DNA of 64,000 bases, from NCBI GenBank assembly GCA_025355995.1, contig JANXYQ010000079.1, positions 1 through 64,000 of the forward strand, written 5' to 3'. Both the position numbers and the translations under genes were made by a program. This DNA is from Spirochaetaceae bacterium (GTDB lineage Bacteria; Spirochaetota; Spirochaetia; Treponematales; Rectinemataceae). Below, piece after piece: positions 1 to 64,000 of the stretch (positions are counted from its first letter, which is position 1; each line of letters starts with the position of its first letter). The notes under the pieces were generated by a model that saw nothing but the letters and a program-made list of their open reading frames with translations, had not been told where the DNA came from and did no database searches.

Positions 1-19
1 CCAGTCAAAATAAAAAAAT

Positions 20-529
20 TTATTTTTTACCCTTTACTACCGCAGGATTCCCGACTGCCGTCGCGTTCGAAGGCACGTTAATTATGACCACGGCGTTCGC
101 CCCGATATTCACATCGTCGCCGATGGTGATCTTCCCAAGGATTTTCGAGCCCGCGCCGACATTCACGCGCTGTCCAAGCACGGGCGCCTCGAGGGGCTTG
201 TCCAAATAGCGATTCCCAATAGTTACTCCCTGCCTGATGACACAATCATCACCTATCTCCGCGGCTCCGTGAATAACGATACCGTGCTGGTGCTCGAAAA
301 CGACCCGGCGCCCGACGCTGGCGGAGTAAGGGACCTCTATGCCGTAATGATTGCGGACGAAGCGAAACATCGAGCGATATACGATGCTGAATGGAATCCG
401 GAGCAAGCGCGGCTTGATGCCCATTCGCCAAACCCCGAACCTATATACGGCGATCGCGCGAAATCCGGGGCGAGTCCAGTCGCGACCATGGGCTATCCAG
501 TCCTCGCGAAACAGCTTCGATAATTTCAT
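20..529 (-). CDS. CysE/WcaB-like hexapeptide acetyltransferase
   Basis: A 169-residue left-handed beta-helix acyltransferase of the serine acetyltransferase-like type, expected to transfer acetyl from acetyl-CoA to a hydroxyl group. The first 60 residues are basic and helical. Hexapeptide repeats then run from about residue 70 to the end, for example IGDDCVIRQGVTIGNR and IGDDVNIGANAVVI, with a histidine pair in FEHQHGIVIHG. It is the last gene of a leftward EPS operon, 17 bases after the PssE-like gene. No cysteine-pathway gene is near, so O-acetylation of a surface sugar is the better inference; the exact acceptor cannot be read from sequence. Confidence 0.85.
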   Translation of the reverse strand: MKLSKLFREDWIAHGRDWTRPGFRAIAVYRFGVWRMGIKPRLLRIPFSIVYRSMFRFVRNHYGIEVPYSASVGRRVVFEHQHGIVIHGAAEIGDDCVIRQGVTIGNRYLDKPLEAPVLGQRVNVGAGSKILGKITIGDDVNIGANAVVIINVPSNATAVGNPAVVKGKK

Positions 530-546
530 CGGTGTTCTCTCTCTCC

Positions 547-1032
547 CTATGCGCGCATGCCTTCCAGAAAGCGCTTGATCCTGGCTGCCACCAGGACCGC
601 TTGGTCGGAACGAGGTGTCGGCACGAAAGTTTTAAGCTTCGCGATTTTCTCTGGTAACTCATTGATATCGTACGCGGCCACGACATGCCCAAGAGCCTCG
701 AATTTTCGGGCCGTTCCGACTTGATGATCGTTGACGACCTCTTTGAACTTTGCGAGCCGAGGCATCACGAGCAGGGGCTTATTTCGCTCAAGCGCCATAG
801 AGATCGAGCCCATCCCGGCATGACTGATTATCTCGTCGGCCTTATTGAAGACCTCGTCGAATTCCTCTTTACCCATGACTTTGGCGTATCGGAAATGCTT
901 CGGCGCATATTCCGTATGCCCTATCTGGCCGAACAATTCATCAGATATTACACCCTTTCCGCAAAGCTCATCGACGGCTATCAATAATCGGTCGAACGCC
1001 ATGGGGTACGTTCCTAGCGTCAAGAAGATCAC
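547..1032 (-). CDS. PssE/Alg13-like glycosyltransferase catalytic subunit
   Basis: A 161-residue protein with the C-terminal fold of GT28 enzymes (Glyco_tran_28_C). It opens with IFLTLGTYPMAFDRLL and carries the donor-binding segment IISHAGMGSISMALERNKPL. In the two-subunit systems Alg13/Alg14 and PssE/PssD this half binds the UDP-sugar while the partner anchors it to the membrane and binds the lipid acceptor. I place the start at a GTG that overlaps the partner's stop codon (GTGA); longer upstream reading lies inside the partner gene and has no family similarity. Coupling and order match the two-subunit transferase, here presumably adding a sugar to an EPS lipid intermediate. Confidence 0.88.
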   Translation of the reverse strand: MIFLTLGTYPMAFDRLLIAVDELCGKGVISDELFGQIGHTEYAPKHFRYAKVMGKEEFDEVFNKADEIISHAGMGSISMALERNKPLLVMPRLAKFKEVVNDHQVGTARKFEALGHVVAAYDINELPEKIAKLKTFVPTPRSDQAVLVAARIKRFLEGMRA

Positions 1033-1496
1033 AATATCGCTCCGGCGAACTCGGCCTTTTCGTGGGCTTGAGCCAATTCTTCCCATTGCGTCAAGAAGAG
1101 ATCCGCGAAGCGGTACATCAAGCGGCCGCTCATGGAGAATTTCTCGGCGTTCGCGATGCTGTCGATCCAAACTACCTTCTTGCCGAAAAGCTTGGCGACG
1201 AGGCAAACCAGCGCGAGCGGCAGGGATCCGGTCGTGATCACGACGTCTGGCTTATCCACAATCATGATGCCGAGAGCTCTCCATAAGGCGATGATCGCGC
1301 CGAATGGATGGTATCTGTTACATTCACCGATGACGTAGGTTTTCCCTTTTTTCTGGAGCTTGCCCGCCAATTCGGGTTGAGTCGTAATGTAGATCGACGG
1401 GCCGCTGGGCCAATCATGGGCATGGTCGAGGAGGCGCAGCAATTGGTTCATGTGACCGCCGGCCGATGCCCCGACGCATATTTTGAGGTTTTTCAT
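1029..1496 (-). CDS. PssD/Alg14-like glycosyltransferase membrane subunit
   Basis: A 155-residue Alg14/PssD family protein. The N-terminus ICVGASAGGHMNQLLRLL has the glycine-rich SAGGH loop of the family, and later ITTGSLPLALVCLVAKLFGKK gives a hydrophobic membrane-associating helix. It should recruit the PssE-like subunit to the inner face of the cytoplasmic membrane to glycosylate an undecaprenyl-linked precursor. The start at MKNLKIC is chosen because it lies 8 bases after the upstream stop and directly precedes the first beta strand; a further in-frame start lies inside the upstream gene. Confidence 0.88.
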   Translation of the reverse strand: MKNLKICVGASAGGHMNQLLRLLDHAHDWPSGPSIYITTQPELAGKLQKKGKTYVIGECNRYHPFGAIIALWRALGIMIVDKPDVVITTGSLPLALVCLVAKLFGKKVVWIDSIANAEKFSMSGRLMYRFADLFLTQWEELAQAHEKAEFAGAIL

Positions 1497-1504
1497 GCCA
1501 TATC

Positions 1505-2362
1505 CTATGAGCTGTATTTGGCGATCAACTCTTTGCTTTGGGCGATATGGCTCTTGGACGATGCGCCGAACACGATCGATTCGATTTTCTTGAAGCCGCA
1601 AACGTATCGAATCGCATCGTCGGGCGAGATCGCCCCCGATGCCATGACGGACATGGCTATCGGCCTGAACCGCCTATCATTGAGCGCCTTTTCATATGCC
1701 TCGATACCTCCGGACATCCTGAAACCGGACTTATTAATCGACGAGCAGATGATAGGATTCTCGATGCCGCATTCTTCCAGCACATCCAATAACCGAGGCA
1801 TGTTCATCGTGATAAATCCCGGCTCCGCTCGATATCGTTCCTTGACATATTTTGCATACTCGATAAAAACCTTCTTCATGCCCAATCCCAGGAGGAGGTC
1901 GACTAATACGTTTTGAAGGAATATCACTTCCGTAGACAGGCCTTGAAACATTTTCATTTCCGCGTCGACCAACAGCCTCATCAGCTTGGTGACGTCTTGC
2001 GTAATCAGGGCTTCCCCGCCCTTGAGGACTGTCCCGAAGACGTTCCCCGAGGTAAAGCGCTTCAATGCGCCAAGGATGCCGTCCTCCGTTACCGCGTTCG
2101 CGTATTTATGAGCGTAGGGCATGCCCGGATAGAATTTAAAGCCCTCGTAACGGCGAGGGTTTTCGCGCACGAAGGCGCAAATATCCTCGATCACATCGTG
2201 GGTCGTGCACATGAAGGTCTTGATGCCAAGGTCGTAGGCATCATCCAGGACTTTCATTATCGCCTTCGAATCTCGGAATCTCATCGCCTGGACGCGCGCT
2301 TTCTCCTCGGACGCATGATTGATCCCGAAGAACTGGTTGTCGCCGAACAGTATTCTATCCAT
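1505..2362 (-). CDS. Unrecognised TIM-barrel-like protein of EPS operon
   Basis: A 285-residue soluble protein that I do not recognise by name. It begins DRILFGDNQFFGINH and has alternating strands and helices. The C-terminal third (FRPIAMSVMASGAISPDDA, then IESIVFGASSKSHI) resembles the end of aldo/keto-reductase-type TIM barrels, where a small-residue strand is followed by a phosphate-loop-like GAS. No clear catalytic Tyr/Lys pair of true aldo/keto reductases is evident. The start is one base after the upstream dehydrogenase stop, so translation is probably coupled. Acting with the Gfo/Idh enzyme on a sugar or sugar nucleotide is an inference from context only. Confidence 0.6.
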   Translation of the reverse strand: MDRILFGDNQFFGINHASEEKARVQAMRFRDSKAIMKVLDDAYDLGIKTFMCTTHDVIEDICAFVRENPRRYEGFKFYPGMPYAHKYANAVTEDGILGALKRFTSGNVFGTVLKGGEALITQDVTKLMRLLVDAEMKMFQGLSTEVIFLQNVLVDLLLGLGMKKVFIEYAKYVKERYRAEPGFITMNMPRLLDVLEECGIENPIICSSINKSGFRMSGGIEAYEKALNDRRFRPIAMSVMASGAISPDDAIRYVCGFKKIESIVFGASSKSHIAQSKELIAKYSS

Positions 2363-2363
2363 T

Positions 2364-3374
2364 CTAGTTTGCATCCTGCGTAAGCATATCAATAACTTGG
2401 TCCGTATCCAATGCGGAACGGAACGAATTTATGCCTGGCTTCTTTCCCCCGGAAACGCAATTTACGAAATAGTCGATCTGAAAGGAGTATTCTTCGCCGC
2501 GCAAGTAGAACCATACGGGAGGGGTCAGCTCGGTGATGTTGTAGATGGTCCAACCCGCTTCTAGGCCGAGACCGGCGTTCTTCTCGTTGAGGAATATCCT
2601 GAGTTCTTGCCGATCCGCGACGATTTTACCTTTTGTACCCTGCAGCGTAATCGTCGTCGACATTTTCCGATACGAGGATTCGCTCCAATTAACCGACAAC
2701 TGACCGGCGATCCCGGACTTATAGAACAAGGAGGAGTAGACAGCATCCTCGACGTCGTTCGAGAAGACTTTCTTCAGTATCGTTCCTCCCACTTTAGCGG
2801 GCATGCCCACGTAGTAGTTCATAAGGTCGACTACGTGGGAGGTATAATCATGAAGGCAGCCGCCCCCCTCGTTCTTCTGGGATCTCCAGGTAGACCCCTT
2901 CGCGCGCAGCACCACCGGACCGTACGCCTCGCCGTGGATCGCGTACAGGTCCCCTAGGGCTTTCTTGTCAAGGAGTTCTTTAACCTTCGAAAAGGTACCG
3001 ATGAATTTATTATGGTAGCCCACTTGGTTGACGACGTTCTTCTTTTCGGCCAAGGCGACCAGGGATTCGCCTTCGGTTCGACTCAGGCAAAATGGCTTCT
3101 CCACGAATACGTGAGTCCCCTGCTCGAGGCAGTCCTCGAGTATCTTCGCATGAGAGGACGTAGGCGTTACGACCATCACGCAATCCGGCTCGCACTCCTT
3201 AAGCATTTTTTTGTAATCCGAGTAAAACGCCAGGTCGCTGACCTTTTCCATGCACCCGGTGACGAACGTAGACGTATCGCAAGCTCCGACGACCTTCACG
3301 CCCGGATGCGCGTTCAAGATGGCGAGATGCGAAATCCCCATCTTGCCTAATCCGATAATGCCTGCTCGTACCAT
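2364..3374 (-). CDS. Gfo/Idh/MocA family oxidoreductase
   Basis: A 336-residue NAD(P)-dependent dehydrogenase. The Rossmann motif GIIGLGKMG is at the N-terminus, the family signature EKPF follows in THVFVEKPFCLS at about residue 95, and a conserved GGGCLHDYTSHVVDL segment carries the catalytic-type Asp/His in the C-terminal domain. Such enzymes oxidise or reduce a hydroxyl of sugars, inositols or nucleotide sugars. It heads the leftward EPS operon, so a nucleotide-sugar 3-dehydrogenase role is plausible but unproven. The substrate cannot be told from sequence. Confidence 0.88.
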   Translation of the reverse strand: MVRAGIIGLGKMGISHLAILNAHPGVKVVGACDTSTFVTGCMEKVSDLAFYSDYKKMLKECEPDCVMVVTPTSSHAKILEDCLEQGTHVFVEKPFCLSRTEGESLVALAEKKNVVNQVGYHNKFIGTFSKVKELLDKKALGDLYAIHGEAYGPVVLRAKGSTWRSQKNEGGGCLHDYTSHVVDLMNYYVGMPAKVGGTILKKVFSNDVEDAVYSSLFYKSGIAGQLSVNWSESSYRKMSTTITLQGTKGKIVADRQELRIFLNEKNAGLGLEAGWTIYNITELTPPVWFYLRGEEYSFQIDYFVNCVSGGKKPGINSFRSALDTDQVIDMLTQDAN

Positions 3375-3569
3375 GCTGTTCTACTTCCTTTGAATCGAGA
3401 CTCAATAAAATAATAGCAAATAATACAACAACGACTTTTTTGCTACTATCCCTACACTGGCGACGCGTGATCGCCGTTGCGGCAGCTCGGGCCATGGGCC
3501 GATGGACTATGGTGGTGGTTTACTTCACCCCTATATTATGATATTGCCTTACGGGGTGGGGGCTAGATA
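3375..3569. promoter_or_regulatory. Divergent promoter region between EPS operon and flavoprotein pair
   Basis: This 195-base gap separates two divergent operons, so it must hold both promoters. The side near the dehydrogenase is AT-rich (a run of AATAAAATAATAGCAAATAA near its start codon). The other side ends with a purine-rich GGGGTGGGGG run that may serve as the ribosome site of the flavoprotein gene. I could not fix a convincing -35/-10 pair. Confidence 0.35.
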
Positions 3570-5042
3570 GTGCATGAATCGTATGATATCTGCGTCATAG
3601 GCGGCGGAGTTGTCGGCACTGCGATCGCACGGGAGGCCACGAAATATTGCCTCAAAGTACTTCTCCTCGAGCGATGCGGCGATGTAGCGGAGGGCATAAG
3701 CAAGGCTAACAGCGGCGTCCTTCATGCCGGATTCAATGTCAAATCAGGTAGCCTTAAGGCGCGATTCAACGTAGAAGGACTGTCGTTTTTCCCGGAGCTT
3801 GCGTATCAGCTCGATGTTCCCTATAGGCTCTGCAAGAAGCTGGTGATCGCAAAAGACGATTCCGAGCTTCCGTATCTGGAGAAACTACTGGAGCAGGGCA
3901 AAAAGAACGGATCCCCCGGACTATCGATCATCGGAGAGGCGGAGATAAGGCGACTGGAACCTCTCATCAGCGGCAGGTACGCCCTGTACTCACAGCGCAC
4001 GGCGATCATATCCCCATATGAACTGACGATAGCGTACGCCGAAAGCGCCCAGGCGAATGGGGCCGATATCCGACTCCTAGCCGACGTTTGCGCTATCGAG
4101 CGCGACGAAGCCGAGGATTGTTTCATTATCAGGACCGCGGACGAGAGCATATTCAGGTCGAGGATGGTTGTTAATTCAGCCGGCAATCACTCGGATAAGG
4201 TCGCCTCTTTCCCGGCCGAGCAAAAGCATAGATTGCATCCCTGCAAGGGCGAATATTACGTCTTGGACACCGATGCCTCCCGATTCTTGAAGATGGCCGT
4301 ATATCCCGTTCCTCCCGCGGACGGGAGCGGGCTCGGGGTCCACCTGACGCCGACGATAAACGGGAATATCCTCATCGGCCCCTCGGCTGATTACCTGGAC
4401 GATCCCGATGACCTGTCGACGACCAAGCCCGTCATGGAGCTCTTGAAAAAGGAAGCCTTCGAACTCCTGCCAGCGCTCAGGTCCGCGAATTTCATCAAGA
4501 GCTACTCAGGCATCAGGCCGAAATTATTCAATTCCGAGACAGGCAAGACCTTCGAGGATTTCGTGATCGAGCAACACCCCGCCTTCAGCCGCTACCTCAA
4601 CCTAATCGGCATCGAATCCCCCGGCCTGACGGCGTCGCCCGCGATCGCCAAATACGTGGTGGAGCAATTCGTTTCCAGGTATTTCCCCCTAATCGAAAAC
4701 GAGCGGTTCAATCCGATCAGGAAATCGCCGATTCGCCGTACGAAATTCCTCACGCCCGACGCGATCCGAAAGCTAATCGATGAGAACCCCACATATGGCG
4801 AGGTCATATGCCGCTGCGAGCAAGTCTCCAAGGCGGAGGTACTTCTTGCGCTACGCAATCCGCTGGGAGCGAAGACATTGAATGCGATAAAGAAAAGGAC
4901 CCATGCGATGATGGGACGGTGCCAAAGCGGTTTTTGCCTGCCGAAGATCGCGGGATTATTGATGGATGAACTCGGCATGGAGCCCGATGCCATCTACCGC
5001 GACGAGCCCGACTCACGCGTGTTCCTAGGGCGATCACGATGA
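3570..5042 (+). CDS. GlpA-like FAD dehydrogenase with BFD-type [2Fe-2S] domain
   Basis: A 490-residue flavoprotein. The N-terminus ICVIGGGVVGTAIAREA is a DAO-type FAD-binding motif, and the body resembles glycerol-3-phosphate dehydrogenase and L-2-hydroxyglutarate oxidase (SKANSGVLHAGFNV, later SYSGIRPKLF). The last 75 residues form a BFD-like iron-sulfur domain with cysteines in CRCEQVSKAE and GRCQSGFC. The start is GTG; no in-frame ATG is close. It overlaps the next gene by ATGA, so the two are co-translated. The expected role is oxidation of a 2-hydroxy acid or glycerol phosphate with electrons passed to the partner flavoprotein; glycerol 3-phosphate is the likeliest substrate by family. 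Confidence 0.85.
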   Translation: MHESYDICVIGGGVVGTAIAREATKYCLKVLLLERCGDVAEGISKANSGVLHAGFNVKSGSLKARFNVEGLSFFPELAYQLDVPYRLCKKLVIAKDDSELPYLEKLLEQGKKNGSPGLSIIGEAEIRRLEPLISGRYALYSQRTAIISPYELTIAYAESAQANGADIRLLADVCAIERDEAEDCFIIRTADESIFRSRMVVNSAGNHSDKVASFPAEQKHRLHPCKGEYYVLDTDASRFLKMAVYPVPPADGSGLGVHLTPTINGNILIGPSADYLDDPDDLSTTKPVMELLKKEAFELLPALRSANFIKSYSGIRPKLFNSETGKTFEDFVIEQHPAFSRYLNLIGIESPGLTASPAIAKYVVEQFVSRYFPLIENERFNPIRKSPIRRTKFLTPDAIRKLIDENPTYGEVICRCEQVSKAEVLLALRNPLGAKTLNAIKKRTHAMMGRCQSGFCLPKIAGLLMDELGMEPDAIYRDEPDSRVFLGRSR

Positions 5043-6412
5043 AGTCGATAGACGTAGCGATCGTCGGAGGAGGTCCTGCGGGCATGGCGAGCGCCATCGC
5101 CCTCTTTGGAATGGGCGTTCGGGACATACTGCTCATCGAGCGGAACAACTCTCTCGGGGGAATCTTGAATCAGTGCATCCACACTGGTTTCGGACTATCC
5201 TACTACAAGGAGGAGTTGACCGGTCCGGAGTATTCCATGCGCATGAGTCGACGGTTCCTCGACCTCGGCATCCCATATCAAACGGATGCCATGGTTATCG
5301 GCATGGAAGGCGACAAGGTCCTGACTATCACTTCGGAATGCCACGGCTTGCAGCAGATCAAGGCCAAGGCGGTCATCCTGGCCACGGGTTGCCGCGAGCG
5401 GACGCGCGAAGCCATCGAGGTCGCCGGCTCTCGCCCGGCCGGCGTCTTCACCGCCGGCCAGGCGCAGAACCTCATCAACCTGAGGCATCTACGCATCGGG
5501 AAGAAAGTCATCATTCAGGGATCGGGCGATATCGGGTTGATCATGGCCAGGCGTCTTCAGCTCGAAGGCTATGAAGTGATCAAGGTCTTCGAGCGATTGC
5601 CTTTCCTGAGCGGGCTTATTCGCAACAAGATCCAATGCCTCGACGATTACGGGATCCCCCTGGAATTCGGCGCGCAAATCACCTCGATCAACGGGAGGAA
5701 GCGAGTCGAGAGCGTCGATATGGTATCCCTCGATTCCGAATTCCGCCCGATCGCCGGCAGCGAAAAGCGGTATGCCTGCGATACCGTCATCTTCTCCGTC
5801 GGGCTCATTCAAGAAATGGAACTCGGGAGGAGCGCCGGAATCGCCTTTTCCGGCCAGGTACCGAGCATCAATAGCAAATTCGAGACTTCCGTTCCCGGTC
5901 TTTTCGTCGCAGGAAACGCCCTGCATATTCACGATCTCGCGGACGGCGCTTCGCTGGAAGGGGAGATAGTCGCGAAATCGGCATCCCTATACCTGGAAGA
6001 CCGGGAACGCTTTCGCTCGGAAGCGAAAGCTGAGATCCCATATAGGGCCCTCGAGCCTGACCAAGGCCATGATGCCGCATTCTTCGATCGCCTTCGTGAA
6101 AAAGGTCAGATTGTCTGCATCGTATGCCCGAAAGGATGCTTGCTATCCCCCGATGATTATGGATGCAAGCGCGGGAAGGAGCATTTCCTTCAGGAGCGGC
6201 ATGGCAAAAAGCGCATCTTGACGACTACGATCGTAGCCGAATACCAGAATGTCGAGCGAACGCTTACCGTTCGCTCGAAAGATCCTCTTCCCTTCGATGC
6301 GCTTGTGCCCGTGAAGGACATGCTTCGCAAGATAGGGAAAATGGATTCATTGGACTTCAGCGTCGATTCCGGAGGGACTCGGATTGAATTCGCAGCCGTC
6401 CCCTTGTCTTGA
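5039..6412 (+). CDS. GlpB-like NAD(P)/FAD oxidoreductase fused to DUF1667
   Basis: A 457-residue pyridine-nucleotide-disulfide-type flavoprotein. It has two dinucleotide-binding motifs, VAIVGGGPAGMASAIAL at the start and IIQGSGDIGLIMARRL near residue 160. The C-terminal 110 residues, with cysteines in CIVCPKGCLLSP and YGCKRG, match the DUF1667 domain. In many anaerobes the GlpA-like protein, this flavoprotein and DUF1667 are three separate genes; here the last two are joined. It is translated from an ATG overlapping the upstream stop. It should accept electrons from the GlpA-like subunit. The surrounding genes are all for EPS, and no glpK or glpF is seen. Confidence 0.85.
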   Translation: MKSIDVAIVGGGPAGMASAIALFGMGVRDILLIERNNSLGGILNQCIHTGFGLSYYKEELTGPEYSMRMSRRFLDLGIPYQTDAMVIGMEGDKVLTITSECHGLQQIKAKAVILATGCRERTREAIEVAGSRPAGVFTAGQAQNLINLRHLRIGKKVIIQGSGDIGLIMARRLQLEGYEVIKVFERLPFLSGLIRNKIQCLDDYGIPLEFGAQITSINGRKRVESVDMVSLDSEFRPIAGSEKRYACDTVIFSVGLIQEMELGRSAGIAFSGQVPSINSKFETSVPGLFVAGNALHIHDLADGASLEGEIVAKSASLYLEDRERFRSEAKAEIPYRALEPDQGHDAAFFDRLREKGQIVCIVCPKGCLLSPDDYGCKRGKEHFLQERHGKKRILTTTIVAEYQNVERTLTVRSKDPLPFDALVPVKDMLRKIGKMDSLDFSVDSGGTRIEFAAVPLS

Positions 6413-6445
6413 ATAGCCTATCGGCCGCGAAGCTTCGGTTGCCGG

Positions 6446-7408
6446 TCAGTGTATGGTTATCCTCCCGAACCGAGTTCTGAAATAAATGCTCGTCACCATA
6501 CGCATGTGGCTAGACTGTTCTTTCAGGGAACCCTTCTTCCTGAATCCGAGAAGGATCTTGACGAAGATTAGGAAATCGAAGAGTAGCATCAACAATAGAT
6601 TGAGTGTAGCGGTCCACCACCCATAATTCTTGCGGTAATATATGGCTTGGCTTTCTATCTGAAGCTTCTCTATCTGCGCACCATTATTCGTGGTCTTGTC
6701 CATCTTCTTCGCCGTCGCGCCGCCCAAATGAATAACATCGGTCGGATAGAAAAAGATCTTGTAGCCCATTCTCTTGATGCGAAGGCACAAGTCATTGTCA
6801 TCATTATACATAAAATAATCCTGCCGCAGGAAGAAACCCGAGGCATCTATCAGGTCTTTCCTGGTCAGGAGGAAGCATCCCACCACCCAATCGCATTCGC
6901 GAACCGACTTATGGTCCCATGTGAGGTCATCGAGGATTCCGATAAAAGGAAGCTTACCCATCAAGCCAGCTTGTTGCGCAAAGCATTTGATCGGTGTCGG
7001 GAAATAACGCGTGGATGGCTGAAGGACCCCGTCCCGGCCCACGAGGCGGGCCCCGAGAACGCCGGCCTCCGGAGTGCGCCGCATGAAATCGATCGTCTCT
7101 TGGAGCGTGTTTTTAAAAACGAACGCATCCGAGTTGAGCATCAGGATGTACTTGCCCCTCGCCCTGGTATATGCGAGGTTGTTGGCGCGGATGAACCCCA
7201 AATTCGTGTCGCTTCGAATCAGGATGACTTCGGGGAAATTCTTGGCCACGTGATCGGCAGTGCCATCGACCGAGGCATTGTCAACGAACAAGATTTCCTT
7301 CGCTAGAGTGTCGTCGGACGCCCGTATGGCTCGGAAGCACTCGTCGACCAGTTCCTTTACGTTCCAGGCGACGACGATGATAGAGAGATCGATTTCGCCA
7401 TCCTTCAC
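6446..7408 (-). CDS. Family 2 glycosyltransferase
   Basis: A 320-residue GT2 of the rhamnosyltransferase-like group. The GT-A fold starts at LSIIVVAWNVKELV, with donor-binding residues in FVDNASVDGTADHV and the metal-binding LMLNSDAFVF (an S-D in place of the usual DxD). A later YFMYNDDNDLCLRIKRMG segment is the ED-type catalytic region. A hydrophobic stretch (LNLLLMLLFDFLIFVKILLG) near residue 280 should tether the C-terminus to the membrane. It is the last gene of the second leftward EPS operon and follows the epimerase by 12 bases, fitting assembly of a rhamnose-like sugar into the repeat unit. Confidence 0.9.
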   Translation of the reverse strand: MKDGEIDLSIIVVAWNVKELVDECFRAIRASDDTLAKEILFVDNASVDGTADHVAKNFPEVILIRSDTNLGFIRANNLAYTRARGKYILMLNSDAFVFKNTLQETIDFMRRTPEAGVLGARLVGRDGVLQPSTRYFPTPIKCFAQQAGLMGKLPFIGILDDLTWDHKSVRECDWVVGCFLLTRKDLIDASGFFLRQDYFMYNDDNDLCLRIKRMGYKIFFYPTDVIHLGGATAKKMDKTTNNGAQIEKLQIESQAIYYRKNYGWWTATLNLLLMLLFDFLIFVKILLGFRKKGSLKEQSSHMRMVTSIYFRTRFGRITIH

Positions 7409-7420
7409 TGCAATATCCTC

Positions 7421-8383
7421 TCAAGCAGACAGATTGAGCTGCTTGAAGCGCCTGATATTATAATAATTATCCTGATCGAGATCGCCGAATTGGTCCTGAT
7501 GGACGAACAAGTCCTTGAGGATATCGGATATTGAATATTTGGGCTCGTACCCCAGGACTGTTTTTGCTTTCGCTCCCGTGACCTTATAGTTGCGGAAGTC
7601 CTGTATGTTCTTGATATCGATGGCAATCCTCTTGCCGGTCAATTCCTCGACCCCATCCTTGACCGCGTCTCCGACGGCGCCGACCGTGTAATTGTCGGAG
7701 ATTACGTTGAACACGCCGCTGATGCTCTCGTCGGCCTGTACCGCGCGCAGATAGCCTCGCACGGCGTCGCGGATATCCAGGATCGGCCGCCAGATCGAGG
7801 CGTTGTTGACCGTTATTTTCCCGGTCAGCATCGCGGCGCGATACATCGTGTTGACGATTAGGTCAAAACGCATGCGCGGGCTGTACCCGGAAACCGTTCC
7901 CTTGCGAAGCGCGACGACGGAGAAGCTCGGATCCTGCATCTGTAGGACGCCGCGCTCGCCTTGGAGCTTGGAAATGCCGTAGGGATACCCGCAGGTCGTC
8001 GGGCTCTGCTCATCGTACAACTCGTCCACCGTATACCCGTATACCGAGCACGACGATCCGTAGATGAATCGCCTAACGCCTGCCAGTTTCGCGATGTAGG
8101 CCAGATACGACGGAAGGGCCCCGTTCGACATGAAATTGAGCGCGGGGCTGAACTCGGCCATCGGATCGTTGGATAGGCCCGCGAGGAATATGACCTGGTC
8201 GTAACCAGAAAAATCCGCTTGCGTGCAATGAAATAAATTCTTTTCTACGACCTTGACGGAGGCTGGCAGATGATTCCCGAACCACAGGGAATCGATGACC
8301 TCTACCTCGTATCCATGCTCGATCAGGAAAGGAACGAGAACCGACCCGATATAACCGGCTCCGCCAGCTACCGCGATTTTCAT
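7421..8383 (-). CDS. NAD-dependent sugar-nucleotide epimerase/dehydratase
   Basis: A 320-residue extended short-chain dehydrogenase. It has the NAD motif AVAGGAGYIGSVLV at the N-terminus, and the catalytic serine and YxxxK appear in YGSSCSVYGYT and YPYGISKLQGE. It acts on an NDP-sugar, most likely as a C4 epimerase or dehydratase. The next gene downstream is the GT2 and the next upstream is the RfbD-like reductase, so it presumably contributes one sugar of the EPS repeat. The exact reaction is not determined by the motifs. Confidence 0.87.
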   Translation of the reverse strand: MKIAVAGGAGYIGSVLVPFLIEHGYEVEVIDSLWFGNHLPASVKVVEKNLFHCTQADFSGYDQVIFLAGLSNDPMAEFSPALNFMSNGALPSYLAYIAKLAGVRRFIYGSSCSVYGYTVDELYDEQSPTTCGYPYGISKLQGERGVLQMQDPSFSVVALRKGTVSGYSPRMRFDLIVNTMYRAAMLTGKITVNNASIWRPILDIRDAVRGYLRAVQADESISGVFNVISDNYTVGAVGDAVKDGVEELTGKRIAIDIKNIQDFRNYKVTGAKAKTVLGYEPKYSISDILKDLFVHQDQFGDLDQDNYYNIRRFKQLNLSA

Positions 8384-8403
8384 GAAGACCCCCGTTTGTC
8401 AGA

Positions 8404-9123
8404 TTATTTGTGACCGAACAACGAATCGTATCGCGAAGAATCCAATGAAGTATCCTTCGGCGCGACGAAGGATACTTCGTTCAACGATAGCTCGCCGATA
8501 GGCTTTTCCGGACTGACCTCGCGCGCATATTCGAATACGGTCTGTTTCTTGCCGCCGATATGGATCGTGCCCGTCAGATCGCTTCCGATAAGCTTCACGA
8601 GCCGCCGTGCCAATTCATCCACCCTGAGGCGGGAAGTCCATTGATCTACGAATGCCTTCTCATACGGGAAAGACATCTCCCCGAATGAAGTGCGGACGAT
8701 GAGCGAATTGTCCAGCATCCTAGCCGCGCATTCCCCGCCGAGCTTCGACCATGCATACTTGTTGGCGGGCAAGACGGCATCGTCCTCCTTGTACATCCCG
8801 CGGTCGCCCTTGAACACGTAGTCGGTGCTCAGGTAAATCAGCTTGATATTTCTTTCCATACAGAGTCTGGCCACGTTGCACGTACCGACAATATTGGCAT
8901 CGAGGGCTAACCGCGGATTCGCGTTGATCTTGGGCGGCGAGGTGAATGCCGCCGCATGGCAGATCAGGCTGATGTCTTTGCCCTCGAGGAATCGCGACAT
9001 TCGATCGAAATCGCAAATATCGAATTCATCGTGTCCGGGGAAAATCGATTCCGGCATCAGCCTTTTGACGTGCATTCCCAATAGGCCAGTTCCGCCAGTG
9101 AATAAAATTTTACTGAATTCCAT
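8404..9123 (-). CDS. dTDP-4-dehydrorhamnose reductase-like protein
   Basis: A 239-residue SDR of the RfbD/RmlD type. The NADP loop is ILFTGGTGLLGMHV and the catalytic YxxxK lies in YAWSKLGGECA; STDYVFKGDRGMY is a hallmark of RmlD enzymes. It would reduce the 4-keto group of an activated deoxysugar. I start it at MEFSK because AGGAG lies just upstream and because longer reading runs into the preceding gene. It is shorter than typical RmlD (about 290-300 residues), with a reduced C-terminal substrate domain, so the exact sugar may differ from rhamnose. Confidence 0.82.
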   Translation of the reverse strand: MEFSKILFTGGTGLLGMHVKRLMPESIFPGHDEFDICDFDRMSRFLEGKDISLICHAAAFTSPPKINANPRLALDANIVGTCNVARLCMERNIKLIYLSTDYVFKGDRGMYKEDDAVLPANKYAWSKLGGECAARMLDNSLIVRTSFGEMSFPYEKAFVDQWTSRLRVDELARRLVKLIGSDLTGTIHIGGKKQTVFEYAREVSPEKPIGELSLNEVSFVAPKDTSLDSSRYDSLFGHK

Positions 9124-9137
9124 CGATCCGCTCCTGC

Positions 9138-9764
9138 TCACGAGTAGATGAAATTGCCGGATCGCTCGTCCGAGGACCACGCCGCGAGCGTGAAGCCGTT
9201 TCTGTCCTTGTCTGTCATTATTGGGCTATCGGCGAGCAAGGCTAGGAATTCCGCGCGCAGGGCGGGTTCGCATAGAGACCAGTCGATGTCGGCCGAAAGA
9301 GGAGAGATCCCCGCCTCGCAACCTTGGCTGTACTCCCCGGAGCACAGATACTCGATAGTCGTATCTTTCGTGAAGAAATTGCCGTGGGCGAACCCGGGGG
9401 GAACCCAAATCCATTCGGCATAATCATCGCCGGACGAAGCCGTCATTTCATAGGCTGCGGCTTTCCCGAAAGTAGGCGAACCTTTCCGGATATCCAGGAA
9501 TAGATCGACCATGCGCCCCTGTGTGGTCCTGACGAGCTTGCCCATGAAGGGATTCCATTGGAAATGGAGTCCCCTTATGACATGCGCTCTCGAGAAGCTC
9601 TCGCTGACCTGATAGAACTCAACACCCTTCATGAAATCAAGCTGGTTTCCGATATCGCTTTTACGATATGGCTCGGCAAAATAGCCCCTATGGTCCGAAA
9701 AACGCGCAAAACGAATCACCTTCACCGACGGAATGGCAAGAGGTCTGGTTTCCAGAATCTTCAT
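9138..9764 (-). CDS. dTDP-4-dehydrorhamnose 3,5-epimerase-like cupin
   Basis: A 208-residue RmlC-family cupin. It shows FSDHRGYFAEPYRKSD at the N-terminus, the catalytic-type histidine in HVIRGLHFQWNP, and WIWVPPGFAHGNFFT, all family signatures. It would epimerise C3 and C5 of a 4-keto-6-deoxy sugar nucleotide. A start at MKILETR is preferred since GGAGG lies five bases upstream; an ATG four codons earlier has poor spacing. The gene heads the second leftward EPS operon. RmlA and RmlB partners are absent from the window and must be encoded elsewhere. Confidence 0.88.
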   Translation of the reverse strand: MKILETRPLAIPSVKVIRFARFSDHRGYFAEPYRKSDIGNQLDFMKGVEFYQVSESFSRAHVIRGLHFQWNPFMGKLVRTTQGRMVDLFLDIRKGSPTFGKAAAYEMTASSGDDYAEWIWVPPGFAHGNFFTKDTTIEYLCSGEYSQGCEAGISPLSADIDWSLCEPALRAEFLALLADSPIMTDKDRNGFTLAAWSSDERSGNFIYS

Positions 9765-10218
9765 CAAAACCTCCATTTCCTCAAGAGCTTAACCAAAAAT
9801 GCACGGGAATTCATTCCGCGAGGGGAGCGGCTTTTTTTCACTGGCCTCGAAACCGGTACTCGGCGGCCGAAACACGCTCGGGTCCATGGCTTCGATTGAT
9901 AATTATGCCCCGCCCGCGGCTTTTTGGTTTCCCATACCCGACACGCCCAAATAGCTCATCTTCGTCCGCTAGGGCAATTTTCCTAGCGTCCGGTCCTAGC
10001 AAGAAGCGATCATGTAAGTGGGCGGAAAACCGATGTCATTAGCGGACTTTATATGCACCTTTTTACCCAAAAATATATCTGCAACATATCCCAAAAAACG
10101 AGACGCTTCAATCCCACCAGGATCTATCACGTAAATCCCTCGGTGCTTGATACTCTATTCCTTTTGGCATTATAGTCCAGTCAAATGCAGTATATCTCCG
10201 TGAAGAAAACATAAGCAG
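9765..10218. other. 454-base divergent intergenic region
   Basis: No gene is visible here. The left part must contain the promoter of the RfbC operon. At 9816-9838 on the plus strand a short stem CCGC/GCGG is followed by seven Ts, which looks like a weak intrinsic terminator although no plus-strand gene precedes it. The right part holds the promoter candidate listed separately. The rest is unremarkable and more AT-rich than flanking genes. Confidence 0.5.
10147..10176 (+). promoter_or_regulatory. Sigma-70-type promoter candidate
   Basis: TTGATA and TATAGT are separated by 18 bases, a good match to a housekeeping promoter. It lies about 43 bases before the nucleotidyltransferase gene, giving a short leader. 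Prediction by eye only. Confidence 0.5.
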
Positions 10219-11499
10219 ATGGCCGAAAGCGCCAAAACCGAGCATGGCCGCTCCCGGGATTTCATTTCCATGGAGGCGCTGACTCCCGAGGAACGGGTCC
10301 TGGTCCGGATTGTAAGGATGGAACCGGTCGGATCGACGCTCCCATACTGCAAGCCCGATGACCTCCTTCTGCTCGCCAGCGAGCAGAAGGTTCTTCTCTC
10401 CCTAGCCTCGAGAATCAATGATGAAGAAGCAGCCGATCCCTACTGGCGGAGCTGGGCCGCGAAGACCTCCCTCGGCGCCGAGGGCGAAGCCCAAGCCTGC
10501 ACGAAGGCTAGGTCAAAGACCATTGGCTTGCTTGAATCGGCGGGAATATGCCCGATCGTACTCAAGGGAGCGAGTCTGTCGCTCGGCAGCCGCCGCGATT
10601 CGGGCGACATCGATATACTAATTCCCGAAGCCTCTCTCTTGAACGCTATCTCCGCCCTCGAAACCGCCGGGTATCAGTACCAGGGCTTCGCCCGCAATCA
10701 ATACATAAAAAAAACGGAATACCGAGATTGGAAGCGACTCGCGCGCTGGTCCGTGCAATTCGAATTCTCCGAACCGGAGAGCGGGATTCTTTTCGAACTA
10801 CATACTGCTTTTTTCGAGACCGCCCGCGTTTACGACGAGGACTTTTCCCCACTTCGCGCCGCGATCGACGAGTTTGCAGCGGCGAGCGTAGTCGATCCAG
10901 GGACGGGACTGAGATTCCTCGCGCTTGAGGATCGAGCCATCCTCCTTGCCCTCCATGTCGGCGTCAAGCGTTCGCCCTCGAAGCGGAGCTTCAACCTTCG
11001 CCACCTTCTCGACCTTCGAACCTTGATCGACGCTGGCTTGGATTGGTCGATGGTGGAACGGCGAGCATTCCGCTATGGCGTCGCCCATCATGTCCTTCTA
11101 CTACTCCGCTTGCACGAAATGGTCACGGGATCGCGGGAGCTCGAACCCGTCGCGGAGAGGGTCGCGGCGAGACTGCCCAGGCGTTTCGCGAACCTCGTCC
11201 GGCTGCATACGGCTTGCCTCATCGGCATCGGTAAGTATTCGAAAGCGGCATGCTTCACCTATCGCCTCATTTCTCCCTTCATCGTCAAGAGCCGACCCAT
11301 CGCCCGCATCAAGGCTGTACTGATCTTGCCGCTAGTAATACCGGAACCACATGAGCTGCGTATGATCCACGGTTTACCGCCACGGACGAATTGGGTATAT
11401 CCTCTATATTTGCTGGAGCCTCTTCGACCATTTTTCCGTCTGTTTAGGAAACTATTCCGGGTACTGCGGCGAAAGAGAATAGACCAAGGGCCAAGGTAG
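10219..11499 (+). CDS. Nucleotidyltransferase-fold protein (NTP_transf_5-like)
   Basis: A 426-residue protein with the minimal nucleotidyltransferase signature seen in family PF14907: a VLKGASLSLG strand followed by SGDIDILIPE, where the two aspartates are the metal ligands (about residues 136-138). The remainder is helical and basic at the C-terminus. Members are frequent in EPS loci; their biochemical role is not established, though transfer of a nucleotide or phospho-group onto a precursor has been suggested by fold. It lies alone on the plus strand, 60 bases before the UDP-sugar dehydrogenase gene. Confidence 0.72.
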   Translation: MAESAKTEHGRSRDFISMEALTPEERVLVRIVRMEPVGSTLPYCKPDDLLLLASEQKVLLSLASRINDEEAADPYWRSWAAKTSLGAEGEAQACTKARSKTIGLLESAGICPIVLKGASLSLGSRRDSGDIDILIPEASLLNAISALETAGYQYQGFARNQYIKKTEYRDWKRLARWSVQFEFSEPESGILFELHTAFFETARVYDEDFSPLRAAIDEFAAASVVDPGTGLRFLALEDRAILLALHVGVKRSPSKRSFNLRHLLDLRTLIDAGLDWSMVERRAFRYGVAHHVLLLLRLHEMVTGSRELEPVAERVAARLPRRFANLVRLHTACLIGIGKYSKAACFTYRLISPFIVKSRPIARIKAVLILPLVIPEPHELRMIHGLPPRTNWVYPLYLLEPLRPFFRLFRKLFRVLRRKRIDQGPR

Positions 11500-11559
11500 A
11501 CATAATAGATGCTTATTGAAATAATACGAAACTTGGAAGAGTAATTAAAAGGGGAACTA

Positions 11560-12879
11560 ATGAGCCAAGCGGACGATATTATCCGGAAGATACAAGACGG
11601 GAGCATCAAGATCGGGATCATCGGCCTCGGCTACGTCGGCCTGCCCCTCGCCGTTTCCTTCGCCAGGAAAGGAATCGAGGTCCTCGGCTTCGAGAAGAGC
11701 GCGAAGAAGGCCGAGTCGGTCAGTGCCGGGAAGAACTATATCGGCGATATCCAGGACGAGGAGCTCGCCGCCGTCGTAAAGGGTGGGAAGCTTTCCGCGA
11801 CGACGGATTTCCCGCGGATACGAGAGTGCGACGCCCTGATCATCTGCGTACCGACTCCACTCGATAAATTCAAGAAACCCGATATGAGCTACATCGAGGC
11901 TTCCTGCGTCGAAATCGGCAAGCATATGAAGCGCTGCACTTTCATATCCCTGGAGAGCACGACGTACCCGACGACGACCGAGGATTTCATGAAGCCGATC
12001 ATCGAGCGCGAGTCCGGGATGAAGGAGGCGGTCGATTTCTGGCTCTGCTTCAGCCCGGAGCGCGTCGATCCGGGAAATAGGACGTACAAGACGGAAAACA
12101 CACCCAAGGTCGTCGGCGGGCTCGGGGAGGACGCGCAGAGGATCGCGATGGCGCTCTACGGAAAGGCGATCCAGCATCTCTACCCCGTATCCTCCCCCCG
12201 GGCCGCGGAGATGGTGAAGATCCTGGAGAACACCTATCGCCTCATCAACATCTCGCTCATCAACGAGCTCGCTCTGCTTTCCGGCCGGATGGACATCAAT
12301 ATATGGGAAGTCATCGAGGCGGCGAAATCGAAGCCCTACGGATTCCAAGCCTTCTATCCGGGACCAGGCATCGGAGGGCATTGCATCCCTCTCGATCCTT
12401 TCTTCCTAGAGTATATCGCCAAGGGCTTCAACTTCGACCTTACGATGATCAACGCCGCGGGCAATATCAATAATCTGATGCCCTATAGGATGATGAATAA
12501 AATCGCCTTCGCCTTGAACCGCCACAAGAAAGCCATGAATGGCTCGAGGATCCTCTTCCTCGGAGTGGCGTACAAGCCGGACATCGACGATCCCCGGGAG
12601 AGTCCGGCCATACTAGTCATGGAACAAGTCGCGCATAAGGGGGCCGAGGTCAGCTACCACGATCCCCACATCGCCGAAATCGTCGACGAGCACGGGCGCT
12701 CGTGGAAAAGCGTCGACCTGACCGACGAGGCTATATCGAACGCCGATTGCGTCGTCTTTACGACGAATCACTCGATCTTCGACGTGGACCGGATCGTCGA
12801 GAAGGCGAGGCTCGTGGTCGATATGAGGAACGCGGTAAAAAGGACCCATATCGAGGACGGCAAAGTATTCAAGCTTTGA
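11560..12879 (+). CDS. UDP-N-acetylhexosamine/UDP-sugar 6-dehydrogenase
   Basis: A 439-residue nucleotide-sugar dehydrogenase of the WecC/WbpA/VipA group. It has the NAD motif GIIGLGYVGLPLAVSFA, the substrate segment STTYPTTTEDF, and the catalytic cysteine in GPGIGGHCIPLDP (about residue 265). It oxidises the C6 hydroxyl of a UDP-sugar twice to give a uronic acid, making the EPS acidic. The sequence favours UDP-N-acetylglucosamine or mannosamine over UDP-glucose. It is preceded by an AAAAGGGGAA ribosome site and ends before a strong palindrome that separates it from the convergent sugar transferase. Confidence 0.92.
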   Translation: MSQADDIIRKIQDGSIKIGIIGLGYVGLPLAVSFARKGIEVLGFEKSAKKAESVSAGKNYIGDIQDEELAAVVKGGKLSATTDFPRIRECDALIICVPTPLDKFKKPDMSYIEASCVEIGKHMKRCTFISLESTTYPTTTEDFMKPIIERESGMKEAVDFWLCFSPERVDPGNRTYKTENTPKVVGGLGEDAQRIAMALYGKAIQHLYPVSSPRAAEMVKILENTYRLINISLINELALLSGRMDINIWEVIEAAKSKPYGFQAFYPGPGIGGHCIPLDPFFLEYIAKGFNFDLTMINAAGNINNLMPYRMMNKIAFALNRHKKAMNGSRILFLGVAYKPDIDDPRESPAILVMEQVAHKGAEVSYHDPHIAEIVDEHGRSWKSVDLTDEAISNADCVVFTTNHSIFDVDRIVEKARLVVDMRNAVKRTHIEDGKVFKL

Positions 12880-12909
12880 ATGACGGGGCGGGGGCCCATA
12901 TGCATTAAT

Positions 12910-12943
12910 TGAAGCGACCGCCCTGATCAGGGCGGTCGCTTCA
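12910..12943. terminator. Perfect 34-base palindrome between convergent genes
   Basis: The sequence is fully self-complementary around TGATCA, and forms a 14-17 base-pair GC-rich stem (arm TGAAGCGACCGCCCTGA). It sits between the stops of two convergent genes, where a bidirectional terminator is expected. No U-run follows on either strand, so it may act as a transcript-end protecting hairpin or a Rho-assisted stop rather than a classical intrinsic terminator. Confidence 0.65.
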
Positions 12944-12979
12944 GTATGTAGTGATCTAGATAGGGCGCCTATCGCCCCT

Positions 12980-14143
12980 TCAGGACAAGGCTTCTTTATG
13001 CATCGGCTCGTCGATGATCGTGATATCTTGATTCGCCATGTTCTCTTTATGGATCCTGTTCATTTTCTTCGCGAGAGATTCCGCCAGCATCACGGCGATG
13101 GCCGGTATCGTGCGGAGGATAATAATCAGGTCGTTCAGGAACGACATCTTCGACGCATAGGCGATATCGAGGCGGATCATCTGGGCAAAGGTGAGCTTGT
13201 TCTTGCCGCTCACCTGCCACAAGCCGGTCATGCCGGGCAAGGCGTCGAATCGGTGGGTGTGCCAGGTAAGGAACTCGCGCGCCTCGTAGGGCATACAGGG
13301 TCGTGGGCCCACGAGGCTCATATCGCCGCGAAGCACGTTGAAGAGCTGAGGCAACTCGTCCACGCAGGCTTTCCGTAAAAGCTTCCCTCCGGGAATGATC
13401 CTGGAATCCGCGTCGTCCAGCTTGGCGAGAGACTCGCCCGCGCGGATGCGCCGGATAATATGCTCCTGGTGGGCGACCTGATCGTTCCCGAATTTCATGG
13501 TCCGGAATTTCACGAACGTGAACAGCTTCCCGCCGCGCCCGACTCGCTTCTGCCTGAACAGCGCCGGTCCCGGGGAAACGACCTTGATATAACCCGCCAC
13601 GATGAGGAACAGGGGCCACAGGATAAGGAGCCCTAGGGAGGACCCGAAAATATCCAAGCCGCGTTTCCACAAAGGCACGTCGATGTAAAAGGAATCGAGA
13701 ATATCGAGTCCGGACTCAGCGGCGTTATCGCCGCAAGCTTCCTGATTGTCCTTGTAATCGCTGATCCAATGATCCGGGTAGATGAAGACCTGGTAAGACG
13801 AGGCTTTATCGCCCGCCGAAGCGCGGCGCGCATATTGATGGGCGCCTTCGAGTGTGGTGGCCGGAAGGAGCACGCCTATGCGTCCATCCTCCATCCAGCC
13901 GATCTCATCGATGGAACGCATCGCCTCGGCGAGTCGATCGCAGAGCGCCTTGACCTGCGAGGGCGAAGAGGCCTTCTCCACGAGGGTGAACGACACGAGC
14001 GCGAAAGCCTTGCCGGCGCGATCCGCGCGGCAGCGCTCATGGCGGATAAGCGCAGAAAATACAGGGACATCGTAGATGCCTGATTGGATGGGAACCTTGT
14101 CGAGGGCCCGGACGTTTATCGGCTTAATAGCGTTTTTTGCCAT
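12980..14143 (-). CDS. Undecaprenyl-phosphate sugar transferase with degenerate GGDEF domain
   Basis: About 387 residues. The C-terminal half is a Bac_transf (PglC/WcaJ-type) priming phosphoglycosyl transferase: a membrane helix (LGLLILWPLFLIVAGYIKV), LFRQKRVGRGGK, FVKFRTMK, VDELPQLFNVLRGDMSLVGP and PGMTGLWQVSGKN. It would attach the first sugar phosphate to undecaprenyl phosphate. The N-terminal part (about residues 26-126) reads like a GGDEF-fold domain, with LIRHERCRADRAGKAFALV at the start and DGRIGVLLPATTLEGAHQYA where GGDEF would stand, so the active site is lost. The start at MAKNAIK is chosen for GGAG spacing; an ATG two codons earlier is possible. Confidence 0.85.
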   Translation of the reverse strand: MAKNAIKPINVRALDKVPIQSGIYDVPVFSALIRHERCRADRAGKAFALVSFTLVEKASSPSQVKALCDRLAEAMRSIDEIGWMEDGRIGVLLPATTLEGAHQYARRASAGDKASSYQVFIYPDHWISDYKDNQEACGDNAAESGLDILDSFYIDVPLWKRGLDIFGSSLGLLILWPLFLIVAGYIKVVSPGPALFRQKRVGRGGKLFTFVKFRTMKFGNDQVAHQEHIIRRIRAGESLAKLDDADSRIIPGGKLLRKACVDELPQLFNVLRGDMSLVGPRPCMPYEAREFLTWHTHRFDALPGMTGLWQVSGKNKLTFAQMIRLDIAYASKMSFLNDLIIILRTIPAIAVMLAESLAKKMNRIHKENMANQDITIIDEPMHKEALS

Positions 14144-14459
14144 AGTCATTCTCCATCCGACTGATTATTAAAATAAACGCAAATGGAGACTCGCCATTTG
14201 CATACTCCAACTTGTTGTACTCAATCCTCATCGGGAATCTATTCTTCTTTCATAACCTTCCTCCATTTTATCAATTATATAACTTTTCTAAATTCATACG
14301 TTAAATTACATTTCTGTTATAGAAAACACAGTATCGTAGTTCAATTCTGGTATCAACCTAACATTAACACGGCGTCGTGGCAATATCCATAAGATCAAAA
14401 AAAACACGCTCCTCATGTTCTTTACAGAGAGCGTGGCATGGTGATAGGGTAATATTCCC
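14144..14459. other. AT-rich divergent promoter region of wzz-like gene and sugar transferase
   Basis: This roughly 315-base region has no gene. It is markedly AT-rich and must drive both flanking genes. It holds an 8-base inverted repeat at 14179-14201 and, at 14405-14435, a CACGCTC/GAGCGTG stem with a 17-base loop in the leader of the wzz-like gene. No confident -35/-10 pair was fixed. Confidence 0.45.
14179..14201. promoter_or_regulatory. Inverted repeat, possible operator
   Basis: GCAAATGG and CCATTTGC flank a 7-base spacer. The site lies 36-58 bases upstream of the sugar transferase start, where a repressor operator or a leader hairpin could act. No cognate regulator can be named. Confidence 0.35.
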
Positions 14460-15692
14460 ATGGCAAAAGTTATAGAATCTGAAAACAAGCAGAATTCAGA
14501 ACGCACCATGTGGGAAAACGTGGCCCATTATGCTTCCATCTTTTGGAGCTACCGCGCCCTGATCATCGCAATCACCGGCATCGTGACCTTGGGCGTCGTC
14601 GCATACTGCGTTGTCAGCATAAGGCTTCCGCCTGAGAAGAGTCCCCTCCCCAATTTCTATACCGCCGAGGCGACCATCCTCGTTCAAGGAGGCGGTCAGA
14701 GCGACGTCGCCGGATCGATACTAAGCGCTCTTGGGGTTGAGCAGCGTTCCGGTTCCTCCACGGTGCGGGACAATGGCGATATGATAATCGGTATCCTGCA
14801 GAGCAGATCGCTTATCGATCGGGTTATCAGCGAGTTCAAGCTTGCGGAAAGATATGGCATAACGACTAACGTCAAAGGAAATGCGAGAATAGCCGTCTTG
14901 AACATTGTCAAGCTCTCCTACAACAGAAGCGCAGGCTCGCTCGCGATATCGTATACGGACAGGGACCCAGTCTTCGCGAGAGACGTCGCAAACAGGATGG
15001 TGAGCCTCCTCGACGAATGGTTCAGCATGAACCGCGGCCTCGCGAAGCAGAAGCAGCGCCAGATACTGGAAGAGAAGATCAACGAGGTTAAGGCCACGAT
15101 CTCGAACCTCCAAAATCGGATAAAGAAGCTGCAGACGCAATATGGCGTGCTCGACGTCCAAGGCCTGAGCCAATCGCAGGCGACGGCGATCGCCAGCCTC
15201 AGATCCCAGCTCATCCTCAAAGACATCGATATCATGAACTACTCGAGCTTCTCCAAGATCGACGACCCGAGGCTGGAACAACTCAAGGGAGAACGGCAAA
15301 ACCTCATCGATCTCATAGCCCAAAATCAGCTGAAGCTGCCCGAGACGCATCAAGGGAGCGGCGACATACCCGCGAGCGACTCGGAGGGGTCGAAAAACCT
15401 CCTCGACGTCGCTCAATCATTCTCGCAGCTGACTATCGAGCTCGACATCCAGCAGAGAATCTACAATACGCTCTCGCCCCAATACGAGGCCATGAAGCTG
15501 GCGCCGGAGTCGGAAGCCGCGTTCCAGGTGCTGGAGCTTGCGGATATCCCAGATATAAAAGCCGGTCCAAAGAGAGGGAGCATCGTCATCAAGGCTTTCG
15601 CAGGAAGCCTCGCCGCGAGCCTAGCCTTAGCTTTCCTCTTGAACGCGATCCGAACGCGTATTCGTCCGCATCGAGATGGTCAAGCCACCTAG
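14460..15692 (+). CDS. Wzz/GumC-like polysaccharide chain-length determinant
   Basis: A 410-residue inner-membrane co-polymerase. The first transmembrane helix (ALIIAITGIVTLGVVAYCVV) is near residue 33, and the second near 375-395 (SIVIKAFAGSLAASLALAFL). Between them a large periplasmic domain contains the Wzz fold and a long coiled coil (about residues 195-300, rich in K/Q/E heptads). It sets polymer length and couples to the outer-membrane exporter encoded 16 bases downstream. There is no C-terminal tyrosine kinase domain, and no separate kinase gene is visible. Confidence 0.87.
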   Translation: MAKVIESENKQNSERTMWENVAHYASIFWSYRALIIAITGIVTLGVVAYCVVSIRLPPEKSPLPNFYTAEATILVQGGGQSDVAGSILSALGVEQRSGSSTVRDNGDMIIGILQSRSLIDRVISEFKLAERYGITTNVKGNARIAVLNIVKLSYNRSAGSLAISYTDRDPVFARDVANRMVSLLDEWFSMNRGLAKQKQRQILEEKINEVKATISNLQNRIKKLQTQYGVLDVQGLSQSQATAIASLRSQLILKDIDIMNYSSFSKIDDPRLEQLKGERQNLIDLIAQNQLKLPETHQGSGDIPASDSEGSKNLLDVAQSFSQLTIELDIQQRIYNTLSPQYEAMKLAPESEAAFQVLELADIPDIKAGPKRGSIVIKAFAGSLAASLALAFLLNAIRTRIRPHRDGQAT

Positions 15693-15708
15693 GAGCCAAG
15701 GAAAGCAG

Positions 15709-17289
15709 ATGAAAAAAGGACTGGCGACACTGTGCTTCTTCATGGTCGCGATCGGCGCCTGCCTGGCGCAAGCGACCGTGCCCGCTTCGCCCGCCCCTGT
15801 CGTCCCGGTGGGATCTCCCACCCAGCAAGCCCAGGCGGGGCTGGCACAGGAGCGCCTTTCGATCGCCACCTCCAGCGAGGATTACCCCGTCACTCCCTCC
15901 GATCTTTATACGCTCACCTACCGCCGAGCTACGGGCGACGTGCTTTCCCAGCCAGTGCAAGTAGCCAACGATTATTCGGTGGACATTGGAACCTTCGGCA
16001 AGATCGACGCGCACGGGATGACCTTCGCCTACTTGAAGCAGCGCGTCGAGGGTCTCATCGACGTGAGCTACGCGCGCAGTTACCCCTCGCTGACCATCCT
16101 CACCGTCGGAGTATTCAGGGTGGCCCTGAGCGGGGATATCGCGCATCCCCGTTTCATGAGCGCCTGGGGGTTATCTCGCCTCAGCGAGCTATTCGAGGAG
16201 GCCGGCGAGCCGGGGACCTCGCTGCGCTCCGTCGGCCTGCGGCCCCGCGAGGGCCTCTCGAAGAGCTTCGATCTCCTGAAGTACAGGCGGATGGGAGACG
16301 AATCCCAAAACCCCATCGTGCAACCCGATGACACGATCACCTTGATCGACGCCAAGACCGCCATCAAGCTCGGCGGAGAGGTCAGGCAGCCGGGCAGCTA
16401 CGAACTCATTCCCCAGGAGGGACTGCGCGACCTCATAGAGAAATTCGGGGGCGGCCTCTCGGACTTCGCGGAGACCTCGCGGGTTCGGATCGACCGGATG
16501 ACGGCGAATGGACCGACGGCCCAATACATCGCCCTTTCGAAGGCCTATGATCAGCCCATCGGACTCGAAGGCTGCATAGCCGTCTCGATTCCCTCGAAAA
16601 TGGACAACCGGCCCTTCGTGTGGTTCGAGGGCGCCGTTACGGCTTCCGCTTCGACTACGAGCGCCGGAGCCTCGCAGTCGCAGATCGCCGCGGCCTCGGT
16701 CTCGGTCTCGGCGAAAACCGATGCCGGGACCCCGGCGGCCGTCGGGGAGAGGAATCGGATTTCGCTCCAGATATACGAGGGCGAGATGCTCTCGGACGCC
16801 CTGCGCGAGATGAGGAACTCGCTGTCCCAATCGGCCGATCTCTCCTCCGCCACCCTCTTCCGGAACGGCAGCGCCGCCCCGATGGCGGTCGACCTGCAGC
16901 CCTTGCAGGCGATGGCCAATCCGCCCACGGACTTGATGCTCCAGGCCAACGACAGGATTTACATCCCCAGCCTGAGATCGACGATTACGGTCAACGGGGC
17001 GGTATTCGCCGGAGGCTCATTCACCTATCAGCTGAACAGCCCCGCGTCCTACTACATCGGGCAGGCAGGCGGGATCGATCCGGAGAGGAACGGGAACGGC
17101 CTTTTTTGGGTGTTGGATCAGAACGGAAAACGGCGCAAGGCGACGGACATCCTGCTTCCGGGAGACCGTATCTACGTACCGACGAACAGCTTCACCTACA
17201 ATCTCGTGCGATACACGCCGGTGGTATCCGGGATCATTTCGCTGGTCCTGGTCGTCGTGCCCTTCGTGCAGACGTACATAATCAAATAG
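15709..17289 (+). CDS. SLBB-domain outer-membrane polysaccharide export protein
   Basis: A 526-residue Wza/GumB-like exporter. A signal peptide (MKKGLATLCFFMVAIGACLA) is followed by a Poly_export domain (YTLTYRRATGDV, DYSVDIGTFGKIDAHGMT) and several SLBB repeats (KLGGEVRQPGSYEL, ITVNGAVFAGGSF). It ends in a hydrophobic helix (VSGIISLVLVVVPFVQTYII), the position where Wza crosses the outer membrane. The start is placed at MKKG, which has AAGGA upstream; a start 11 codons earlier overlaps the wzz-like gene. It should form the EPS export channel together with the Wzz-like protein. Confidence 0.88.
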   Translation: MKKGLATLCFFMVAIGACLAQATVPASPAPVVPVGSPTQQAQAGLAQERLSIATSSEDYPVTPSDLYTLTYRRATGDVLSQPVQVANDYSVDIGTFGKIDAHGMTFAYLKQRVEGLIDVSYARSYPSLTILTVGVFRVALSGDIAHPRFMSAWGLSRLSELFEEAGEPGTSLRSVGLRPREGLSKSFDLLKYRRMGDESQNPIVQPDDTITLIDAKTAIKLGGEVRQPGSYELIPQEGLRDLIEKFGGGLSDFAETSRVRIDRMTANGPTAQYIALSKAYDQPIGLEGCIAVSIPSKMDNRPFVWFEGAVTASASTTSAGASQSQIAAASVSVSAKTDAGTPAAVGERNRISLQIYEGEMLSDALREMRNSLSQSADLSSATLFRNGSAAPMAVDLQPLQAMANPPTDLMLQANDRIYIPSLRSTITVNGAVFAGGSFTYQLNSPASYYIGQAGGIDPERNGNGLFWVLDQNGKRRKATDILLPGDRIYVPTNSFTYNLVRYTPVVSGIISLVLVVVPFVQTYIIK

Positions 17290-18298
17290 GCCCCGCGCCC
17301 TCGACGGCCCCGTGGATGCGCAGGAAAGCCTCGACCACGACCGGATCGAACTGCCCTCCCGAGGCGCCGCGTATCTCCTCGACCGCGGCCTCGCCGGAGA
17401 GCTTGGGCTTGTGCGGCCTATCGCGCGTCATCGCGACGAAGGCGTCGGACAGGGCGATGATCCTGCTGGCCAGGGGAATGCTCGTCCCCGAAAGCCCGTT
17501 CGGGTAGCCGCCGCCGTCGAAGCGCTCATGGTGAAGCAGGGCCTGCGGAACCGCCTTCGCGAGCATAGGCACGCCTTGGATCAGGCGCGCCCCGGATTCG
17601 ACATGGCGCTTTATCTCGTCGAAATCGTCCTGGGCGAGAGTACCCTTCTTGTCGAGGATGGATTCCGGGACAGCGAGCATGCCGAGGTCGTGGAAGAGGG
17701 CCCCGAGCTCGAGGTCGAGCATCTCCTCCTCGGAGAGGCCCAGCTCCTTGCCTAGGGCCAGGGAAACGTCCCTGACGCGATAGGCGCGCGATCCCTCCCG
17801 GGCGTCGCGCCTGTCGATCAGCTGTATGATCATGGTCATGGTATCGATATAGGCCCGGTAGAGCATCCGATTGCCCTGCTTGAGGTGGGATATGAGGAGG
17901 GCGCCGGTTTCCCTAAGCCTGGCGCTGAGTTCCTTCAATATGCGATAGGCGAGCACCGGAGCCTTATAGAGCAGAGTCTCGAAATCGCTGCGGGAGATCT
18001 CCAGGACGGTAGTCGGCTCCAGCGTTCGTATGGTCGCGGATCGCCTGCCCTCGTCCAGGAGGGCCATCTCCCCGAAGAAGTCGCCGTCGCTCTGAACCGA
18101 TAGCACAAACTCCTCGCCGCCTTCGAAGCGCTTCGTGATCTCGATCTTGCCCTTGTAGATGATGAAGAACCGTTCGGCCTCGCTCATCTCCTCGATGATC
18201 ACGGCGCCCGCCGGGTACTTCTTAGTGGCCGTTATCGCCGCGATCTGTATGAGATCGTGGTCCGACATGCTGGAGAAGAAGGATATTTGCTTGAGCAT
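17282..18298 (-). CDS. Cyclic-nucleotide-binding HD-GYP phosphodiesterase
   Basis: 338 residues. An N-terminal CNMP-binding domain (residues 5-115) has the phosphate-binding cassette GEMALLDEGRRSATI. A C-terminal HD-GYP domain (about 145-335) carries HD in ALFHDLGML (203-204), HHERFDGGGYPNG and the GYP triad (264-266). HD-GYP proteins hydrolyse cyclic-di-GMP; the sensory domain suggests control by cAMP or another small ligand. It is convergent with the SLBB exporter and their 3' ends overlap by 8 bases. Position next to EPS export genes suggests it tunes EPS through cyclic-di-GMP, which is inference. Confidence 0.88.
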   Translation of the reverse strand: MLKQISFFSSMSDHDLIQIAAITATKKYPAGAVIIEEMSEAERFFIIYKGKIEITKRFEGGEEFVLSVQSDGDFFGEMALLDEGRRSATIRTLEPTTVLEISRSDFETLLYKAPVLAYRILKELSARLRETGALLISHLKQGNRMLYRAYIDTMTMIIQLIDRRDAREGSRAYRVRDVSLALGKELGLSEEEMLDLELGALFHDLGMLAVPESILDKKGTLAQDDFDEIKRHVESGARLIQGVPMLAKAVPQALLHHERFDGGGYPNGLSGTSIPLASRIIALSDAFVAMTRDRPHKPKLSGEAAVEEIRGASGGQFDPVVVEAFLRIHGAVEGAGPI

Positions 18299-18409
18299 TT
18301 CCAGGGACGTCGTTTCCGTGATAGCCCCCCTCGAGCATTAATATACTAATTTCAATTATAATAAAGACAACCCATGCAATATTCAAGCTTGGCGGAAACG
18401 AGATAATCG

Positions 18410-18424
18410 TGGCATATTACTTGC
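18410..18424 (+). promoter_or_regulatory. Sigma-54 (-24/-12) promoter candidate
   Basis: TGGCATATTACTTGC matches the consensus TGGCAC-N5-TTGC with one difference and the correct spacing between GG and GC. The predicted start would fall about 15-20 bases before the next gene, whose product is itself a sigma-54 activator. This suggests autoregulation. Confidence 0.55.
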
Positions 18425-18452
18425 GCGATTCTCTTGAAACGGAGGAGGGGGC

Positions 18453-19820
<1,368 letters not shown>

Positions 19821-19841
19821 GGGCGCCAGGCCCAGTACCGG

Positions 19842-20864
19842 CTAGCAAAGATGGATCCTCCACTTCGTGCCCCCGCCTTCCGCGGGCGAATTCATGTCGA
19901 GCGTCGCACCGAGCTGGTCCGTGAGGAGGCGAACGAGCTTTAGGCCCAGCCCGGCCGAGGCCCTGCCCTCCCGGGCCGGCGCGGCGAAGCCGACGCCGTT
20001 GTCCTCGATCTCGAGGAAGGCGGCGCCCTCGGCGGATCGTCCGGTGAGGGCGGTTACCCGGGGCGCCCCGCTCCACGTGGGCGGGAAGGCGTGCTTGAGG
20101 GCGTTCGTGATCAGCTCGTTCGCGATGAGGCCGAGGGGGACGGCCCGGTTGATCGGCAGCGCTATGGAGTCGCCGCAACAGCGCAGGCTCGCAGGCCTGC
20201 CCGCCGGGGCTAGGGCCGACTCGAGACTTCGGGTCAGGGCATCGAGGTAGGCGAGGAAATCGACCTGGGCGAGATTCTCGGACTCGTAGAGAGTCTCGTG
20301 GATCAAGGACATCGCGGAGATCCTGCCCTGGATGTCGAGCATCATCGCGACCATGCGGTCGTCCGCGTCGGCCGGAACCTGGAGCCGCACGAGGCTGGAC
20401 ACGATCTGCAGGTTGTTCTTGACCCTGTGGTGTATCTCCCGGAGCATGGCGTCCTTCTCACGGAGCCGCGACTCGAGGCTCTCGCGGGCCTCAGCGAGGC
20501 TCCGCGCCGTGTCGATCTCGCGGAGGACCCGGCTCACGACCAGGGGCAGCTCGTCGAGGAAGGTCGAGTCCTTGATGACGTAGTCGCGAGCCCCGGCGCG
20601 CATGAGGCGCACGGCCGTGGACTCGTCGCCCCTCCCCGTGGTGATGAGGAAGGGAGGGAGGCCCTCCGACCGAATGAGCTCGTCGGCCCGCATGTCGGGC
20701 AGGGAATAATCGAGGACGAGGAGGTCGAAGCCGCCGCCTCGCGCCGCCGCGATCGCCTCGGCGCCAGTGCCGGCCGATCTGCAGTCGCAGCCCAATGCCT
20801 CGAGCCTCTCTCGCACGAGCTCGGCCACCCCGGCATCGTCTTCCACAATTAGGATGGAACTCAC
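19842..20864 (-). CDS. Receiver-HisKA_2 hybrid histidine kinase
   Basis: 340 residues, with a GTG start overlapping the stop of the upstream response regulator (GTGA). Residues 1-115 form a complete receiver (D9/D10, D52 in LVLDYSLPDM, K98). A HisKA_2-type dimerisation helix follows with REIHHRVKNNLQIVSSL (His 145 or 146), and then an ATPase domain with ELITNALKHAFP and EDNGVGF. Such receiver-first kinases typically receive phosphate from another kinase, here probably the PAS kinase of the same operon. The last gene of three. Confidence 0.9.
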   Translation of the reverse strand: MSSILIVEDDAGVAELVRERLEALGCDCRSAGTGAEAIAAARGGGFDLLVLDYSLPDMRADELIRSEGLPPFLITTGRGDESTAVRLMRAGARDYVIKDSTFLDELPLVVSRVLREIDTARSLAEARESLESRLREKDAMLREIHHRVKNNLQIVSSLVRLQVPADADDRMVAMMLDIQGRISAMSLIHETLYESENLAQVDFLAYLDALTRSLESALAPAGRPASLRCCGDSIALPINRAVPLGLIANELITNALKHAFPPTWSGAPRVTALTGRSAEGAAFLEIEDNGVGFAAPAREGRASAGLGLKLVRLLTDQLGATLDMNSPAEGGGTKWRIHLC

Positions 20865-21310
20865 GGGCGGGTCGCCCCAGGCACCTCGGAGACGCGCATG
20901 ATCATGATGAAGAGCCCCAGTCGGTTCAGGGTCTCGGTGAAGGCATTGAACTCCACCGGCTTGGTGACGTAGCAGTTGCAGCCGAGGAGGTAGCATTCCT
21001 CGATCTCCCGCGGGTCGTCGGTCGTCGTCAGCATGATGACGGGTATGCGGCTCAGTGCCTCGTCGGCCTTGATGCGCCGGAGCGCCTCGACGCCGTCCAT
21101 GCGCGGCATGCGGATGTCGAGCAGGATGAGGAAGGAGCCGCCCGCGCGGCCCCTCCCGTCCAGGTAGGCCCACAGCTCCTGTCCGTCCCGGAAGCGGAAG
21201 TAGGGATTGCGGATCCCCGCCTCGAGCAGCTGGGCGCGGACGAGCTCCGCGTGGCCGTCGTCGTCCTCGGCGATCAGGATCGTAATGGCGTCGCCCATCG
21301 AGTCGCTCAC
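20861..21310 (-). CDS. Single-domain response regulator (Rcp1-like)
   Basis: A 149-residue receiver alone, in the class found beside phytochrome-type and PAS kinases. The acidic residues are E15, D16 and D17, the phosphoacceptor D65 is in LILLDIRMPRMDG, then T96 and K117 (YVTKPVEF). It has no output domain, so it shuttles phosphate or acts through protein contact. The ATG overlaps the upstream kinase stop by ATGA, and its own stop overlaps the downstream kinase start, so all three are tightly coupled. Confidence 0.92.
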   Translation of the reverse strand: MSDSMGDAITILIAEDDDGHAELVRAQLLEAGIRNPYFRFRDGQELWAYLDGRGRAGGSFLILLDIRMPRMDGVEALRRIKADEALSRIPVIMLTTTDDPREIEECYLLGCNCYVTKPVEFNAFTETLNRLGLFIMIMRVSEVPGATRP

Positions 21311-22908
21311 ACGCGCCTCCCCTCGGTTCCCGCGGCGGGAAGGGTCGCGATGAAGCGGCTCCCCGCGCCCGGCTCCGACTCAACCCGAACCTTCCCGCGA
21401 TGCCTATCCACGATCCGGCGCACGAGGCTGAGGCCCAGGCCCTCCCCTCCCGCGCCGTCGCCCGGGTCCAGGCGGTAGAAGAGCTCCCATATCTTGTCGA
21501 GGTGCTCGGGGGCGATGCCGATGCCGGTGTCGGCGACGCGGTACTCGACCTCGTTACCCTTGATCTCGCCGCTCACGGAGATCCGGAGCGGCCTGCCCGG
21601 GGACCGGTACTTGATCGCGTTGTCGAGGAGGTTCGCGAAGACTTGGCTGATCTGCTCGCCGTCCCCGAGGCAGGGCGGCAGGCTCCCGACCTCGAGCTCG
21701 GCCCCGGACTTCTCGAGCTGGAACGCCATGGACGAGGCGATCTCGGCGAGGAGCCGGTTCATGTCGAGAACCTCGCAGGCGAGCTCAGCGCGCCCGGTCC
21801 GCGAGAGCCGGAGGAGGCCGGCGATGAGCCTGTCCATTTTCACCCCGCTCGCGCGGATGAACTCCAGGGAGCGCGGTATGCGCTCGAGGGCGAGGGCGTC
21901 CACGCTCCGGGCGGCCTCGGCGTCCCCGGCGGCCGCCGCCCGGGAACGGGAGGCGAGTTCGGCGCAATCCTTCTCCAGTCTCGTCCCGAAGCCCTGGATG
22001 TTGACGAGGGGGGAACGGAGGTCGTGCGATGACACGTAGACGATGCTCTCGAGCTCCTGGTTCTTGCGCTCGAGCTCGGCCAATAATCGCTCGCGCTCGG
22101 CCTCGACGCGCTTTATTTCGCTGACATCGAAGAAGATGGTCGCGAAGCCGCCCGGCCCGAGGGGAGCCACCGAGATGATGAAGTGCTTGTCCAGGGGCGG
22201 GAAATAAGTCTCGAAATGATAGGGGAAGCCGCTCGAGGCGACACCCCCGAACTCCTTCAGGTAGGGGGCGGGAGAGACTCCATATACTTCGGACCCGAGC
22301 TTCCCCACGGCCTTCTCCCTCGGGATCCCCACCTGGGACTCGAAGCGGGGGTTGACGTCGACGATGCGGTAATCGATATGGGCGCCGCCCTCGCCCTCGA
22401 CGACCTCGTGGAGGGCGACTCCCTCGGACATGTTGCCGAAGAGCGAGGCGAAGCGGTCGCTCGAGCGCGCCTCCGCCTCCCTGGCGAGGACCCGATCCGT
22501 GACGTCGGCGATCCAGACTATCGCCCGGCGGGTCCCGGCCCGGCCCTCCACGCGCTGGGGAATCGCGTCGAGGCTGGCCCAGCGATAGCGGCCCTGCTCG
22601 GGATTCCAGATGCCCATCACCACGCCCCGCACCGGGTTTCCCGTGCGCAGGCATAGCATCGCCGGGTGGGTCTCGGGGGGGAAGGGCGAGCCGTCCTCGT
22701 GGATGGTCCGCCACCTCGGGTCGAAGGTGCTCCGTCCCTCCACGTCGGCGCCGTGGATGCCGAGGATGGACTCCGCGACGGAGTTGCAGGCGAGGATGCT
22801 CGCGGACTCGTCGAGGTAGACGACTCCGTAGGGGGCCTCGCCGAACAGGAGCTTGAATTGCTCGGCTGGGTCCTCGAGTCCAGGAGGTAGTGCGACGGTG
22901 CCGCTCAT
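21307..22908 (-). CDS. Cytosolic PAS-PAS sensor histidine kinase
   Basis: 533 residues without membrane segments. Two PAS domains (about 17-140 and 150-265) are followed by a short coiled coil, a HisKA domain with the phospho-His 295 in SSHDLRSPLVNIQGF, and an HATPase domain with the N box FANLLDNAIKYRS and the G boxes DTGIGIAPEH and GEGLGLSLV. It senses a cytoplasmic cue, perhaps redox or a small ligand. It heads the three-gene operon and should donate phosphate to the two downstream receivers. Confidence 0.92.
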   Translation of the reverse strand: MSGTVALPPGLEDPAEQFKLLFGEAPYGVVYLDESASILACNSVAESILGIHGADVEGRSTFDPRWRTIHEDGSPFPPETHPAMLCLRTGNPVRGVVMGIWNPEQGRYRWASLDAIPQRVEGRAGTRRAIVWIADVTDRVLAREAEARSSDRFASLFGNMSEGVALHEVVEGEGGAHIDYRIVDVNPRFESQVGIPREKAVGKLGSEVYGVSPAPYLKEFGGVASSGFPYHFETYFPPLDKHFIISVAPLGPGGFATIFFDVSEIKRVEAERERLLAELERKNQELESIVYVSSHDLRSPLVNIQGFGTRLEKDCAELASRSRAAAAGDAEAARSVDALALERIPRSLEFIRASGVKMDRLIAGLLRLSRTGRAELACEVLDMNRLLAEIASSMAFQLEKSGAELEVGSLPPCLGDGEQISQVFANLLDNAIKYRSPGRPLRISVSGEIKGNEVEYRVADTGIGIAPEHLDKIWELFYRLDPGDGAGGEGLGLSLVRRIVDRHRGKVRVESEPGAGSRFIATLPAAGTEGRRV

Positions 22909-22946
22909 CCCACTAGTCTAGGCGATGAGGGGCCTCGGCGCCAGCT

Positions 22947-24047
22947 TCAGGCGTCGCCGCCCTCGATCTCCACCTCGCGCACGGGCCCGAAGAGCCCGAC
23001 GCCGGTGGTCTCGCGGACGCGGGCGACGGTCCTGCCGAACTGCAGGGCGAGGGCGCAGAAGGTCCAGACGAGGGCGAGGGCCACCGATGCAGCGGAGGCC
23101 CAGGGAGGCAGGCCGGGCAGGAGCTCGCCCGCGAGCAGCAGGGCGTCGATCGCCAGGATGTCGGGGTAGAAGCCGCGATACTCAAGGCCGACGAGGCGGT
23201 CGCGCATCACGTCGCCCGCGAACCGGGCGCCGGAAAAACCCATCAGGAGGCAGCCGATCAGGAGGGCATAGGGCTCTCCCCTCCACTCGGCGAGGAGAGT
23301 CCAGCCGAAGATCGGGAGTATGCAGGAGAGCATGATGGCCAGGAAATCGGGCCTGCCTGCGGACTTGAAGGTCGTCGCGATGGAGGCGAGGAAGGCGATC
23401 GGCGCGATGGAATAGGCGATGACGACCCGGGGTACGCCGAAAGGCCCCGGCGCCGTCCAAAAATCGTAGCCGAGGATCCAGAACGAGAGGCAGAAGAGAT
23501 AGGAGATGAGGAGGGCCTCCTCGCTGGAAAACTTGCCGAAGACGAGGACGCCGGTGTTGCGGGTAGTGCGGAGGCTCAGCCAGCCCGCGAGGCCGCAGAG
23601 GAGGGTCGTGAGCGCCACGAGGAGCGGGGGGATGACGGGGAAGGCGAGGCCGAGCCCCAGGGGCACGAGGAAGGCGTTGAAGGCGTCGAACCAGTGGTCC
23701 ACGAATTCGCCCAGCGGGCCGGAGGACTCCGTCCTGCGGGCCTGCATGCCGTCCAGGTTGTCCATCGTGTGGTAGAAGAAGAGGCAGAGGGCGGCGACCC
23801 CGAAAAGCCAGGGGCGCTGCCTTCCGGCTACGCTCATCGGCCCGACGACGAGGCCCGCAAGGAGGAGGAAGGCGCCCCAGGCGCCGAAGTCGCCGACTAT
23901 GCTGACCAAGTTGGCCGACATCCTCTCCGGTACGAGTTTGATGACGAAGGGGAGCCAATAGCGCTTATAGAAGGCGTTTATCACAGAATTGTTGACGCTT
24001 TTATACGAGTATTTGCGGGGTCTTTCAGGATCGTAGTATCTTTCCAT
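22947..24047 (-). CDS. CEPT/EPT-like CDP-alcohol phosphotransferase
   Basis: A 366-residue polytopic membrane enzyme. The CDP-alcohol signature is complete: DNLDGMQARRTESSGPLGEF followed by VDHWFDAF, giving D-G-x2-A-R-x8-G-x3-D-x3-D near residue 95. The N-terminus KYSYKSVNNSVINAF and the phosphotransferase placement after a first helix resemble the eukaryotic choline/ethanolamine phosphotransferases more than bacterial PssA or PgsA. It would form a phospholipid head group from CDP-choline, CDP-ethanolamine or a similar CDP-alcohol and diacylglycerol. The substrate and the partner genes are not determined here. Confidence 0.8.
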   Translation of the reverse strand: MERYYDPERPRKYSYKSVNNSVINAFYKRYWLPFVIKLVPERMSANLVSIVGDFGAWGAFLLLAGLVVGPMSVAGRQRPWLFGVAALCLFFYHTMDNLDGMQARRTESSGPLGEFVDHWFDAFNAFLVPLGLGLAFPVIPPLLVALTTLLCGLAGWLSLRTTRNTGVLVFGKFSSEEALLISYLFCLSFWILGYDFWTAPGPFGVPRVVIAYSIAPIAFLASIATTFKSAGRPDFLAIMLSCILPIFGWTLLAEWRGEPYALLIGCLLMGFSGARFAGDVMRDRLVGLEYRGFYPDILAIDALLLAGELLPGLPPWASAASVALALVWTFCALALQFGRTVARVRETTGVGLFGPVREVEIEGGDA

Positions 24048-24086
24048 TAAACCAACCTGAGACTGGAATGCTTTGTCGGATTAGGT

Positions 24087-24115
24087 ATCCTATACGGAAT
24101 TATCGATAATGACAA
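24087..24115 (-). promoter_or_regulatory. Sigma-70-type promoter candidate of CEPT-like gene
   Basis: On the minus strand TTGTCA is followed after 17 bases by TAGGAT, about 40 bases before the CEPT-like start codon. Match by eye only. Confidence 0.4.
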
Positions 24116-24155
24116 TATATTTTACTAATCAGCTACTAAGTTACCGGGTCGCAAT

Positions 24156-24195
24156 AAAAAGAGGGCTAGCCTCGCGGCCAGCCCCTCGCATTTTT
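24156..24195. terminator. Bidirectional intrinsic-terminator-like hairpin
   Basis: GAGGGCTAGCC and GGCCAGCCCCTC pair around TCGC, with one bulge. Five As lie to the left and TTTTT to the right, so it looks like an intrinsic terminator on both strands. There is no annotated gene ending here, which makes its purpose unclear. Confidence 0.55.
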
Positions 24196-24334
24196 ACCTC
24201 CGCCTAGACGAGCGGCTTTTTTTACATGCACGACCGTTTTGTGAGGTCGGGAACCGTACGGCATGATCCCCTGCCGATCACAAGGCTATAGTTGGGCCAT
24301 ACTCGCGGAAACGCAAGCGGCCAGGCCCTGTAAG

Positions 24335-24356
24335 CTTGTAGATATTCATCTACAAG
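24335..24356. other. Perfect 9-base-pair hairpin
   Basis: CTTGTAGAT and ATCTACAAG flank the loop ATTC. It lies about 90 bases upstream of the small unknown gene. It could be an operator or an RNA structure. Confidence 0.4.
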
Positions 24357-24446
24357 ACCGCGAAATAAGCGCTTTTGACGTAGGCGTGCGTCTACTTCCC
24401 CTATGCCCCTCGGGATATCCGTGTTACGATGCCCGAGGAGGGCAAA

Positions 24447-24986
24447 ATGGCCGATACGAAACGTTTTTCCGATGAGACATGGAGGGAGATCGCCTCGATC
24501 GCCGCTTCGGCCTTCGCGATGGACGCCCCTCGCGCCTCGAGGCTCGAAAGCAACTACACGGCCAAGGTCATCGCGGCAATTCCCTTCCTGGCAGGTTGCC
24601 GGGAGCCCGAGCGGACCGCTCTCGCCCACCTCGCCACTTTTATCGTCGCCGGCAGCGAGGCCGGGGAAAAAGTTTTCGATCATAAGCCGAGCGACGATTT
24701 CGATACCTTGGCCCGCCTGGCCGCCATCTCCCACTTCGAGGGTGGCGACCCCGCCATCATCAACCGCGGGATGAAGCACCTGGCCGCGATGATGATCGAG
24801 GGCTACAAGAAAGACCTCGCCTCGGACAAGGCAGCCGGACTCTATAACGCCGTCGGAGCCGGAGCCTGGAAAGCCGAGGAGAAGCTGGCTTCCCTCGCCA
24901 GCGCGACCTTCGCGGTGCCGAACGCCGAGCTGGACGCGTTGATCCAATCGAGCGCCGCGTCCGGTCCTTGGTGGCAAAGAGCATGA
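24447..24986 (+). CDS. Hypothetical soluble helical protein
   Basis: A 179-residue protein that I do not recognise. It starts at MADTKRF, preceded by GAGGAGGG; an in-frame start six codons earlier is less likely. It is predicted helical throughout, with no signal peptide or membrane segment, and a conspicuous central SHFEGGDPAIINRGMKHLAA. The next gene, a membrane-anchored LuxR regulator, starts 28 bases later, so they probably form an operon and may act together. No function is assigned. Confidence 0.7.
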   Translation: MADTKRFSDETWREIASIAASAFAMDAPRASRLESNYTAKVIAAIPFLAGCREPERTALAHLATFIVAGSEAGEKVFDHKPSDDFDTLARLAAISHFEGGDPAIINRGMKHLAAMMIEGYKKDLASDKAAGLYNAVGAGAWKAEEKLASLASATFAVPNAELDALIQSSAASGPWWQRA

Positions 24987-25014
24987 TCGCTCCGCACCTC
25001 GACGCACCGAGCCT

Positions 25015-25734
25015 ATGACATCGAAGCTTAAATCGTCGGGTCTATTCTACGGAATAGTATTCCTCGCCGCGGGGATCATCAACTTCGCCGCCGGGATCAT
25101 AGACGGGAATTCCATCCTCCAGGCCTTTTTCGATTTTCGAAACGTGCTCAGCATACTTATAATCGCGGCGTTGATGTTCGCGAGCGCCTATGTATCCTTC
25201 CTCGCATGGATCCAGCCGATCGCGTTCCTGGCGCTTACCCCGGTCCCCCTGATGGCCGGTCCCAGCTCCTTCTACGGCCTCGGGTTCTACGCCGTGGGAA
25301 TCTTGCTTCTTTTCAAGATGGGTTTCTATTCCCAGCATAGGATCATGAAGGCGATCGCGAGCGTCGTCTACCTGATGGCAATAGAAGTCATCTCGGGGCT
25401 CAGGAGCGGGGACAGCCTCTACGACAGCCTCATGCCGGTATTCTTCATCGTCGCCTTCCTCTTTTTCCTCTTCCTCACTTTCCGCGACCGGATCGTGATC
25501 TACCTCAAGGAGCCCAAGATAAGGCTCTCCCTCGACGCCAAGGGCCTCGCGGAGTCCGAGCAGCTCTACATCCGTCGGATGATCGGCGGCAGGAGCGTCA
25601 AGGAAGTGTCCTTCGAATTCGGGGTGAGCGAGTCGACGGTACGCAACACGCTTTCCCGGGCCTACAAGAAGCTCGGCGTGAACAGCAAAGCCGGCGTGGC
25701 CGACCTCTCCCAAAAATTCGAGATCGTGCAGTAG
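25015..25734 (+). CDS. Membrane-anchored LuxR/GerE-type regulator
   Basis: 239 residues. Roughly the first 150 form five or six transmembrane helices (for example GIVFLAAGIINFAAGII and SLMPVFFIVAFLFFLFL). A C-terminal HTH follows (residues 180-235), with IGGRSVKEVSFEFGVSESTV and TLSRAYKKLGVNSKAGV, the LuxR helix-turn-helix pattern. It would sense a membrane or periplasmic signal and control transcription while still in the membrane. It has no receiver domain. Its partner upstream is an unknown soluble protein. Confidence 0.82.
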   Translation: MTSKLKSSGLFYGIVFLAAGIINFAAGIIDGNSILQAFFDFRNVLSILIIAALMFASAYVSFLAWIQPIAFLALTPVPLMAGPSSFYGLGFYAVGILLLFKMGFYSQHRIMKAIASVVYLMAIEVISGLRSGDSLYDSLMPVFFIVAFLFFLFLTFRDRIVIYLKEPKIRLSLDAKGLAESEQLYIRRMIGGRSVKEVSFEFGVSESTVRNTLSRAYKKLGVNSKAGVADLSQKFEIVQ

Positions 25735-25751
25735 GCCGAGGGCCCGGCCCG

Positions 25752-28016
25752 TTAGGGCCTGAGCAGGACGTACGCGGCGATGAAGAAGCGAAAGCCCCTA
25801 TAGCCGGGTCCCGGATCCAGGGCCGCTTCGGAGAGCACGACGTCCGTCGCCCAGGATTCACCGGCCGCATCGGCTCCGCGCGCGAGGATGAGGCGGCACA
25901 TCGGCGCTCCTTCGCTCGGCTCCGCGAGGAGCCCCGCCAAAGCCGCCTCGAAGGCCGCGCGGTCCGGCGAATCGGCCTCTCCGAAGGCGCCCGCGGCTAT
26001 ATCGCCCAACGCGGAGAGCCCCGTGGCTTCGTCCTCCATGAAAGACTGATACAAGGCGTAGAACCGCGGCATGATGCCCGCGATCGCGGAAGTGGACAGC
26101 AAGAGCTCGTCCGAGACGAAGGCTGGGTCCTTCTCGCGCCGGAGGCAGGAGACGAGGACGGGCACCGAGGCCCGGGAGCCGAGGAGCTCGAGGGCGTAGG
26201 CCGCCGAGATCCGCACCCTCGGTATGCGCGAGGAGGCGAGGGCATCCTCGATCAAGTCCGCGCTCCCGCGGTCGCCCAGGCGGGCGAGGGCTATCATGGC
26301 GGAGGCCTGGAGCATGTAGTCCTCCGCCGACGCGGCGCGCCGCAGGGCTTCCCTCACCCTCTCCCTGCGCCCCTCGTCGGCGCTCGCGCTCTTGCCCAGG
26401 ATGCGCGCGGCCAGGTAGGCGGTCGTGTAGGGCTGGCGCTCGACCTCGGCGACGAGGGCGTCGATGGCCTCCTCGCCCAGGGCGCCCATGTTCTCGATCG
26501 CAAGTAGCGCCTCGAGGCGGACGTCGAAGCGGGGCGAGCCGAGGTAGGCGAGCAGGCCCGCCTGGGCGGGCAGGGAGCCTCCCCCGGAAGCGCCGGCGCC
26601 GATGCCGCGGATGAGGTCCACCTCCTCTATCGGGTCGCCACTCTTGTCGAGGCGGGACAGGAGGTTGAAGGCGCGCAGGTCGCGGATCGAGAGCATGACG
26701 CCGATCGACTCCCGGAGCGAGGCCGAGCCTAGGCGGGCCAGCCTTCCCATCCGCGCGAGGACCCAGGCGAGGACGAGCAGCAGGCCGCCGAAGAAGACGC
26801 GGAAAGCGAGGGCCTGGGCGAGGCCGAGGGAGCCCAGGGCGTCGAGGATCAGGCCGCCCAGGCCCGCGCCGATCGTCCCCCCCAGACCGTAGACGAGGAA
26901 GTAGACGACGCCGAGGTCGAGGGTCCTCTCGGGTTTCACCAGCGAGAAAAAGTAGGTCTGTCCCGCGTTCTCCTCGCCGGCTATGCCGAAGGAGGAGAGG
27001 AAGTTCACGAGGCCGAGTAGGATGGCGGCCCCCACCGGGCCGGCGAGGGCGCCCACGGCTCCCGGGGCTATCGCGAGGGGGGCGAGGCTCAGCGCGGTCA
27101 CGCCAGCGAAAACGACGTACAGGGGCTTGGCCCCGAGGCGATCGACGAGGAGCCGGGTGAGCAGGCCCATCGCGAGCGAGCCCACGCTCGCGATGAGGGA
27201 ATAGACCATGACCGCGTCGTCGCCCTGGGAGAAGACGCCCTTCGCGTAGACCGGGAGGAAGGATCGGGCCATGCCCGTCGCGAGAGAGAGGAGGAAAAGG
27301 GCTTCCATGAAGACCCGGAAGGGCTTTTCCTTGAAAGCCTCCCTCGCGCTGCGTACGAGGCTCCCCGCTTTCTCGGGCCTGTAGCCCTCGGGCTCGGGCA
27401 CGTACCTGAGGAGGATCAGGGCGCCACCGATCCCGACGGCTATGCCGATGCCGATCGCGGCCGCGAAGGCCCAGGGAGGGGCGGCTCGGCCGATGACCAG
27501 GGCGACGGCGAGGTTGGTCCCCATGCCCGCGAGCGACGCGACTATCGATACGTTGACCAGGAAGGCGCCCCGGTCGCTCCGCTTGGCTCCCGCCCCGCCG
27601 TCGGCCAGGTTCGCGAGGACGGGGTTGTTGCCGATGAGCCCGATGCCGCGGAGCATGTTGAAGAAGGCGACGCCTACCAGGATGAGGGCGAAGCCGAGGC
27701 CATCGTAGCCCCGGGCGACGAAGAAGGGCGCCGCCAGGGCGGGGGACATCGCGATGAAGCGCCAGAACCAGGCGAGGCCGAAGACCTTGAGGATGGACCG
27801 CTCGCGAACGATGCGCTTGCCCAGGGGAAGGAAAAAGAAGGTCCCGTAGCTGAAGGCGTTGAGGAGCCCCACGGTGGCGTTGGAGGCGCCGAGGCTCAGC
27901 GCGTAGAGGGTGATGAAGCTCCCCGAGAGGAGGACGAAGGAGGCCGAGTTGAGGGTATTGAAGGCGTAGAACGAGCGGCGGCCACGCTGGAGCGCGGCGG
28001 GCGAGAGGGGAGCCAT
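25752..28016 (-). CDS. MFS transporter fused to HEAT-repeat domain
   Basis: 754 residues. Residues 1 to about 420 are a 12-helix major facilitator with FNTLNSASFVLLSGSFIT at the start and repeated small-residue helices. After a basic linker, about residues 440-754 are soluble HEAT-like helical repeats (for example RVRISAAYALELLGSRASVPV and DVRLEALLAIENMGALG). HEAT repeats commonly bind proteins, so the tail probably docks a partner or regulator on the cytosolic face. The start at MAPLSPAALQ is chosen because further upstream reading is out of frame with any family motif and lies in the next gene's 3' flank. The transported solute is unknown. Confidence 0.8.
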   Translation of the reverse strand: MAPLSPAALQRGRRSFYAFNTLNSASFVLLSGSFITLYALSLGASNATVGLLNAFSYGTFFFLPLGKRIVRERSILKVFGLAWFWRFIAMSPALAAPFFVARGYDGLGFALILVGVAFFNMLRGIGLIGNNPVLANLADGGAGAKRSDRGAFLVNVSIVASLAGMGTNLAVALVIGRAAPPWAFAAAIGIGIAVGIGGALILLRYVPEPEGYRPEKAGSLVRSAREAFKEKPFRVFMEALFLLSLATGMARSFLPVYAKGVFSQGDDAVMVYSLIASVGSLAMGLLTRLLVDRLGAKPLYVVFAGVTALSLAPLAIAPGAVGALAGPVGAAILLGLVNFLSSFGIAGEENAGQTYFFSLVKPERTLDLGVVYFLVYGLGGTIGAGLGGLILDALGSLGLAQALAFRVFFGGLLLVLAWVLARMGRLARLGSASLRESIGVMLSIRDLRAFNLLSRLDKSGDPIEEVDLIRGIGAGASGGGSLPAQAGLLAYLGSPRFDVRLEALLAIENMGALGEEAIDALVAEVERQPYTTAYLAARILGKSASADEGRRERVREALRRAASAEDYMLQASAMIALARLGDRGSADLIEDALASSRIPRVRISAAYALELLGSRASVPVLVSCLRREKDPAFVSDELLLSTSAIAGIMPRFYALYQSFMEDEATGLSALGDIAAGAFGEADSPDRAAFEAALAGLLAEPSEGAPMCRLILARGADAAGESWATDVVLSEAALDPGPGYRGFRFFIAAYVLLRP

Positions 28017-28084
28017 GCCTGGAGTATAGGCCGGGAGGCGCGGGCGAAGAAAGCGGCCGCCCGGGGGGCGGCCGCGAATTCCCT

Positions 28085-28960
28085 CTATCCTTTGACGGAG
28101 CCGACCGTGAGGCCCGAGATCAGGTACTTGGAGGAGGCGAGGAAGAGGATCATGACCGGGACGGACACGATGAGCGACGCCGCGGAATACTGGCCCCATT
28201 GCGTGCGGAAGTTGTCCGCGAAGGTCCTGATGCCCTGGGTCCAGATGAACATGTCGGATCTCTGCAGCATGATCCGCCCGAGGAGGTAATCGTTCCAGAC
28301 CTGGGTGAAGTTGAAGAGGAAGGCTATAGCCAGCGAGGGCGTGGAGAGGGGCAGGATGATCTTCGTGAAGGCCGTCATGCGGCTCGCGCCGTCGATCATG
28401 GCCGCCTCCTCCAGCTCGATCGGTATCGTGTCGTAGTAGCCCTTCAGTATCCAGATGCTGAAGGGTATGGAGCCCACCGAGTAGGCGATCACAAGCCCCC
28501 GCCAGGTGTTGATGAGCCCCAGCCTCGCGGCGAGGATGTAGATGGGTATCATGAGCATGGCGGCCGGTATCATCTGGGCCGCGAAGAGGAAGATGAGGCC
28601 GGCTTTCTTGCCCTTGAAATTCCAGCGCGAGAAGGCGTAGGCGCTCGTCGACGCGATCATCACGCCGATGAGGGCCGTGGAGAGGGTTATGGCGAGCGAG
28701 TTCCAGAGCCAGACCGGGAACTTGGTGTCCTGCATGACCGCGCGGTAGTTGTCCAGCGTGGCATCCGGGGGGAACAGGGACATGTCGGTGGAGAGGAGCC
28801 GATCGCCGGGCCTCAGGGAGACCGACGCGATGCGCAAGATCGGGTAGACCGCGAAGACGCAGGCGATCACGAGGACGAGATAGGTCGCGAAGAGGCCCGC
28901 GGGGGTCCCGTAGCGGGTCCGCCTGAATATTCCCCTGCCGGTACCGACGTTCCTCATCAT
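28085..28960 (-). CDS. Sugar ABC transporter permease (MalG-like)
   Basis: A 291-residue CUT1-type permease with six membrane helices. The EAA loop is EEAAMIDGASRMTAFTKIIL near residue 190. It starts at an ATG overlapping the stop of the MalF-like gene and preceded by GGGAGG. It pairs with the MalF-like permease to form the channel of a carbohydrate importer. The ATP-binding subunit is not encoded here and is presumably shared with other importers. Confidence 0.9.
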   Translation of the reverse strand: MMRNVGTGRGIFRRTRYGTPAGLFATYLVLVIACVFAVYPILRIASVSLRPGDRLLSTDMSLFPPDATLDNYRAVMQDTKFPVWLWNSLAITLSTALIGVMIASTSAYAFSRWNFKGKKAGLIFLFAAQMIPAAMLMIPIYILAARLGLINTWRGLVIAYSVGSIPFSIWILKGYYDTIPIELEEAAMIDGASRMTAFTKIILPLSTPSLAIAFLFNFTQVWNDYLLGRIMLQRSDMFIWTQGIRTFADNFRTQWGQYSAASLIVSVPVMILFLASSKYLISGLTVGSVKG

Positions 28961-30051
28961 GCGCCTCCCTTGGCCGCGGCTACCGCGGCCTTCGCGGGCC
29001 GCTTGCCCTCGCCCGCGGCCACGCTGACCTTCGCGGCGGTGACGGGCGTGAACTCGCTTATCCTCATGTAGACGATCGTGAGGGCCAGGAGTATCAGGAA
29101 GACCACGATCGCGAAGGAGGCCGCGAAGCCGTAGCGGTTGTACTCGAAGGCGGCGCGGAACAGGGCGGTCACGAGGATGTCCGAGGTCTCGAGCAGGTTC
29201 TGGTTGAGGAGGAAGGGCACGTTGAAGTTGTTGAAGGTCCAGATGATGCCGAGCACGATGGCGGGAGTCATGATGGGCCTGAGCAGGGGCAGGGTCACCG
29301 CGCGGAAGCGCTGCCAGGGGCTCGCCCCGTCGATCTCGGCCGCCTCGTAGTAGGTCGAGTCGATGCTCTGCAGGCCCCCGAGCAGGGTCACCATCATGAA
29401 GGGTATGCCGAGCCAGATGTTGACGAGGTTGATCGCGATGAAATTCCAGGTGGGCTCGGTCAGCCACTGCGGGGGATTCGCCATCCCGAGCCACCTGAGG
29501 AGGATGTTGACGTAGCCGTACTCGTAATTGAATTCCCCGCGCCAGGCGAGGATCGCGATCACCTGGGGCACCGCCCAGGGGAAGACGAGGAGGGTGCGGA
29601 ACAGGCCCTTGAGCCTGATCTTGCGATTCAGGAGCATCGCCAGGAAGAGCCCGAGCGAGACATGGAAGCTGATCTGGATGAAGGTCCAGAGGAAGGTCCG
29701 GAGCAGGAGCGGGAAGAACTTCGCCTGCTTGAGGACGGGCTCGGTGAACATGAGCTTCAGGTTGTCCCAGCCGATGGCGAGGCCGTAGTCGGGATTCTTG
29801 AAACGGCGCAGTGACATGTTGCTGAATGCGAGCTGCAGCTCGAAGAGGAGCGGGTAGACGACCAGCGCGGCCAGGCCGAGCACTGCGGGAGTGAGCAGCA
29901 TGATCGGGAGCGCGAGGCGGTGATGCAGGAGCCGATCGAAGACCAGCCACAGCGCGAACTCGAGCAGGAAGACGCCGACCGCCACGGCGATTATCGTGGA
30001 GCCCACGTTCGCCAGGCTCGCGCCCATGAATTGGAGAGTGAGGTCCTTCAT
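28957..30051 (-). CDS. Sugar ABC transporter permease (MalF-like)
   Basis: A 364-residue CUT1-type permease. The N-terminus has an extra pair of helices (IIAVAVGVFLLEFALWLVF, then LALPIMLLTPAVLGLAALVV), as in MalF. The EAA loop is YEAAEIDGASPWQRFRAV. An AAGGGGGAAGG ribosome site precedes it. It overlaps the MalG-like gene by four bases, and a strong hairpin separates it from the binding protein gene upstream. The C-terminal 30 residues are Ala/Lys-rich. Confidence 0.9.
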   Translation of the reverse strand: MKDLTLQFMGASLANVGSTIIAVAVGVFLLEFALWLVFDRLLHHRLALPIMLLTPAVLGLAALVVYPLLFELQLAFSNMSLRRFKNPDYGLAIGWDNLKLMFTEPVLKQAKFFPLLLRTFLWTFIQISFHVSLGLFLAMLLNRKIRLKGLFRTLLVFPWAVPQVIAILAWRGEFNYEYGYVNILLRWLGMANPPQWLTEPTWNFIAINLVNIWLGIPFMMVTLLGGLQSIDSTYYEAAEIDGASPWQRFRAVTLPLLRPIMTPAIVLGIIWTFNNFNVPFLLNQNLLETSDILVTALFRAAFEYNRYGFAASFAIVVFLILLALTIVYMRISEFTPVTAAKVSVAAGEGKRPAKAAVAAAKGGA

Positions 30052-30118
30052 CCTTCCCCCTTGACGCTTCCGGCGCGGCCCTCGCGCGATGGGGCGAAGG
30101 CCGTCCCGGAAGCGCCAT

Positions 30119-30148
30119 GGGCCCGGGGTCCTTACAGACCTCGGGCCC
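30119..30148 (-). terminator. Strong stem-loop between binding protein and permease genes
   Basis: Two 12-base arms (GGGCCCGAGGTC type) pair with one mismatch around a 6-base loop, just after the binding-protein stop. In sugar ABC operons such hairpins stabilise the abundant binding-protein mRNA and limit read-through into permease genes. A larger inverted repeat (GCTTCCGG/CCGGAAGC, 30068-30113) adjoins it. Confidence 0.6.
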
Positions 30149-30169
30149 GCGGCGCCTAGGAAGCGAAGG

Positions 30170-31366
30170 CTACTTGAGGGCCTTGATCCCGGCGAGGGCG
30201 GCAGCCTGCATGGCGGCCGCGGCGTCCTTCGGGGTCTCGGAGTTGGACATGACCTTGATGAACTCGGGCTTCATGGCATCCCAGACCGCGCGCATCTCGA
30301 GGACGGAGGGCATGCCCACGCCGACCGCCATCTGGGCGGCCGAGGCCTTCTGGACCGGGTCGCTGGCGACGAGCTTGTCGGCGGCGGCGGTCTTGAGGGC
30401 GGGGAGCCTGTGGAGCTTGGAGAACATGTCGAGCTGGTTCTCCTTGGTCGTCGCGAACTTGATGAAGTCCACGATGGTGGCGAGCTTGGCCTTGTCGATG
30501 CCCGCGGTGATCATGAAGAACTTGCCGGCGGTGTAGGGGGCGGGCCATCCGGCGCCCTTGACCTGGGGAATATTGGCGATGCCGAGCTTGTCTCCCATGA
30601 CCTTCTGGTAGTCGCCGAGGGACCAGTCGCCGTTGATGATCATGGCGGCCTTGCCTTCCTTGAACATCGTGTCCGCGGTGTTGTAGTCGGACTCGGCGGG
30701 GTAGGCCTTGGACTTGAACTTGAGGTCCTGGAGGAGCTGGAGGGCGCTCACCATGGCGGGAGTGTTGAGGTTCGGGGTCTTGCCGTCGGCGGCGAAGACC
30801 TTGCCGCCCTTGAATGCGCCGAGCCAGGGCACGAACCAGAAGGGCTCGGTCTGGTTCCAGGTGAGGGCGACGGTGCCCTTGGCGTTCAGGTCGGCCGCCA
30901 TCTTGATGAGCTCCGCGGTGTCCTTGGGCGGCGCCTTGATCAGGTCCTTGTTGTAAAGGAGCATGAGGTGGTTGCCGAGGGTGATGGGCACGCCCCAGGT
31001 CTTGCCGTCGAGGGAGGCGGCGCTAGCGTCGCCGAACTTGGAGAGGTCGACGAGCTTGTCCACCGGCTGGATGAGGGCGGCGGCGGTGAAGGGACCGGCG
31101 TGGTCGCTGACCGTCCAGAGGAAATCGGGGGCGTCGCCCGCGAGGGAGGCGGTCTGGTAATCCTGGCGCAGCGCCTCGGTCTCCTTGTTGAGGACCTCGA
31201 TGATAACCTTGGGATTGACCTTGGAATAGGCCGCCGCGAGATCCTGTACATACTGGAAGGCGTTCTCCGCCGTACCTTCCTGAGTCCAAAGCGTGAGTTT
31301 CGTCTGGGCGGTTATCCCGCCAACGATCATGATGGCGCAAACCGCGAGGGTGATGAGCTTCTTCAT
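30170..31366 (-). CDS. Sugar ABC transporter periplasmic binding protein (MalE-like)
   Basis: A 398-residue extracellular solute-binding protein, family 1. A Sec signal peptide (MKKLITLAVCAIMIVGG, cut near ITAQ) lacks a lipobox. The mature part has the family features LTLWTQEGTAENAFQYV, SDHAGPFTAAALIQPVDKL and GDWSLGDYQKVMG. It starts at MKKL with AGGAGGA upstream. It captures a sugar in the periplasm and presents it to the MalF/MalG-like permeases downstream. The substrate is likely an oligosaccharide or disaccharide; no enzyme gene in the operon reveals it. Confidence 0.9.
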   Translation of the reverse strand: MKKLITLAVCAIMIVGGITAQTKLTLWTQEGTAENAFQYVQDLAAAYSKVNPKVIIEVLNKETEALRQDYQTASLAGDAPDFLWTVSDHAGPFTAAALIQPVDKLVDLSKFGDASAASLDGKTWGVPITLGNHLMLLYNKDLIKAPPKDTAELIKMAADLNAKGTVALTWNQTEPFWFVPWLGAFKGGKVFAADGKTPNLNTPAMVSALQLLQDLKFKSKAYPAESDYNTADTMFKEGKAAMIINGDWSLGDYQKVMGDKLGIANIPQVKGAGWPAPYTAGKFFMITAGIDKAKLATIVDFIKFATTKENQLDMFSKLHRLPALKTAAADKLVASDPVQKASAAQMAVGVGMPSVLEMRAVWDAMKPEFIKVMSNSETPKDAAAAMQAAALAGIKALK

Positions 31367-31467
31367 CGAATCCTCCTCCTTGTAGTCTTTTCCGAGGCAG
31401 AACTTCCAGAACCGCACAAGCGGTCCACCGACTCATTTATTAGAATCGCAGCTCATTACCGCGGATG

Positions 31468-31490
31468 AACCGGTTTACTTAACCGGTTAA
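31468..31490. promoter_or_regulatory. Tandem LacI-type operators
   Basis: Two copies of the palindrome AACCGGTT lie 5 bases apart; the second is extended to TTAACCGGTTAA, a perfect 12-base palindrome with the central CG typical of LacI/GalR operators. The site is about 100 bases upstream of the binding-protein gene, matching control of the sugar importer by a LacI-family repressor not encoded nearby. Confidence 0.6.
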
Positions 31491-31651
31491 ATCAGTTCTG
31501 GTTCAATTTTGCCAATCTGTCAAGCAAAATCAACCTGCCCCAACCGACATATTGAGTATAGATTCCCGCCCATCCGGCTTCCAGTTTGCGATAGGCAAAA
31601 ATCGACTCGTCTCGGCTTGAGGCGCGGGCGGGCCCTCGCGTACTATTCATC

Positions 31652-32461
31652 ATGATCCGTCTAGGCCTGTGCTCGGGTGCGTGCATCACGCGCGACATGA
31701 AAAGCGTCATCTCGGTCGCCTCGGCTGCAAAGCTCGACGCCGTCGAGTGGGCAGCCGACCTGCATATCGGGCCCGACGATATCCATGCCGCGGAGGAGGC
31801 CATGATGGCGACCCTCCAGGCGGGCCTGACGACGGCTTCCTACGCCACTTTATACCGCGCAGGCGCCGAGGGCGGGAATTTTTGCCGCTTCGACGCCCTG
31901 CTCAGGATCGCCTCGGTCATGCAGGCCCCGATAATGCGGATTTTCGCGAGCGGAAGGGGCCTGTGGCCCGAAACGAAGGCGCAGGGCGAGGACAAATCCC
32001 TCGCCGAACTCGCCGCCGCCCTCGGCCGCCTGGGCGACCGCGCCGCCGAGAGGGGAATAACCCTCTGCCTGTCGATGGGCAGGGGCACGAGCCTCGATCG
32101 ATACGACCGTGCCGCCCGCCTCGTCGCGGCGGTGGACCACGACTTCGTCCGCCTCGCCTGGGAGGACCTGCCGGGCGCGGCAGCCGATGACGCCACCGCC
32201 GCCCTCGAGAGCGCCGGCAGGTTCGCGAGCGCCGTAATCGCGAGGTGCACGGGCCGCGACGGGAAAGCCCTCCTGGTCGAGCAGGACGCTTGGCGCGACC
32301 GGATAATGGCCTTTAAGCGGGCGGAGCAGGACCCCAAGATGAGCAGCTTCCTCCTGCTCGGCGCGGCGCGAGTCGAGGGCGCGGCGGGAGAGGCCTCCCT
32401 CGCGGCGGACGTCAGGGCCCTGCGCGCCCTGGTGGCCGAAGTCGAGCCCCGGAAAAGCTAG
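31652..32461 (+). CDS. Sugar phosphate isomerase/epimerase-like TIM barrel
   Basis: 269 residues of the AP-endonuclease-2-type TIM-barrel group. The N-terminus MIRLGLCSGACITRD and DAVEWAADLHIG, and the middle IMRIFASGRGLW, correspond to beta strands with metal-binding positions. The family usually converts a keto- or phospho-sugar. Its coding end shares the four bases CTAG with the convergent MazG gene. Divergence from the importer operon, with operators between, suggests it processes the imported sugar, but this is inference. Confidence 0.78.
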   Translation: MIRLGLCSGACITRDMKSVISVASAAKLDAVEWAADLHIGPDDIHAAEEAMMATLQAGLTTASYATLYRAGAEGGNFCRFDALLRIASVMQAPIMRIFASGRGLWPETKAQGEDKSLAELAAALGRLGDRAAERGITLCLSMGRGTSLDRYDRAARLVAAVDHDFVRLAWEDLPGAAADDATAALESAGRFASAVIARCTGRDGKALLVEQDAWRDRIMAFKRAEQDPKMSSFLLLGAARVEGAAGEASLAADVRALRALVAEVEPRKS

Positions 32462-33369
32462 CGCCCCTCCCTCTCTTTCGCCTTCGCATCCTCCCAGTAG
32501 CGGTCCATCGCCTCCATGTTCTCCGCGGCCAGGGGAAGGCCGGCTTCGGCCATACCCTTCTCGACCTGCCTGAAGCGGCGCGAGAATTTCTCGTTCGCCG
32601 CATGGAGGGCCAGCGCCGGGTCGACCTCGAGGAAGCGGGAGAGATTGACCGCGCTGAAGAGCAGATCGCCCAGTTCCTCTTCCAGCGCCGCGCGAGCCTT
32701 TGCCGCCGTCTCGCTTGCCCCGCCGCCTTCGGCGGCGAGAGCCACTCCGCCGGAGGCGGTGATGGCTTCGCAAGCTTGCTCGGCAGCGCGGGTCCTAGCC
32801 GCGAGAGCTTCGCAAGCTTGCTCGGCTTCGAGCAACTCCTCGCGGGCCTTGGCCCATACGTCGGCGGCCCTAGCCCAGTCGAAGCCTGACTTGGCCGCCT
32901 TCCTCTGGAGCTTGTAGGCCCTCTCGAGGGGCGGCAGGGCCCGCGAGACGGCGTCGAGGAGGGAGTCCTTCCTGCGCCTGCCCTCGACCCTCTCCTTGAT
33001 GTCGTCCCACTGCTTGAGCACGGCGTCCGGGGTCGCGGCCGTCGACTCGGCGAAGACGTGCGGATGCCTCCTGACGAGCTTGTCGCTTATGCCGTCCAAG
33101 GCGTCGGCGACGGAGGGGCCTCCCTCCTGCTCGTACATGTAGGGGATCATCGTCGCGAGGAGGAAGAGGTCGCCCGCCTCCTCGGCGACGTGGGCCGCGT
33201 CCCCCTCGTCGATCGCCTCGACGAGCTCGTAGGCTTCCTCGACGACGCTGCCGCGGAGGCTCCGCGGCGTCTGCTCCCTGTCCCAGGGGCAGCCGTCCGG
33301 CGCGCGGAGGCGCGCCACGATACCATAGAGCCGCCCGAAGGCCTGGGCCGCGCGAAGCTCGCCTTCCAC
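32458..33369 (-). CDS. mazG: MazG nucleoside triphosphate pyrophosphohydrolase with insertion
   Basis: 303 residues. The N-terminal MazG unit has GCPWDREQTPRSLRG, EEAYELVEAI and EEAGDLFLL, and the C-terminal unit has EEELGDLLFSAVNLSRF and ANEKFSRRFRQVEKGM. It hydrolyses NTPs or (p)ppGpp to monophosphates and pyrophosphate with Mg. It is about 40 residues longer than common two-domain MazG. The extra part (about 165-225) lies between the halves and is Ala/Glu-rich, with EQACEA repeated twice. The DNA there carries a duplicated 20-mer (GCTTCGCAAGCTTGCTCGGC, 42 bases apart). Confidence 0.92.
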   Translation of the reverse strand: MEGELRAAQAFGRLYGIVARLRAPDGCPWDREQTPRSLRGSVVEEAYELVEAIDEGDAAHVAEEAGDLFLLATMIPYMYEQEGGPSVADALDGISDKLVRRHPHVFAESTAATPDAVLKQWDDIKERVEGRRRKDSLLDAVSRALPPLERAYKLQRKAAKSGFDWARAADVWAKAREELLEAEQACEALAARTRAAEQACEAITASGGVALAAEGGGASETAAKARAALEEELGDLLFSAVNLSRFLEVDPALALHAANEKFSRRFRQVEKGMAEAGLPLAAENMEAMDRYWEDAKAKEREGR

Positions 33370-33379
33370 GAGGACGGAC

Positions 33380-35230
33380 CTAGATTCCGCCGCCGGAGGC
33401 TTTATTGAAGAGGGCCCCGCCGGACTTTATTAGGGCGCCGATGTCGGAGGCCGGCACGAGGAGCCCCGCCTCGAAGCCGGGAGCCAGGCCGCGGGCATCG
33501 ACCGCGAGGTAGGAATACCAGCTGCCGAACTGGGAGGGATCGGGCATCGCGGCGGCGGAGCCTCCGGAGGCGCCGCTGGCCGCCGCGATCTGCCCGACCA
33601 TGGCCATCAGCTTCCGCATCGACAACGAGCCGACCATGACGGTCTTGGCCGGCATGGTCTTGGCGAAGGCCGCGAAGGCGGGATCCGAGCCCATGGCCTT
33701 GTCGGCGGCCTTCCGGGTCGAGAGCGCCTTCAGCGCGGCCGCGTCGCCGCTCGTCGCCGAGAAGCGGCCGTTCGATATCGCCCAACGCGTCGTGGCGAGG
33801 GAGGTGATAGCCGCGAGCGCGGCCTCGGTCGCGCCCTTCGAGGAGCTCGAGCCGCCGAGGGCTCCGAGCTTGGACTCGTCGAGGATCTTGAGGTCGAAGC
33901 CGAGCTCGCCGTAGGAGAAGGAGCCGTCCTTCTTGTCCTGGCTCTTCATCGAGAAGGATATGCCGAAGGCCTGGCCGTAGGCTTTCGAGAAGGCCAGGAA
34001 ATCGGGGTCGGAGGAGAAGCCCTTCAGCAGGGCCCTGTAGCCGGCCTCGTCCTTGACCTCCTCGAAAAGGTCGAACCTTATCTTGAGCATCTTCTTGATC
34101 AGGTCGGCTACCGCGGAGGGATCGGAGGAGTCCAGGCTCTTGGCTCCCGCGATAGCGGAGGCGTCTATATCCATATCGAGGCTCATCGCGCCCCGCGGCC
34201 CTCCCATCTTGGCCCATTTGGCCTGAAGCGAGGCCGCCTTCGCGGCTATGTCCGCGGACAGGCCGAGTGCGGAGAACAGGGGCGCCGTCATCTGCTCATA
34301 GAGGCCCGAGACCACGGCGGGGTCCATGGACCAGGCGTAGCCGTACATCGCCTCGGAGCTCACCTGCGGGGCCCAGTCGAGGGCCGAGGGCGCGAAGGAC
34401 GCGGCGGCCAGGGCCTTCTGCATGTCGGAGCCGCCCTTGGCCGAGGCGCCACCGCGGAGCACTATGCCCGCGGCGCCCGGCTCGAGGGCGGCGTCGGCGA
34501 GGCCTAGCTGGGCGAGCAGGGAGAGGCCGAGCTCGCCCAAGGCGCGGGTAGCGGCCTTGGGGTCGCTCGCGAGGGAGCCGGAGGCGGGCGGCGAGACGAA
34601 GCGGCGGATAGCCTCCTCGATGGGCTTGTAGCCGTCCGTGGTCGCCCTGCGGATCGCGGCGGGATCGCCCCAAAGCTTGACCGAGGAGGCGGGGTAGCGC
34701 GACAGGCGCGAGAGGTCGGCGCCCTTGGCGGGCGGGAAGGCGAGGTCGCCGGGGGCGTCGGAGAGCACGATGTAGCCCTTGGCGTTCGCGATGAGCGACA
34801 TCGACCCCGAGCCGAAGAGCTTGGCGACGAAGTCGTCCGGCTTGGAGCGGTAGGGTATATAGAGGACCTCGCGCGTCTTCTTGGCCCCCGTCCCGGGCAG
34901 GACGGCCATGGCCCAGGGCCGCGCGAAATCGAGGACCTGCAGGGCTTGGTCCGCGCCCGGTACCGACTTCTTAAGGAGGCCCTGGAGGTCGGAGCCGAGG
35001 GACTTGTCGAGGCCGGCGGCCTTCCAGAATTCCTCGGCGGCCGCGTAGAATTTATACGGCGCCTCGACGACGACGGCCGCTATCGCGTCCGCCGGGACGA
35101 GGGTCGGGACGGGGCCCGCGGGACCCGTCTCGACGCAGGCCATCGAGAGCGCCGAGGCCAGCACGGCAGCGGCGAGGAGGGCGCGAGGGCGGATCGCCCT
35201 CGGGTTACGGATGACAGCTTCTCTCGACAT
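33380..35230 (-). CDS. Large putative lipoprotein (DUF3352-like)
   Basis: 616 residues. An N-terminal signal has a lipobox in ALSMAC, so it should be a lipoprotein. The body is Ala/Ser/Gly-rich with alternating strands and helices, like DUF3352 proteins of unknown role. The start at MSREAV is preferred, with AAGGCGG upstream; a GTG two codons earlier is possible. It is preceded within the same strand by yhbY, yggT and the UPF0164 gene, forming a leftward cluster. No catalytic motif is evident. Confidence 0.75.
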   Translation of the reverse strand: MSREAVIRNPRAIRPRALLAAAVLASALSMACVETGPAGPVPTLVPADAIAAVVVEAPYKFYAAAEEFWKAAGLDKSLGSDLQGLLKKSVPGADQALQVLDFARPWAMAVLPGTGAKKTREVLYIPYRSKPDDFVAKLFGSGSMSLIANAKGYIVLSDAPGDLAFPPAKGADLSRLSRYPASSVKLWGDPAAIRRATTDGYKPIEEAIRRFVSPPASGSLASDPKAATRALGELGLSLLAQLGLADAALEPGAAGIVLRGGASAKGGSDMQKALAAASFAPSALDWAPQVSSEAMYGYAWSMDPAVVSGLYEQMTAPLFSALGLSADIAAKAASLQAKWAKMGGPRGAMSLDMDIDASAIAGAKSLDSSDPSAVADLIKKMLKIRFDLFEEVKDEAGYRALLKGFSSDPDFLAFSKAYGQAFGISFSMKSQDKKDGSFSYGELGFDLKILDESKLGALGGSSSSKGATEAALAAITSLATTRWAISNGRFSATSGDAAALKALSTRKAADKAMGSDPAFAAFAKTMPAKTVMVGSLSMRKLMAMVGQIAAASGASGGSAAAMPDPSQFGSWYSYLAVDARGLAPGFEAGLLVPASDIGALIKSGGALFNKASGGGI

Positions 35231-35248
35231 GTGCACCGCCTTTCGGGT

Positions 35249-35545
35249 CTAGATATCTAGGATTATCTTGCGCTCATCGGGATCGGGATTGGCCCTCCAG
35301 AAGATCGCCACGTAGCCTATTACCCTCACGAGCTCGGCGCCCGTCCGCTCCGCGAGCGCCGCGGCCAGCTCCCTCCTCGATTCCTTGAAGTCGCCGAAGC
35401 GGAGCTTCACGAGCTCGTGCTGGAGGAGGAGCCGCTCGAGCTGGTCGGCGAGCTCCGGAGTCGCCCCGGCCTTGCCGAGCGTGAGGATGCAGCCCATCGA
35501 TTGGGCGAGTCCGCCGAGGTAGCGGCGCTGGCGCGGGCTCAGCAT
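35249..35545 (-). CDS. yhbY: YhbY-type CRM-domain RNA-binding protein
   Basis: 98 residues covering one CRS1_YhbY (CRM) domain: LSPRQRRYLGGLAQSM at the start, the GxxG-like loop in LGKAGATPEL, and KLRFGDFKESRREL. The E. coli homologue binds pre-50S ribosomal particles and may assist 23S rRNA processing. Its neighbours, a YggT-like membrane protein upstream and a lipoprotein downstream, do not add to the function. Confidence 0.93.
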   Translation of the reverse strand: MLSPRQRRYLGGLAQSMGCILTLGKAGATPELADQLERLLLQHELVKLRFGDFKESRRELAAALAERTGAELVRVIGYVAIFWRANPDPDERKIILDI

Positions 35546-35556
35546 GGCGGGTTCCC

Positions 35557-36147
35557 CTAGAAGGGCAGCCGCTCGAGGCTGCGGACGAGGAGGCCCACGA
35601 GGGCGCCGCCGCCCGTCCGCAGGAGGACGAGTACGACGAAGCCCGTAATGAGGCCCTGCAGGTAGTTGATGATCCGGCCGCGATAGATGAGGCGGTTGAT
35701 CCTGAAGAGGACGGGATTGAGCATGGAGTCTATCACCATCCAGAGGGGATGGAGGGAGTTCCAGCGCGCGGCGTAGGCTACCATGCGCGCGAGGGCGCAG
35801 ACGGCGAAGAAGGAGACCATGAACGAGACCGCTGACCAGGCGGCCCCGACGAGCAGGCCGAGGACGAGCCCGACGCTGAGCTTGCCCGCGTAGGCGACGG
35901 TCGTCAGGAGATCGTTGGCCACCGCCAGCAGGGCGAGGGCCGCGATCGGGCTGAAGTCGAAGGCCCCGGACGAGAGGATCTTGAATCGGCGGAAGTAGTT
36001 AAGATAGGGGTCGGCCAGCCTGGCCAATATCTCCCCGCCCTTGCCCGCGTCGAGGCCGGGCACCCAGGACATGAGGACGCGCGCGGCGCAGACGAAGACG
36101 TATACGATGACCGCGGCATTGAGCGCCCGCACGATGAAGAGGATCAC
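35557..36147 (-). CDS. YggT family membrane protein
   Basis: 196 residues with two YggT units. Each has a hydrophobic helix, a small-residue segment and a second helix (RALNAAVIVYVFVCAARVL with MSWVPGLDAG, and then LNPVLFRINRLIYRG). The family is thought to act in osmotic adaptation or envelope placement; the function is not settled. It starts 22 bases after the UPF0164 gene stop and ends 11 bases before yhbY begins. Confidence 0.88.
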   Translation of the reverse strand: MILFIVRALNAAVIVYVFVCAARVLMSWVPGLDAGKGGEILARLADPYLNYFRRFKILSSGAFDFSPIAALALLAVANDLLTTVAYAGKLSVGLVLGLLVGAAWSAVSFMVSFFAVCALARMVAYAARWNSLHPLWMVIDSMLNPVLFRINRLIYRGRIINYLQGLITGFVVLVLLRTGGGALVGLLVRSLERLPF

Positions 36148-36168
36148 TCTAGCCCCCTTGGAAGCTCG

Positions 36169-37416
36169 TCATTGATTGGGCTTGATGTTCTGGAGCTCGG
36201 TCATCGTCTGCTTGAGCCCCTTGGAGGCCACGGCGGCGTCGCGGCTCTCCCGCGCGGGGTCGAAGGTCGAGTCGAGCTTCAGTGCCTCTTCCCACAGCGA
36301 GATCGCCGCGTCGATCTCCCCTCGGGCGTAGGAGTCCAGGCCGCTAAGATACAGGGAATCGACCTTTTTCGCAATATCGGCCCGGCCGAGATCCCCGAGG
36401 GAGAAGGCGGCCTGTATCGAGATGCGGTTGAGGGGCGTGACCTGGGTGGTGAGGTCGAGGGTGTAGTTGACGGTGACGCGGGCCAGCTCGACGTCGAAGG
36501 TGGAGCCGAGAGTGAGCCGAGGGTTGCCTCCCTTGACGAGGAGGCCTCCGTGGAGCTTGAAGAAGTCCGAAAGCTGGACGAGGGCGCCGGCCGCGACGCT
36601 CAAGGACTCGGACTCGGAAACTTTCACGAGGTTTATCGGCTGGGTGACATCGAGCGAGAAGGTCAGGGGTTTGAGCGGCGAGTAGGCGAGGCCGAAGGTG
36701 GCATCGGTGGGCAGGGGATCCTGCTGTACCGCGGGGCCGAGGTTCTTGACCGCGAGGGCGAGGGAGAAGTTCTTGCTCCTCGAGGAGTAGAATTTCAGGA
36801 AGTTGAAGCGGGACAGGAGGCCCGCGTCGATCATCACGCCCAAGGCGGAATTGTTGGCCGTCGCGCCCGAGTCGACCGCGGGCATGGAGCGGTAGGCAAA
36901 CTTGCCCGTCGCTCCCACTGAAATCCCGCTGAAGTAGAAGCCGGGTAAGAAATTGTACGATACATTGAAGCCCGCCATCGACTCGGAAAAGTAGCCCGAG
37001 CCGACCCTGTCCCCGAATTCGTTGATGGCGGGGAAGGGAAGGTAGAGCCACTTGCCGCCGATGCCGAAGCCCAGGCCCTTGTAGCGGATCGTATAGACGG
37101 CGCCCTCGATCTTGGTATCGGCTATCCAGTTGTTGTGGTATACCGCGAGCTCGGTCGAATCGAGGAGGCTGGACGCAGCCGGGTTCGCCTCGAAATAGGA
37201 GGAATCCAAGCCCACGGCGGCGTAGGCGGTGCCCATTCCCTCGGAGAGTCCGCCCATCGGGATGAGGAGGGAGCGCATCGTCGTAATGCCCGCGTTCTTG
37301 CTGATACCGAGGATATTGGAGATAACATTATAAATATCGGAAAATGTCTCGGCGCGCGCTCCCGCAGGAGCGGCAAGAAGGAGGACGAGGGATAGGAATC
37401 CTGCGACTCGCTTCAT
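36169..37416 (-). CDS. UPF0164/FadL-like outer-membrane protein with C-terminal TPR
   Basis: 415 residues. A signal peptide (MKRVAGFLSLVLLLAAPAG, cut after ARA) is followed by a beta-rich body with a FadL-like N-terminal part (GGLSEGMGTAYAAVGLDSSY and FEANPAAS). This matches the UPF0164 family, which I know from Treponema. A TPR-like tail (SLYLSGLDSYARGEIDAAIS) is appended in the last 60 residues. The body probably forms a barrel for hydrophobic solutes. The start is placed at MKRV because of the signal peptide; no clear ribosome site is seen, and an in-frame ATG lies 23 codons earlier. Confidence 0.8.
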   Translation of the reverse strand: MKRVAGFLSLVLLLAAPAGARAETFSDIYNVISNILGISKNAGITTMRSLLIPMGGLSEGMGTAYAAVGLDSSYFEANPAASSLLDSTELAVYHNNWIADTKIEGAVYTIRYKGLGFGIGGKWLYLPFPAINEFGDRVGSGYFSESMAGFNVSYNFLPGFYFSGISVGATGKFAYRSMPAVDSGATANNSALGVMIDAGLLSRFNFLKFYSSRSKNFSLALAVKNLGPAVQQDPLPTDATFGLAYSPLKPLTFSLDVTQPINLVKVSESESLSVAAGALVQLSDFFKLHGGLLVKGGNPRLTLGSTFDVELARVTVNYTLDLTTQVTPLNRISIQAAFSLGDLGRADIAKKVDSLYLSGLDSYARGEIDAAISLWEEALKLDSTFDPARESRDAAVASKGLKQTMTELQNIKPNQ

Positions 37417-37502
37417 ATTCGAATGAAAGTATACCCTGCTCCGCCTGCGATTTCTATATGATAGTCCCATCGACTCGATCTTCATTCAATTAAGGGGTTA
37501 TA

Positions 37503-37551
37503 CGTCCGAAAATTAACGGACGAGCCGCCTAAGGCGATGTATTATATCGCC
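37503..37551 (+). other. Two consecutive leader hairpins
   Basis: CGTCCG/CGGACG flank an 8-base loop and GGCGAT/ATCGCC flank a 7-base loop, both between the divergent UPF0164 gene and the repeat-protein gene. They lie 25-75 bases before the latter. They could be operators or leader RNA structure; no known element is recognised. Confidence 0.4.
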
Positions 37552-37575
37552 GGAAAGGTATCGGCAAAAAACTAA

Positions 37576-40500
37576 ATGTATCGTAAGCGTTCCGCCCTCG
37601 CCCTCCTCATCGTCATCCTCGTCTCGGGGGGCGTAGCCTGGCCCTTGGGCCAGAAAATGAGCATTTTCGCGCCGGCCGATGCCCTGATCGCCGAAAAGCG
37701 CTATTCGGAAGCGATCGACCTGCTCCGAGGCCTCCTGGTATCCGCTCCGAGCAAGACGACCGCGATAAAAGAGCTCATAGCCAAAACCCAGCTGGCCCTG
37801 GCCGACGACGAGATCAGCGCCCAGCGCTACAACGAGGCCCTCGCTGCCTTGAGCGTATTCTGGGCCCAGAACCCCGAGCGGGCCGACCAGGCGCAGAAGC
37901 GGATCAAGAAGATCAACCAGCTGCACGAGGAATACAACAGGAAGGCGAAAGAGCTCCTCGCGTACATGAGCGACCCCACTAACCGCGGCGACCCCAATTA
38001 CAATCCCGAGGTCGCCAAGCGGCTCGAGGATCTCGATGCCCTCGACCGGAACAACCCCGACTCGAAGAGGACGATAACGAGCCTCAAGGAGACGTCCCTC
38101 GCCCTCGTCTACCAGGACAAGATGAAGTCGGTCATGAGCGCCGGCCGCGCCCTCATCGACGCGGGGGAATACGCCAAGGCGGCGAGGGAGTTCCTGAAGG
38201 GCTTCCCCCTGTTCAAGCCCGAGTTCGAGAACGCCGGCTACGACGAGCTCACCATGCAGTCCATCGCCGGCGAGGCGCGCAAGGCCGAGGCGATGCCCGA
38301 CGCCTTCGACGCCGCCCAGGCCGGCCTGGTGAAGGCGGTATCCGACCTGGCAGCCGCCTTCGCATCCGGAGCCCCCGAACGGGTCGCGGCTGCCTTGGGC
38401 GCGGCTCAGCGGTCCCTCGACGACCTGAGGACGCTCCGCGACGGCCTTTTCGCCACGGGGAGGAGCCTGGCGACGAGCTTCGACAGGATACCGAAGAAGG
38501 ACAAGTCCCCCGTCGAATACCAATACCTCGCCTACCTCGACATATTCCTCCGCGGCAGGCCCGACAGCTTCGGGCCCGACAAGAAGCCGGACGCGGAAAA
38601 GGGCAAGCCAGAGGGGATGGGCGGCGCCTTCCTCGCCCAGACCGGACTCCTCCTCATGGAGCTCGGGAAGGCGGCGCAGGCCAGCGTGGACGCGGCTTAC
38701 GCGGCGGCCGAGACGGCCTACGACGGCGGAGCCTACGGCGAAGCCCAGGCGGCCTTCGCGCGGACCGCGGCCCTCGTGGCTCCGGCCTCGCAGGTGCTGT
38801 CGAACTGGGCCCTTATCCCGGAGGACGACTTCATCCCCGACCTCGCCGAGCTCAAGGCCACGATAGCGAAGGCCGCCGTCGACGCCGGGCGCGTAAACGC
38901 GATCGGGTCCCTCGCCTCCGCCGGCGATAGGCTCTCCGGCCTCGAGCTGAGCTTCGCCTCGCTCTCGAGCGGATACTCCGCCAACGCGGCAAAAATTACG
39001 GCCAGCCTGCCCCTAGCCGAGGTCCGCGCGGCCCTCGACGGCTTCAGGGCCTCGGTCCGCGCGATCGAGTCCTCGATCCAGGTCGCCGAGGAGGCCAAGC
39101 CCGCCCTCGGCACCGCCGCAGCGGCGGCCGCTGCCGCATTGGGCGACGAGACCCCGACCGCCTCCTTCTCCGCCTATTCTGCCCGGCTGGGCTCGGCCGC
39201 GGTCGCCCTCAGGGTCTCGGAATTCGCCATGGCCGCCGCGAGGGGGGAGGTCGAAGCCGACTACATCGAGCGCGAGCTCGTCGCGAGGACCTCCGCGGCG
39301 GCGGCGGCGGACGCGCTGACCGACGGCCAGCCCTCGACCCGGCCGGAGCGGACCCGGGCGGGATACAAGGACCCCTCCCCCACGGCCGCCGCGGCCGCCC
39401 TGCTGCTCGAGGAGCCGAAGCTCGCGGCTCTAGCCGCCTGGATATCCGGCGACCTCTCTTCCATGGCCGCGGAAAGCCCCGACCTCCGGGTCGAGACCGA
39501 CTTCGTCGCGGCGGTCTCGAGGATAGGGGAGCTGGAGAAGAAGGCGGCGGCGCTCAAGTCGCGGCTCGAGGCCGCCCTCGTCAAGGCCAATCAGCAAAAG
39601 GCCGTCTCCGCCGCCTCGCTCGCCCTGGCCCGCAAGGACATGGAGGACGCGAAGGCCCGCCTCGCCGAGGCGAAGGCCTCGATCGTCCAGGACAAAGGCA
39701 AGGGAACCAAGTCGCTCGCGATCAAGAAGAGCCTGGCCGACGCCCGCGGCAAGCTCGTGCAGGGACTCTCGGACGTCGTAGCCGCCTCCAACGCCGACTT
39801 CGACGGCAAGGTATGGGATGATTTCCAGGGCCAATACGCCTCGGTGAGCGCCGACCTCGGGCAGACGAAGAAGGATTACACCATCGGCGAGACCTTCAGG
39901 CTGCTCCAAGAGGGACAGACCTATTACGAGCAGGCCCTCTTCGACCTGGCGGCCGAGTCCCTGAACGGCGCGCAGGAGCTCTGGCGAGAGGACAACGACG
40001 CTGACCAGGAGCAGGTGAAGTACTGGCAAAACCTCGTGAAGCAGGCGAGCGACACGAACAACAAGCGGGAGGTCAAGCCGAGCGACGCCCTCTATTACGA
40101 GATCGGCAGCTACCTCTCCGAGGCGCGCAAGCTCTACATCAAGGGCGACAGCCTCATGAAGTCCGGGCGCAAGACGGACGCGGCGAAGTCCTTCGACGCG
40201 GCGCGGCAGAACATCAGCTACGTCACGCGCGCCTTCCCGCTCAACGCCGAGGCCGGCTTCCTGACGCTGCAGATCCTCAAGTCGACCGACGTCGAAGCCT
40301 ATAAGATCTCGCTGCCCCGCCGGATCCAGGAAGCTAGGACCCTCCTCGCCTCGGACGCGAGCAAAGGCTATTCGACCCTCGCCGACCTCTACAAGATGGA
40401 GCCCACCTACGCCGGCTTGAAGGGCTGGCTCGAGGAGGCCGAGATAGCGGTGGGCAAGCGCCGCGCGCCGCCGACCAAGCAGCAGCTGGCCAGCGCCGCC

Positions 40501-40833
40501 GCCGCCGTAGCCGAGGCCGAGGGCCTGCTCAAGACCGGGCGCAAGGACGACGCCGCGAAGGCCGAGGCCTCCCTCAACGCCGCCCTGACCAGCGATCCGA
40601 CCAACAAGCGCGCCCTGGCCCTCCTGCGCGACTTGAAGACCCTCCAGGGCAAGACCTCAGGCCCGTCGCTCGGCCTCGCCGACCAGGCCACCCTCGATCA
40701 GGCGACGCGGAACTTCGCCTCGAGGCAGTATAATCAGGCCAGAGAGCAGCTCTCGCAGCTCCTCTCGGACGCGAACAAGAGGACGAGGGACGTCCTCAAG
40801 CTCGACAACGACCTGAAGACGCTGGGGTACTGA
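37576..40833 (+). CDS. Large periplasmic helical/TPR-like repeat protein
   Basis: 1,085 residues. An N-terminal signal or anchor (ALALLIVILVSGGVAWPL) is followed by TPR-like units (AEKRYSEAIDLLRGLLVSAP, then SAQRYNEALAALSVFWAQNP), a long Ala-rich helical middle (about 300-720) and more TPR-like units at the end (LLQEGQTYYEQALFDLAAES, SRQYNQAREQLSQLL). It probably lies in the periplasm as a scaffold. Its stop overlaps the start of the SpoIIE-type gene (TGATG), so the two are co-translated and likely act as one system. No enzyme motif is seen. Confidence 0.75.
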   Translation: MYRKRSALALLIVILVSGGVAWPLGQKMSIFAPADALIAEKRYSEAIDLLRGLLVSAPSKTTAIKELIAKTQLALADDEISAQRYNEALAALSVFWAQNPERADQAQKRIKKINQLHEEYNRKAKELLAYMSDPTNRGDPNYNPEVAKRLEDLDALDRNNPDSKRTITSLKETSLALVYQDKMKSVMSAGRALIDAGEYAKAAREFLKGFPLFKPEFENAGYDELTMQSIAGEARKAEAMPDAFDAAQAGLVKAVSDLAAAFASGAPERVAAALGAAQRSLDDLRTLRDGLFATGRSLATSFDRIPKKDKSPVEYQYLAYLDIFLRGRPDSFGPDKKPDAEKGKPEGMGGAFLAQTGLLLMELGKAAQASVDAAYAAAETAYDGGAYGEAQAAFARTAALVAPASQVLSNWALIPEDDFIPDLAELKATIAKAAVDAGRVNAIGSLASAGDRLSGLELSFASLSSGYSANAAKITASLPLAEVRAALDGFRASVRAIESSIQVAEEAKPALGTAAAAAAAALGDETPTASFSAYSARLGSAAVALRVSEFAMAAARGEVEADYIERELVARTSAAAAADALTDGQPSTRPERTRAGYKDPSPTAAAAALLLEEPKLAALAAWISGDLSSMAAESPDLRVETDFVAAVSRIGELEKKAAALKSRLEAALVKANQQKAVSAASLALARKDMEDAKARLAEAKASIVQDKGKGTKSLAIKKSLADARGKLVQGLSDVVAASNADFDGKVWDDFQGQYASVSADLGQTKKDYTIGETFRLLQEGQTYYEQALFDLAAESLNGAQELWREDNDADQEQVKYWQNLVKQASDTNNKREVKPSDALYYEIGSYLSEARKLYIKGDSLMKSGRKTDAAKSFDAARQNISYVTRAFPLNAEAGFLTLQILKSTDVEAYKISLPRRIQEARTLLASDASKGYSTLADLYKMEPTYAGLKGWLEEAEIAVGKRRAPPTKQQLASAAAAVAEAEGLLKTGRKDDAAKAEASLNAALTSDPTNKRALALLRDLKTLQGKTSGPSLGLADQATLDQATRNFASRQYNQAREQLSQLLSDANKRTRDVLKLDNDLKTLGY

Positions 40834-43800
40834 TGGCGGGAAAATCGGCTGTCGACAATCGCATGACGCGCCTCGCCGCCGCGGTCCTGCTCTGCCTCGC
40901 CGCCCTCCCCGCACAGGCGGAATTCTGGGAATCGGCGCAGAGCCTCGCTGAGGGCCGCTTCCCGAGCTTCTTCGCCGCCAAGGCCGGCCCCGTCCTCATC
41001 TGGCAGGAATCCCAGGCCTCGGGCGACACGGGAAAGGCGAGCATCCGCTTCTCGCGCCTCGAGGGAGGCGCCTGGAAAAAGGGCTTGGTCTCCGACTCCA
41101 GCTATTCGTATACCTCGGCGGGCGCGCCCCCGATCCTCTACTCGGCCGCGCAGGCCAGGGACGGGACCATAGCCGTCGCGATCGCGGCGTCCGGCACGAG
41201 CATCGAGGTGAGGCTCTCCCGCGACGGCAGGAGCTTCGCGGCGGCCGGAGTCCTCGAGTCGGCGACCACTTCCGTCGCGCCGCGCATCTATCCCAGCGCC
41301 TCGGGCGGGTGGATCGTGTTCGCCACTCAGGGAAGGCAGTCCTCGGCCCCCGCGGCGACCGACGCCGCGACGACAGCCGACGCCGCGAATGCGGTCGCGA
41401 CGGGGCAACAGAGCAGCCTCAGCATCTACGTCGCGAGGAGCGCGGACGGATCCTCCTGGAGTCCCTTCGAGCCGCTCGTCGCGGAGAGCGAGAACCTGCT
41501 CGTGAACTTCCTGCCCTTCTCCTCGCCCCTCGGCGGGAAGGATATCGTCGTTTTCCAGACCTTCATCCTCGGCGAGGGCGACCTGTCCTCCCGCTATGCC
41601 CTCATGTCCAAGACCTCGACCGACGGCGGGGCCAGCTGGACGAAGGCCAAGGCCCTGACCGATTTCGCCGACCCCTCGGGGGGGGCGGACGCGGCGGCGC
41701 AGAACTTCGACAACCAGGGAGCGCAGCTCGCCCTCTCGGGCGGGAAGCTCTACATAGCTTGGGAGAGGCGCAGGGCCAAAGCCGTGCAGACCCAGGTCTG
41801 GGCGGCGCGGCTCGACGAGGCGGGAACCCTCGACCAGCGGACGGCGGAACTCGCGTCGCCCTCCTCGGGCTCCTTCTTGCTGACGGAGCTGCTCGACCTC
41901 GGGGGCGTCCCCGTCCTGCTCGCGCGCGAGGACAAGCTCAAGGCCAACCGGATCCTCGTGGCCTCCTCGAAGGACGGGCGCTGGACGAGCGACGATCCCG
42001 ACATCGCGGGCCGTAGCGGCGCCTACGCCGCGGGGCTCGTGGCCTTCGCCCGAGCCCTGGAGGTGGGGGGCAGGACCTACGTCGCCTGGCAGGTCGATTC
42101 GGCCGATGCGAGCCGGATCTTCGCCATGCTGCCCGACTCGAGCGCCGAGGCGCCCGCCCTGTCTCCCTCCAATTTTTCCTTGGGCAAGCGCTCTCGCGCC
42201 GAGTCGGCCGAGGTCCGCGTAGACCTGCCCAAGGACCCTTCGGGCATCAAGGATTACGCCTATATTTGGAAGAAAACCCAGGACGACGCGAACCCCGCCG
42301 CCCTCGCCAAGGCCGCCCCTACGGTCGCCGAGCTGTGGAAGAACGGCGTACGCAAGGATCCCGCCCTCACCGCCCTGGGCTTGGCGGCCGATCGGGACGG
42401 CAACTGGACGCTCTGGGCAGGGGTCGAGGACAACGCCGGCAACCGATCCCCCCTCGCCTCGCTGTCGTTCTATAGGAAGAGGATCCCGCCGCCTCCGCCG
42501 ATCGTCATGGCCCCCGATACCGACGAGAGGGGCTTCCTGCCCTCGAATTCCTTCGCCGTCCGTTGGCTGCCCCCCGAGGCCGACGACCTGGCGGGCTACA
42601 CCTGGGACCTCGCCTACGCCGGCCCCCTCGAGGGCCAGGCGAAGGCGGTCAAGCAAGCCGCGCCGGTCCCCGGCCTCTCGCCCTACGAGAGCTCCCTCGT
42701 GCGGGCCCTGGGCCTGCGCCTGCCGCCCGCCGGGATACTGGGGACGACCCCTTCCTTTTCCGCCTACAACGTCGACAATGGCTACTACGTCTTCTCCGTA
42801 TCGGCTATCGACCAGACGGGAAACATCAGCGGCGTCTCCTCGATCCTCCTCAGGGCGGACAAGTTCCAGCCCTACACGACCGTCGTCCTCGCGGTGCCTT
42901 CCCGCGACGACCTGGGGCGGACCGTATTGCGCATATTGGGACGCGGCTTCCTCGCCGAAGGCACCGCACAGCGCGTGGTCCTGGACCGGAACGGCCGCGA
43001 GCCCTACGACGTCGACCGCTCCCTCGGCAAGGGCGACTATCGCGTCGCCTCCGACCGCGAGATAGACGGCCTGACCTTCGAGGCCGCCGAGGCCGGCTCC
43101 TACCGAATCGGCATCTACCACTCGAAGCGCGGCTGGTACTGGACGGCGCCCCTGGTCGCCATCGATACGGCCGGAACCGTCAAGTACGGCGTGAGCGCGA
43201 CCTACGAGCCCGCGTTCAGGCTATTCTCGGGTCGGGCGCACGCGTTCACGATATACGACGCCATGGTGCTCATGGCCCTGGCCTTCGCGGCCGCCGGCAT
43301 CCTGCTCTCCTCGAGGCAGGTACTGGCGGTGGCCCGCGAGGGCGAGATGGTTCGAAACCAGGCGCTCGCGCTCGTCACAGGAGGACCAATGCCGCAGGCA
43401 TTAACCGAAAAGGCCGCGCGGGCGCTAAAAAGGCGCAGCTCCAGCCTCAGGGCGAAAATCACCCTCGTCATCGCCATGCTCGTGATATTCGTCGTCCTCC
43501 TCCTCTCCGTCTCCCTCGGCTACAGCATGGTCAGGAGGACGAGCTCGGACCTGGCCAGGGGCCTGGACTCCCGCGCGAGGGTCCTCCTCGAGAGCGTCGT
43601 CCAGGGCGGGCGCTACTGGCTCGGCCACGAGGACGCGGTGATCCAGCTGGGGCTCTTCCCCGCCCAGGCCGAGGCGATGGAAGGCGCCAATTATATTACG
43701 ATAACAGGGACGGGCACGGACCCCAAGGTCGCCTCGGGGGAGGTGGTCTACGCGACCAACGACCAGGCCATCCCCTCCAAGCTCGACCCCGCCACGCTCA

Positions 43801-45629
43801 ACGCGGACAAGGCGGTCGTGCTCGGGAAATCCGCGTTCAGGGCCGAGGGCGGGAAGGACCTCCTCGCCCCCCTCGTGGCGGCCAAGGCCCAGGCCCTGCA
43901 GGACAAGGCGGCCGCGGCGATAGCCGACGAGCTCCAGCTCAAGGTGAGGCTTGCCCAGGAACGGGACGCCCTCAAGCAGGACTCGGCGGGCAAGCAGCGC
44001 AGGGCGGAGATCGTCGCCCAGCTCGAGTCCATCGACGGCGGGATCCGGAAGAAGCTCAGCGCCCTGACCGACGCGGAGATCGGCTCCCTGCCAGCCTTCG
44101 ACCCGGCCACCCTGGCCGCGACGGGCGGGACCTACCTCTACTACAAGCCCATCCTCGATTACCGGCCGAGCGACGCCGCCCTCTATCGCGGCATGGTCCG
44201 CCTCGAGGTGAACACGAGGGCCATCGCCGCCGAGGTACAGACCGCCACCTTCGACCTCCTTCGCCTGACGCTGATCATCGCCGCCATCGCCCTCGCCGTA
44301 GGCATCGCCGGCGCCTTCGTCCTGTCCACTATCATCGTCGTCCCGATCCGCAAGCTGGTCGCCCAGATAGAGCGCATCCGCGACACCGAGAACAAGGAGA
44401 CCCTCGAGGGCTCCAAGATCGAGGTCAATTCGCGCGACGAGCTCTTCACCCTCGCCGACACCGTCAACCAGATGACCGACGGCCTGGTGCGCGCCGCGAA
44501 GGCCTCCAAGGAGCTGATCATCGGCAAGGGCATCCAGAAGATGTTCATACCCCTCGATCCGGCCCCCGGCTCCAACAAGAAGCTGTCGACGGGATGGCGC
44601 GACGAGAAGGACTTCGAGGTCTTCGGCTACTACGAGGGAGCCGACGAGGTCTCGGGCGACTACTGGGACTTCCGGTCCATCAACTCGCGCTACCACTATT
44701 TCATCAAGTGCGACGTCTCCGGGCACGGCGTCCCCGCGGCCCTCATAATGGTCCAGGTCGCGACGATGGTGATCAACTACTTCAACGAGTGGAAGAAGAT
44801 CATGCCCAAGACCATCGACCTCACGGACCTGACCTACAAGATCAACGACTTCCTCGAGGAGAGGCAGTTCGTCGGGCGCTTCGCCGCCTTCACCCTCGGC
44901 GTCTGGGATTCGCAGGGCGGCGTCGCCTACCTCTGCGAGGCCGGCGACCGCAAGCTCCACGTGTGGGACCAGGGATCCCGCAAGCTCCTCGAGGAGACCC
45001 TGCCCGACTCGCCCGCGGCCGGCCCCATCGCGAGCTTCATGGTCCAGATGAAGCAGCCCTTCGTGCAGGTCACGCGGAAGCTCGAGAAGGACGACGCCCT
45101 CTTCCTCTACACGGACGGCATCGAGGAGGCGAATCACTGCTTCCGCGACGAAAAGTATAATATCATCACGTGCGTCGACGTCGAGAAGGGAGAACCCCAC
45201 GCGAACCACAAGGGCGGGGAATTCCACGAGGAATTCGGCTACGACCGGATTACCGCCGTCGTCGAGGCCGTAGCGGCGCGGAGTACCTATCGCCTGGAGC
45301 GGCACCACGATCCCGCTGGGGAGCTGCTCACTTTCGACTTCTCCACCTGCGGGGAGGGCCTCGGCGAGAAGATCCTCGCGCTCGTCGCGACCGAGCGCGT
45401 CTTCAGGTTCTATCGCGATCCCGCGGCCACCGCGAAGGACAGCGTCGTAGTCGACGAGAATATAGACGCCTTCCTGGAGAAGCACTTCGACCAGTACCGC
45501 CTGTTCTGTTCGGACAAAAGGCCGAAGGTCGACCCCGAGAATCCGGGCTACCTGCTCTACCACGGCCTCAAGGAGGACGTGCAGGGCGACGACCTGACCT
45601 TTCTCGGCATCCGGCGCAAGCAGCCTTGA
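40833..45629 (+). CDS. Periplasmic propeller sensor fused to HAMP-SpoIIE phosphatase
   Basis: 1,598 residues. After a signal peptide (LAAAVLLCLAALPAQA) comes a sialidase-like beta-propeller with an Asp box (STDGGASWTKAKAL), then Ig-like regions to about residue 790. Membrane helices lie near 805-830 and 874-900, a further extracytoplasmic segment follows to 1140, then a helix at 1142-1170, a HAMP domain to 1225 and a SpoIIE PP2C domain (about 1255-1590). Phosphatase motifs are DEVSGDYWDF, KCDVSGHGVPAALI and LYTDGIEEA. It should turn an outside signal into dephosphorylation of a cytoplasmic target, typically an anti-anti-sigma factor. None is encoded beside it. Confidence 0.86.
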   Translation: MAGKSAVDNRMTRLAAAVLLCLAALPAQAEFWESAQSLAEGRFPSFFAAKAGPVLIWQESQASGDTGKASIRFSRLEGGAWKKGLVSDSSYSYTSAGAPPILYSAAQARDGTIAVAIAASGTSIEVRLSRDGRSFAAAGVLESATTSVAPRIYPSASGGWIVFATQGRQSSAPAATDAATTADAANAVATGQQSSLSIYVARSADGSSWSPFEPLVAESENLLVNFLPFSSPLGGKDIVVFQTFILGEGDLSSRYALMSKTSTDGGASWTKAKALTDFADPSGGADAAAQNFDNQGAQLALSGGKLYIAWERRRAKAVQTQVWAARLDEAGTLDQRTAELASPSSGSFLLTELLDLGGVPVLLAREDKLKANRILVASSKDGRWTSDDPDIAGRSGAYAAGLVAFARALEVGGRTYVAWQVDSADASRIFAMLPDSSAEAPALSPSNFSLGKRSRAESAEVRVDLPKDPSGIKDYAYIWKKTQDDANPAALAKAAPTVAELWKNGVRKDPALTALGLAADRDGNWTLWAGVEDNAGNRSPLASLSFYRKRIPPPPPIVMAPDTDERGFLPSNSFAVRWLPPEADDLAGYTWDLAYAGPLEGQAKAVKQAAPVPGLSPYESSLVRALGLRLPPAGILGTTPSFSAYNVDNGYYVFSVSAIDQTGNISGVSSILLRADKFQPYTTVVLAVPSRDDLGRTVLRILGRGFLAEGTAQRVVLDRNGREPYDVDRSLGKGDYRVASDREIDGLTFEAAEAGSYRIGIYHSKRGWYWTAPLVAIDTAGTVKYGVSATYEPAFRLFSGRAHAFTIYDAMVLMALAFAAAGILLSSRQVLAVAREGEMVRNQALALVTGGPMPQALTEKAARALKRRSSSLRAKITLVIAMLVIFVVLLLSVSLGYSMVRRTSSDLARGLDSRARVLLESVVQGGRYWLGHEDAVIQLGLFPAQAEAMEGANYITITGTGTDPKVASGEVVYATNDQAIPSKLDPATLNADKAVVLGKSAFRAEGGKDLLAPLVAAKAQALQDKAAAAIADELQLKVRLAQERDALKQDSAGKQRRAEIVAQLESIDGGIRKKLSALTDAEIGSLPAFDPATLAATGGTYLYYKPILDYRPSDAALYRGMVRLEVNTRAIAAEVQTATFDLLRLTLIIAAIALAVGIAGAFVLSTIIVVPIRKLVAQIERIRDTENKETLEGSKIEVNSRDELFTLADTVNQMTDGLVRAAKASKELIIGKGIQKMFIPLDPAPGSNKKLSTGWRDEKDFEVFGYYEGADEVSGDYWDFRSINSRYHYFIKCDVSGHGVPAALIMVQVATMVINYFNEWKKIMPKTIDLTDLTYKINDFLEERQFVGRFAAFTLGVWDSQGGVAYLCEAGDRKLHVWDQGSRKLLEETLPDSPAAGPIASFMVQMKQPFVQVTRKLEKDDALFLYTDGIEEANHCFRDEKYNIITCVDVEKGEPHANHKGGEFHEEFGYDRITAVVEAVAARSTYRLERHHDPAGELLTFDFSTCGEGLGEKILALVATERVFRFYRDPAATAKDSVVVDENIDAFLEKHFDQYRLFCSDKRPKVDPENPGYLLYHGLKEDVQGDDLTFLGIRRKQP

Positions 45630-45635
45630 GGCGGA

Positions 45636-46736
45636 TCAGCGCGCGATCGCCTCGCCGCGCCTGTACTCGTTCGGGCTGACCCCCTTGAGCTTCCGGAATT
45701 GGGCGTTGAATACGGCCTTGGAGCCATAGCCCGCCTCCACCGAGATCTCGAGGATCGTGAGGTCGGGCCTCTCCGCCATCCGCGCGCAGACGTACTCGAC
45801 GCGCAGCGTATTGAGCCAGGCCGAGAAGGTCGTGCCGAGGCGTGTATTGAAGTAGTGGGAGAGCCGGTAGGAAGGGACCTTGATCTCCGCGGCCATGCCG
45901 CCTACGGAGAGGCTGGGCTCGAAGATCAGGCTCTCGTCCTCGATGATCCTTTGGAGCCGCTCCCGGATGATCGAGGCCTCGCCCTCGCTCAGGGACAGGT
46001 TGCGCTCGTGGCCCTTGCCGATCTCCTCCCGGAACCGGACGAAGGCGTCGGGCTTCCTCACGATGAAGAAATACCAGGCCAGCATCCAGAGCTCGAGGAG
46101 GGTGTGGCCCGCCTTGTAGGCGCCGGCCCAGTCGAACAGCGAGGCGACGAGTATGAGCGCGAGGATGGCCGCGAGCGAAAGGAGCCCGCCGATGATGGGC
46201 ACCGCTTCCTTGGAGCGCCTGGGAAGGTCGCGGAACTTCCATTGCGCGAGCCGGGTCACTACGACCGATAGCGCTAGCGGCCAGGCGTAGATCGCGAAGG
46301 ACGCGAAGGTATGGAAGGGGCCCATCAAGCCCTGGTCCTCGGGGCCCCTGCGCAGGGGCTCGAGCCCCAGGGGATAATCGAGGAAGGAAAGCAGCCAGAG
46401 GCCGAGGGACCAGGCCGCGCCGGCGACGTAGGTCCGCCGCCTCGTCCCCTCGTGGGCCTCGTCGCCGAAGAGGTAGAGGCCGATCTCGAACAGGGACTGG
46501 CTGAGCGCGTAGATCAAGGCGATGACGATCAGGTTGCTGGGGTCGTCCGGGATCCTCAGGACCGGGTCGAGCGCGCTCAGGGTGAATAGGGCGCCGACCG
46601 AGACGAAGAGCGTGCCGAAGGCCTTGTGCATGCGCCCTTGGCGCGGCATCGCGAGGAAGCTCGCGCCCGCCATCAGCAGCGAGAAGCCGACGGCGCCCCG
46701 GACGTAGCCGTATAGGAAGTCGAGGACCCTGATCAT
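45636..46736 (-). CDS. Membrane-bound AraC-family regulator
   Basis: 366 residues. Residues 1 to about 225 form seven probable membrane helices, for example LIVIALIYALSQSLFEIGLY and IIGGLLSLAAILALILVASL. The last 110 residues carry the AraC double helix-turn-helix, with MAAEIKVPSYRLSHYFN and ISVEAGYGSKAVFNAQFRK. Such membrane-bound AraC regulators are known from Spirochaetes and Bacteroidetes. Its 3' end faces the SpoIIE-type gene with a 6-base gap. The regulated genes cannot be named. Confidence 0.9.
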   Translation of the reverse strand: MIRVLDFLYGYVRGAVGFSLLMAGASFLAMPRQGRMHKAFGTLFVSVGALFTLSALDPVLRIPDDPSNLIVIALIYALSQSLFEIGLYLFGDEAHEGTRRRTYVAGAAWSLGLWLLSFLDYPLGLEPLRRGPEDQGLMGPFHTFASFAIYAWPLALSVVVTRLAQWKFRDLPRRSKEAVPIIGGLLSLAAILALILVASLFDWAGAYKAGHTLLELWMLAWYFFIVRKPDAFVRFREEIGKGHERNLSLSEGEASIIRERLQRIIEDESLIFEPSLSVGGMAAEIKVPSYRLSHYFNTRLGTTFSAWLNTLRVEYVCARMAERPDLTILEISVEAGYGSKAVFNAQFRKLKGVSPNEYRRGEAIAR

Positions 46737-46837
46737 CGTCGGCTCACTTTACCCCAAGGATCGAAGCCCGAGCAAGACCCTCCCGCGGGCGCTGCATGAG
46801 CTTGCGGGGGCGGCGCCCGCGGGGGCATAGTGGTCGC

Positions 46838-47635
46838 GTGGACGCGCGGCGGACCCTCGTAGGCACCTGCGGCTATTCGTACGACGAGTGGCGCGGCACC
46901 CTCTATCCCGAGGGGCTGCCGAAGGCCGAGTTCCTCCGCCGCTACTCGCTCTCCTTCCCCTTCGTCGAGCTGGATTTCAGCTATTACGGCATGCCCAGGG
47001 CGGCCTCCCTGGCCGCCCTGGCCGCGAGTTCCCCTCCCGGCTTCCTCTTCTCGCTGAAGGCCCACAAGAGCCTCACGCACGAGCGCGGGAGCGACTGGAG
47101 GGAGAGGGCGACCGAGTTCGCCCGGGCCGCCGGAGCCTTGGCGGAGGCGGGAAGGCTGGCGGCCATCCTCGTCCAGCTGCCCTATTCCTTCAAACGCGGC
47201 GAGGCGGAGCGGCGGTACCTCGGCGCCCTGTGCGACGAGCTGTCGGCCTTCCCCCTCGCCGTGGAGTTCCGCAACGACCAATGGCAGTCCGAGGGAGTGC
47301 TCGCCGAGCTGGACAGGCGGGGCGCGGCCTTAGTGCTGGTCGACCGCCCCGACCTGCCGGGGCTCCCTCCGGAGTCGACGGCGGTCACCGGGGGCTGGTC
47401 CTACCTGCGCTTCCACGGCCGCAACGCCGAGGCCTGGTGGACCGGCGGCGCTACAGGCAGGTACGACTACCTCTACTCGGAGGAGGAGCTGGAAGGCATA
47501 GTACCACTGATCCGCTCCGTCGAGGAGAAGGCCGAGCTCCTGCTTATCGCCTTCAACAACCACTCGAAGGGCCGCGCGGTGGTCAACGCGAGGATGCTGG
47601 CGGGGATGCTGGAGGAGGCGGGAGCCGTCGGATAA
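46838..47635 (+). CDS. DUF72 family protein
   Basis: 265 residues of a TIM-barrel-like DUF72 protein. The family start VGTCGYSYDEWRGTLYP is at the N-terminus, and later VELDFSYYGMPR, VEFRNDQW and LRFHGRNAEAWW match its conserved strands. The biochemical function is not known. I start it at GTG (VDARR) because the family begins just after; an ATG 14 codons earlier is an alternative. It stands alone between the AraC regulator (divergent) and the heat-shock genes (convergent). Confidence 0.88.
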   Translation: MDARRTLVGTCGYSYDEWRGTLYPEGLPKAEFLRRYSLSFPFVELDFSYYGMPRAASLAALAASSPPGFLFSLKAHKSLTHERGSDWRERATEFARAAGALAEAGRLAAILVQLPYSFKRGEAERRYLGALCDELSAFPLAVEFRNDQWQSEGVLAELDRRGAALVLVDRPDLPGLPPESTAVTGGWSYLRFHGRNAEAWWTGGATGRYDYLYSEEELEGIVPLIRSVEEKAELLLIAFNNHSKGRAVVNARMLAGMLEEAGAVG

Positions 47636-47779
47636 TAGCGATGCTGATTGTTCAAGAATGCCGCAAACCCACGCGAAGCGGCGCGAAGGCCTAGAAGAAG
47701 AAATAAAGTCTTCTTACTTCGCGCGCCTCGGCCGGCCGAGGCGGCCAGTAAGGTCGCGCGGCCGGCCATTTATCCCGGC

Positions 47780-48130
47780 TTACGCTATCTCGATCCTCCT
47801 CGGCTTGGCGGCTTCCTTGACCTGGAGCTTCAGCGTCAGGATCCCGTCCACGAGAAAGCCATCTACTTTATCGCGGACGATCGTTTCGTCCAAGGTGAAG
47901 AGCTTCCTGTAGCCTTCGACGCGACGCTCCCGGAGAGGGTACTTCCCGCGAGGCTCCTCCCTTCGGCGCTCGCCGGATACCGAGAGCTCGTTGCCTTCGA
48001 TCCTCACTTCCAGGGCCTCCGTGGTCATGCCGGGCATCTCCAACTTGACGGTCACGAAGCCCGAGTCCTCCACGATAGTGCAGGCGGGGACGGTGGTCCT
48101 CCTGCCGGCCTTTGCGACATTCGTTTCCAT
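47780..48130 (-). CDS. Hsp20 small heat-shock protein
   Basis: 116 residues with a complete alpha-crystallin domain: VTVKLEMPGM, LSVSGERRRE, YRKLFTLDETIV and DGILTLKL. It prevents aggregation of unfolded proteins without ATP. The start is METNVAK, with AAGGAGG just upstream; an ATG five codons earlier overlaps the previous stop. It has no C-terminal IxI/V tail beyond RRIEIA. It is co-transcribed with the second Hsp20-like gene and may form mixed oligomers with it. Confidence 0.9.
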   Translation of the reverse strand: METNVAKAGRRTTVPACTIVEDSGFVTVKLEMPGMTTEALEVRIEGNELSVSGERRREEPRGKYPLRERRVEGYRKLFTLDETIVRDKVDGFLVDGILTLKLQVKEAAKPRRIEIA

Positions 48131-48141
48131 GCTGTCCTCCT

Positions 48142-48519
48142 TCATTGAACCGCGACTTCGATGAGCATCGTCTTGGCGTCCTCGCGCTTGGCGATGCGCA
48201 CCGCGAGGACGCCGTCCTTGAGCTCGGCCGCGATCTTGCCCGAGTCCTGGTCGACCTTTTTCTCTCCCTTGATCGTCAGGAGCGAACCCGCGACGCTCAC
48301 CTCGAGATCTCGCTTCTCGACCCCTGGCAGGTCAGCGACGACGAAGTATTCCTCCTCCGTCTCCACGATGTCGATCGCCGGCGCGGTCGGGCGATCCAAG
48401 AGCCCGGCGATGTCGGGGCTCTTGAAAGGATCGAGGGCTCGATCCATCTCCCCGCGCAAGCCATCGAAAGCCTCCCAGAGGTCGATCGGCGCCGGGCGTT
48501 CCCATCTTACTAGGTCCAT
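48142..48519 (-). CDS. Hsp20-like protein lacking middle of alpha-crystallin domain
   Basis: 125 residues. An N-terminal region (LVRWERPAPIDLWEAFDG) and the early part of the domain (YFVVADLPGVEKRDLEVSV, LLTIKGEKK) are typical of Hsp20, as is the ending DGVLAVRIAK. The usual stretch of about 30 residues between them, with the beta-6 loop and strand 7, is replaced by a few residues (VDQDSGK). That loop normally swaps in dimers, so this chain should pair differently. It is first of the pair and its leader has hairpins that may mask the ribosome site. Confidence 0.85.
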   Translation of the reverse strand: MDLVRWERPAPIDLWEAFDGLRGEMDRALDPFKSPDIAGLLDRPTAPAIDIVETEEEYFVVADLPGVEKRDLEVSVAGSLLTIKGEKKVDQDSGKIAAELKDGVLAVRIAKREDAKTMLIEVAVQ

Positions 48520-48523
48520 AGCA

Positions 48524-48559
48524 TCCCCCTTGAGCAGAGGTTTGGAACCACAGGGTTCC
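48524..48559 (-). promoter_or_regulatory. Possible RNA thermometer in hsp20 leader
   Basis: In the minus-strand transcript, GGAACC/GGUUCC closes a CUGU loop, and shortly after CCUCU can pair with AGGGG of the ribosome site AAGGGGG (5 bp, 5-base loop). The start codon follows 5 bases later. Masking of the Shine-Dalgarno sequence by a weak stem, in a heat-shock gene leader, is the plan of an RNA thermometer. Not a match to a named family. Confidence 0.4.
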
Positions 48560-48577
48560 GCCTACTAAATATCGAGA

Positions 48578-48606
48578 ATTATGCCAAGATAAAAAACAAG
48601 GGCGAA
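48578..48606 (-). promoter_or_regulatory. Promoter candidate of hsp20 pair
   Basis: On the minus strand TTCGCC and CATAAT are 17 bases apart, about 60 bases before the first hsp20 start. The -10 is good, the -35 weak. No CIRCE element is seen. Confidence 0.35.
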
Positions 48607-48784
48607 GTTATATTTCTATGTAATGCAATGTTTTAACGAGCCTGCGCCTAGAACATGAGGCCATTCGCGGAAAATCGGTCCCGGCGCCCGGCTCCGAATG
48701 GAATGGCCCTCGCCCCGCTAAAAAAGAATCGTTTCACGAAGGAACAGCTGGATTTGCGGAGCTCAGGACGACCGTGTATTTTTG

Positions 48785-48803
48785 CGACAGAGCTGTCGTT
48801 TTA
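48785..48803 (+). terminator. Hairpin with following T-run
   Basis: CGACAG/CTGTCG pair around a 2-base centre (extended as GACAGAGCTGTC) and TTTT follows. It lies close to the stop of the hypothetical minus-strand gene. Stem geometry is tight, so the call is tentative. Confidence 0.3.
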
Positions 48804-48805
48804 GC

Positions 48806-49189
48806 TCAGACCGGCTCATCGAGCCTGCACACGAGTTTCTGGGCGTCCGCGGCGTCCCCCGGCTCGAGCATCGCGTAGCCCTCCTCGTCCATGGACATGA
48901 CGAGAGCCTTGGTCCAGGACGAGACGTTGCGGGAGAGGAGCTCGTAGAGCGCCTTCCTGACGTCCGCCGAACGCCGGTCGGCGACCATCAGCTCGAGGTA
49001 GCCGCCGGCGAAGAGGGATACCGAGATCCAGCGCTTGGCCAGCACGAGCTCGCAGGCGTTGCGCGCGCCCCCGGCCAGGTCCTCGTGATCGCGCAGCCAC
49101 TCCTCGTGGAAGCCCGGGATCGGCAGGACCTCGCCCTCGGAGGTCAGCCAGCTCGCCCCGTAGACGAGGGCGTAGCGAGACGCGTTCAT
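48806..49189 (-). CDS. Hypothetical protein coupled to pseudouridine synthase
   Basis: 127 residues, not recognised. It begins MNASRYALVYGASWLTSEGE at an ATG that overlaps the stop of the pseudouridine synthase gene (ATGA). The body has mixed strands and helices with no signal peptide. A basic middle segment VLAKRWISVSLFAGGYLELMV is notable. The coupling suggests co-expression only. Confidence 0.7.
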   Translation of the reverse strand: MNASRYALVYGASWLTSEGEVLPIPGFHEEWLRDHEDLAGGARNACELVLAKRWISVSLFAGGYLELMVADRRSADVRKALYELLSRNVSSWTKALVMSMDEEGYAMLEPGDAADAQKLVCRLDEPV

Positions 49190-49863
49190 TGCGGCTCCGG
49201 CGCCGCCGGCTTGTCTGGCGGGGGGGCGTCTGGAAAGAGCGAAAGGAAGGCCGTGAAATGCTCGGGTATCGAGGCGCGCACGCGCGTCCCGCCCGGAAGG
49301 TCGAGGGACCAGGCGACCAGCAGGAGTCGCCTCAAGGAGGCCTCCCTGCGCAGGCGCCTGTTGAGGGCGAAGTCGCCGTGCCTGTCGTCGCCGAGGATGG
49401 GCAGGCCATGAGCCGCCAGGTGTATGCGTATCTGGTGGGTCCTCCCCGTCCCGAGCTCGAGCTCGAGGTAGGAATAGCCGCCGAACGAGGCGATAAGCCT
49501 CCAGGCCGTGGAGGCCGGCTTGTCGCCGCCCCGGCCGGGCACCGGCTCGTCGAAGCGCCCCGAGCTGGGGCTCGGGCCCGAGCCGCCGATCGGGGCGCCG
49601 GACACGATCGCTCGGTAGGTCTTGCGGAGTTCGCGCGACTCGACCAGGCGCGACCACGAGGCGGCGGCCGCGGCGGTCTTGGCCACGAGGAGGCAGCCCG
49701 CCGTCTCCTTGTCGAGCCTGTGGACGAGGAAGGGCCTGAAGCCGAAATCCCTCTCCACGGCCTCGACGACGGAGACTCGGACGCCCTCGCCGGGCTGCGA
49801 GGGGAGCCCTGCGGGCTTGTCCAATACGAGGATCTCTTCATCCTCGTAGAGCGCGACGATCAT
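49186..49863 (-). CDS. RluA-family pseudouridine synthase
   Basis: 225 residues, without an S4 domain. The catalytic motif is VHRLDKETAGCLLVAK (Asp at about residue 50), and GTGRTHQIRIHLAAHG and LVAWSLDLP are the later family motifs. It converts uridine to pseudouridine in rRNA or tRNA; the target site cannot be told. It follows the Nramp-related gene in the same direction, 63 bases apart. Confidence 0.92.
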   Translation of the reverse strand: MIVALYEDEEILVLDKPAGLPSQPGEGVRVSVVEAVERDFGFRPFLVHRLDKETAGCLLVAKTAAAAASWSRLVESRELRKTYRAIVSGAPIGGSGPSPSSGRFDEPVPGRGGDKPASTAWRLIASFGGYSYLELELGTGRTHQIRIHLAAHGLPILGDDRHGDFALNRRLRREASLRRLLLVAWSLDLPGGTRVRASIPEHFTAFLSLFPDAPPPDKPAAPEPQ

Positions 49864-49926
49864 TGGGGCGAACTATATGAAACCGCAGTCGAATTTACAA
49901 GACAGCGCGCGGGAAACCTTTCGCCC

Positions 49927-51177
49927 CTATCGCGCGAAAATGGACATGCCGAGGAATACGGCGTTCATGCACAGGAGCACCGCGGCCGTAGCCCAGCCGA
50001 TCAGGTTGCCCAGGGGCTTGTTGACGTAGGCTCCCATGACCTCCTTCTTGTTGATTATCAGCAGCATGCTGATGAGTACCACGGGCAGGAGGATGCCGTT
50101 GATGACCTGTGACCAGATCGTTATTTGGATGAGGGGCGCCCCGGGCAGGAGGATGATGAAGACGGACACGATCACGATAATCGTGAAAAGCCAGTAAAAC
50201 TGAGGCGCTTCCTTCCATTTCTTGTCGATGCCGGCCTCGAAGCCGAAGGCCTCGCAGACGTAGAAGGCGGTGGCGATGGGCAGTATGGTCGCGGAGAAGA
50301 TCGAGGCGACGAAGAGGCCGGCGGCGAAGATGATCGAGGCCGCCTTCCCGGCCAGGGGCCTGAGGGCGACGGCCGCGTCCTTGGCCTCCTCTATCCTCAC
50401 TCCGTTCACGTGGAGGGTGGACGCGCAGGCCACGATGATGAAGAAGGCCACGACGACGGTGATGAAGGCGCCGACGACTACGTCCGCGACGGTGTATTTG
50501 TATTTCTCGAGGGTCAGTCCCTTCTCGATGACGGCCGACTGCATGTAGAACTGCATCCACGGGGCGATAGTCGTGCCCACGATGCCGAGCACCATGACGA
50601 CGTAGGCGAAGTCGAATTTCTCCTGCGGATGGATCATCGCCTTGCCTATCGCGCTCCAGTCGGGCTTGCCCAGCAGGGCGGACACGATATAGGACAGGAG
50701 GAAGAGGCTGAACACCAGGAAGACCTTCTCGGCCGACTTGTAGCTGCCCTTCACGACCAGGAGCCACACCGCGACGGCGGAAAGGGGCACCGCTACGTAC
50801 TTGCTCACGCCGAGGGCCTGCATCGATCCCGCGACGCCCGCGAACTCCGTGGTGGTGTTGCCGATGTCGGCCAGGATGAGGCCGACGAAGATCAAGAAGG
50901 TGACCTTGACCCCGGCGTTCTCCCGGATGAGGTCCGCGAGGCCCTTGCCCGTCACGATGCCCATGCGGGCGTTCATCTCCTGTATCACGATGAGGACGAG
51001 GAGGGCGGGGACGAGGGTCCATAGGATGTCGTAGCCGTAGGTCGCGCCGGCGACCGAGTAGGTGGTGATGCCGCCCGCGTCGTTGTCGACCGAGCCGGTG
51101 ATTATTCCCGGCCCAAGGACCGAGAGGAACACGAGGAGGCCTGCGAAGATCGACTTCGCGTTGGTTTTCTTGAGCAT
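49927..51177 (-). CDS. Nramp-related (NRMT-like) divalent metal transporter
   Basis: A 416-residue polytopic membrane protein with about 11 helices. It is related to Nramp but the metal-binding motif of helix 1 reads SVDNDAGGITTYS in place of DPGN, and helix 6 (GTTIAPWMQFYMQS) lacks the Met-Pro-His motif of MntH. The NRMT clade, which has such changes, carries Mg. A role in Mg uptake is thus likely, though Mn or other ions remain possible. It lies 22 bases downstream of a soluble MgtE_N/CBS protein, which suggests a pair. Confidence 0.82.
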   Translation of the reverse strand: MLKKTNAKSIFAGLLVFLSVLGPGIITGSVDNDAGGITTYSVAGATYGYDILWTLVPALLVLIVIQEMNARMGIVTGKGLADLIRENAGVKVTFLIFVGLILADIGNTTTEFAGVAGSMQALGVSKYVAVPLSAVAVWLLVVKGSYKSAEKVFLVFSLFLLSYIVSALLGKPDWSAIGKAMIHPQEKFDFAYVVMVLGIVGTTIAPWMQFYMQSAVIEKGLTLEKYKYTVADVVVGAFITVVVAFFIIVACASTLHVNGVRIEEAKDAAVALRPLAGKAASIIFAAGLFVASIFSATILPIATAFYVCEAFGFEAGIDKKWKEAPQFYWLFTIIVIVSVFIILLPGAPLIQITIWSQVINGILLPVVLISMLLIINKKEVMGAYVNKPLGNLIGWATAAVLLCMNAVFLGMSIFAR

Positions 51178-51199
51178 GGTATGATTCCCCGGCTGATTA

Positions 51200-52438
51200 T
51201 CAGCGCTTGTGCATTACGTATTCGAGGACGTCCTCGATCACTATGGTCCCCGCCATCTTGCCCTCGGCGTCCACGACGGGCGCCGTATGGAGCTTGTACT
51301 TGAGCATCAGCTCCGCGAGGGAGCCCGCCCCGTCCGTGTCGTGCAGGGGGTCGGTCACCGAGTTCATGATCTCGCCCAGGCGCGCCTGGGGATCGGCGAC
51401 GACTATGTCCCTGAGCGAGACCGTGGCGACGTACTTGCCCCGGGCGTCCAGGACGTAGACGCTGTAGACGACCTCCGCCTCGGGCTTGACCGTCCTGAGC
51501 TCGGCCATCGCGTCGGCCACCTTCATCGACTGGTTGAAGAAGACGTAGTCCTTGGACATGAGGGAGCCCACCGAGTCCTCCGGGTAGGCCATGAGGGTCC
51601 TGACCTCGCTGGAGGAGGAGGTCTCCATCTCCGCGAGGAGGCGCTCGGCCTTCTCCGCCTTGAGCTCGTCGAGGATGTCGGCGACCTCGTCGGCGGGCAT
51701 CTTCTCGAGGACGTCGGCGGCCCTCTCGTCGGACATGTTCTCGAGGATCCGGACCTGGGCGCCGGGCTCGAGCTCCTCGAGGACGTCGGCCGCCCTCTCC
51801 TCGTCCAGCGAGTTGAAGAGCGCCACCCTCGAGGCGTGGTCCAGCTCCTCGAGGATGTCGGCCAGGTCCGAGGGGTGGATGCCGTCGAGCTTGGAATAGG
51901 CCTTGGACAGCTTGATCTGGGTGCTCGAGAAATCGACCGCCTCGACCTCGTTCCAGAGGATGAGCTTGCTCGGCAGGGACTTCCCGAAGACCCTGAGCAG
52001 GCGCGAGAGGGGCTTGGCGAAGCCGAGCCTGCGGAACAGGCCCTCGAGGCCCACGTCTACGGCCACTAGGAAGCTGCCGGACGAGCCCGAGTCGAGGACC
52101 AGGTCGTTGACCCGCACCAGCTTGCGCCCGTCCACGTCGACGATCTGCTTGTCGATCAGGTGCTTTTTCAGATAGAGGAGGTTCTCGGTGGAAAGGGAGG
52201 CGTCCCTCAGGGCGGAGGCGACGAAGGAATAACGGCCCTCCACGCGCCTGACGCGGATCGGCCCGGAGTCGACGAGCCTCTGCCCCTCGCGGGTGGAGAT
52301 CGAGGCGGCGACGACCTTGGGCCGCTGGGAGCCCACGTCGACGATGAGGTCGCGCAGCCGGCCGACGAAATCGTCGGCCTCGCCGAAGACCTTGGAGCCG
52401 AGGAGCCTGCTGAAGTAAATAGTGGTATTGGGATTCAT
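51200..52438 (-). CDS. Soluble PRC-MgtE_N-CBS protein
   Basis: 412 residues without membrane helices. A PRC-barrel-like double domain (1-160) is followed by an MgtE N-terminal helical superhelix (about 175-275, with repeats such as LADILEELDHASRVALFNSL and DVLEELEPGAQVRIL) and a CBS pair (about 285-412, e.g. VGSLMSKDYVFFNQSMKVAD and HTAPVVDAEGKMAGTIVI). In MgtE these two parts gate the channel according to cytosolic Mg. Here the transmembrane part is absent and the Nramp-related gene follows. A gating or sensing subunit in trans is the natural inference. Started at MNPNTT with GGAGG upstream. Confidence 0.85.
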   Translation of the reverse strand: MNPNTTIYFSRLLGSKVFGEADDFVGRLRDLIVDVGSQRPKVVAASISTREGQRLVDSGPIRVRRVEGRYSFVASALRDASLSTENLLYLKKHLIDKQIVDVDGRKLVRVNDLVLDSGSSGSFLVAVDVGLEGLFRRLGFAKPLSRLLRVFGKSLPSKLILWNEVEAVDFSSTQIKLSKAYSKLDGIHPSDLADILEELDHASRVALFNSLDEERAADVLEELEPGAQVRILENMSDERAADVLEKMPADEVADILDELKAEKAERLLAEMETSSSSEVRTLMAYPEDSVGSLMSKDYVFFNQSMKVADAMAELRTVKPEAEVVYSVYVLDARGKYVATVSLRDIVVADPQARLGEIMNSVTDPLHDTDGAGSLAELMLKYKLHTAPVVDAEGKMAGTIVIEDVLEYVMHKR

Positions 52439-52700
52439 CGCGGTTTCCTCCGATTGCATACGGCGCGGAGGGACCGCCCTAGAGGGGAGGAGCCCCGCGT
52501 CAACGGACTTGGGTGTCTCGGTAACTACCTGGGCCTGCGTCCATAGACGGAAAGCCTCCTCTGGGCGGGGTAGGGGCTCCTAGGGACCCCTGGGGCCGTT
52601 TCAGGGCCCTCCGCTAGGTATAGCCCGAGCCGCGGATCGAGTCAATCAATCGGGCAGCGAAGCCTCGATATTCCCGCCCGGCCGTGCTAACCTTCCGGGC
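52439..52700. promoter_or_regulatory. Divergent region with GC-rich structured leader
   Basis: 262 bases between the Mg-type operon and the CDF exporter. The middle, on the minus strand, contains GC-rich inverted repeats, among them 52572-52591 (AGGGG...CCCCT) and GGGCC/GGCCC beside it. This would be the 5' leader of the PRC-MgtE_N-CBS gene. A metal riboswitch is plausible, but I find no convincing match to the M-box or yybP-ykoY consensus. Confidence 0.4.
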
Positions 52701-53606
52701 ATGGAAGAGCGCGGCTCGCTGCTGAACAAGGCTTCGGTCATCGCCCTCGTCGGCAACGCGATCCTCGCGGCGGCCAAGCTGGCCATCGGCTTTCTCTCCG
52801 GATCCCTGGCCGTCGTGGGCGACGGTATAGACTCCTCGACCGACGTGGTCATCGCCGTCGTCGCCCTCTTCACGGCGCGCATCGTGGACAAGCCGGGGGA
52901 CCGAGAGCACCCCTACGGCCACTCGAGGGCCGAGACCGTCGCCACGACCATCCTGGCCTTCATAGTCTTCTTCGCGGGCTCCCAACTCCTGGTACGGACG
53001 GCGACGGCGCTGATATCCGGCGAGGCCGCGGAGCTTCCCTCGAGGATAGCAATCGCCGTGACCGCGGTATCCATAGTCGGCAAGCTCCTCCTTTCCTGGA
53101 GCCAGTTCCACTACGGGAAGAAGGCCGGCAGCTCAATGCTGATCGCCAACGGCAAGAACATGCGCGGCGACGTGGTCATCTCGGCTTCGGTGCTCGTGGG
53201 CCTGGGCTTCACCTTCCTGCTTCGCATGCCCATCCTGGACCGCGTCACCGCCCTGCTCGTATCGTTCTGGATAATCAAGGTCGCCGCGGGCATCTTCCGC
53301 GAGGTCAACACCGAGCTCATGGACGGTACCGACGGCGAGGGCCCCTACGGCGAGATCTTCGCCGCCGTCTCCTCGGTCGCGGGGGCAGGGAATCCCCACC
53401 GCACGCGCGTCCGCAGGCTGGGCTCCATACTCATCGTCGACCTCGACATCGAGGTCGATCCCGAGCTCAGCGTCGCCGCGGCCCACGGCATAGCGGTCGA
53501 GGTCGAGCGCGCGATCAAGCGCGCCCTGCCGGAGGTCTACGACGTCATCGTCCACATCGAGCCGCGCGGCAACTCGGAGGACGAGCGCTTCGGCGTGAGG
53601 CCCTAA
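52701..53606 (+). CDS. Cation diffusion facilitator transporter
   Basis: 301 residues. Six membrane helices carry the metal-site residues of CDF exporters: GDGIDSSTDVV, HPYGHSRAETV and GKNMRGDVVIS. A cytosolic ferredoxin-like domain ends the protein (VDLDIEVDPELSVAAAHGIA, VIVHIEPRGN). It exports divalent cations (Zn, Mn, Fe, Co, or Mg) in exchange for protons. It is divergent from the Mg-type import pair, so it may balance the same metal. No signature separates Zn from Mn. Confidence 0.9.
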   Translation: MEERGSLLNKASVIALVGNAILAAAKLAIGFLSGSLAVVGDGIDSSTDVVIAVVALFTARIVDKPGDREHPYGHSRAETVATTILAFIVFFAGSQLLVRTATALISGEAAELPSRIAIAVTAVSIVGKLLLSWSQFHYGKKAGSSMLIANGKNMRGDVVISASVLVGLGFTFLLRMPILDRVTALLVSFWIIKVAAGIFREVNTELMDGTDGEGPYGEIFAAVSSVAGAGNPHRTRVRRLGSILIVDLDIEVDPELSVAAAHGIAVEVERAIKRALPEVYDVIVHIEPRGNSEDERFGVRP

Positions 53607-53662
53607 GTTGGAATTGCCGAATTCCCCGTCCTGGGTTATATTCAATTCAGCAAAGGGAAACC

Positions 53663-54049
53663 ATGGAAGCGATAAGCGACCTAACCTGGCTGCGTCAGCT
53701 TTCCCTCTCGTCGGTGGAGCGATTCGAGCTCCGCGGCTTCGGTATCGCCATAGTCTCCATGCCGCCCACCCCTGCCCGCCACGAGGAGCGTTACCGCTAC
53801 CGACTCCTCGCCTTCGACCCAACCCTCGGCAAGCCCGTACTCTCGGTAGACCTCGAGAGCGACATCCTCGGCGACTATTGCCTGGCGATCCAGGCCGGTC
53901 GGGAACATCGGGTGCTCGCCCGATACGACATGCCGCCTACCCTGGAGGAATTCCGGTCCCGCGCCCTAGCGGAGGCCGAGGCCGCCCTCCCCCCCTGCCC
54001 CACCGCGCCTCCGCCGAGGGGCCAAGCCCGCAAGCGCCGAAGGACTTGA
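53663..54049 (+). CDS. Hypothetical soluble protein
   Basis: 128 residues with no domain I know. It starts at MEAISD with AAAGGGAAACC upstream, and ends with a basic Pro/Arg tail (PPRGQARKRRRT). It has no signal peptide. The transglutaminase-like gene starts 29 bases later, so they may share a transcript. Confidence 0.6.
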   Translation: MEAISDLTWLRQLSLSSVERFELRGFGIAIVSMPPTPARHEERYRYRLLAFDPTLGKPVLSVDLESDILGDYCLAIQAGREHRVLARYDMPPTLEEFRSRALAEAEAALPPCPTAPPPRGQARKRRRT

Positions 54050-54078
54050 TCGAAGCCTCGATCGGCCGATACTAGACT

Positions 54079-55260
54079 ATGATGCGATTCCGCCGCCTAC
54101 CCCGCGCGATCCTGCTAGCCCTCCTCGTCCTCGGCTCCATGGGCCGCGCCTGGCCCGAGCAGCTGAAGTCCAAACTGGGCTTTTTCGAGGACATGCCCTC
54201 GGGCTTCAGCCTAAAAGGCGGGGACGGCAAGACGCGTTTCGCCTTCGCCGATCCCGAGGGCGGCATGGAATACGACATCTTCGCCTACGAGCCCGGGCGC
54301 TTCGCCGACGCCGCCGCCCTATCGAGCCAAACCCTCGGCAAGCTCGGTTCCGCCGGCGATACGACGCCCTATTCCTACGAGGGGCGCCCCGCCGTCCTGG
54401 CAGAGCTCGGCTTCGCCCTGGACGGAGTCAAGCAGAAGGGCTACGGCCTGTTCATCGAGGGGAGGAAGAAGTCTGGCGGCAGGGGCGGCATCGACGAGTA
54501 CAGCTACGCCCTCCTCGCCTACGCGCCCGAATCCGATTTCGAGGCCTACTCGGACTTCATACTATCCTGCCTCGATTCCTTCTCCGTCGACGCTGCCGCG
54601 AAGCGCTCGCCGGGCCCGATAAGCCAGTTCACCCTCGATTGGCCCCCCGCGCGCGACAAGGAGAGGACCGTCGCCCTCGTCGGCGGCGGGAGCGCCAGCC
54701 TGCCCTGGGCCGACGACGAGGCGGTCCAGGAAGCCCAGACCTGCACGCGGGAATACAAGGTGCTGACCGCCTACGCGAACGAGCCGGTCCTGTGGCAGGA
54801 CGCCTGGGCCCGCTTCTATAGGATGGCCTACCGCGAGTCCGCCGCGAGGCTGGACCGCCTCGCCCTCGAGACGGCGAAGGCGCTGCCCTCCGACGACCCG
54901 ACCGAGGCCGCGAGAAGGATCCTCGCCTGGGTGCAGGGCTTCGTCTACGAGCGGGACGAGAAAGGCACGGATTTCATCCCGCCGCTCGCCGCGGCCTACG
55001 GTGCCACCGGGGACTGCGACTCCCGCGCCGTCGTCGCCTCCATCGTCCTCGAGCGGCTCGGCATAGATTCCATACTGATGGTCTCGAGGGACTATTCCCA
55101 CGCGATGCTCGGCGTCGACGTAACCGGCGGCGGCCAGCGCTTCGCGTTCAACGGCAAGAAGTACCTGGTGGGGGAGACGACCGCCAAGGTCGGCTTGGGG
55201 ATGATCGCCGCGGATATGTCCGACTGGAGCAAGTGGCTGGGCATAGACCTGGGCAACTAG
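54079..55260 (+). CDS. Exported transglutaminase-like protein
   Basis: 393 residues. A signal peptide (AILLALLVLGSMGRAWP) precedes a N-terminal domain of unknown type. The C-terminal part has a transglutaminase-like core with the Cys in GATGDCDSRAVVAS (about 311), the His in YSHAMLGVD and an acidic position in LVGETT. Bacterial members are cysteine peptidases or protein cross-linkers of the envelope. The acidic position holds Glu instead of the usual Asp. It precedes a polysaccharide deacetylase gene by 46 bases. Confidence 0.75.
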   Translation: MMRFRRLPRAILLALLVLGSMGRAWPEQLKSKLGFFEDMPSGFSLKGGDGKTRFAFADPEGGMEYDIFAYEPGRFADAAALSSQTLGKLGSAGDTTPYSYEGRPAVLAELGFALDGVKQKGYGLFIEGRKKSGGRGGIDEYSYALLAYAPESDFEAYSDFILSCLDSFSVDAAAKRSPGPISQFTLDWPPARDKERTVALVGGGSASLPWADDEAVQEAQTCTREYKVLTAYANEPVLWQDAWARFYRMAYRESAARLDRLALETAKALPSDDPTEAARRILAWVQGFVYERDEKGTDFIPPLAAAYGATGDCDSRAVVASIVLERLGIDSILMVSRDYSHAMLGVDVTGGGQRFAFNGKKYLVGETTAKVGLGMIAADMSDWSKWLGIDLGN

Positions 55261-55306
55261 CGGGCACGTTGACCCTCCGCCCCTCGATCGGTAGAATGCC
55301 CCATCC

Positions 55307-56125
55307 ATGAGTCGCGAAAAATATCTCATAGTTTTCCTGATTTCGGTCCTAGCCGTCTGCCTTCCCCTCCGGGCCGAGGGCAAGGTCATCATCCTCGATT
55401 ACCACACCTTCCTCGGAAACGGAAAATCCAACATAGATTATTCCGAGGCCGAGCTCGCCGAGCAGCTCGACGCGATGGCCGCGATGGGCTACAAATTCGT
55501 GAACCTCGACGACGCGATCGCCGGCAGGATCGAGGGCAAGGCCAATATCGCGATCACGATCGACGACGGGAACCACACGGTCTATCCCGCGTTCAAGGAC
55601 GTGTTCGAGCCGCGGGGCATCAAGCCCTACCTCTTCGTCTATCCCGCGATCGTCATCGGCCATGTGCGCTACGCGCTCACGCCCGAGAAGCTGCGGCTGC
55701 TCGCCCAGGCGGGCTGCGGCGTCGGGGCCCACGGCTACCATCACAACGCGGTGACCGACAAGACCTGGGCCAGGGACCCCAAGGATTTCATGACGGAGAT
55801 CAAGAGGCCCGGCCCCGCCCTCGCCAAGATCCTCGGCGCCGCGCCGACCATGTTCGGCTATCCCTTCGGCGTCTACTCGCGCCGCGCGGAGGACGCGGTG
55901 GCGGCCGCCGGCTACTCGTGGGCCTTCGCGGCCGACGACAAGGTGACGCAGGTCTCCTTCGACGATCCCGGCCTCGACCGGATGGCCGTGCCGAGGACCA
56001 TCACCTACCGCTACAACCGGAACATCCTCATGCGCGCGCTGAAGGATTACCTGGCCTACGACGGCCCCCCGCTCTTCGAGGCGCCGGCGGCGGCGTCCCT
56101 CCTCCCAGGCGAAGTCGCCAAGTAG
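55307..56125 (+). CDS. Exported polysaccharide deacetylase
   Basis: 272 residues. A signal peptide (LIVFLISVLAVCLPLRAEG) is followed by a NodB-type domain. The metal and catalytic motif is ITIDDGNHT; a second HxxxH-like site lies in AHGYHHNAV; YPFGVYSRRA closes the domain. It removes acetyl groups from a surface or cell-wall polysaccharide. Together with the transglutaminase-like neighbour it belongs to envelope modification. Its last 70 bases overlap the convergent EamA gene. Confidence 0.88.
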   Translation: MSREKYLIVFLISVLAVCLPLRAEGKVIILDYHTFLGNGKSNIDYSEAELAEQLDAMAAMGYKFVNLDDAIAGRIEGKANIAITIDDGNHTVYPAFKDVFEPRGIKPYLFVYPAIVIGHVRYALTPEKLRLLAQAGCGVGAHGYHHNAVTDKTWARDPKDFMTEIKRPGPALAKILGAAPTMFGYPFGVYSRRAEDAVAAAGYSWAFAADDKVTQVSFDDPGLDRMAVPRTITYRYNRNILMRALKDYLAYDGPPLFEAPAAASLLPGEVAK

Positions 56126-56967
56126 ACGCCTCCGATGGCCACCGCGCCCCCCGCCAGGCTTATAGCCCCGAGCCTCTCGCCGAGCAGGAAGAACGCGGCC
56201 CCCACCGAGACGACGGGCACGAGGTTAAGGAAGACGCTCGTGGTCCCCGCCCCGAGCCTGTCGATCGCGACGACGTAGAGCCAATAGCCCACGGCCGAGC
56301 AGAACACCCCCAGGTAGAGCACGTTGAGCGCCACCGGAAGGCTCGGCATCCGCCATGAGGGCGATTCCGCGAGCGCGAAGGGGATGCAGCCGAGCAGGCC
56401 GAAAAGACTCTGCCAAAAAGTTATCGCTACGTGGCCGTACTTCGTCCCGAGGGGCTTCGTGACAAGCGCGTAGACTACCCAGCAGGCCGCCGCCCCGCCC
56501 ATGAGGAGGTAGCCCGCGAGGGACGAGGATCCCCCGCCGATGGAGGGGAGCACGATGAGGGCGATCCCCGCGAAGGAGACCAGCGCGCCGACGTAGCTGC
56601 GGGCCCGGAGCCTAGTGCCGAAGGCGAGCCGATCCGCGAGCATCGTGAGAACCGGGATCGTCCCGATGATCAGCGAGGATTCGGAGGCCGTGAGCAGGGC
56701 GATCCCCGTATTCTCGCAGAGGAAATAGAGCGTCACCCCCGACAGCCCGCCGAGGGCCATGAGGGGAAGGTCGCGGAGCCGGAGGCGAAGTTCCTCGCGG
56801 GTTCCGAGGGCGAGGGCGTAGAGCAGGATTACCGCTACGACGAAGCGAGCGGCGGCGATGGTCATGGGCGGAAGGCTGGCGACGGCCACTTTCGTGCTGA
56901 GGAAGGAAAGCCCCCAGAGGACGGAGACCGCGATGGCGTAGATCAGGGCGGAATGTCGCTTATCCAT
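56056..56967 (-). CDS. EamA (DMT) family transporter
   Basis: 303 residues with ten membrane helices in two EamA units (ALIYAIAVSVLWGLSFLST and YLLMGGAAACWVVYALVTK). Family members export amino acids, drugs or other metabolites. The start is placed at MDKRHS for ribosome-site spacing; an ATG three codons earlier is possible. The 3' end runs 70 bases into the convergent deacetylase gene. Substrate unknown. Confidence 0.88.
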   Translation of the reverse strand: MDKRHSALIYAIAVSVLWGLSFLSTKVAVASLPPMTIAAARFVVAVILLYALALGTREELRLRLRDLPLMALGGLSGVTLYFLCENTGIALLTASESSLIIGTIPVLTMLADRLAFGTRLRARSYVGALVSFAGIALIVLPSIGGGSSSLAGYLLMGGAAACWVVYALVTKPLGTKYGHVAITFWQSLFGLLGCIPFALAESPSWRMPSLPVALNVLYLGVFCSAVGYWLYVVAIDRLGAGTTSVFLNLVPVVSVGAAFFLLGERLGAISLAGGAVAIGGVYLATSPGRRDAAAGASKSGGPS

Positions 56968-57044
56968 GCAGGCCATCCTATACTCTTTCCTCGATCAATC
57001 GAAGAGCCTTTACACCAACCTCGCCGCCGGGCGATACTTTCGCG

Positions 57045-57617
57045 ATGGCCCGCAAGGATCTCGAGTTCGTGCTCGACTACATACTCAACAAGGCGGACGC
57101 CTCGGAATTCGAGGTGATAGACAAAGCGTGCAAGCGCCGAGGACGCGACTCTAAGGCCTTCGAGAGCCTCGGCGGGGAGGGTCCGGGCGCGATGGCCAGG
57201 AGGATGGCGGGGGAGCTCCAGGAAAGCGTGGGCTCCACGATGGAGAGCGTGCGCGGCACCGTCCGCGGCTTCGTCGCGGACATCATCCGGAAGAACGCGC
57301 CCGAGGTGAGCGAGGAGCAGCTCGCCGCCCTCCTCGACGAGTACGCGCCGCCCGTAGGCTCCGAGCGCAAGAGGCCGGCGGCCTCGCCGATCCCCCCCGA
57401 GGCCCTCCTCGGGATGGTGACGTCCTTCATCGAGTACTCCCGGGGCGCCATGCCCCCGAGCCGCCAGCGGGAGCTCTGGGAGTCGAACCCGCGCTGGCAG
57501 GACGAGTACTGGGCCGCCTTCCCCGCCGAGATAAAGACGCTCGCCAAGGCCTATCTCGAGGGCGCGATAAACGACGAGACCTTCGGTTCGGCCGTCCTGA
57601 GCGTACTCGGCCTTTAA
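57045..57617 (+). CDS. Hypothetical helical protein
   Basis: 190 residues, not recognised. It starts MARKDLEFVLDYIL and has amphipathic segments (ESVGSTMESVRGTVRGFVAD) and a Pro-rich hinge, with no signal peptide. It precedes hutH by 33 bases but nothing links it to histidine breakdown. Confidence 0.65.
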   Translation: MARKDLEFVLDYILNKADASEFEVIDKACKRRGRDSKAFESLGGEGPGAMARRMAGELQESVGSTMESVRGTVRGFVADIIRKNAPEVSEEQLAALLDEYAPPVGSERKRPAASPIPPEALLGMVTSFIEYSRGAMPPSRQRELWESNPRWQDEYWAAFPAEIKTLAKAYLEGAINDETFGSAVLSVLGL

Positions 57618-57650
57618 TGGCGCCGTAGGGCGTGCTATACTCGCAAATCC

Positions 57651-59201
57651 ATGGAAACGGTAATAATCGACGGCAAGACCCTGTCCCTCGAGGGAGTGGC
57701 TCGCGTCGCCCGCTTCGGCGCGGCCGCGGAGCTGGCGAGCGAGGCCCTCGGCAGCATGACGGCGTCGCGCTCGATAGTCGACGCCTGCGTCGACGAGGGC
57801 CTGGTGCGCTACGGCATCACCACGGGCTTCGGCAAATTCTCCGACGTGGTCATCTCGAGCGAGGACAACGGAACCCTCCAGCGCAACCTCATCATGAGCC
57901 ACGCCTGCGGCGTGGGCGAGCCCTTCGCGGACGAGGTGGTGCGCGCGATGCTCCTCCTGCGGGCCAACGCCCTCGCGGTCGGCCGCTCCGGGATCAGGCC
58001 GTCGACCGTGCGGGCCCTCGTCGCCATGCTGAACGCGGGCATCTCGCCGATCGTGCCGCAGCAGGGCTCGCTCGGGGCTTCGGGCGACCTCGCCCCCCTC
58101 GCCCACCTCGTCCTCGTCCTCATGGGCATGGGCGAGGCCGCCTATAGGGGCCGCCGCGTGCCGGGCGCCCAAGCCCTCGCCGAGGCGGGCATCGCGCCGG
58201 TGGCCCTCGCCGCGAAGGAGGGCCTGGCCCTCATCAACGGCACCCAGGCCATGACCGCGGTCGGGGCCCTCGCCTGCCGCGACGCCCTGTCGCTGCTCGC
58301 GACCGCCGAGCTCGCGGCGGCCCTGAGCTTCCAGGCCCTGCGCGGCATCACCGACGCCCTCGACCCGCGGATCCACGAGCTGCGGGGCCAACCGGGCCAA
58401 TGCGCCTCGGCCGCCGCCCTCCGCGGCCTCCTCGAGGGCTCGCTCTTCGCGACTCGGCAGGGCCAGGAGCGGGTCCAGGACGCCTACGCCCTGCGCTGCG
58501 CGCCCCAGGTTCACGGCGCGAGCCGCGACGCGATAGGCTACGCGGCCGCCGCCGTGGGCCGCGAGCTCAACGCGGTCACCGACAACCCGCTCATCATGCC
58601 GAACGGCGACATCGTCTCGGGCGGCAACTTCCACGGCCAGCCGGTGGCCCTCGCCATGGACTTCCTCGGCATCGCCCTGGCCGAGCTCGCGAGCATCTCG
58701 GAGCGCCGCATCGAGCGCCTGGTGAACCCCAGCCTCTCCAACGGCCTGCCCGCCTTCCTAGCGCCACGGGGCGGGCTCAACTCCGGCTTCATGATCGTCC
58801 AATACGTCGCCGCCGCCCTGGTGAGCGAGGATAAGGTCCTCGCCCATCCGGCCTCGGTCGACTCGATCCCCTCGAGCGCCAACCAGGAGGACCACGTCTC
58901 CATGGGCACGATAGCCGCCCGCAAGGCGAGGACCATCCTCGAGAACGCGCAACGCGTCCTCGCGATCGAGATCCTCTCCGCCTGCCAGGCCGTCGACCTT
59001 CGCGCGTCGGCGATGGGCAGGGGCGGCGAAAGCGAGGCCCTCCTCTCGACGGCCACGCGCGGCGCGTATCGCGCGCTCCGAGAGGCGGTCCCCTTCATGG
59101 CGGAAGACAGGGTGCTCTACCCCGACATCGAGGCCGCGCGCGCCCTCGTGGCCCGCGACGCATTCGTCGCGAGCGACGCATTCGCGACCGCGCCCTCGTA
59201 A
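57651..59201 (+). CDS. hutH: Histidine ammonia-lyase
   Basis: 516 residues. The MIO-forming Ala-Ser-Gly is in SLGASGDLAPLAHL at about 142-144, matching the family. It also has GITTGFGKFSD and QDAYALRCAPQVHGA. It removes ammonia from L-histidine to give urocanate, the first step of histidine degradation in the cytosol. It is followed directly by hutU. The stop overlaps an alternative hutU start. Confidence 0.97.
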   Translation: METVIIDGKTLSLEGVARVARFGAAAELASEALGSMTASRSIVDACVDEGLVRYGITTGFGKFSDVVISSEDNGTLQRNLIMSHACGVGEPFADEVVRAMLLLRANALAVGRSGIRPSTVRALVAMLNAGISPIVPQQGSLGASGDLAPLAHLVLVLMGMGEAAYRGRRVPGAQALAEAGIAPVALAAKEGLALINGTQAMTAVGALACRDALSLLATAELAAALSFQALRGITDALDPRIHELRGQPGQCASAAALRGLLEGSLFATRQGQERVQDAYALRCAPQVHGASRDAIGYAAAAVGRELNAVTDNPLIMPNGDIVSGGNFHGQPVALAMDFLGIALAELASISERRIERLVNPSLSNGLPAFLAPRGGLNSGFMIVQYVAAALVSEDKVLAHPASVDSIPSSANQEDHVSMGTIAARKARTILENAQRVLAIEILSACQAVDLRASAMGRGGESEALLSTATRGAYRALREAVPFMAEDRVLYPDIEAARALVARDAFVASDAFATAPS

Positions 59202-59218
59202 TGGAAAGGAGTCTCAGA

Positions 59219-61234
59219 ATGCCCAAGCGCGACTATCTCGAGCTAGGCCTCGCGGCCCTCCCGGGCGATCCCGCATTCGAGCCCGGCATCCGCCGCGCGC
59301 CCAAGCGGGACGCTCCCCTCTCCCCCTCGCAGGAGCTGCTGGCCCTCTCCAACGCCCTGCGCTATATAAGGCCCGAGTGGCAGGAGAGGATGGCCCCCGA
59401 ATTCCTCGAGGAGCTGCGTACCCGCGGTAGGATCTACGGATACCGCTTCAGGCCCGAAGGCGCCATCGTCGGGAAGCCCATCGGGGAATACCGCGGCAAA
59501 TGCGTCGAGGGCAGGGCCCTCCAGGTGATGATCGACAACAACCTCGCCTTCGCGGTCGCCCTCTATCCCTACGAGCTCGTCACCTACGGGGAGACCGGGC
59601 AGGTCTGCCAGAACTGGATGCAGTACCGCCTCATCAAGGCCTATCTCGAGGAGGTCGACGAGGGCAGCACGCTGGTCGTCGAGTCGGGCCATCCCCTCGG
59701 CCTCTTCAAGAGCCACCCCTACGCGCCGCGGGCCATCGTCACCAACGGGCTAATGATAGGCATGTTCGACAACCAGAAGGATTTCAACGTCGCTGCGGCC
59801 ATGGGCTGCGCCAACTACGGCCAGATGACGGCGGGCGGCTGGATGTACATCGGGCCGCAGGGAATCGTCCACGGCACCTTCAACACCCTCCTGAACGCGG
59901 GCAGGCTCAAGCTGGGCGTGGCGCCCGACGGCGACCTCGCGGGCAAGCTCTTCGTCTCCTCGGGCCTGGGCGGAATGTCGGGGGCGCAGGGCAAGGCCGC
60001 GACCATCGCCAGGGCCGCGGCCATCCTGGCCGAGGTCGACCCCTCCCGGGTCGAGACCCGCCTCTCCCAGGGCTGGGTCGACGCCGTCGCGCATGGGCCC
60101 GAGGAGGCTTTCCGGCTCGCGCGCGCGGCGGCGGACTCGGGCAAGCCGATAGCCGTCGCCTTCCTGGGCAACGTCGTCGACCTCCTGGAGTGGGCCGACG
60201 CGCACGACGCGCACATCGACCTCCTCTCCGACCAGACGAGCTGCCACGCCGCCTACGAGGGAGGCTACTGCCCCGCCGGCACCTCCTTCGAGGAGCGGAC
60301 CCGCCTGCTCTCCGGCGAACACGCCGGGGACGTGGGGGAATTCGCCGCCCGAGTCGACGCCTCCCTGCGACGGCACTTCGAAGTCATAAAGCGCATAACG
60401 TCCAAGGGGACATATTTCTTCGATTACGGGAATTCCTTCCTCAAGGCGATCTGGGACGCCGGCGTGCGCGAGGTCTCTCGCAACGGCGTCGACGAGAAGG
60501 ACGGCTTCGTCTTCCCGAGCTACGTCGAGGATATCCTGGGGCCAGAGCTCTTCGACTACGGCTACGGCCCCTTCCGCTGGGTCTGCCTTTCCGGCAGTCC
60601 CGAGGACCTTCGCAAGACCGACGCCGCCGCGATGGCCTGCATCGACCCAGGCCGCCGCGGGCAGGACCGCGACAACTGGGCCTGGATACGGGACGCCGAG
60701 AAGAACGCCCTCGTCGTAGGCACCCAGGCGAGGATCCTCTACCAGGACGCCCTCGGCCGAAGGGACATCGCCCTCGCCTTCAACGCCATGGTCAGGCGCG
60801 GCGAGGTCGGGCCGATTATGCTCGGCCGCGACCACCACGACTGCGGCGGCACCGACAGCCCCTTCCGAGAGACGAGCAATATCAAGGACGGCTCCAACGT
60901 CATGGCGGACATGGCGACCCAGTGCTTCGCCGGCAACGCGGCGCGGGGCATGAGCCTGGTCGCGCTGCACAACGGCGGGGGCGTGGGCATCGGCAAGTCC
61001 ATAAACGGAGGCTTCGGCCTCGTCCTCGACGGCACGCCTAAGGTCGACGAGGTGATAGGGATGGCCGTGCCCTGGGACGCGATGGGCGGGGTCGCCCGCC
61101 GCGCCTGGGCCCGCAACGCGCACGCGGTCGAGACCTGCGAGGAGTACAACGCCGAGCACCCGGAGCTGGGGCGCATCTCGATTCCCAACCCGGTGGACGG
61201 CGAGCTAGTGCGCAGGACGCTAAGCCGCCCCTAG
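59219..61234 (+). CDS. hutU: Urocanate hydratase, long form
   Basis: 671 residues. It adds water to urocanate using tightly bound NAD, giving imidazolone propionate. The motifs are MTAGGWMYIGPQGIVHGT, LGGMSGAQGKA and GRDHHDCGGTDSPF near the C-terminus. It is over 100 residues longer than E. coli-type HutU and fits the long form seen in several anaerobes. The start MPKRDY has AAAGGAG upstream; an ATG six codons earlier overlaps hutH. hutI and later steps are not in the window. Confidence 0.95.
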   Translation: MPKRDYLELGLAALPGDPAFEPGIRRAPKRDAPLSPSQELLALSNALRYIRPEWQERMAPEFLEELRTRGRIYGYRFRPEGAIVGKPIGEYRGKCVEGRALQVMIDNNLAFAVALYPYELVTYGETGQVCQNWMQYRLIKAYLEEVDEGSTLVVESGHPLGLFKSHPYAPRAIVTNGLMIGMFDNQKDFNVAAAMGCANYGQMTAGGWMYIGPQGIVHGTFNTLLNAGRLKLGVAPDGDLAGKLFVSSGLGGMSGAQGKAATIARAAAILAEVDPSRVETRLSQGWVDAVAHGPEEAFRLARAAADSGKPIAVAFLGNVVDLLEWADAHDAHIDLLSDQTSCHAAYEGGYCPAGTSFEERTRLLSGEHAGDVGEFAARVDASLRRHFEVIKRITSKGTYFFDYGNSFLKAIWDAGVREVSRNGVDEKDGFVFPSYVEDILGPELFDYGYGPFRWVCLSGSPEDLRKTDAAAMACIDPGRRGQDRDNWAWIRDAEKNALVVGTQARILYQDALGRRDIALAFNAMVRRGEVGPIMLGRDHHDCGGTDSPFRETSNIKDGSNVMADMATQCFAGNAARGMSLVALHNGGGVGIGKSINGGFGLVLDGTPKVDEVIGMAVPWDAMGGVARRAWARNAHAVETCEEYNAEHPELGRISIPNPVDGELVRRTLSRP

Positions 61235-61252
61235 CCCGGGAAGCTCCGCCTC

Positions 61253-61287
61253 TTGGCGCAAGGCTTCGACATAGATACACTAAGTGT
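61253..61287 (+). promoter_or_regulatory. Promoter with overlapping palindrome
   Basis: TTGGCG and TACACT are 17 bases apart, just before the large gene. The -10 overlaps the palindrome ACACTAAGTGT, which could be an operator. It suggests separate control of the gene after hutU. Prediction by eye. Confidence 0.4.
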
Positions 61288-61309
61288 CAATTCCGAACCT
61301 TGGAGGCCC

Positions 61310-64000
61310 CATGCCCATAAAGCGCGACTTCGGCCTACGCCTCGACAGGCAGAGCCCCGCGGAGCACGAAAGGCTCATTGCGTATATAAACATCAAGCTC
61401 GCCAGCATGGGCCTGCCGATCTACGGGCGGGAGGGAACGGCCTTCGTCGAGCTCGCGAGCGACATGCTCGAGAATTTCCGCGAGAAGGACCTCCTCCTCG
61501 CCGGGTATCTCCCTCCCGCCGACAGGCGGATCCAGGATTTCCTCGATTCGTATCTAGGCAACCTCGGGATGCAGACCGGCCCCAGGCTCCCGTCGAACAC
61601 CCTCGTCCTGGACCGCTACGGCATGGCGCGCGAGCTGTCCCTGCCCCCCGACAGGCACAAGTACGCCTCGCCCTCCCTCACCTCCTACCGCGCGCGCAAC
61701 GGCGTGCTTCACAACCCGGCCAGCGACCGGCGCACCACCGAGGGGGTCTTCCACGTCGCCGAGGACGGGCTGCCCGTGCCTCCCGACAAGAAGGCGGTGC
61801 CCCGGCTCGCCTTCGCGCGCATCCTCGCGGCCGCCCTCAATCCGCCCCCCGAGCTGCTCGAGCTGCCCTTCACCGCGAGCGAGGAGCGCAAGGCGCGGAC
61901 CTTCATCTCCCTTCTCCTGCGCCCCACGGTGCGCCCGGGGGTGCACGGCTGGTGCGAGGAGCGGGCGATGGAGCTGCGCTTCTTCGCGCCGGGCTCCCTG
62001 GCCGCGAGCCTGGACTTCATCGAGTCCATCTTCGGCAACGCGGGCGATCCCTACGTCGCCGACAACGACGCCGCCCTCGATCCCCTGCGCTGGACCGGCA
62101 CGACAGGCTGCATCATCCTCGCGACCCACCTGACCTCCCTAACCAAGAAGGAGCTGGGCCTGCCCAAGTGGGAGGACGCTACCGAGCGGCAACGGCGCGA
62201 CGGCATGGCCTGGAAGGACCCGGGCGAGCCCTACAACGAGGGCAGGCCATTCAAGGTCAGCGCCCGCGACGAGCGGGGCATCATCGTATCCATAATCGCA
62301 GACAACTACTTCGGCTACTCGAAGAAGGAGATCAAGGCGCAGATCTCCTACTCCGCGAACCTCCTCGGCCTGGCGGAGGAGGAGCACGCGGGCGGCGCCC
62401 TCGTGTTCCCCTCCTACAACCTCGGCACCCTTTTCGTCCCGGACACGAACCTGCGCGCCCGCGGGCACAGCCTGGAGGGCGTGCTCGAGCTGATGGCCGG
62501 CAGGGTCTCGCTCAAGGAGGAGGGCTACGCGGTCGACATGGGTTTCCCCGACGTCATCTACCTGCCGGAGGACGCCGTCATCTCCCTGGAGGACCAGACC
62601 GCGCGCTGGACCCGCGGCGGCGCCCCCCGGAGCCTGCGCGTGCTTCCGGACAAGGTCTACGTGCATCCCACGGGCTACCGCATCCGCATGGAGCGCCACC
62701 CCGGCTCGGGAGCGTGGCGCCTGGTGGGCACCGCGGCCGACGGCCTCCTCTGCCACAAGCCCTGCACCGTCTCGGGCGGCGGCAAGTCGGAGATCGCCAA
62801 GTCCATCCTCGACGCGATCTCCTATTCGCCCCTCATCATCGGCGACTACCGGGAGGACATCGCCTGGGTGAAGGGCATCATCGAGCGCGAATACTCGAGC
62901 CGCTTCCGCATCCCGGAATCCGACGAGCGGGACATCCTGTCCAAGCAGCGCTCGCTCGGCTCGGTCATAAAGCTATTATCGCCCTCGCCGCTCTACACCG
63001 AGGAATACAACTCCTGGCTGCGGACCATCCCCGAGCGCATCAAGGCGCTGGTGTTCCTCATCAAGCGCTTCTATCGCCCGGACTGGGGCGGCGACTGGCT
63101 CTCGCGCTTCACCGTGGACGCGGTCAACGGCACCACGGGCAACATCCTTAAGTTCGAGGGCAGGCCGGTCCTCGGCTCCTACCTCCGCGTCGGCCGCGAC
63201 GAGACGAACATGCGGAGGACCTTCAAGCTGCGCCAGGACTTCATGCCCGCCGCGAAGGTCCAGTGGGAGGACGACATCACCGCGAGCGTCACCGCCCCCG
63301 CCTCCCGCATCTCCGGGCTGCCCCACTGGGTGAATCCCCGCCTGAGCATCAAATTCTGCAAGAACATCGAGGCGCGCTTCTTCCAGCGGCCCGACGACGC
63401 GATCGTCAGGGGCTACGACAAGCAGGCCGAGAAGGACCTGTCGCGCGGGGACAACTTCATCTCCAATTTCGAGCCGCTGCCCAGATCGGCCGCGGGCGAG
63501 ATGGCTGAGCGCTGCGTGTCCCTGACCAACTACTCCGAGCCCATGAAGGCTTTCGTCGAGGCCACCGCCCGTGACACCGCCTTCGAATGGTTCGTCGCCT
63601 CCGACCGGCCGCGCATGGTCGACGGAGCGCCTTCCAAGAACCCTCGCTACCTCCAGCTCGATCCATCCTACGTCGATCCCCTGTCGCGCTACCTCGCCGA
63701 CCTCTGCCCAGCCCTCTATCGTAGGGTCCGCGCGGACGAGCGCGTGATGCACCCGGTGGGCGCGACTCTCCCCGGCCGGCGCAATAACCCCGCGGAGAGC
63801 GGCTCCGGGATAAGGCCCCTCGCGGTCTACGGGCCGATCCATTACCAGGACCTGCCCGAGCTTTTCATGGACTTCGTCTGTAGCCTCACCGGCAAGAGCC
63901 CCTCCACCACCGGGGCGGGCAGCGAGGGCGCCCTCACAAAGGGACCCTTCAATTCCCTCGTTCCCACGACCGACCTCAACAACGCACTGCTGTCCTTCAT
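61310..64000 (+). CDS. Probable PPi-type phosphoenolpyruvate carboxykinase (3' end cut by window)
   Basis: At least 897 residues, open to the window end. It starts MPIKRDFGLRLDRQS with GGAGG upstream. I read the frame directly: RIQDFLDSYLGNLG, VLDRYGMARELSLP, RTTEGVFHVAEDGLP, then a Gly-rich loop VSGGGKSEIAKSI near residue 488, and later FFQRPDDAIVRGYDKQ. This matches what I recall of the large pyrophosphate-dependent PEP carboxykinases (about 1,100 residues), which make PEP and PPi from oxaloacetate and phosphate, or the reverse. The GGGKSE loop would bind phosphate. It may be regulated on its own. The identification is from memory of the family. Confidence 0.65.

Follow-up and report, generated by a model that had tools for sequence, protein, structure and literature searches.

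A spirochaete NRMT transporter gene with a conserved MgtE-like soluble partner: a plausible Mg2+ gate acting in trans

Previous work has shown that most members of the NrmT family adjoin a gene resembling the cytoplasmic domain of MgtE (Shin et al. 2014, PMC4072509), and cytoplasmic feedback or chaperone activity were the roles about which its authors speculated, so that trans Mg2+ feedback by an MgtE-like protein is already in print as speculation. In the same study the Clostridium acetobutylicum NRMT transported without its MgtE-like partner, and A. capsulatum NrmT favoured Mn2+, rescuing the Mn2+ defect fully and the Mg2+ defect only at low millimolar Mg2+; expressing the A. capsulatum partner as well made no measurable change (PMC4072509). 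EleNRMT carries both Mg2+ and Mn2+ (PMC8806188). PRC and CBS domains are not mentioned in the main text of PMC4072509, and our literature searches found no paper joining the PRC barrel with MgtE nor, by domain names, one joining MgtE_N with Nramp.

The locus analysed here lies in a 64,000-nucleotide stretch of DNA from a Spirochaetaceae bacterium (the window), and it adds a spirochaete example to the published pairing of NrmT with an MgtE fragment, since a homolog of the MgtE N-terminal cytoplasmic domain adjoins nrmT, as in the operons of Shin et al. New relative to the 2014 study are the co-occurrence counts, the pattern of sensor residues, the unlinked M-box pairs and the KimA neighbour reported below. 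We read the two genes as a two-protein Mg2+ uptake unit in which a Mg2+-sensing gate acts in trans on the NRMT, a reading to which we give a probability of about 0.52.

The gene pair and its transporter

The soluble-protein gene (whose product is called the partner below) and the transporter gene (Table 1) read as one operon. The preliminary description had put them 22 bases apart, and exactly 22 nt separate them; among 77 related pairs, 74 have a gap of no more than 40 bp, and the median is 11 bp. The partner open reading frame runs from 52459 to 51200 (419 aa), and translation from ATG 52438 would yield 412 aa; the latter codon, the start taken in the preliminary description, has the better Shine-Dalgarno sequence (GGAGG AAACCGCG ATG), and the relatives L060 and L062 have partners of the same 412-aa length. 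Elsewhere in the source genome there are one CorA and one MntH-like Nramp (C122, 30% identity); a MgtE_N domain search found that domain only in the window's soluble protein and no canonical MgtE in this genome. Two adjoining ORFs at 47780-48519 (-) of the window resemble small heat-shock (Hsp20-like) genes by sequence impression only.

Table 1. Features at the locus, in window coordinates
Feature	Position	Strand	Basis
NRMT-clade Nramp transporter, 416 aa, predicted Mg2+/Mn2+ uptake	49927..51177	-	PF01566, EleNRMT match, DxxG-TxxA signature
Intergenic spacer, 22 nt, with SD-like GGGGAA	51178..51199	-	gap in related pairs
Soluble PRC-(PRC-like)-MgtE_N-CBS-CBS protein	51200..52438	-	Pfam, AlphaFold model, Foldseek
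CDF-family cation exporter (Cation_efflux + ZT_dimer), divergent	52701..53606	+	domain matches

The transporter matches PF01566 (E 3e-95), and its best solved relative is EleNRMT (7qia, E 8e-108), followed by MntH (E 8e-36). Its metal motifs are indeed changed, with VDNDAGG (D33, G36) and GTTIAPWM (T202, A205, W207); helix 1 thus carries DxxG and helix 6 TxxA (TxxA/T being the general NRMT pattern) instead of the DxxN and (A/C)xxM motifs, the proton-pathway histidines of helix 6b are lost (W207 and M212 in the window transporter) and a Glu is retained at E111. At the positions of D33, G36, T202, A205 and W207, 95 NRMT sequences have D in 95, G in 95, T in 95, A in 89 and W in 94, and 11 MntH-like sequences have mostly D, N, A and M at the first four, with DxxN-AxxM in 10 of the 11. 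Membership of the NRMT clade is supported by these residues, and the transporter is a predicted Mg2+ carrier.

The partner might instead gate the NRMT in response to Mn2+, with Mn2+ (or both ions) as the ion sensed and carried. Such a reading would suit the full Mn2+ rescue and limited Mg2+ rescue by the A. capsulatum NrmT, which lies beside a partner (PMC4072509), the carriage of both ions by EleNRMT and the lack of an M-box in the window (below); we consider it unlikely, however, as the source genome also has its canonical MntH-like Nramp and the window NRMT falls in a clade that has M-box-controlled members.

Conservation, regulation and neighbours of the pair

Full-length partners occur in nine of the 296 genomes of the phylum and NRMTs (at least 47% identity) in the same nine, in every one of which the two genes are adjacent and in the same order; drawing the same nine of 296 twice by chance would have a probability of about 2e-17, a value exaggerated by the relatedness of the genomes. 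Directly upstream of the NRMT gene, a partner was found at 77 of the best 80 NRMT loci from GTDB genomes, a set made up of the top matches to the query, so that more distant NRMTs may differ. One of the other three (L106) is cut by a contig end, one (L137) lies beside a contig end in a genome whose partner is at another contig end, and the genome of the third (L113) has an unlinked partner (L186). In 249 Bacillota genomes, a partner, full or truncated, adjoins the NRMT gene in 23 of 24 cases. The preliminary description had looked to co-occurrence and to gene fusion for its reading of the pair; co-occurrence is borne out (9 of 9 both ways in the phylum), and no partner-NRMT fusion was found among the best 80 loci. 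The data support a pairing that looks obligate, in which the MgtE-type sensor module is a separate protein.

Two variants of the arrangement were seen in passing. In C. manihotivorum (L146:7449-10149) the NRMT gene is broken by a transposase-like ORF and adjoins an intact partner gene, and at L145:4653-7597 a 267-aa partner ORF without the PRC region, through either a frameshift or a true loss, lies between an M-box and the NRMT gene.

No M-box or other Rfam element was found in positions 49000-54500 of the window, and a snoRNA match in the window (E 0.2) was taken as chance. Of 13 other loci tested, 10 have an M-box ahead of the pair, and all ten are in Bacillota. G551 and G552, two genomes from a single Bacillota lineage, each have only one strong NRMT gene and only one full-length partner gene. 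These two genes are unlinked, lying 0.93 Mb apart in G551, and each has its own M-box Mg2+ riboswitch, so both genes are under Mg2+-riboswitch control in Bacillota. That the two are co-regulated although unlinked speaks for a common task performed in trans. In a further genome with unlinked partner and NRMT genes (G587), an M-box is found at the NRMT gene only.

Solo partner genes with an M-box of their own are present at L141, L143, L147, L178 and L180; those at L178 and L180 are unlinked to the NRMT genes of their genomes (L182 and L183), which also have their own M-boxes, and a pfkA-like gene (assigned from sequence, not by Pfam) follows the L178 partner. In C. ljungdahlii (L143:5431-7097) the M-box is followed by a partner split into PRC-MgtE_N and CBS halves, as in C. 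acetobutylicum, and the genome has a lone NRMT elsewhere (L144) plus a separate linked pair. Solo partner fragments may already be drawn in Fig. S5 of Shin et al. (2014).

The divergent CDF gene starts 262 bp from ATG 52438. Its divergence from the pair was described correctly, but the proposal of a complete import-gate-export module is not supported: of the 80 relatives, only three have a CDF gene nearby (in another orientation in L060, and a distant CDF in L102 and L103), and there is none near the pair in the eight other pair-bearing genomes of the phylum; on gene context the exporter is rejected as a conserved part of the unit. Other transporter neighbours are single cases. In G305 (L140:6022-9408) a PRC-MgtE_N-CBS gene lies 186 bp before a gene for a KimA-like APC permease (6s3k, E 4e-110), which is followed by a CitMHS-family transporter gene, with no M-box, and in a close spirochaete relative (L061:3451-4698) corA lies directly upstream of the partner-NRMT pair.

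The PRC-MgtE_N-CBS protein could on this basis be a portable sensor of Mg2+ (or Mg-ATP) with several membrane clients, of which NRMT is the commonest. The M-box-controlled solo genes, the KimA-like permease, the corA neighbour and the pfkA-like gene all lean that way, yet nearly all genomes with solo genes have an NRMT (the exception, G588, is possibly incomplete) and the KimA and corA neighbours are isolated instances, and we regard this explanation as improbable. It is also rather doubtful that the protein is a Mg2+ sensor subunit that diffuses freely, is controlled by riboswitches and acts in trans on NRMT, on KimA-type K+ importers and perhaps on CorA; if such a multi-client reading were true, the MgtE gate would be a portable module and would connect Mg2+ with K+ homeostasis. 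Among the new leads, the unlinked pairs with an M-box at each gene and the KimA case are the most useful, and for the preferred reading, a gate acting in trans on NRMT, clean systems are offered by G551 and G552 and by solo genes like the split one of C. ljungdahlii.

The soluble partner as a candidate sensor

The architecture attributed to the soluble protein is confirmed, with matches above the Pfam gathering score to PRC (residues 12-57, E 7e-10), MgtE_N (residues 194-295, E 2e-29) and two CBS domains (E 5e-12), as is its reported lack of a membrane part: no 19-residue window exceeds a KD value of 1.6, vs 102 such windows in the transporter. The NCBIfam mgtE model gives 161 bits, below its cut-off of 233, and a FliG domain match (E 1e-4) was under the cut-off and is taken as similarity to the helical repeats of MgtE_N. 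The AlphaFold model (58-row alignment, mean pLDDT 83) has, in order, beta-barrels at about residues 12-80 and 94-175, a helical N domain and a CBS pair. Its N-CBS half matches the cytosolic domains of MgtE (8gpv, Z 22.6; 2yvy, Z 21.6), and Foldseek gives a TM(target) of 0.84 to 2yvy/8gpv; the PDB structure matches listed for the protein are filled by the CBS domain and include no PRC match. The second barrel is weakly PRC by sequence (17 bits vs the Pfam cut-off of 21.2), and within this region (residues 103-144) lie most of the 13 invariant positions of the partner family, including D103, Q105, R116, N118, D119, D135 and R144.

The Mg2+-site positions of Thermus thermophilus MgtE (TtMgtE) were taken from PMC5882242 and mapped onto 87 partners and 21 canonical MgtEs. 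Among the partners, Tt D91 is kept as D in 78, D95 as D in 86, and E59 is replaced by D in 73; D226 is D in only nine, E258 is E in ten, and at 259 most have K, N, R or E, so that residues of the plug helix and of Mg5 are for the most part lost. In the canonical MgtEs, E255, E258 and D259 are retained in 20-21 of 21. Taken over the cytosolic Mg2-Mg7 sites, acidic residues are present at 59, 91, 95, 247 and 250 and lost at 226, 258 and 259. Position 247 is presumably the general CBS TxxD aspartate, and we do not count it toward Mg2+ sensing. The window protein keeps D225, D257, D261 and D410, of which D257 and D261 correspond to Tt D91 and D95, has K387 in place of D226 and L in place of the ATP-site F227 of MgtE, and ends at about Tt position 256, without residues 258-259 and without the plug helix. 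To judge from these residues, the N-CBS clamp looks kept and the coupling to the plug helix gone in the partners, a combination that would suit a sensor passing its output to another protein.

A metal chaperone or a folding or stability factor for NRMT, the alternative to a gate named by Shin et al. (PMC4072509), would agree with the second PRC-like region, not the sensor, being the most conserved part, but it has little probability in our view given that the conserved acidic positions and the N-CBS architecture as a whole are those of a known gating module.

The preliminary description had named structure prediction of the complex as a check. Both genes are in one frame at 33 loci, and for modelling one of these (L090) was translated straight across its stop codons, as a 1:1 chain only and with 31 of the 100 alignment rows paired. 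In the resulting AlphaFold model both halves are well folded and the linker is disordered, and this linked 1:1 model gave no confident partner-NRMT interface (pTM 0.51).

Trans-gating is plausible, and better supported than before. By analogy with MgtE, the gate would work as follows. The NRMT would bring in Mg2+, and probably Mn2+ too, without proton coupling. The soluble protein would be the N-CBS cytosolic sensor of MgtE, separated from the pore of that channel and with PRC barrels added; at high cytosolic Mg2+ it would bind the ion and its N and CBS domains would clamp together as they do in MgtE. Docking on the cytosolic face of the NRMT, probably through its PRC part, the clamped protein may then slow the transporter or lock it. 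Transport without the partner (PMC4072509) is a better fit to such a gate than to an essential subunit. Weighing against the gate are the lack of a predicted interface, the K in place of D226, the L in place of F227 and the missing plug helix of the window protein, the absence of an M-box in the window and, in PMC4072509, the Mn2+ preference of the A. capsulatum transporter and the null result on co-expressing its partner.

Bacterial Mg2+ importers include the NRMTs as a recognised class, and these have a near-constant soluble companion. Should that companion be a gate acting in trans, one transporter family would have had its regulatory half detached and re-used on a structurally unrelated LeuT-fold transporter.

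Comparison with known systems

The closest described systems are the pairs of Shin et al. (Ca_c0685 of C. acetobutylicum, and A. capsulatum), which share with the window the two genes, their arrangement and the proposed feedback role; the window differs in being from a spirochaete and in having no M-box, an element found in only some members. The transporter resembles EleNRMT (7qia, PMC8806188) in its DxxG-TxxA site, its helix 3 Glu and the Trp in place of the first helix-6 His, and differs at the second helix-6 position, which is Asn in EleNRMT and Met in the window NRMT. With T. thermophilus MgtE (2yvy/2zy9) the soluble protein has in common the N domain and CBS pair (Z 21-22) and several acidic sensing positions, whereas it lacks the membrane part and plug helix, has lost D226, E258 and D259, and has gained PRC barrels.
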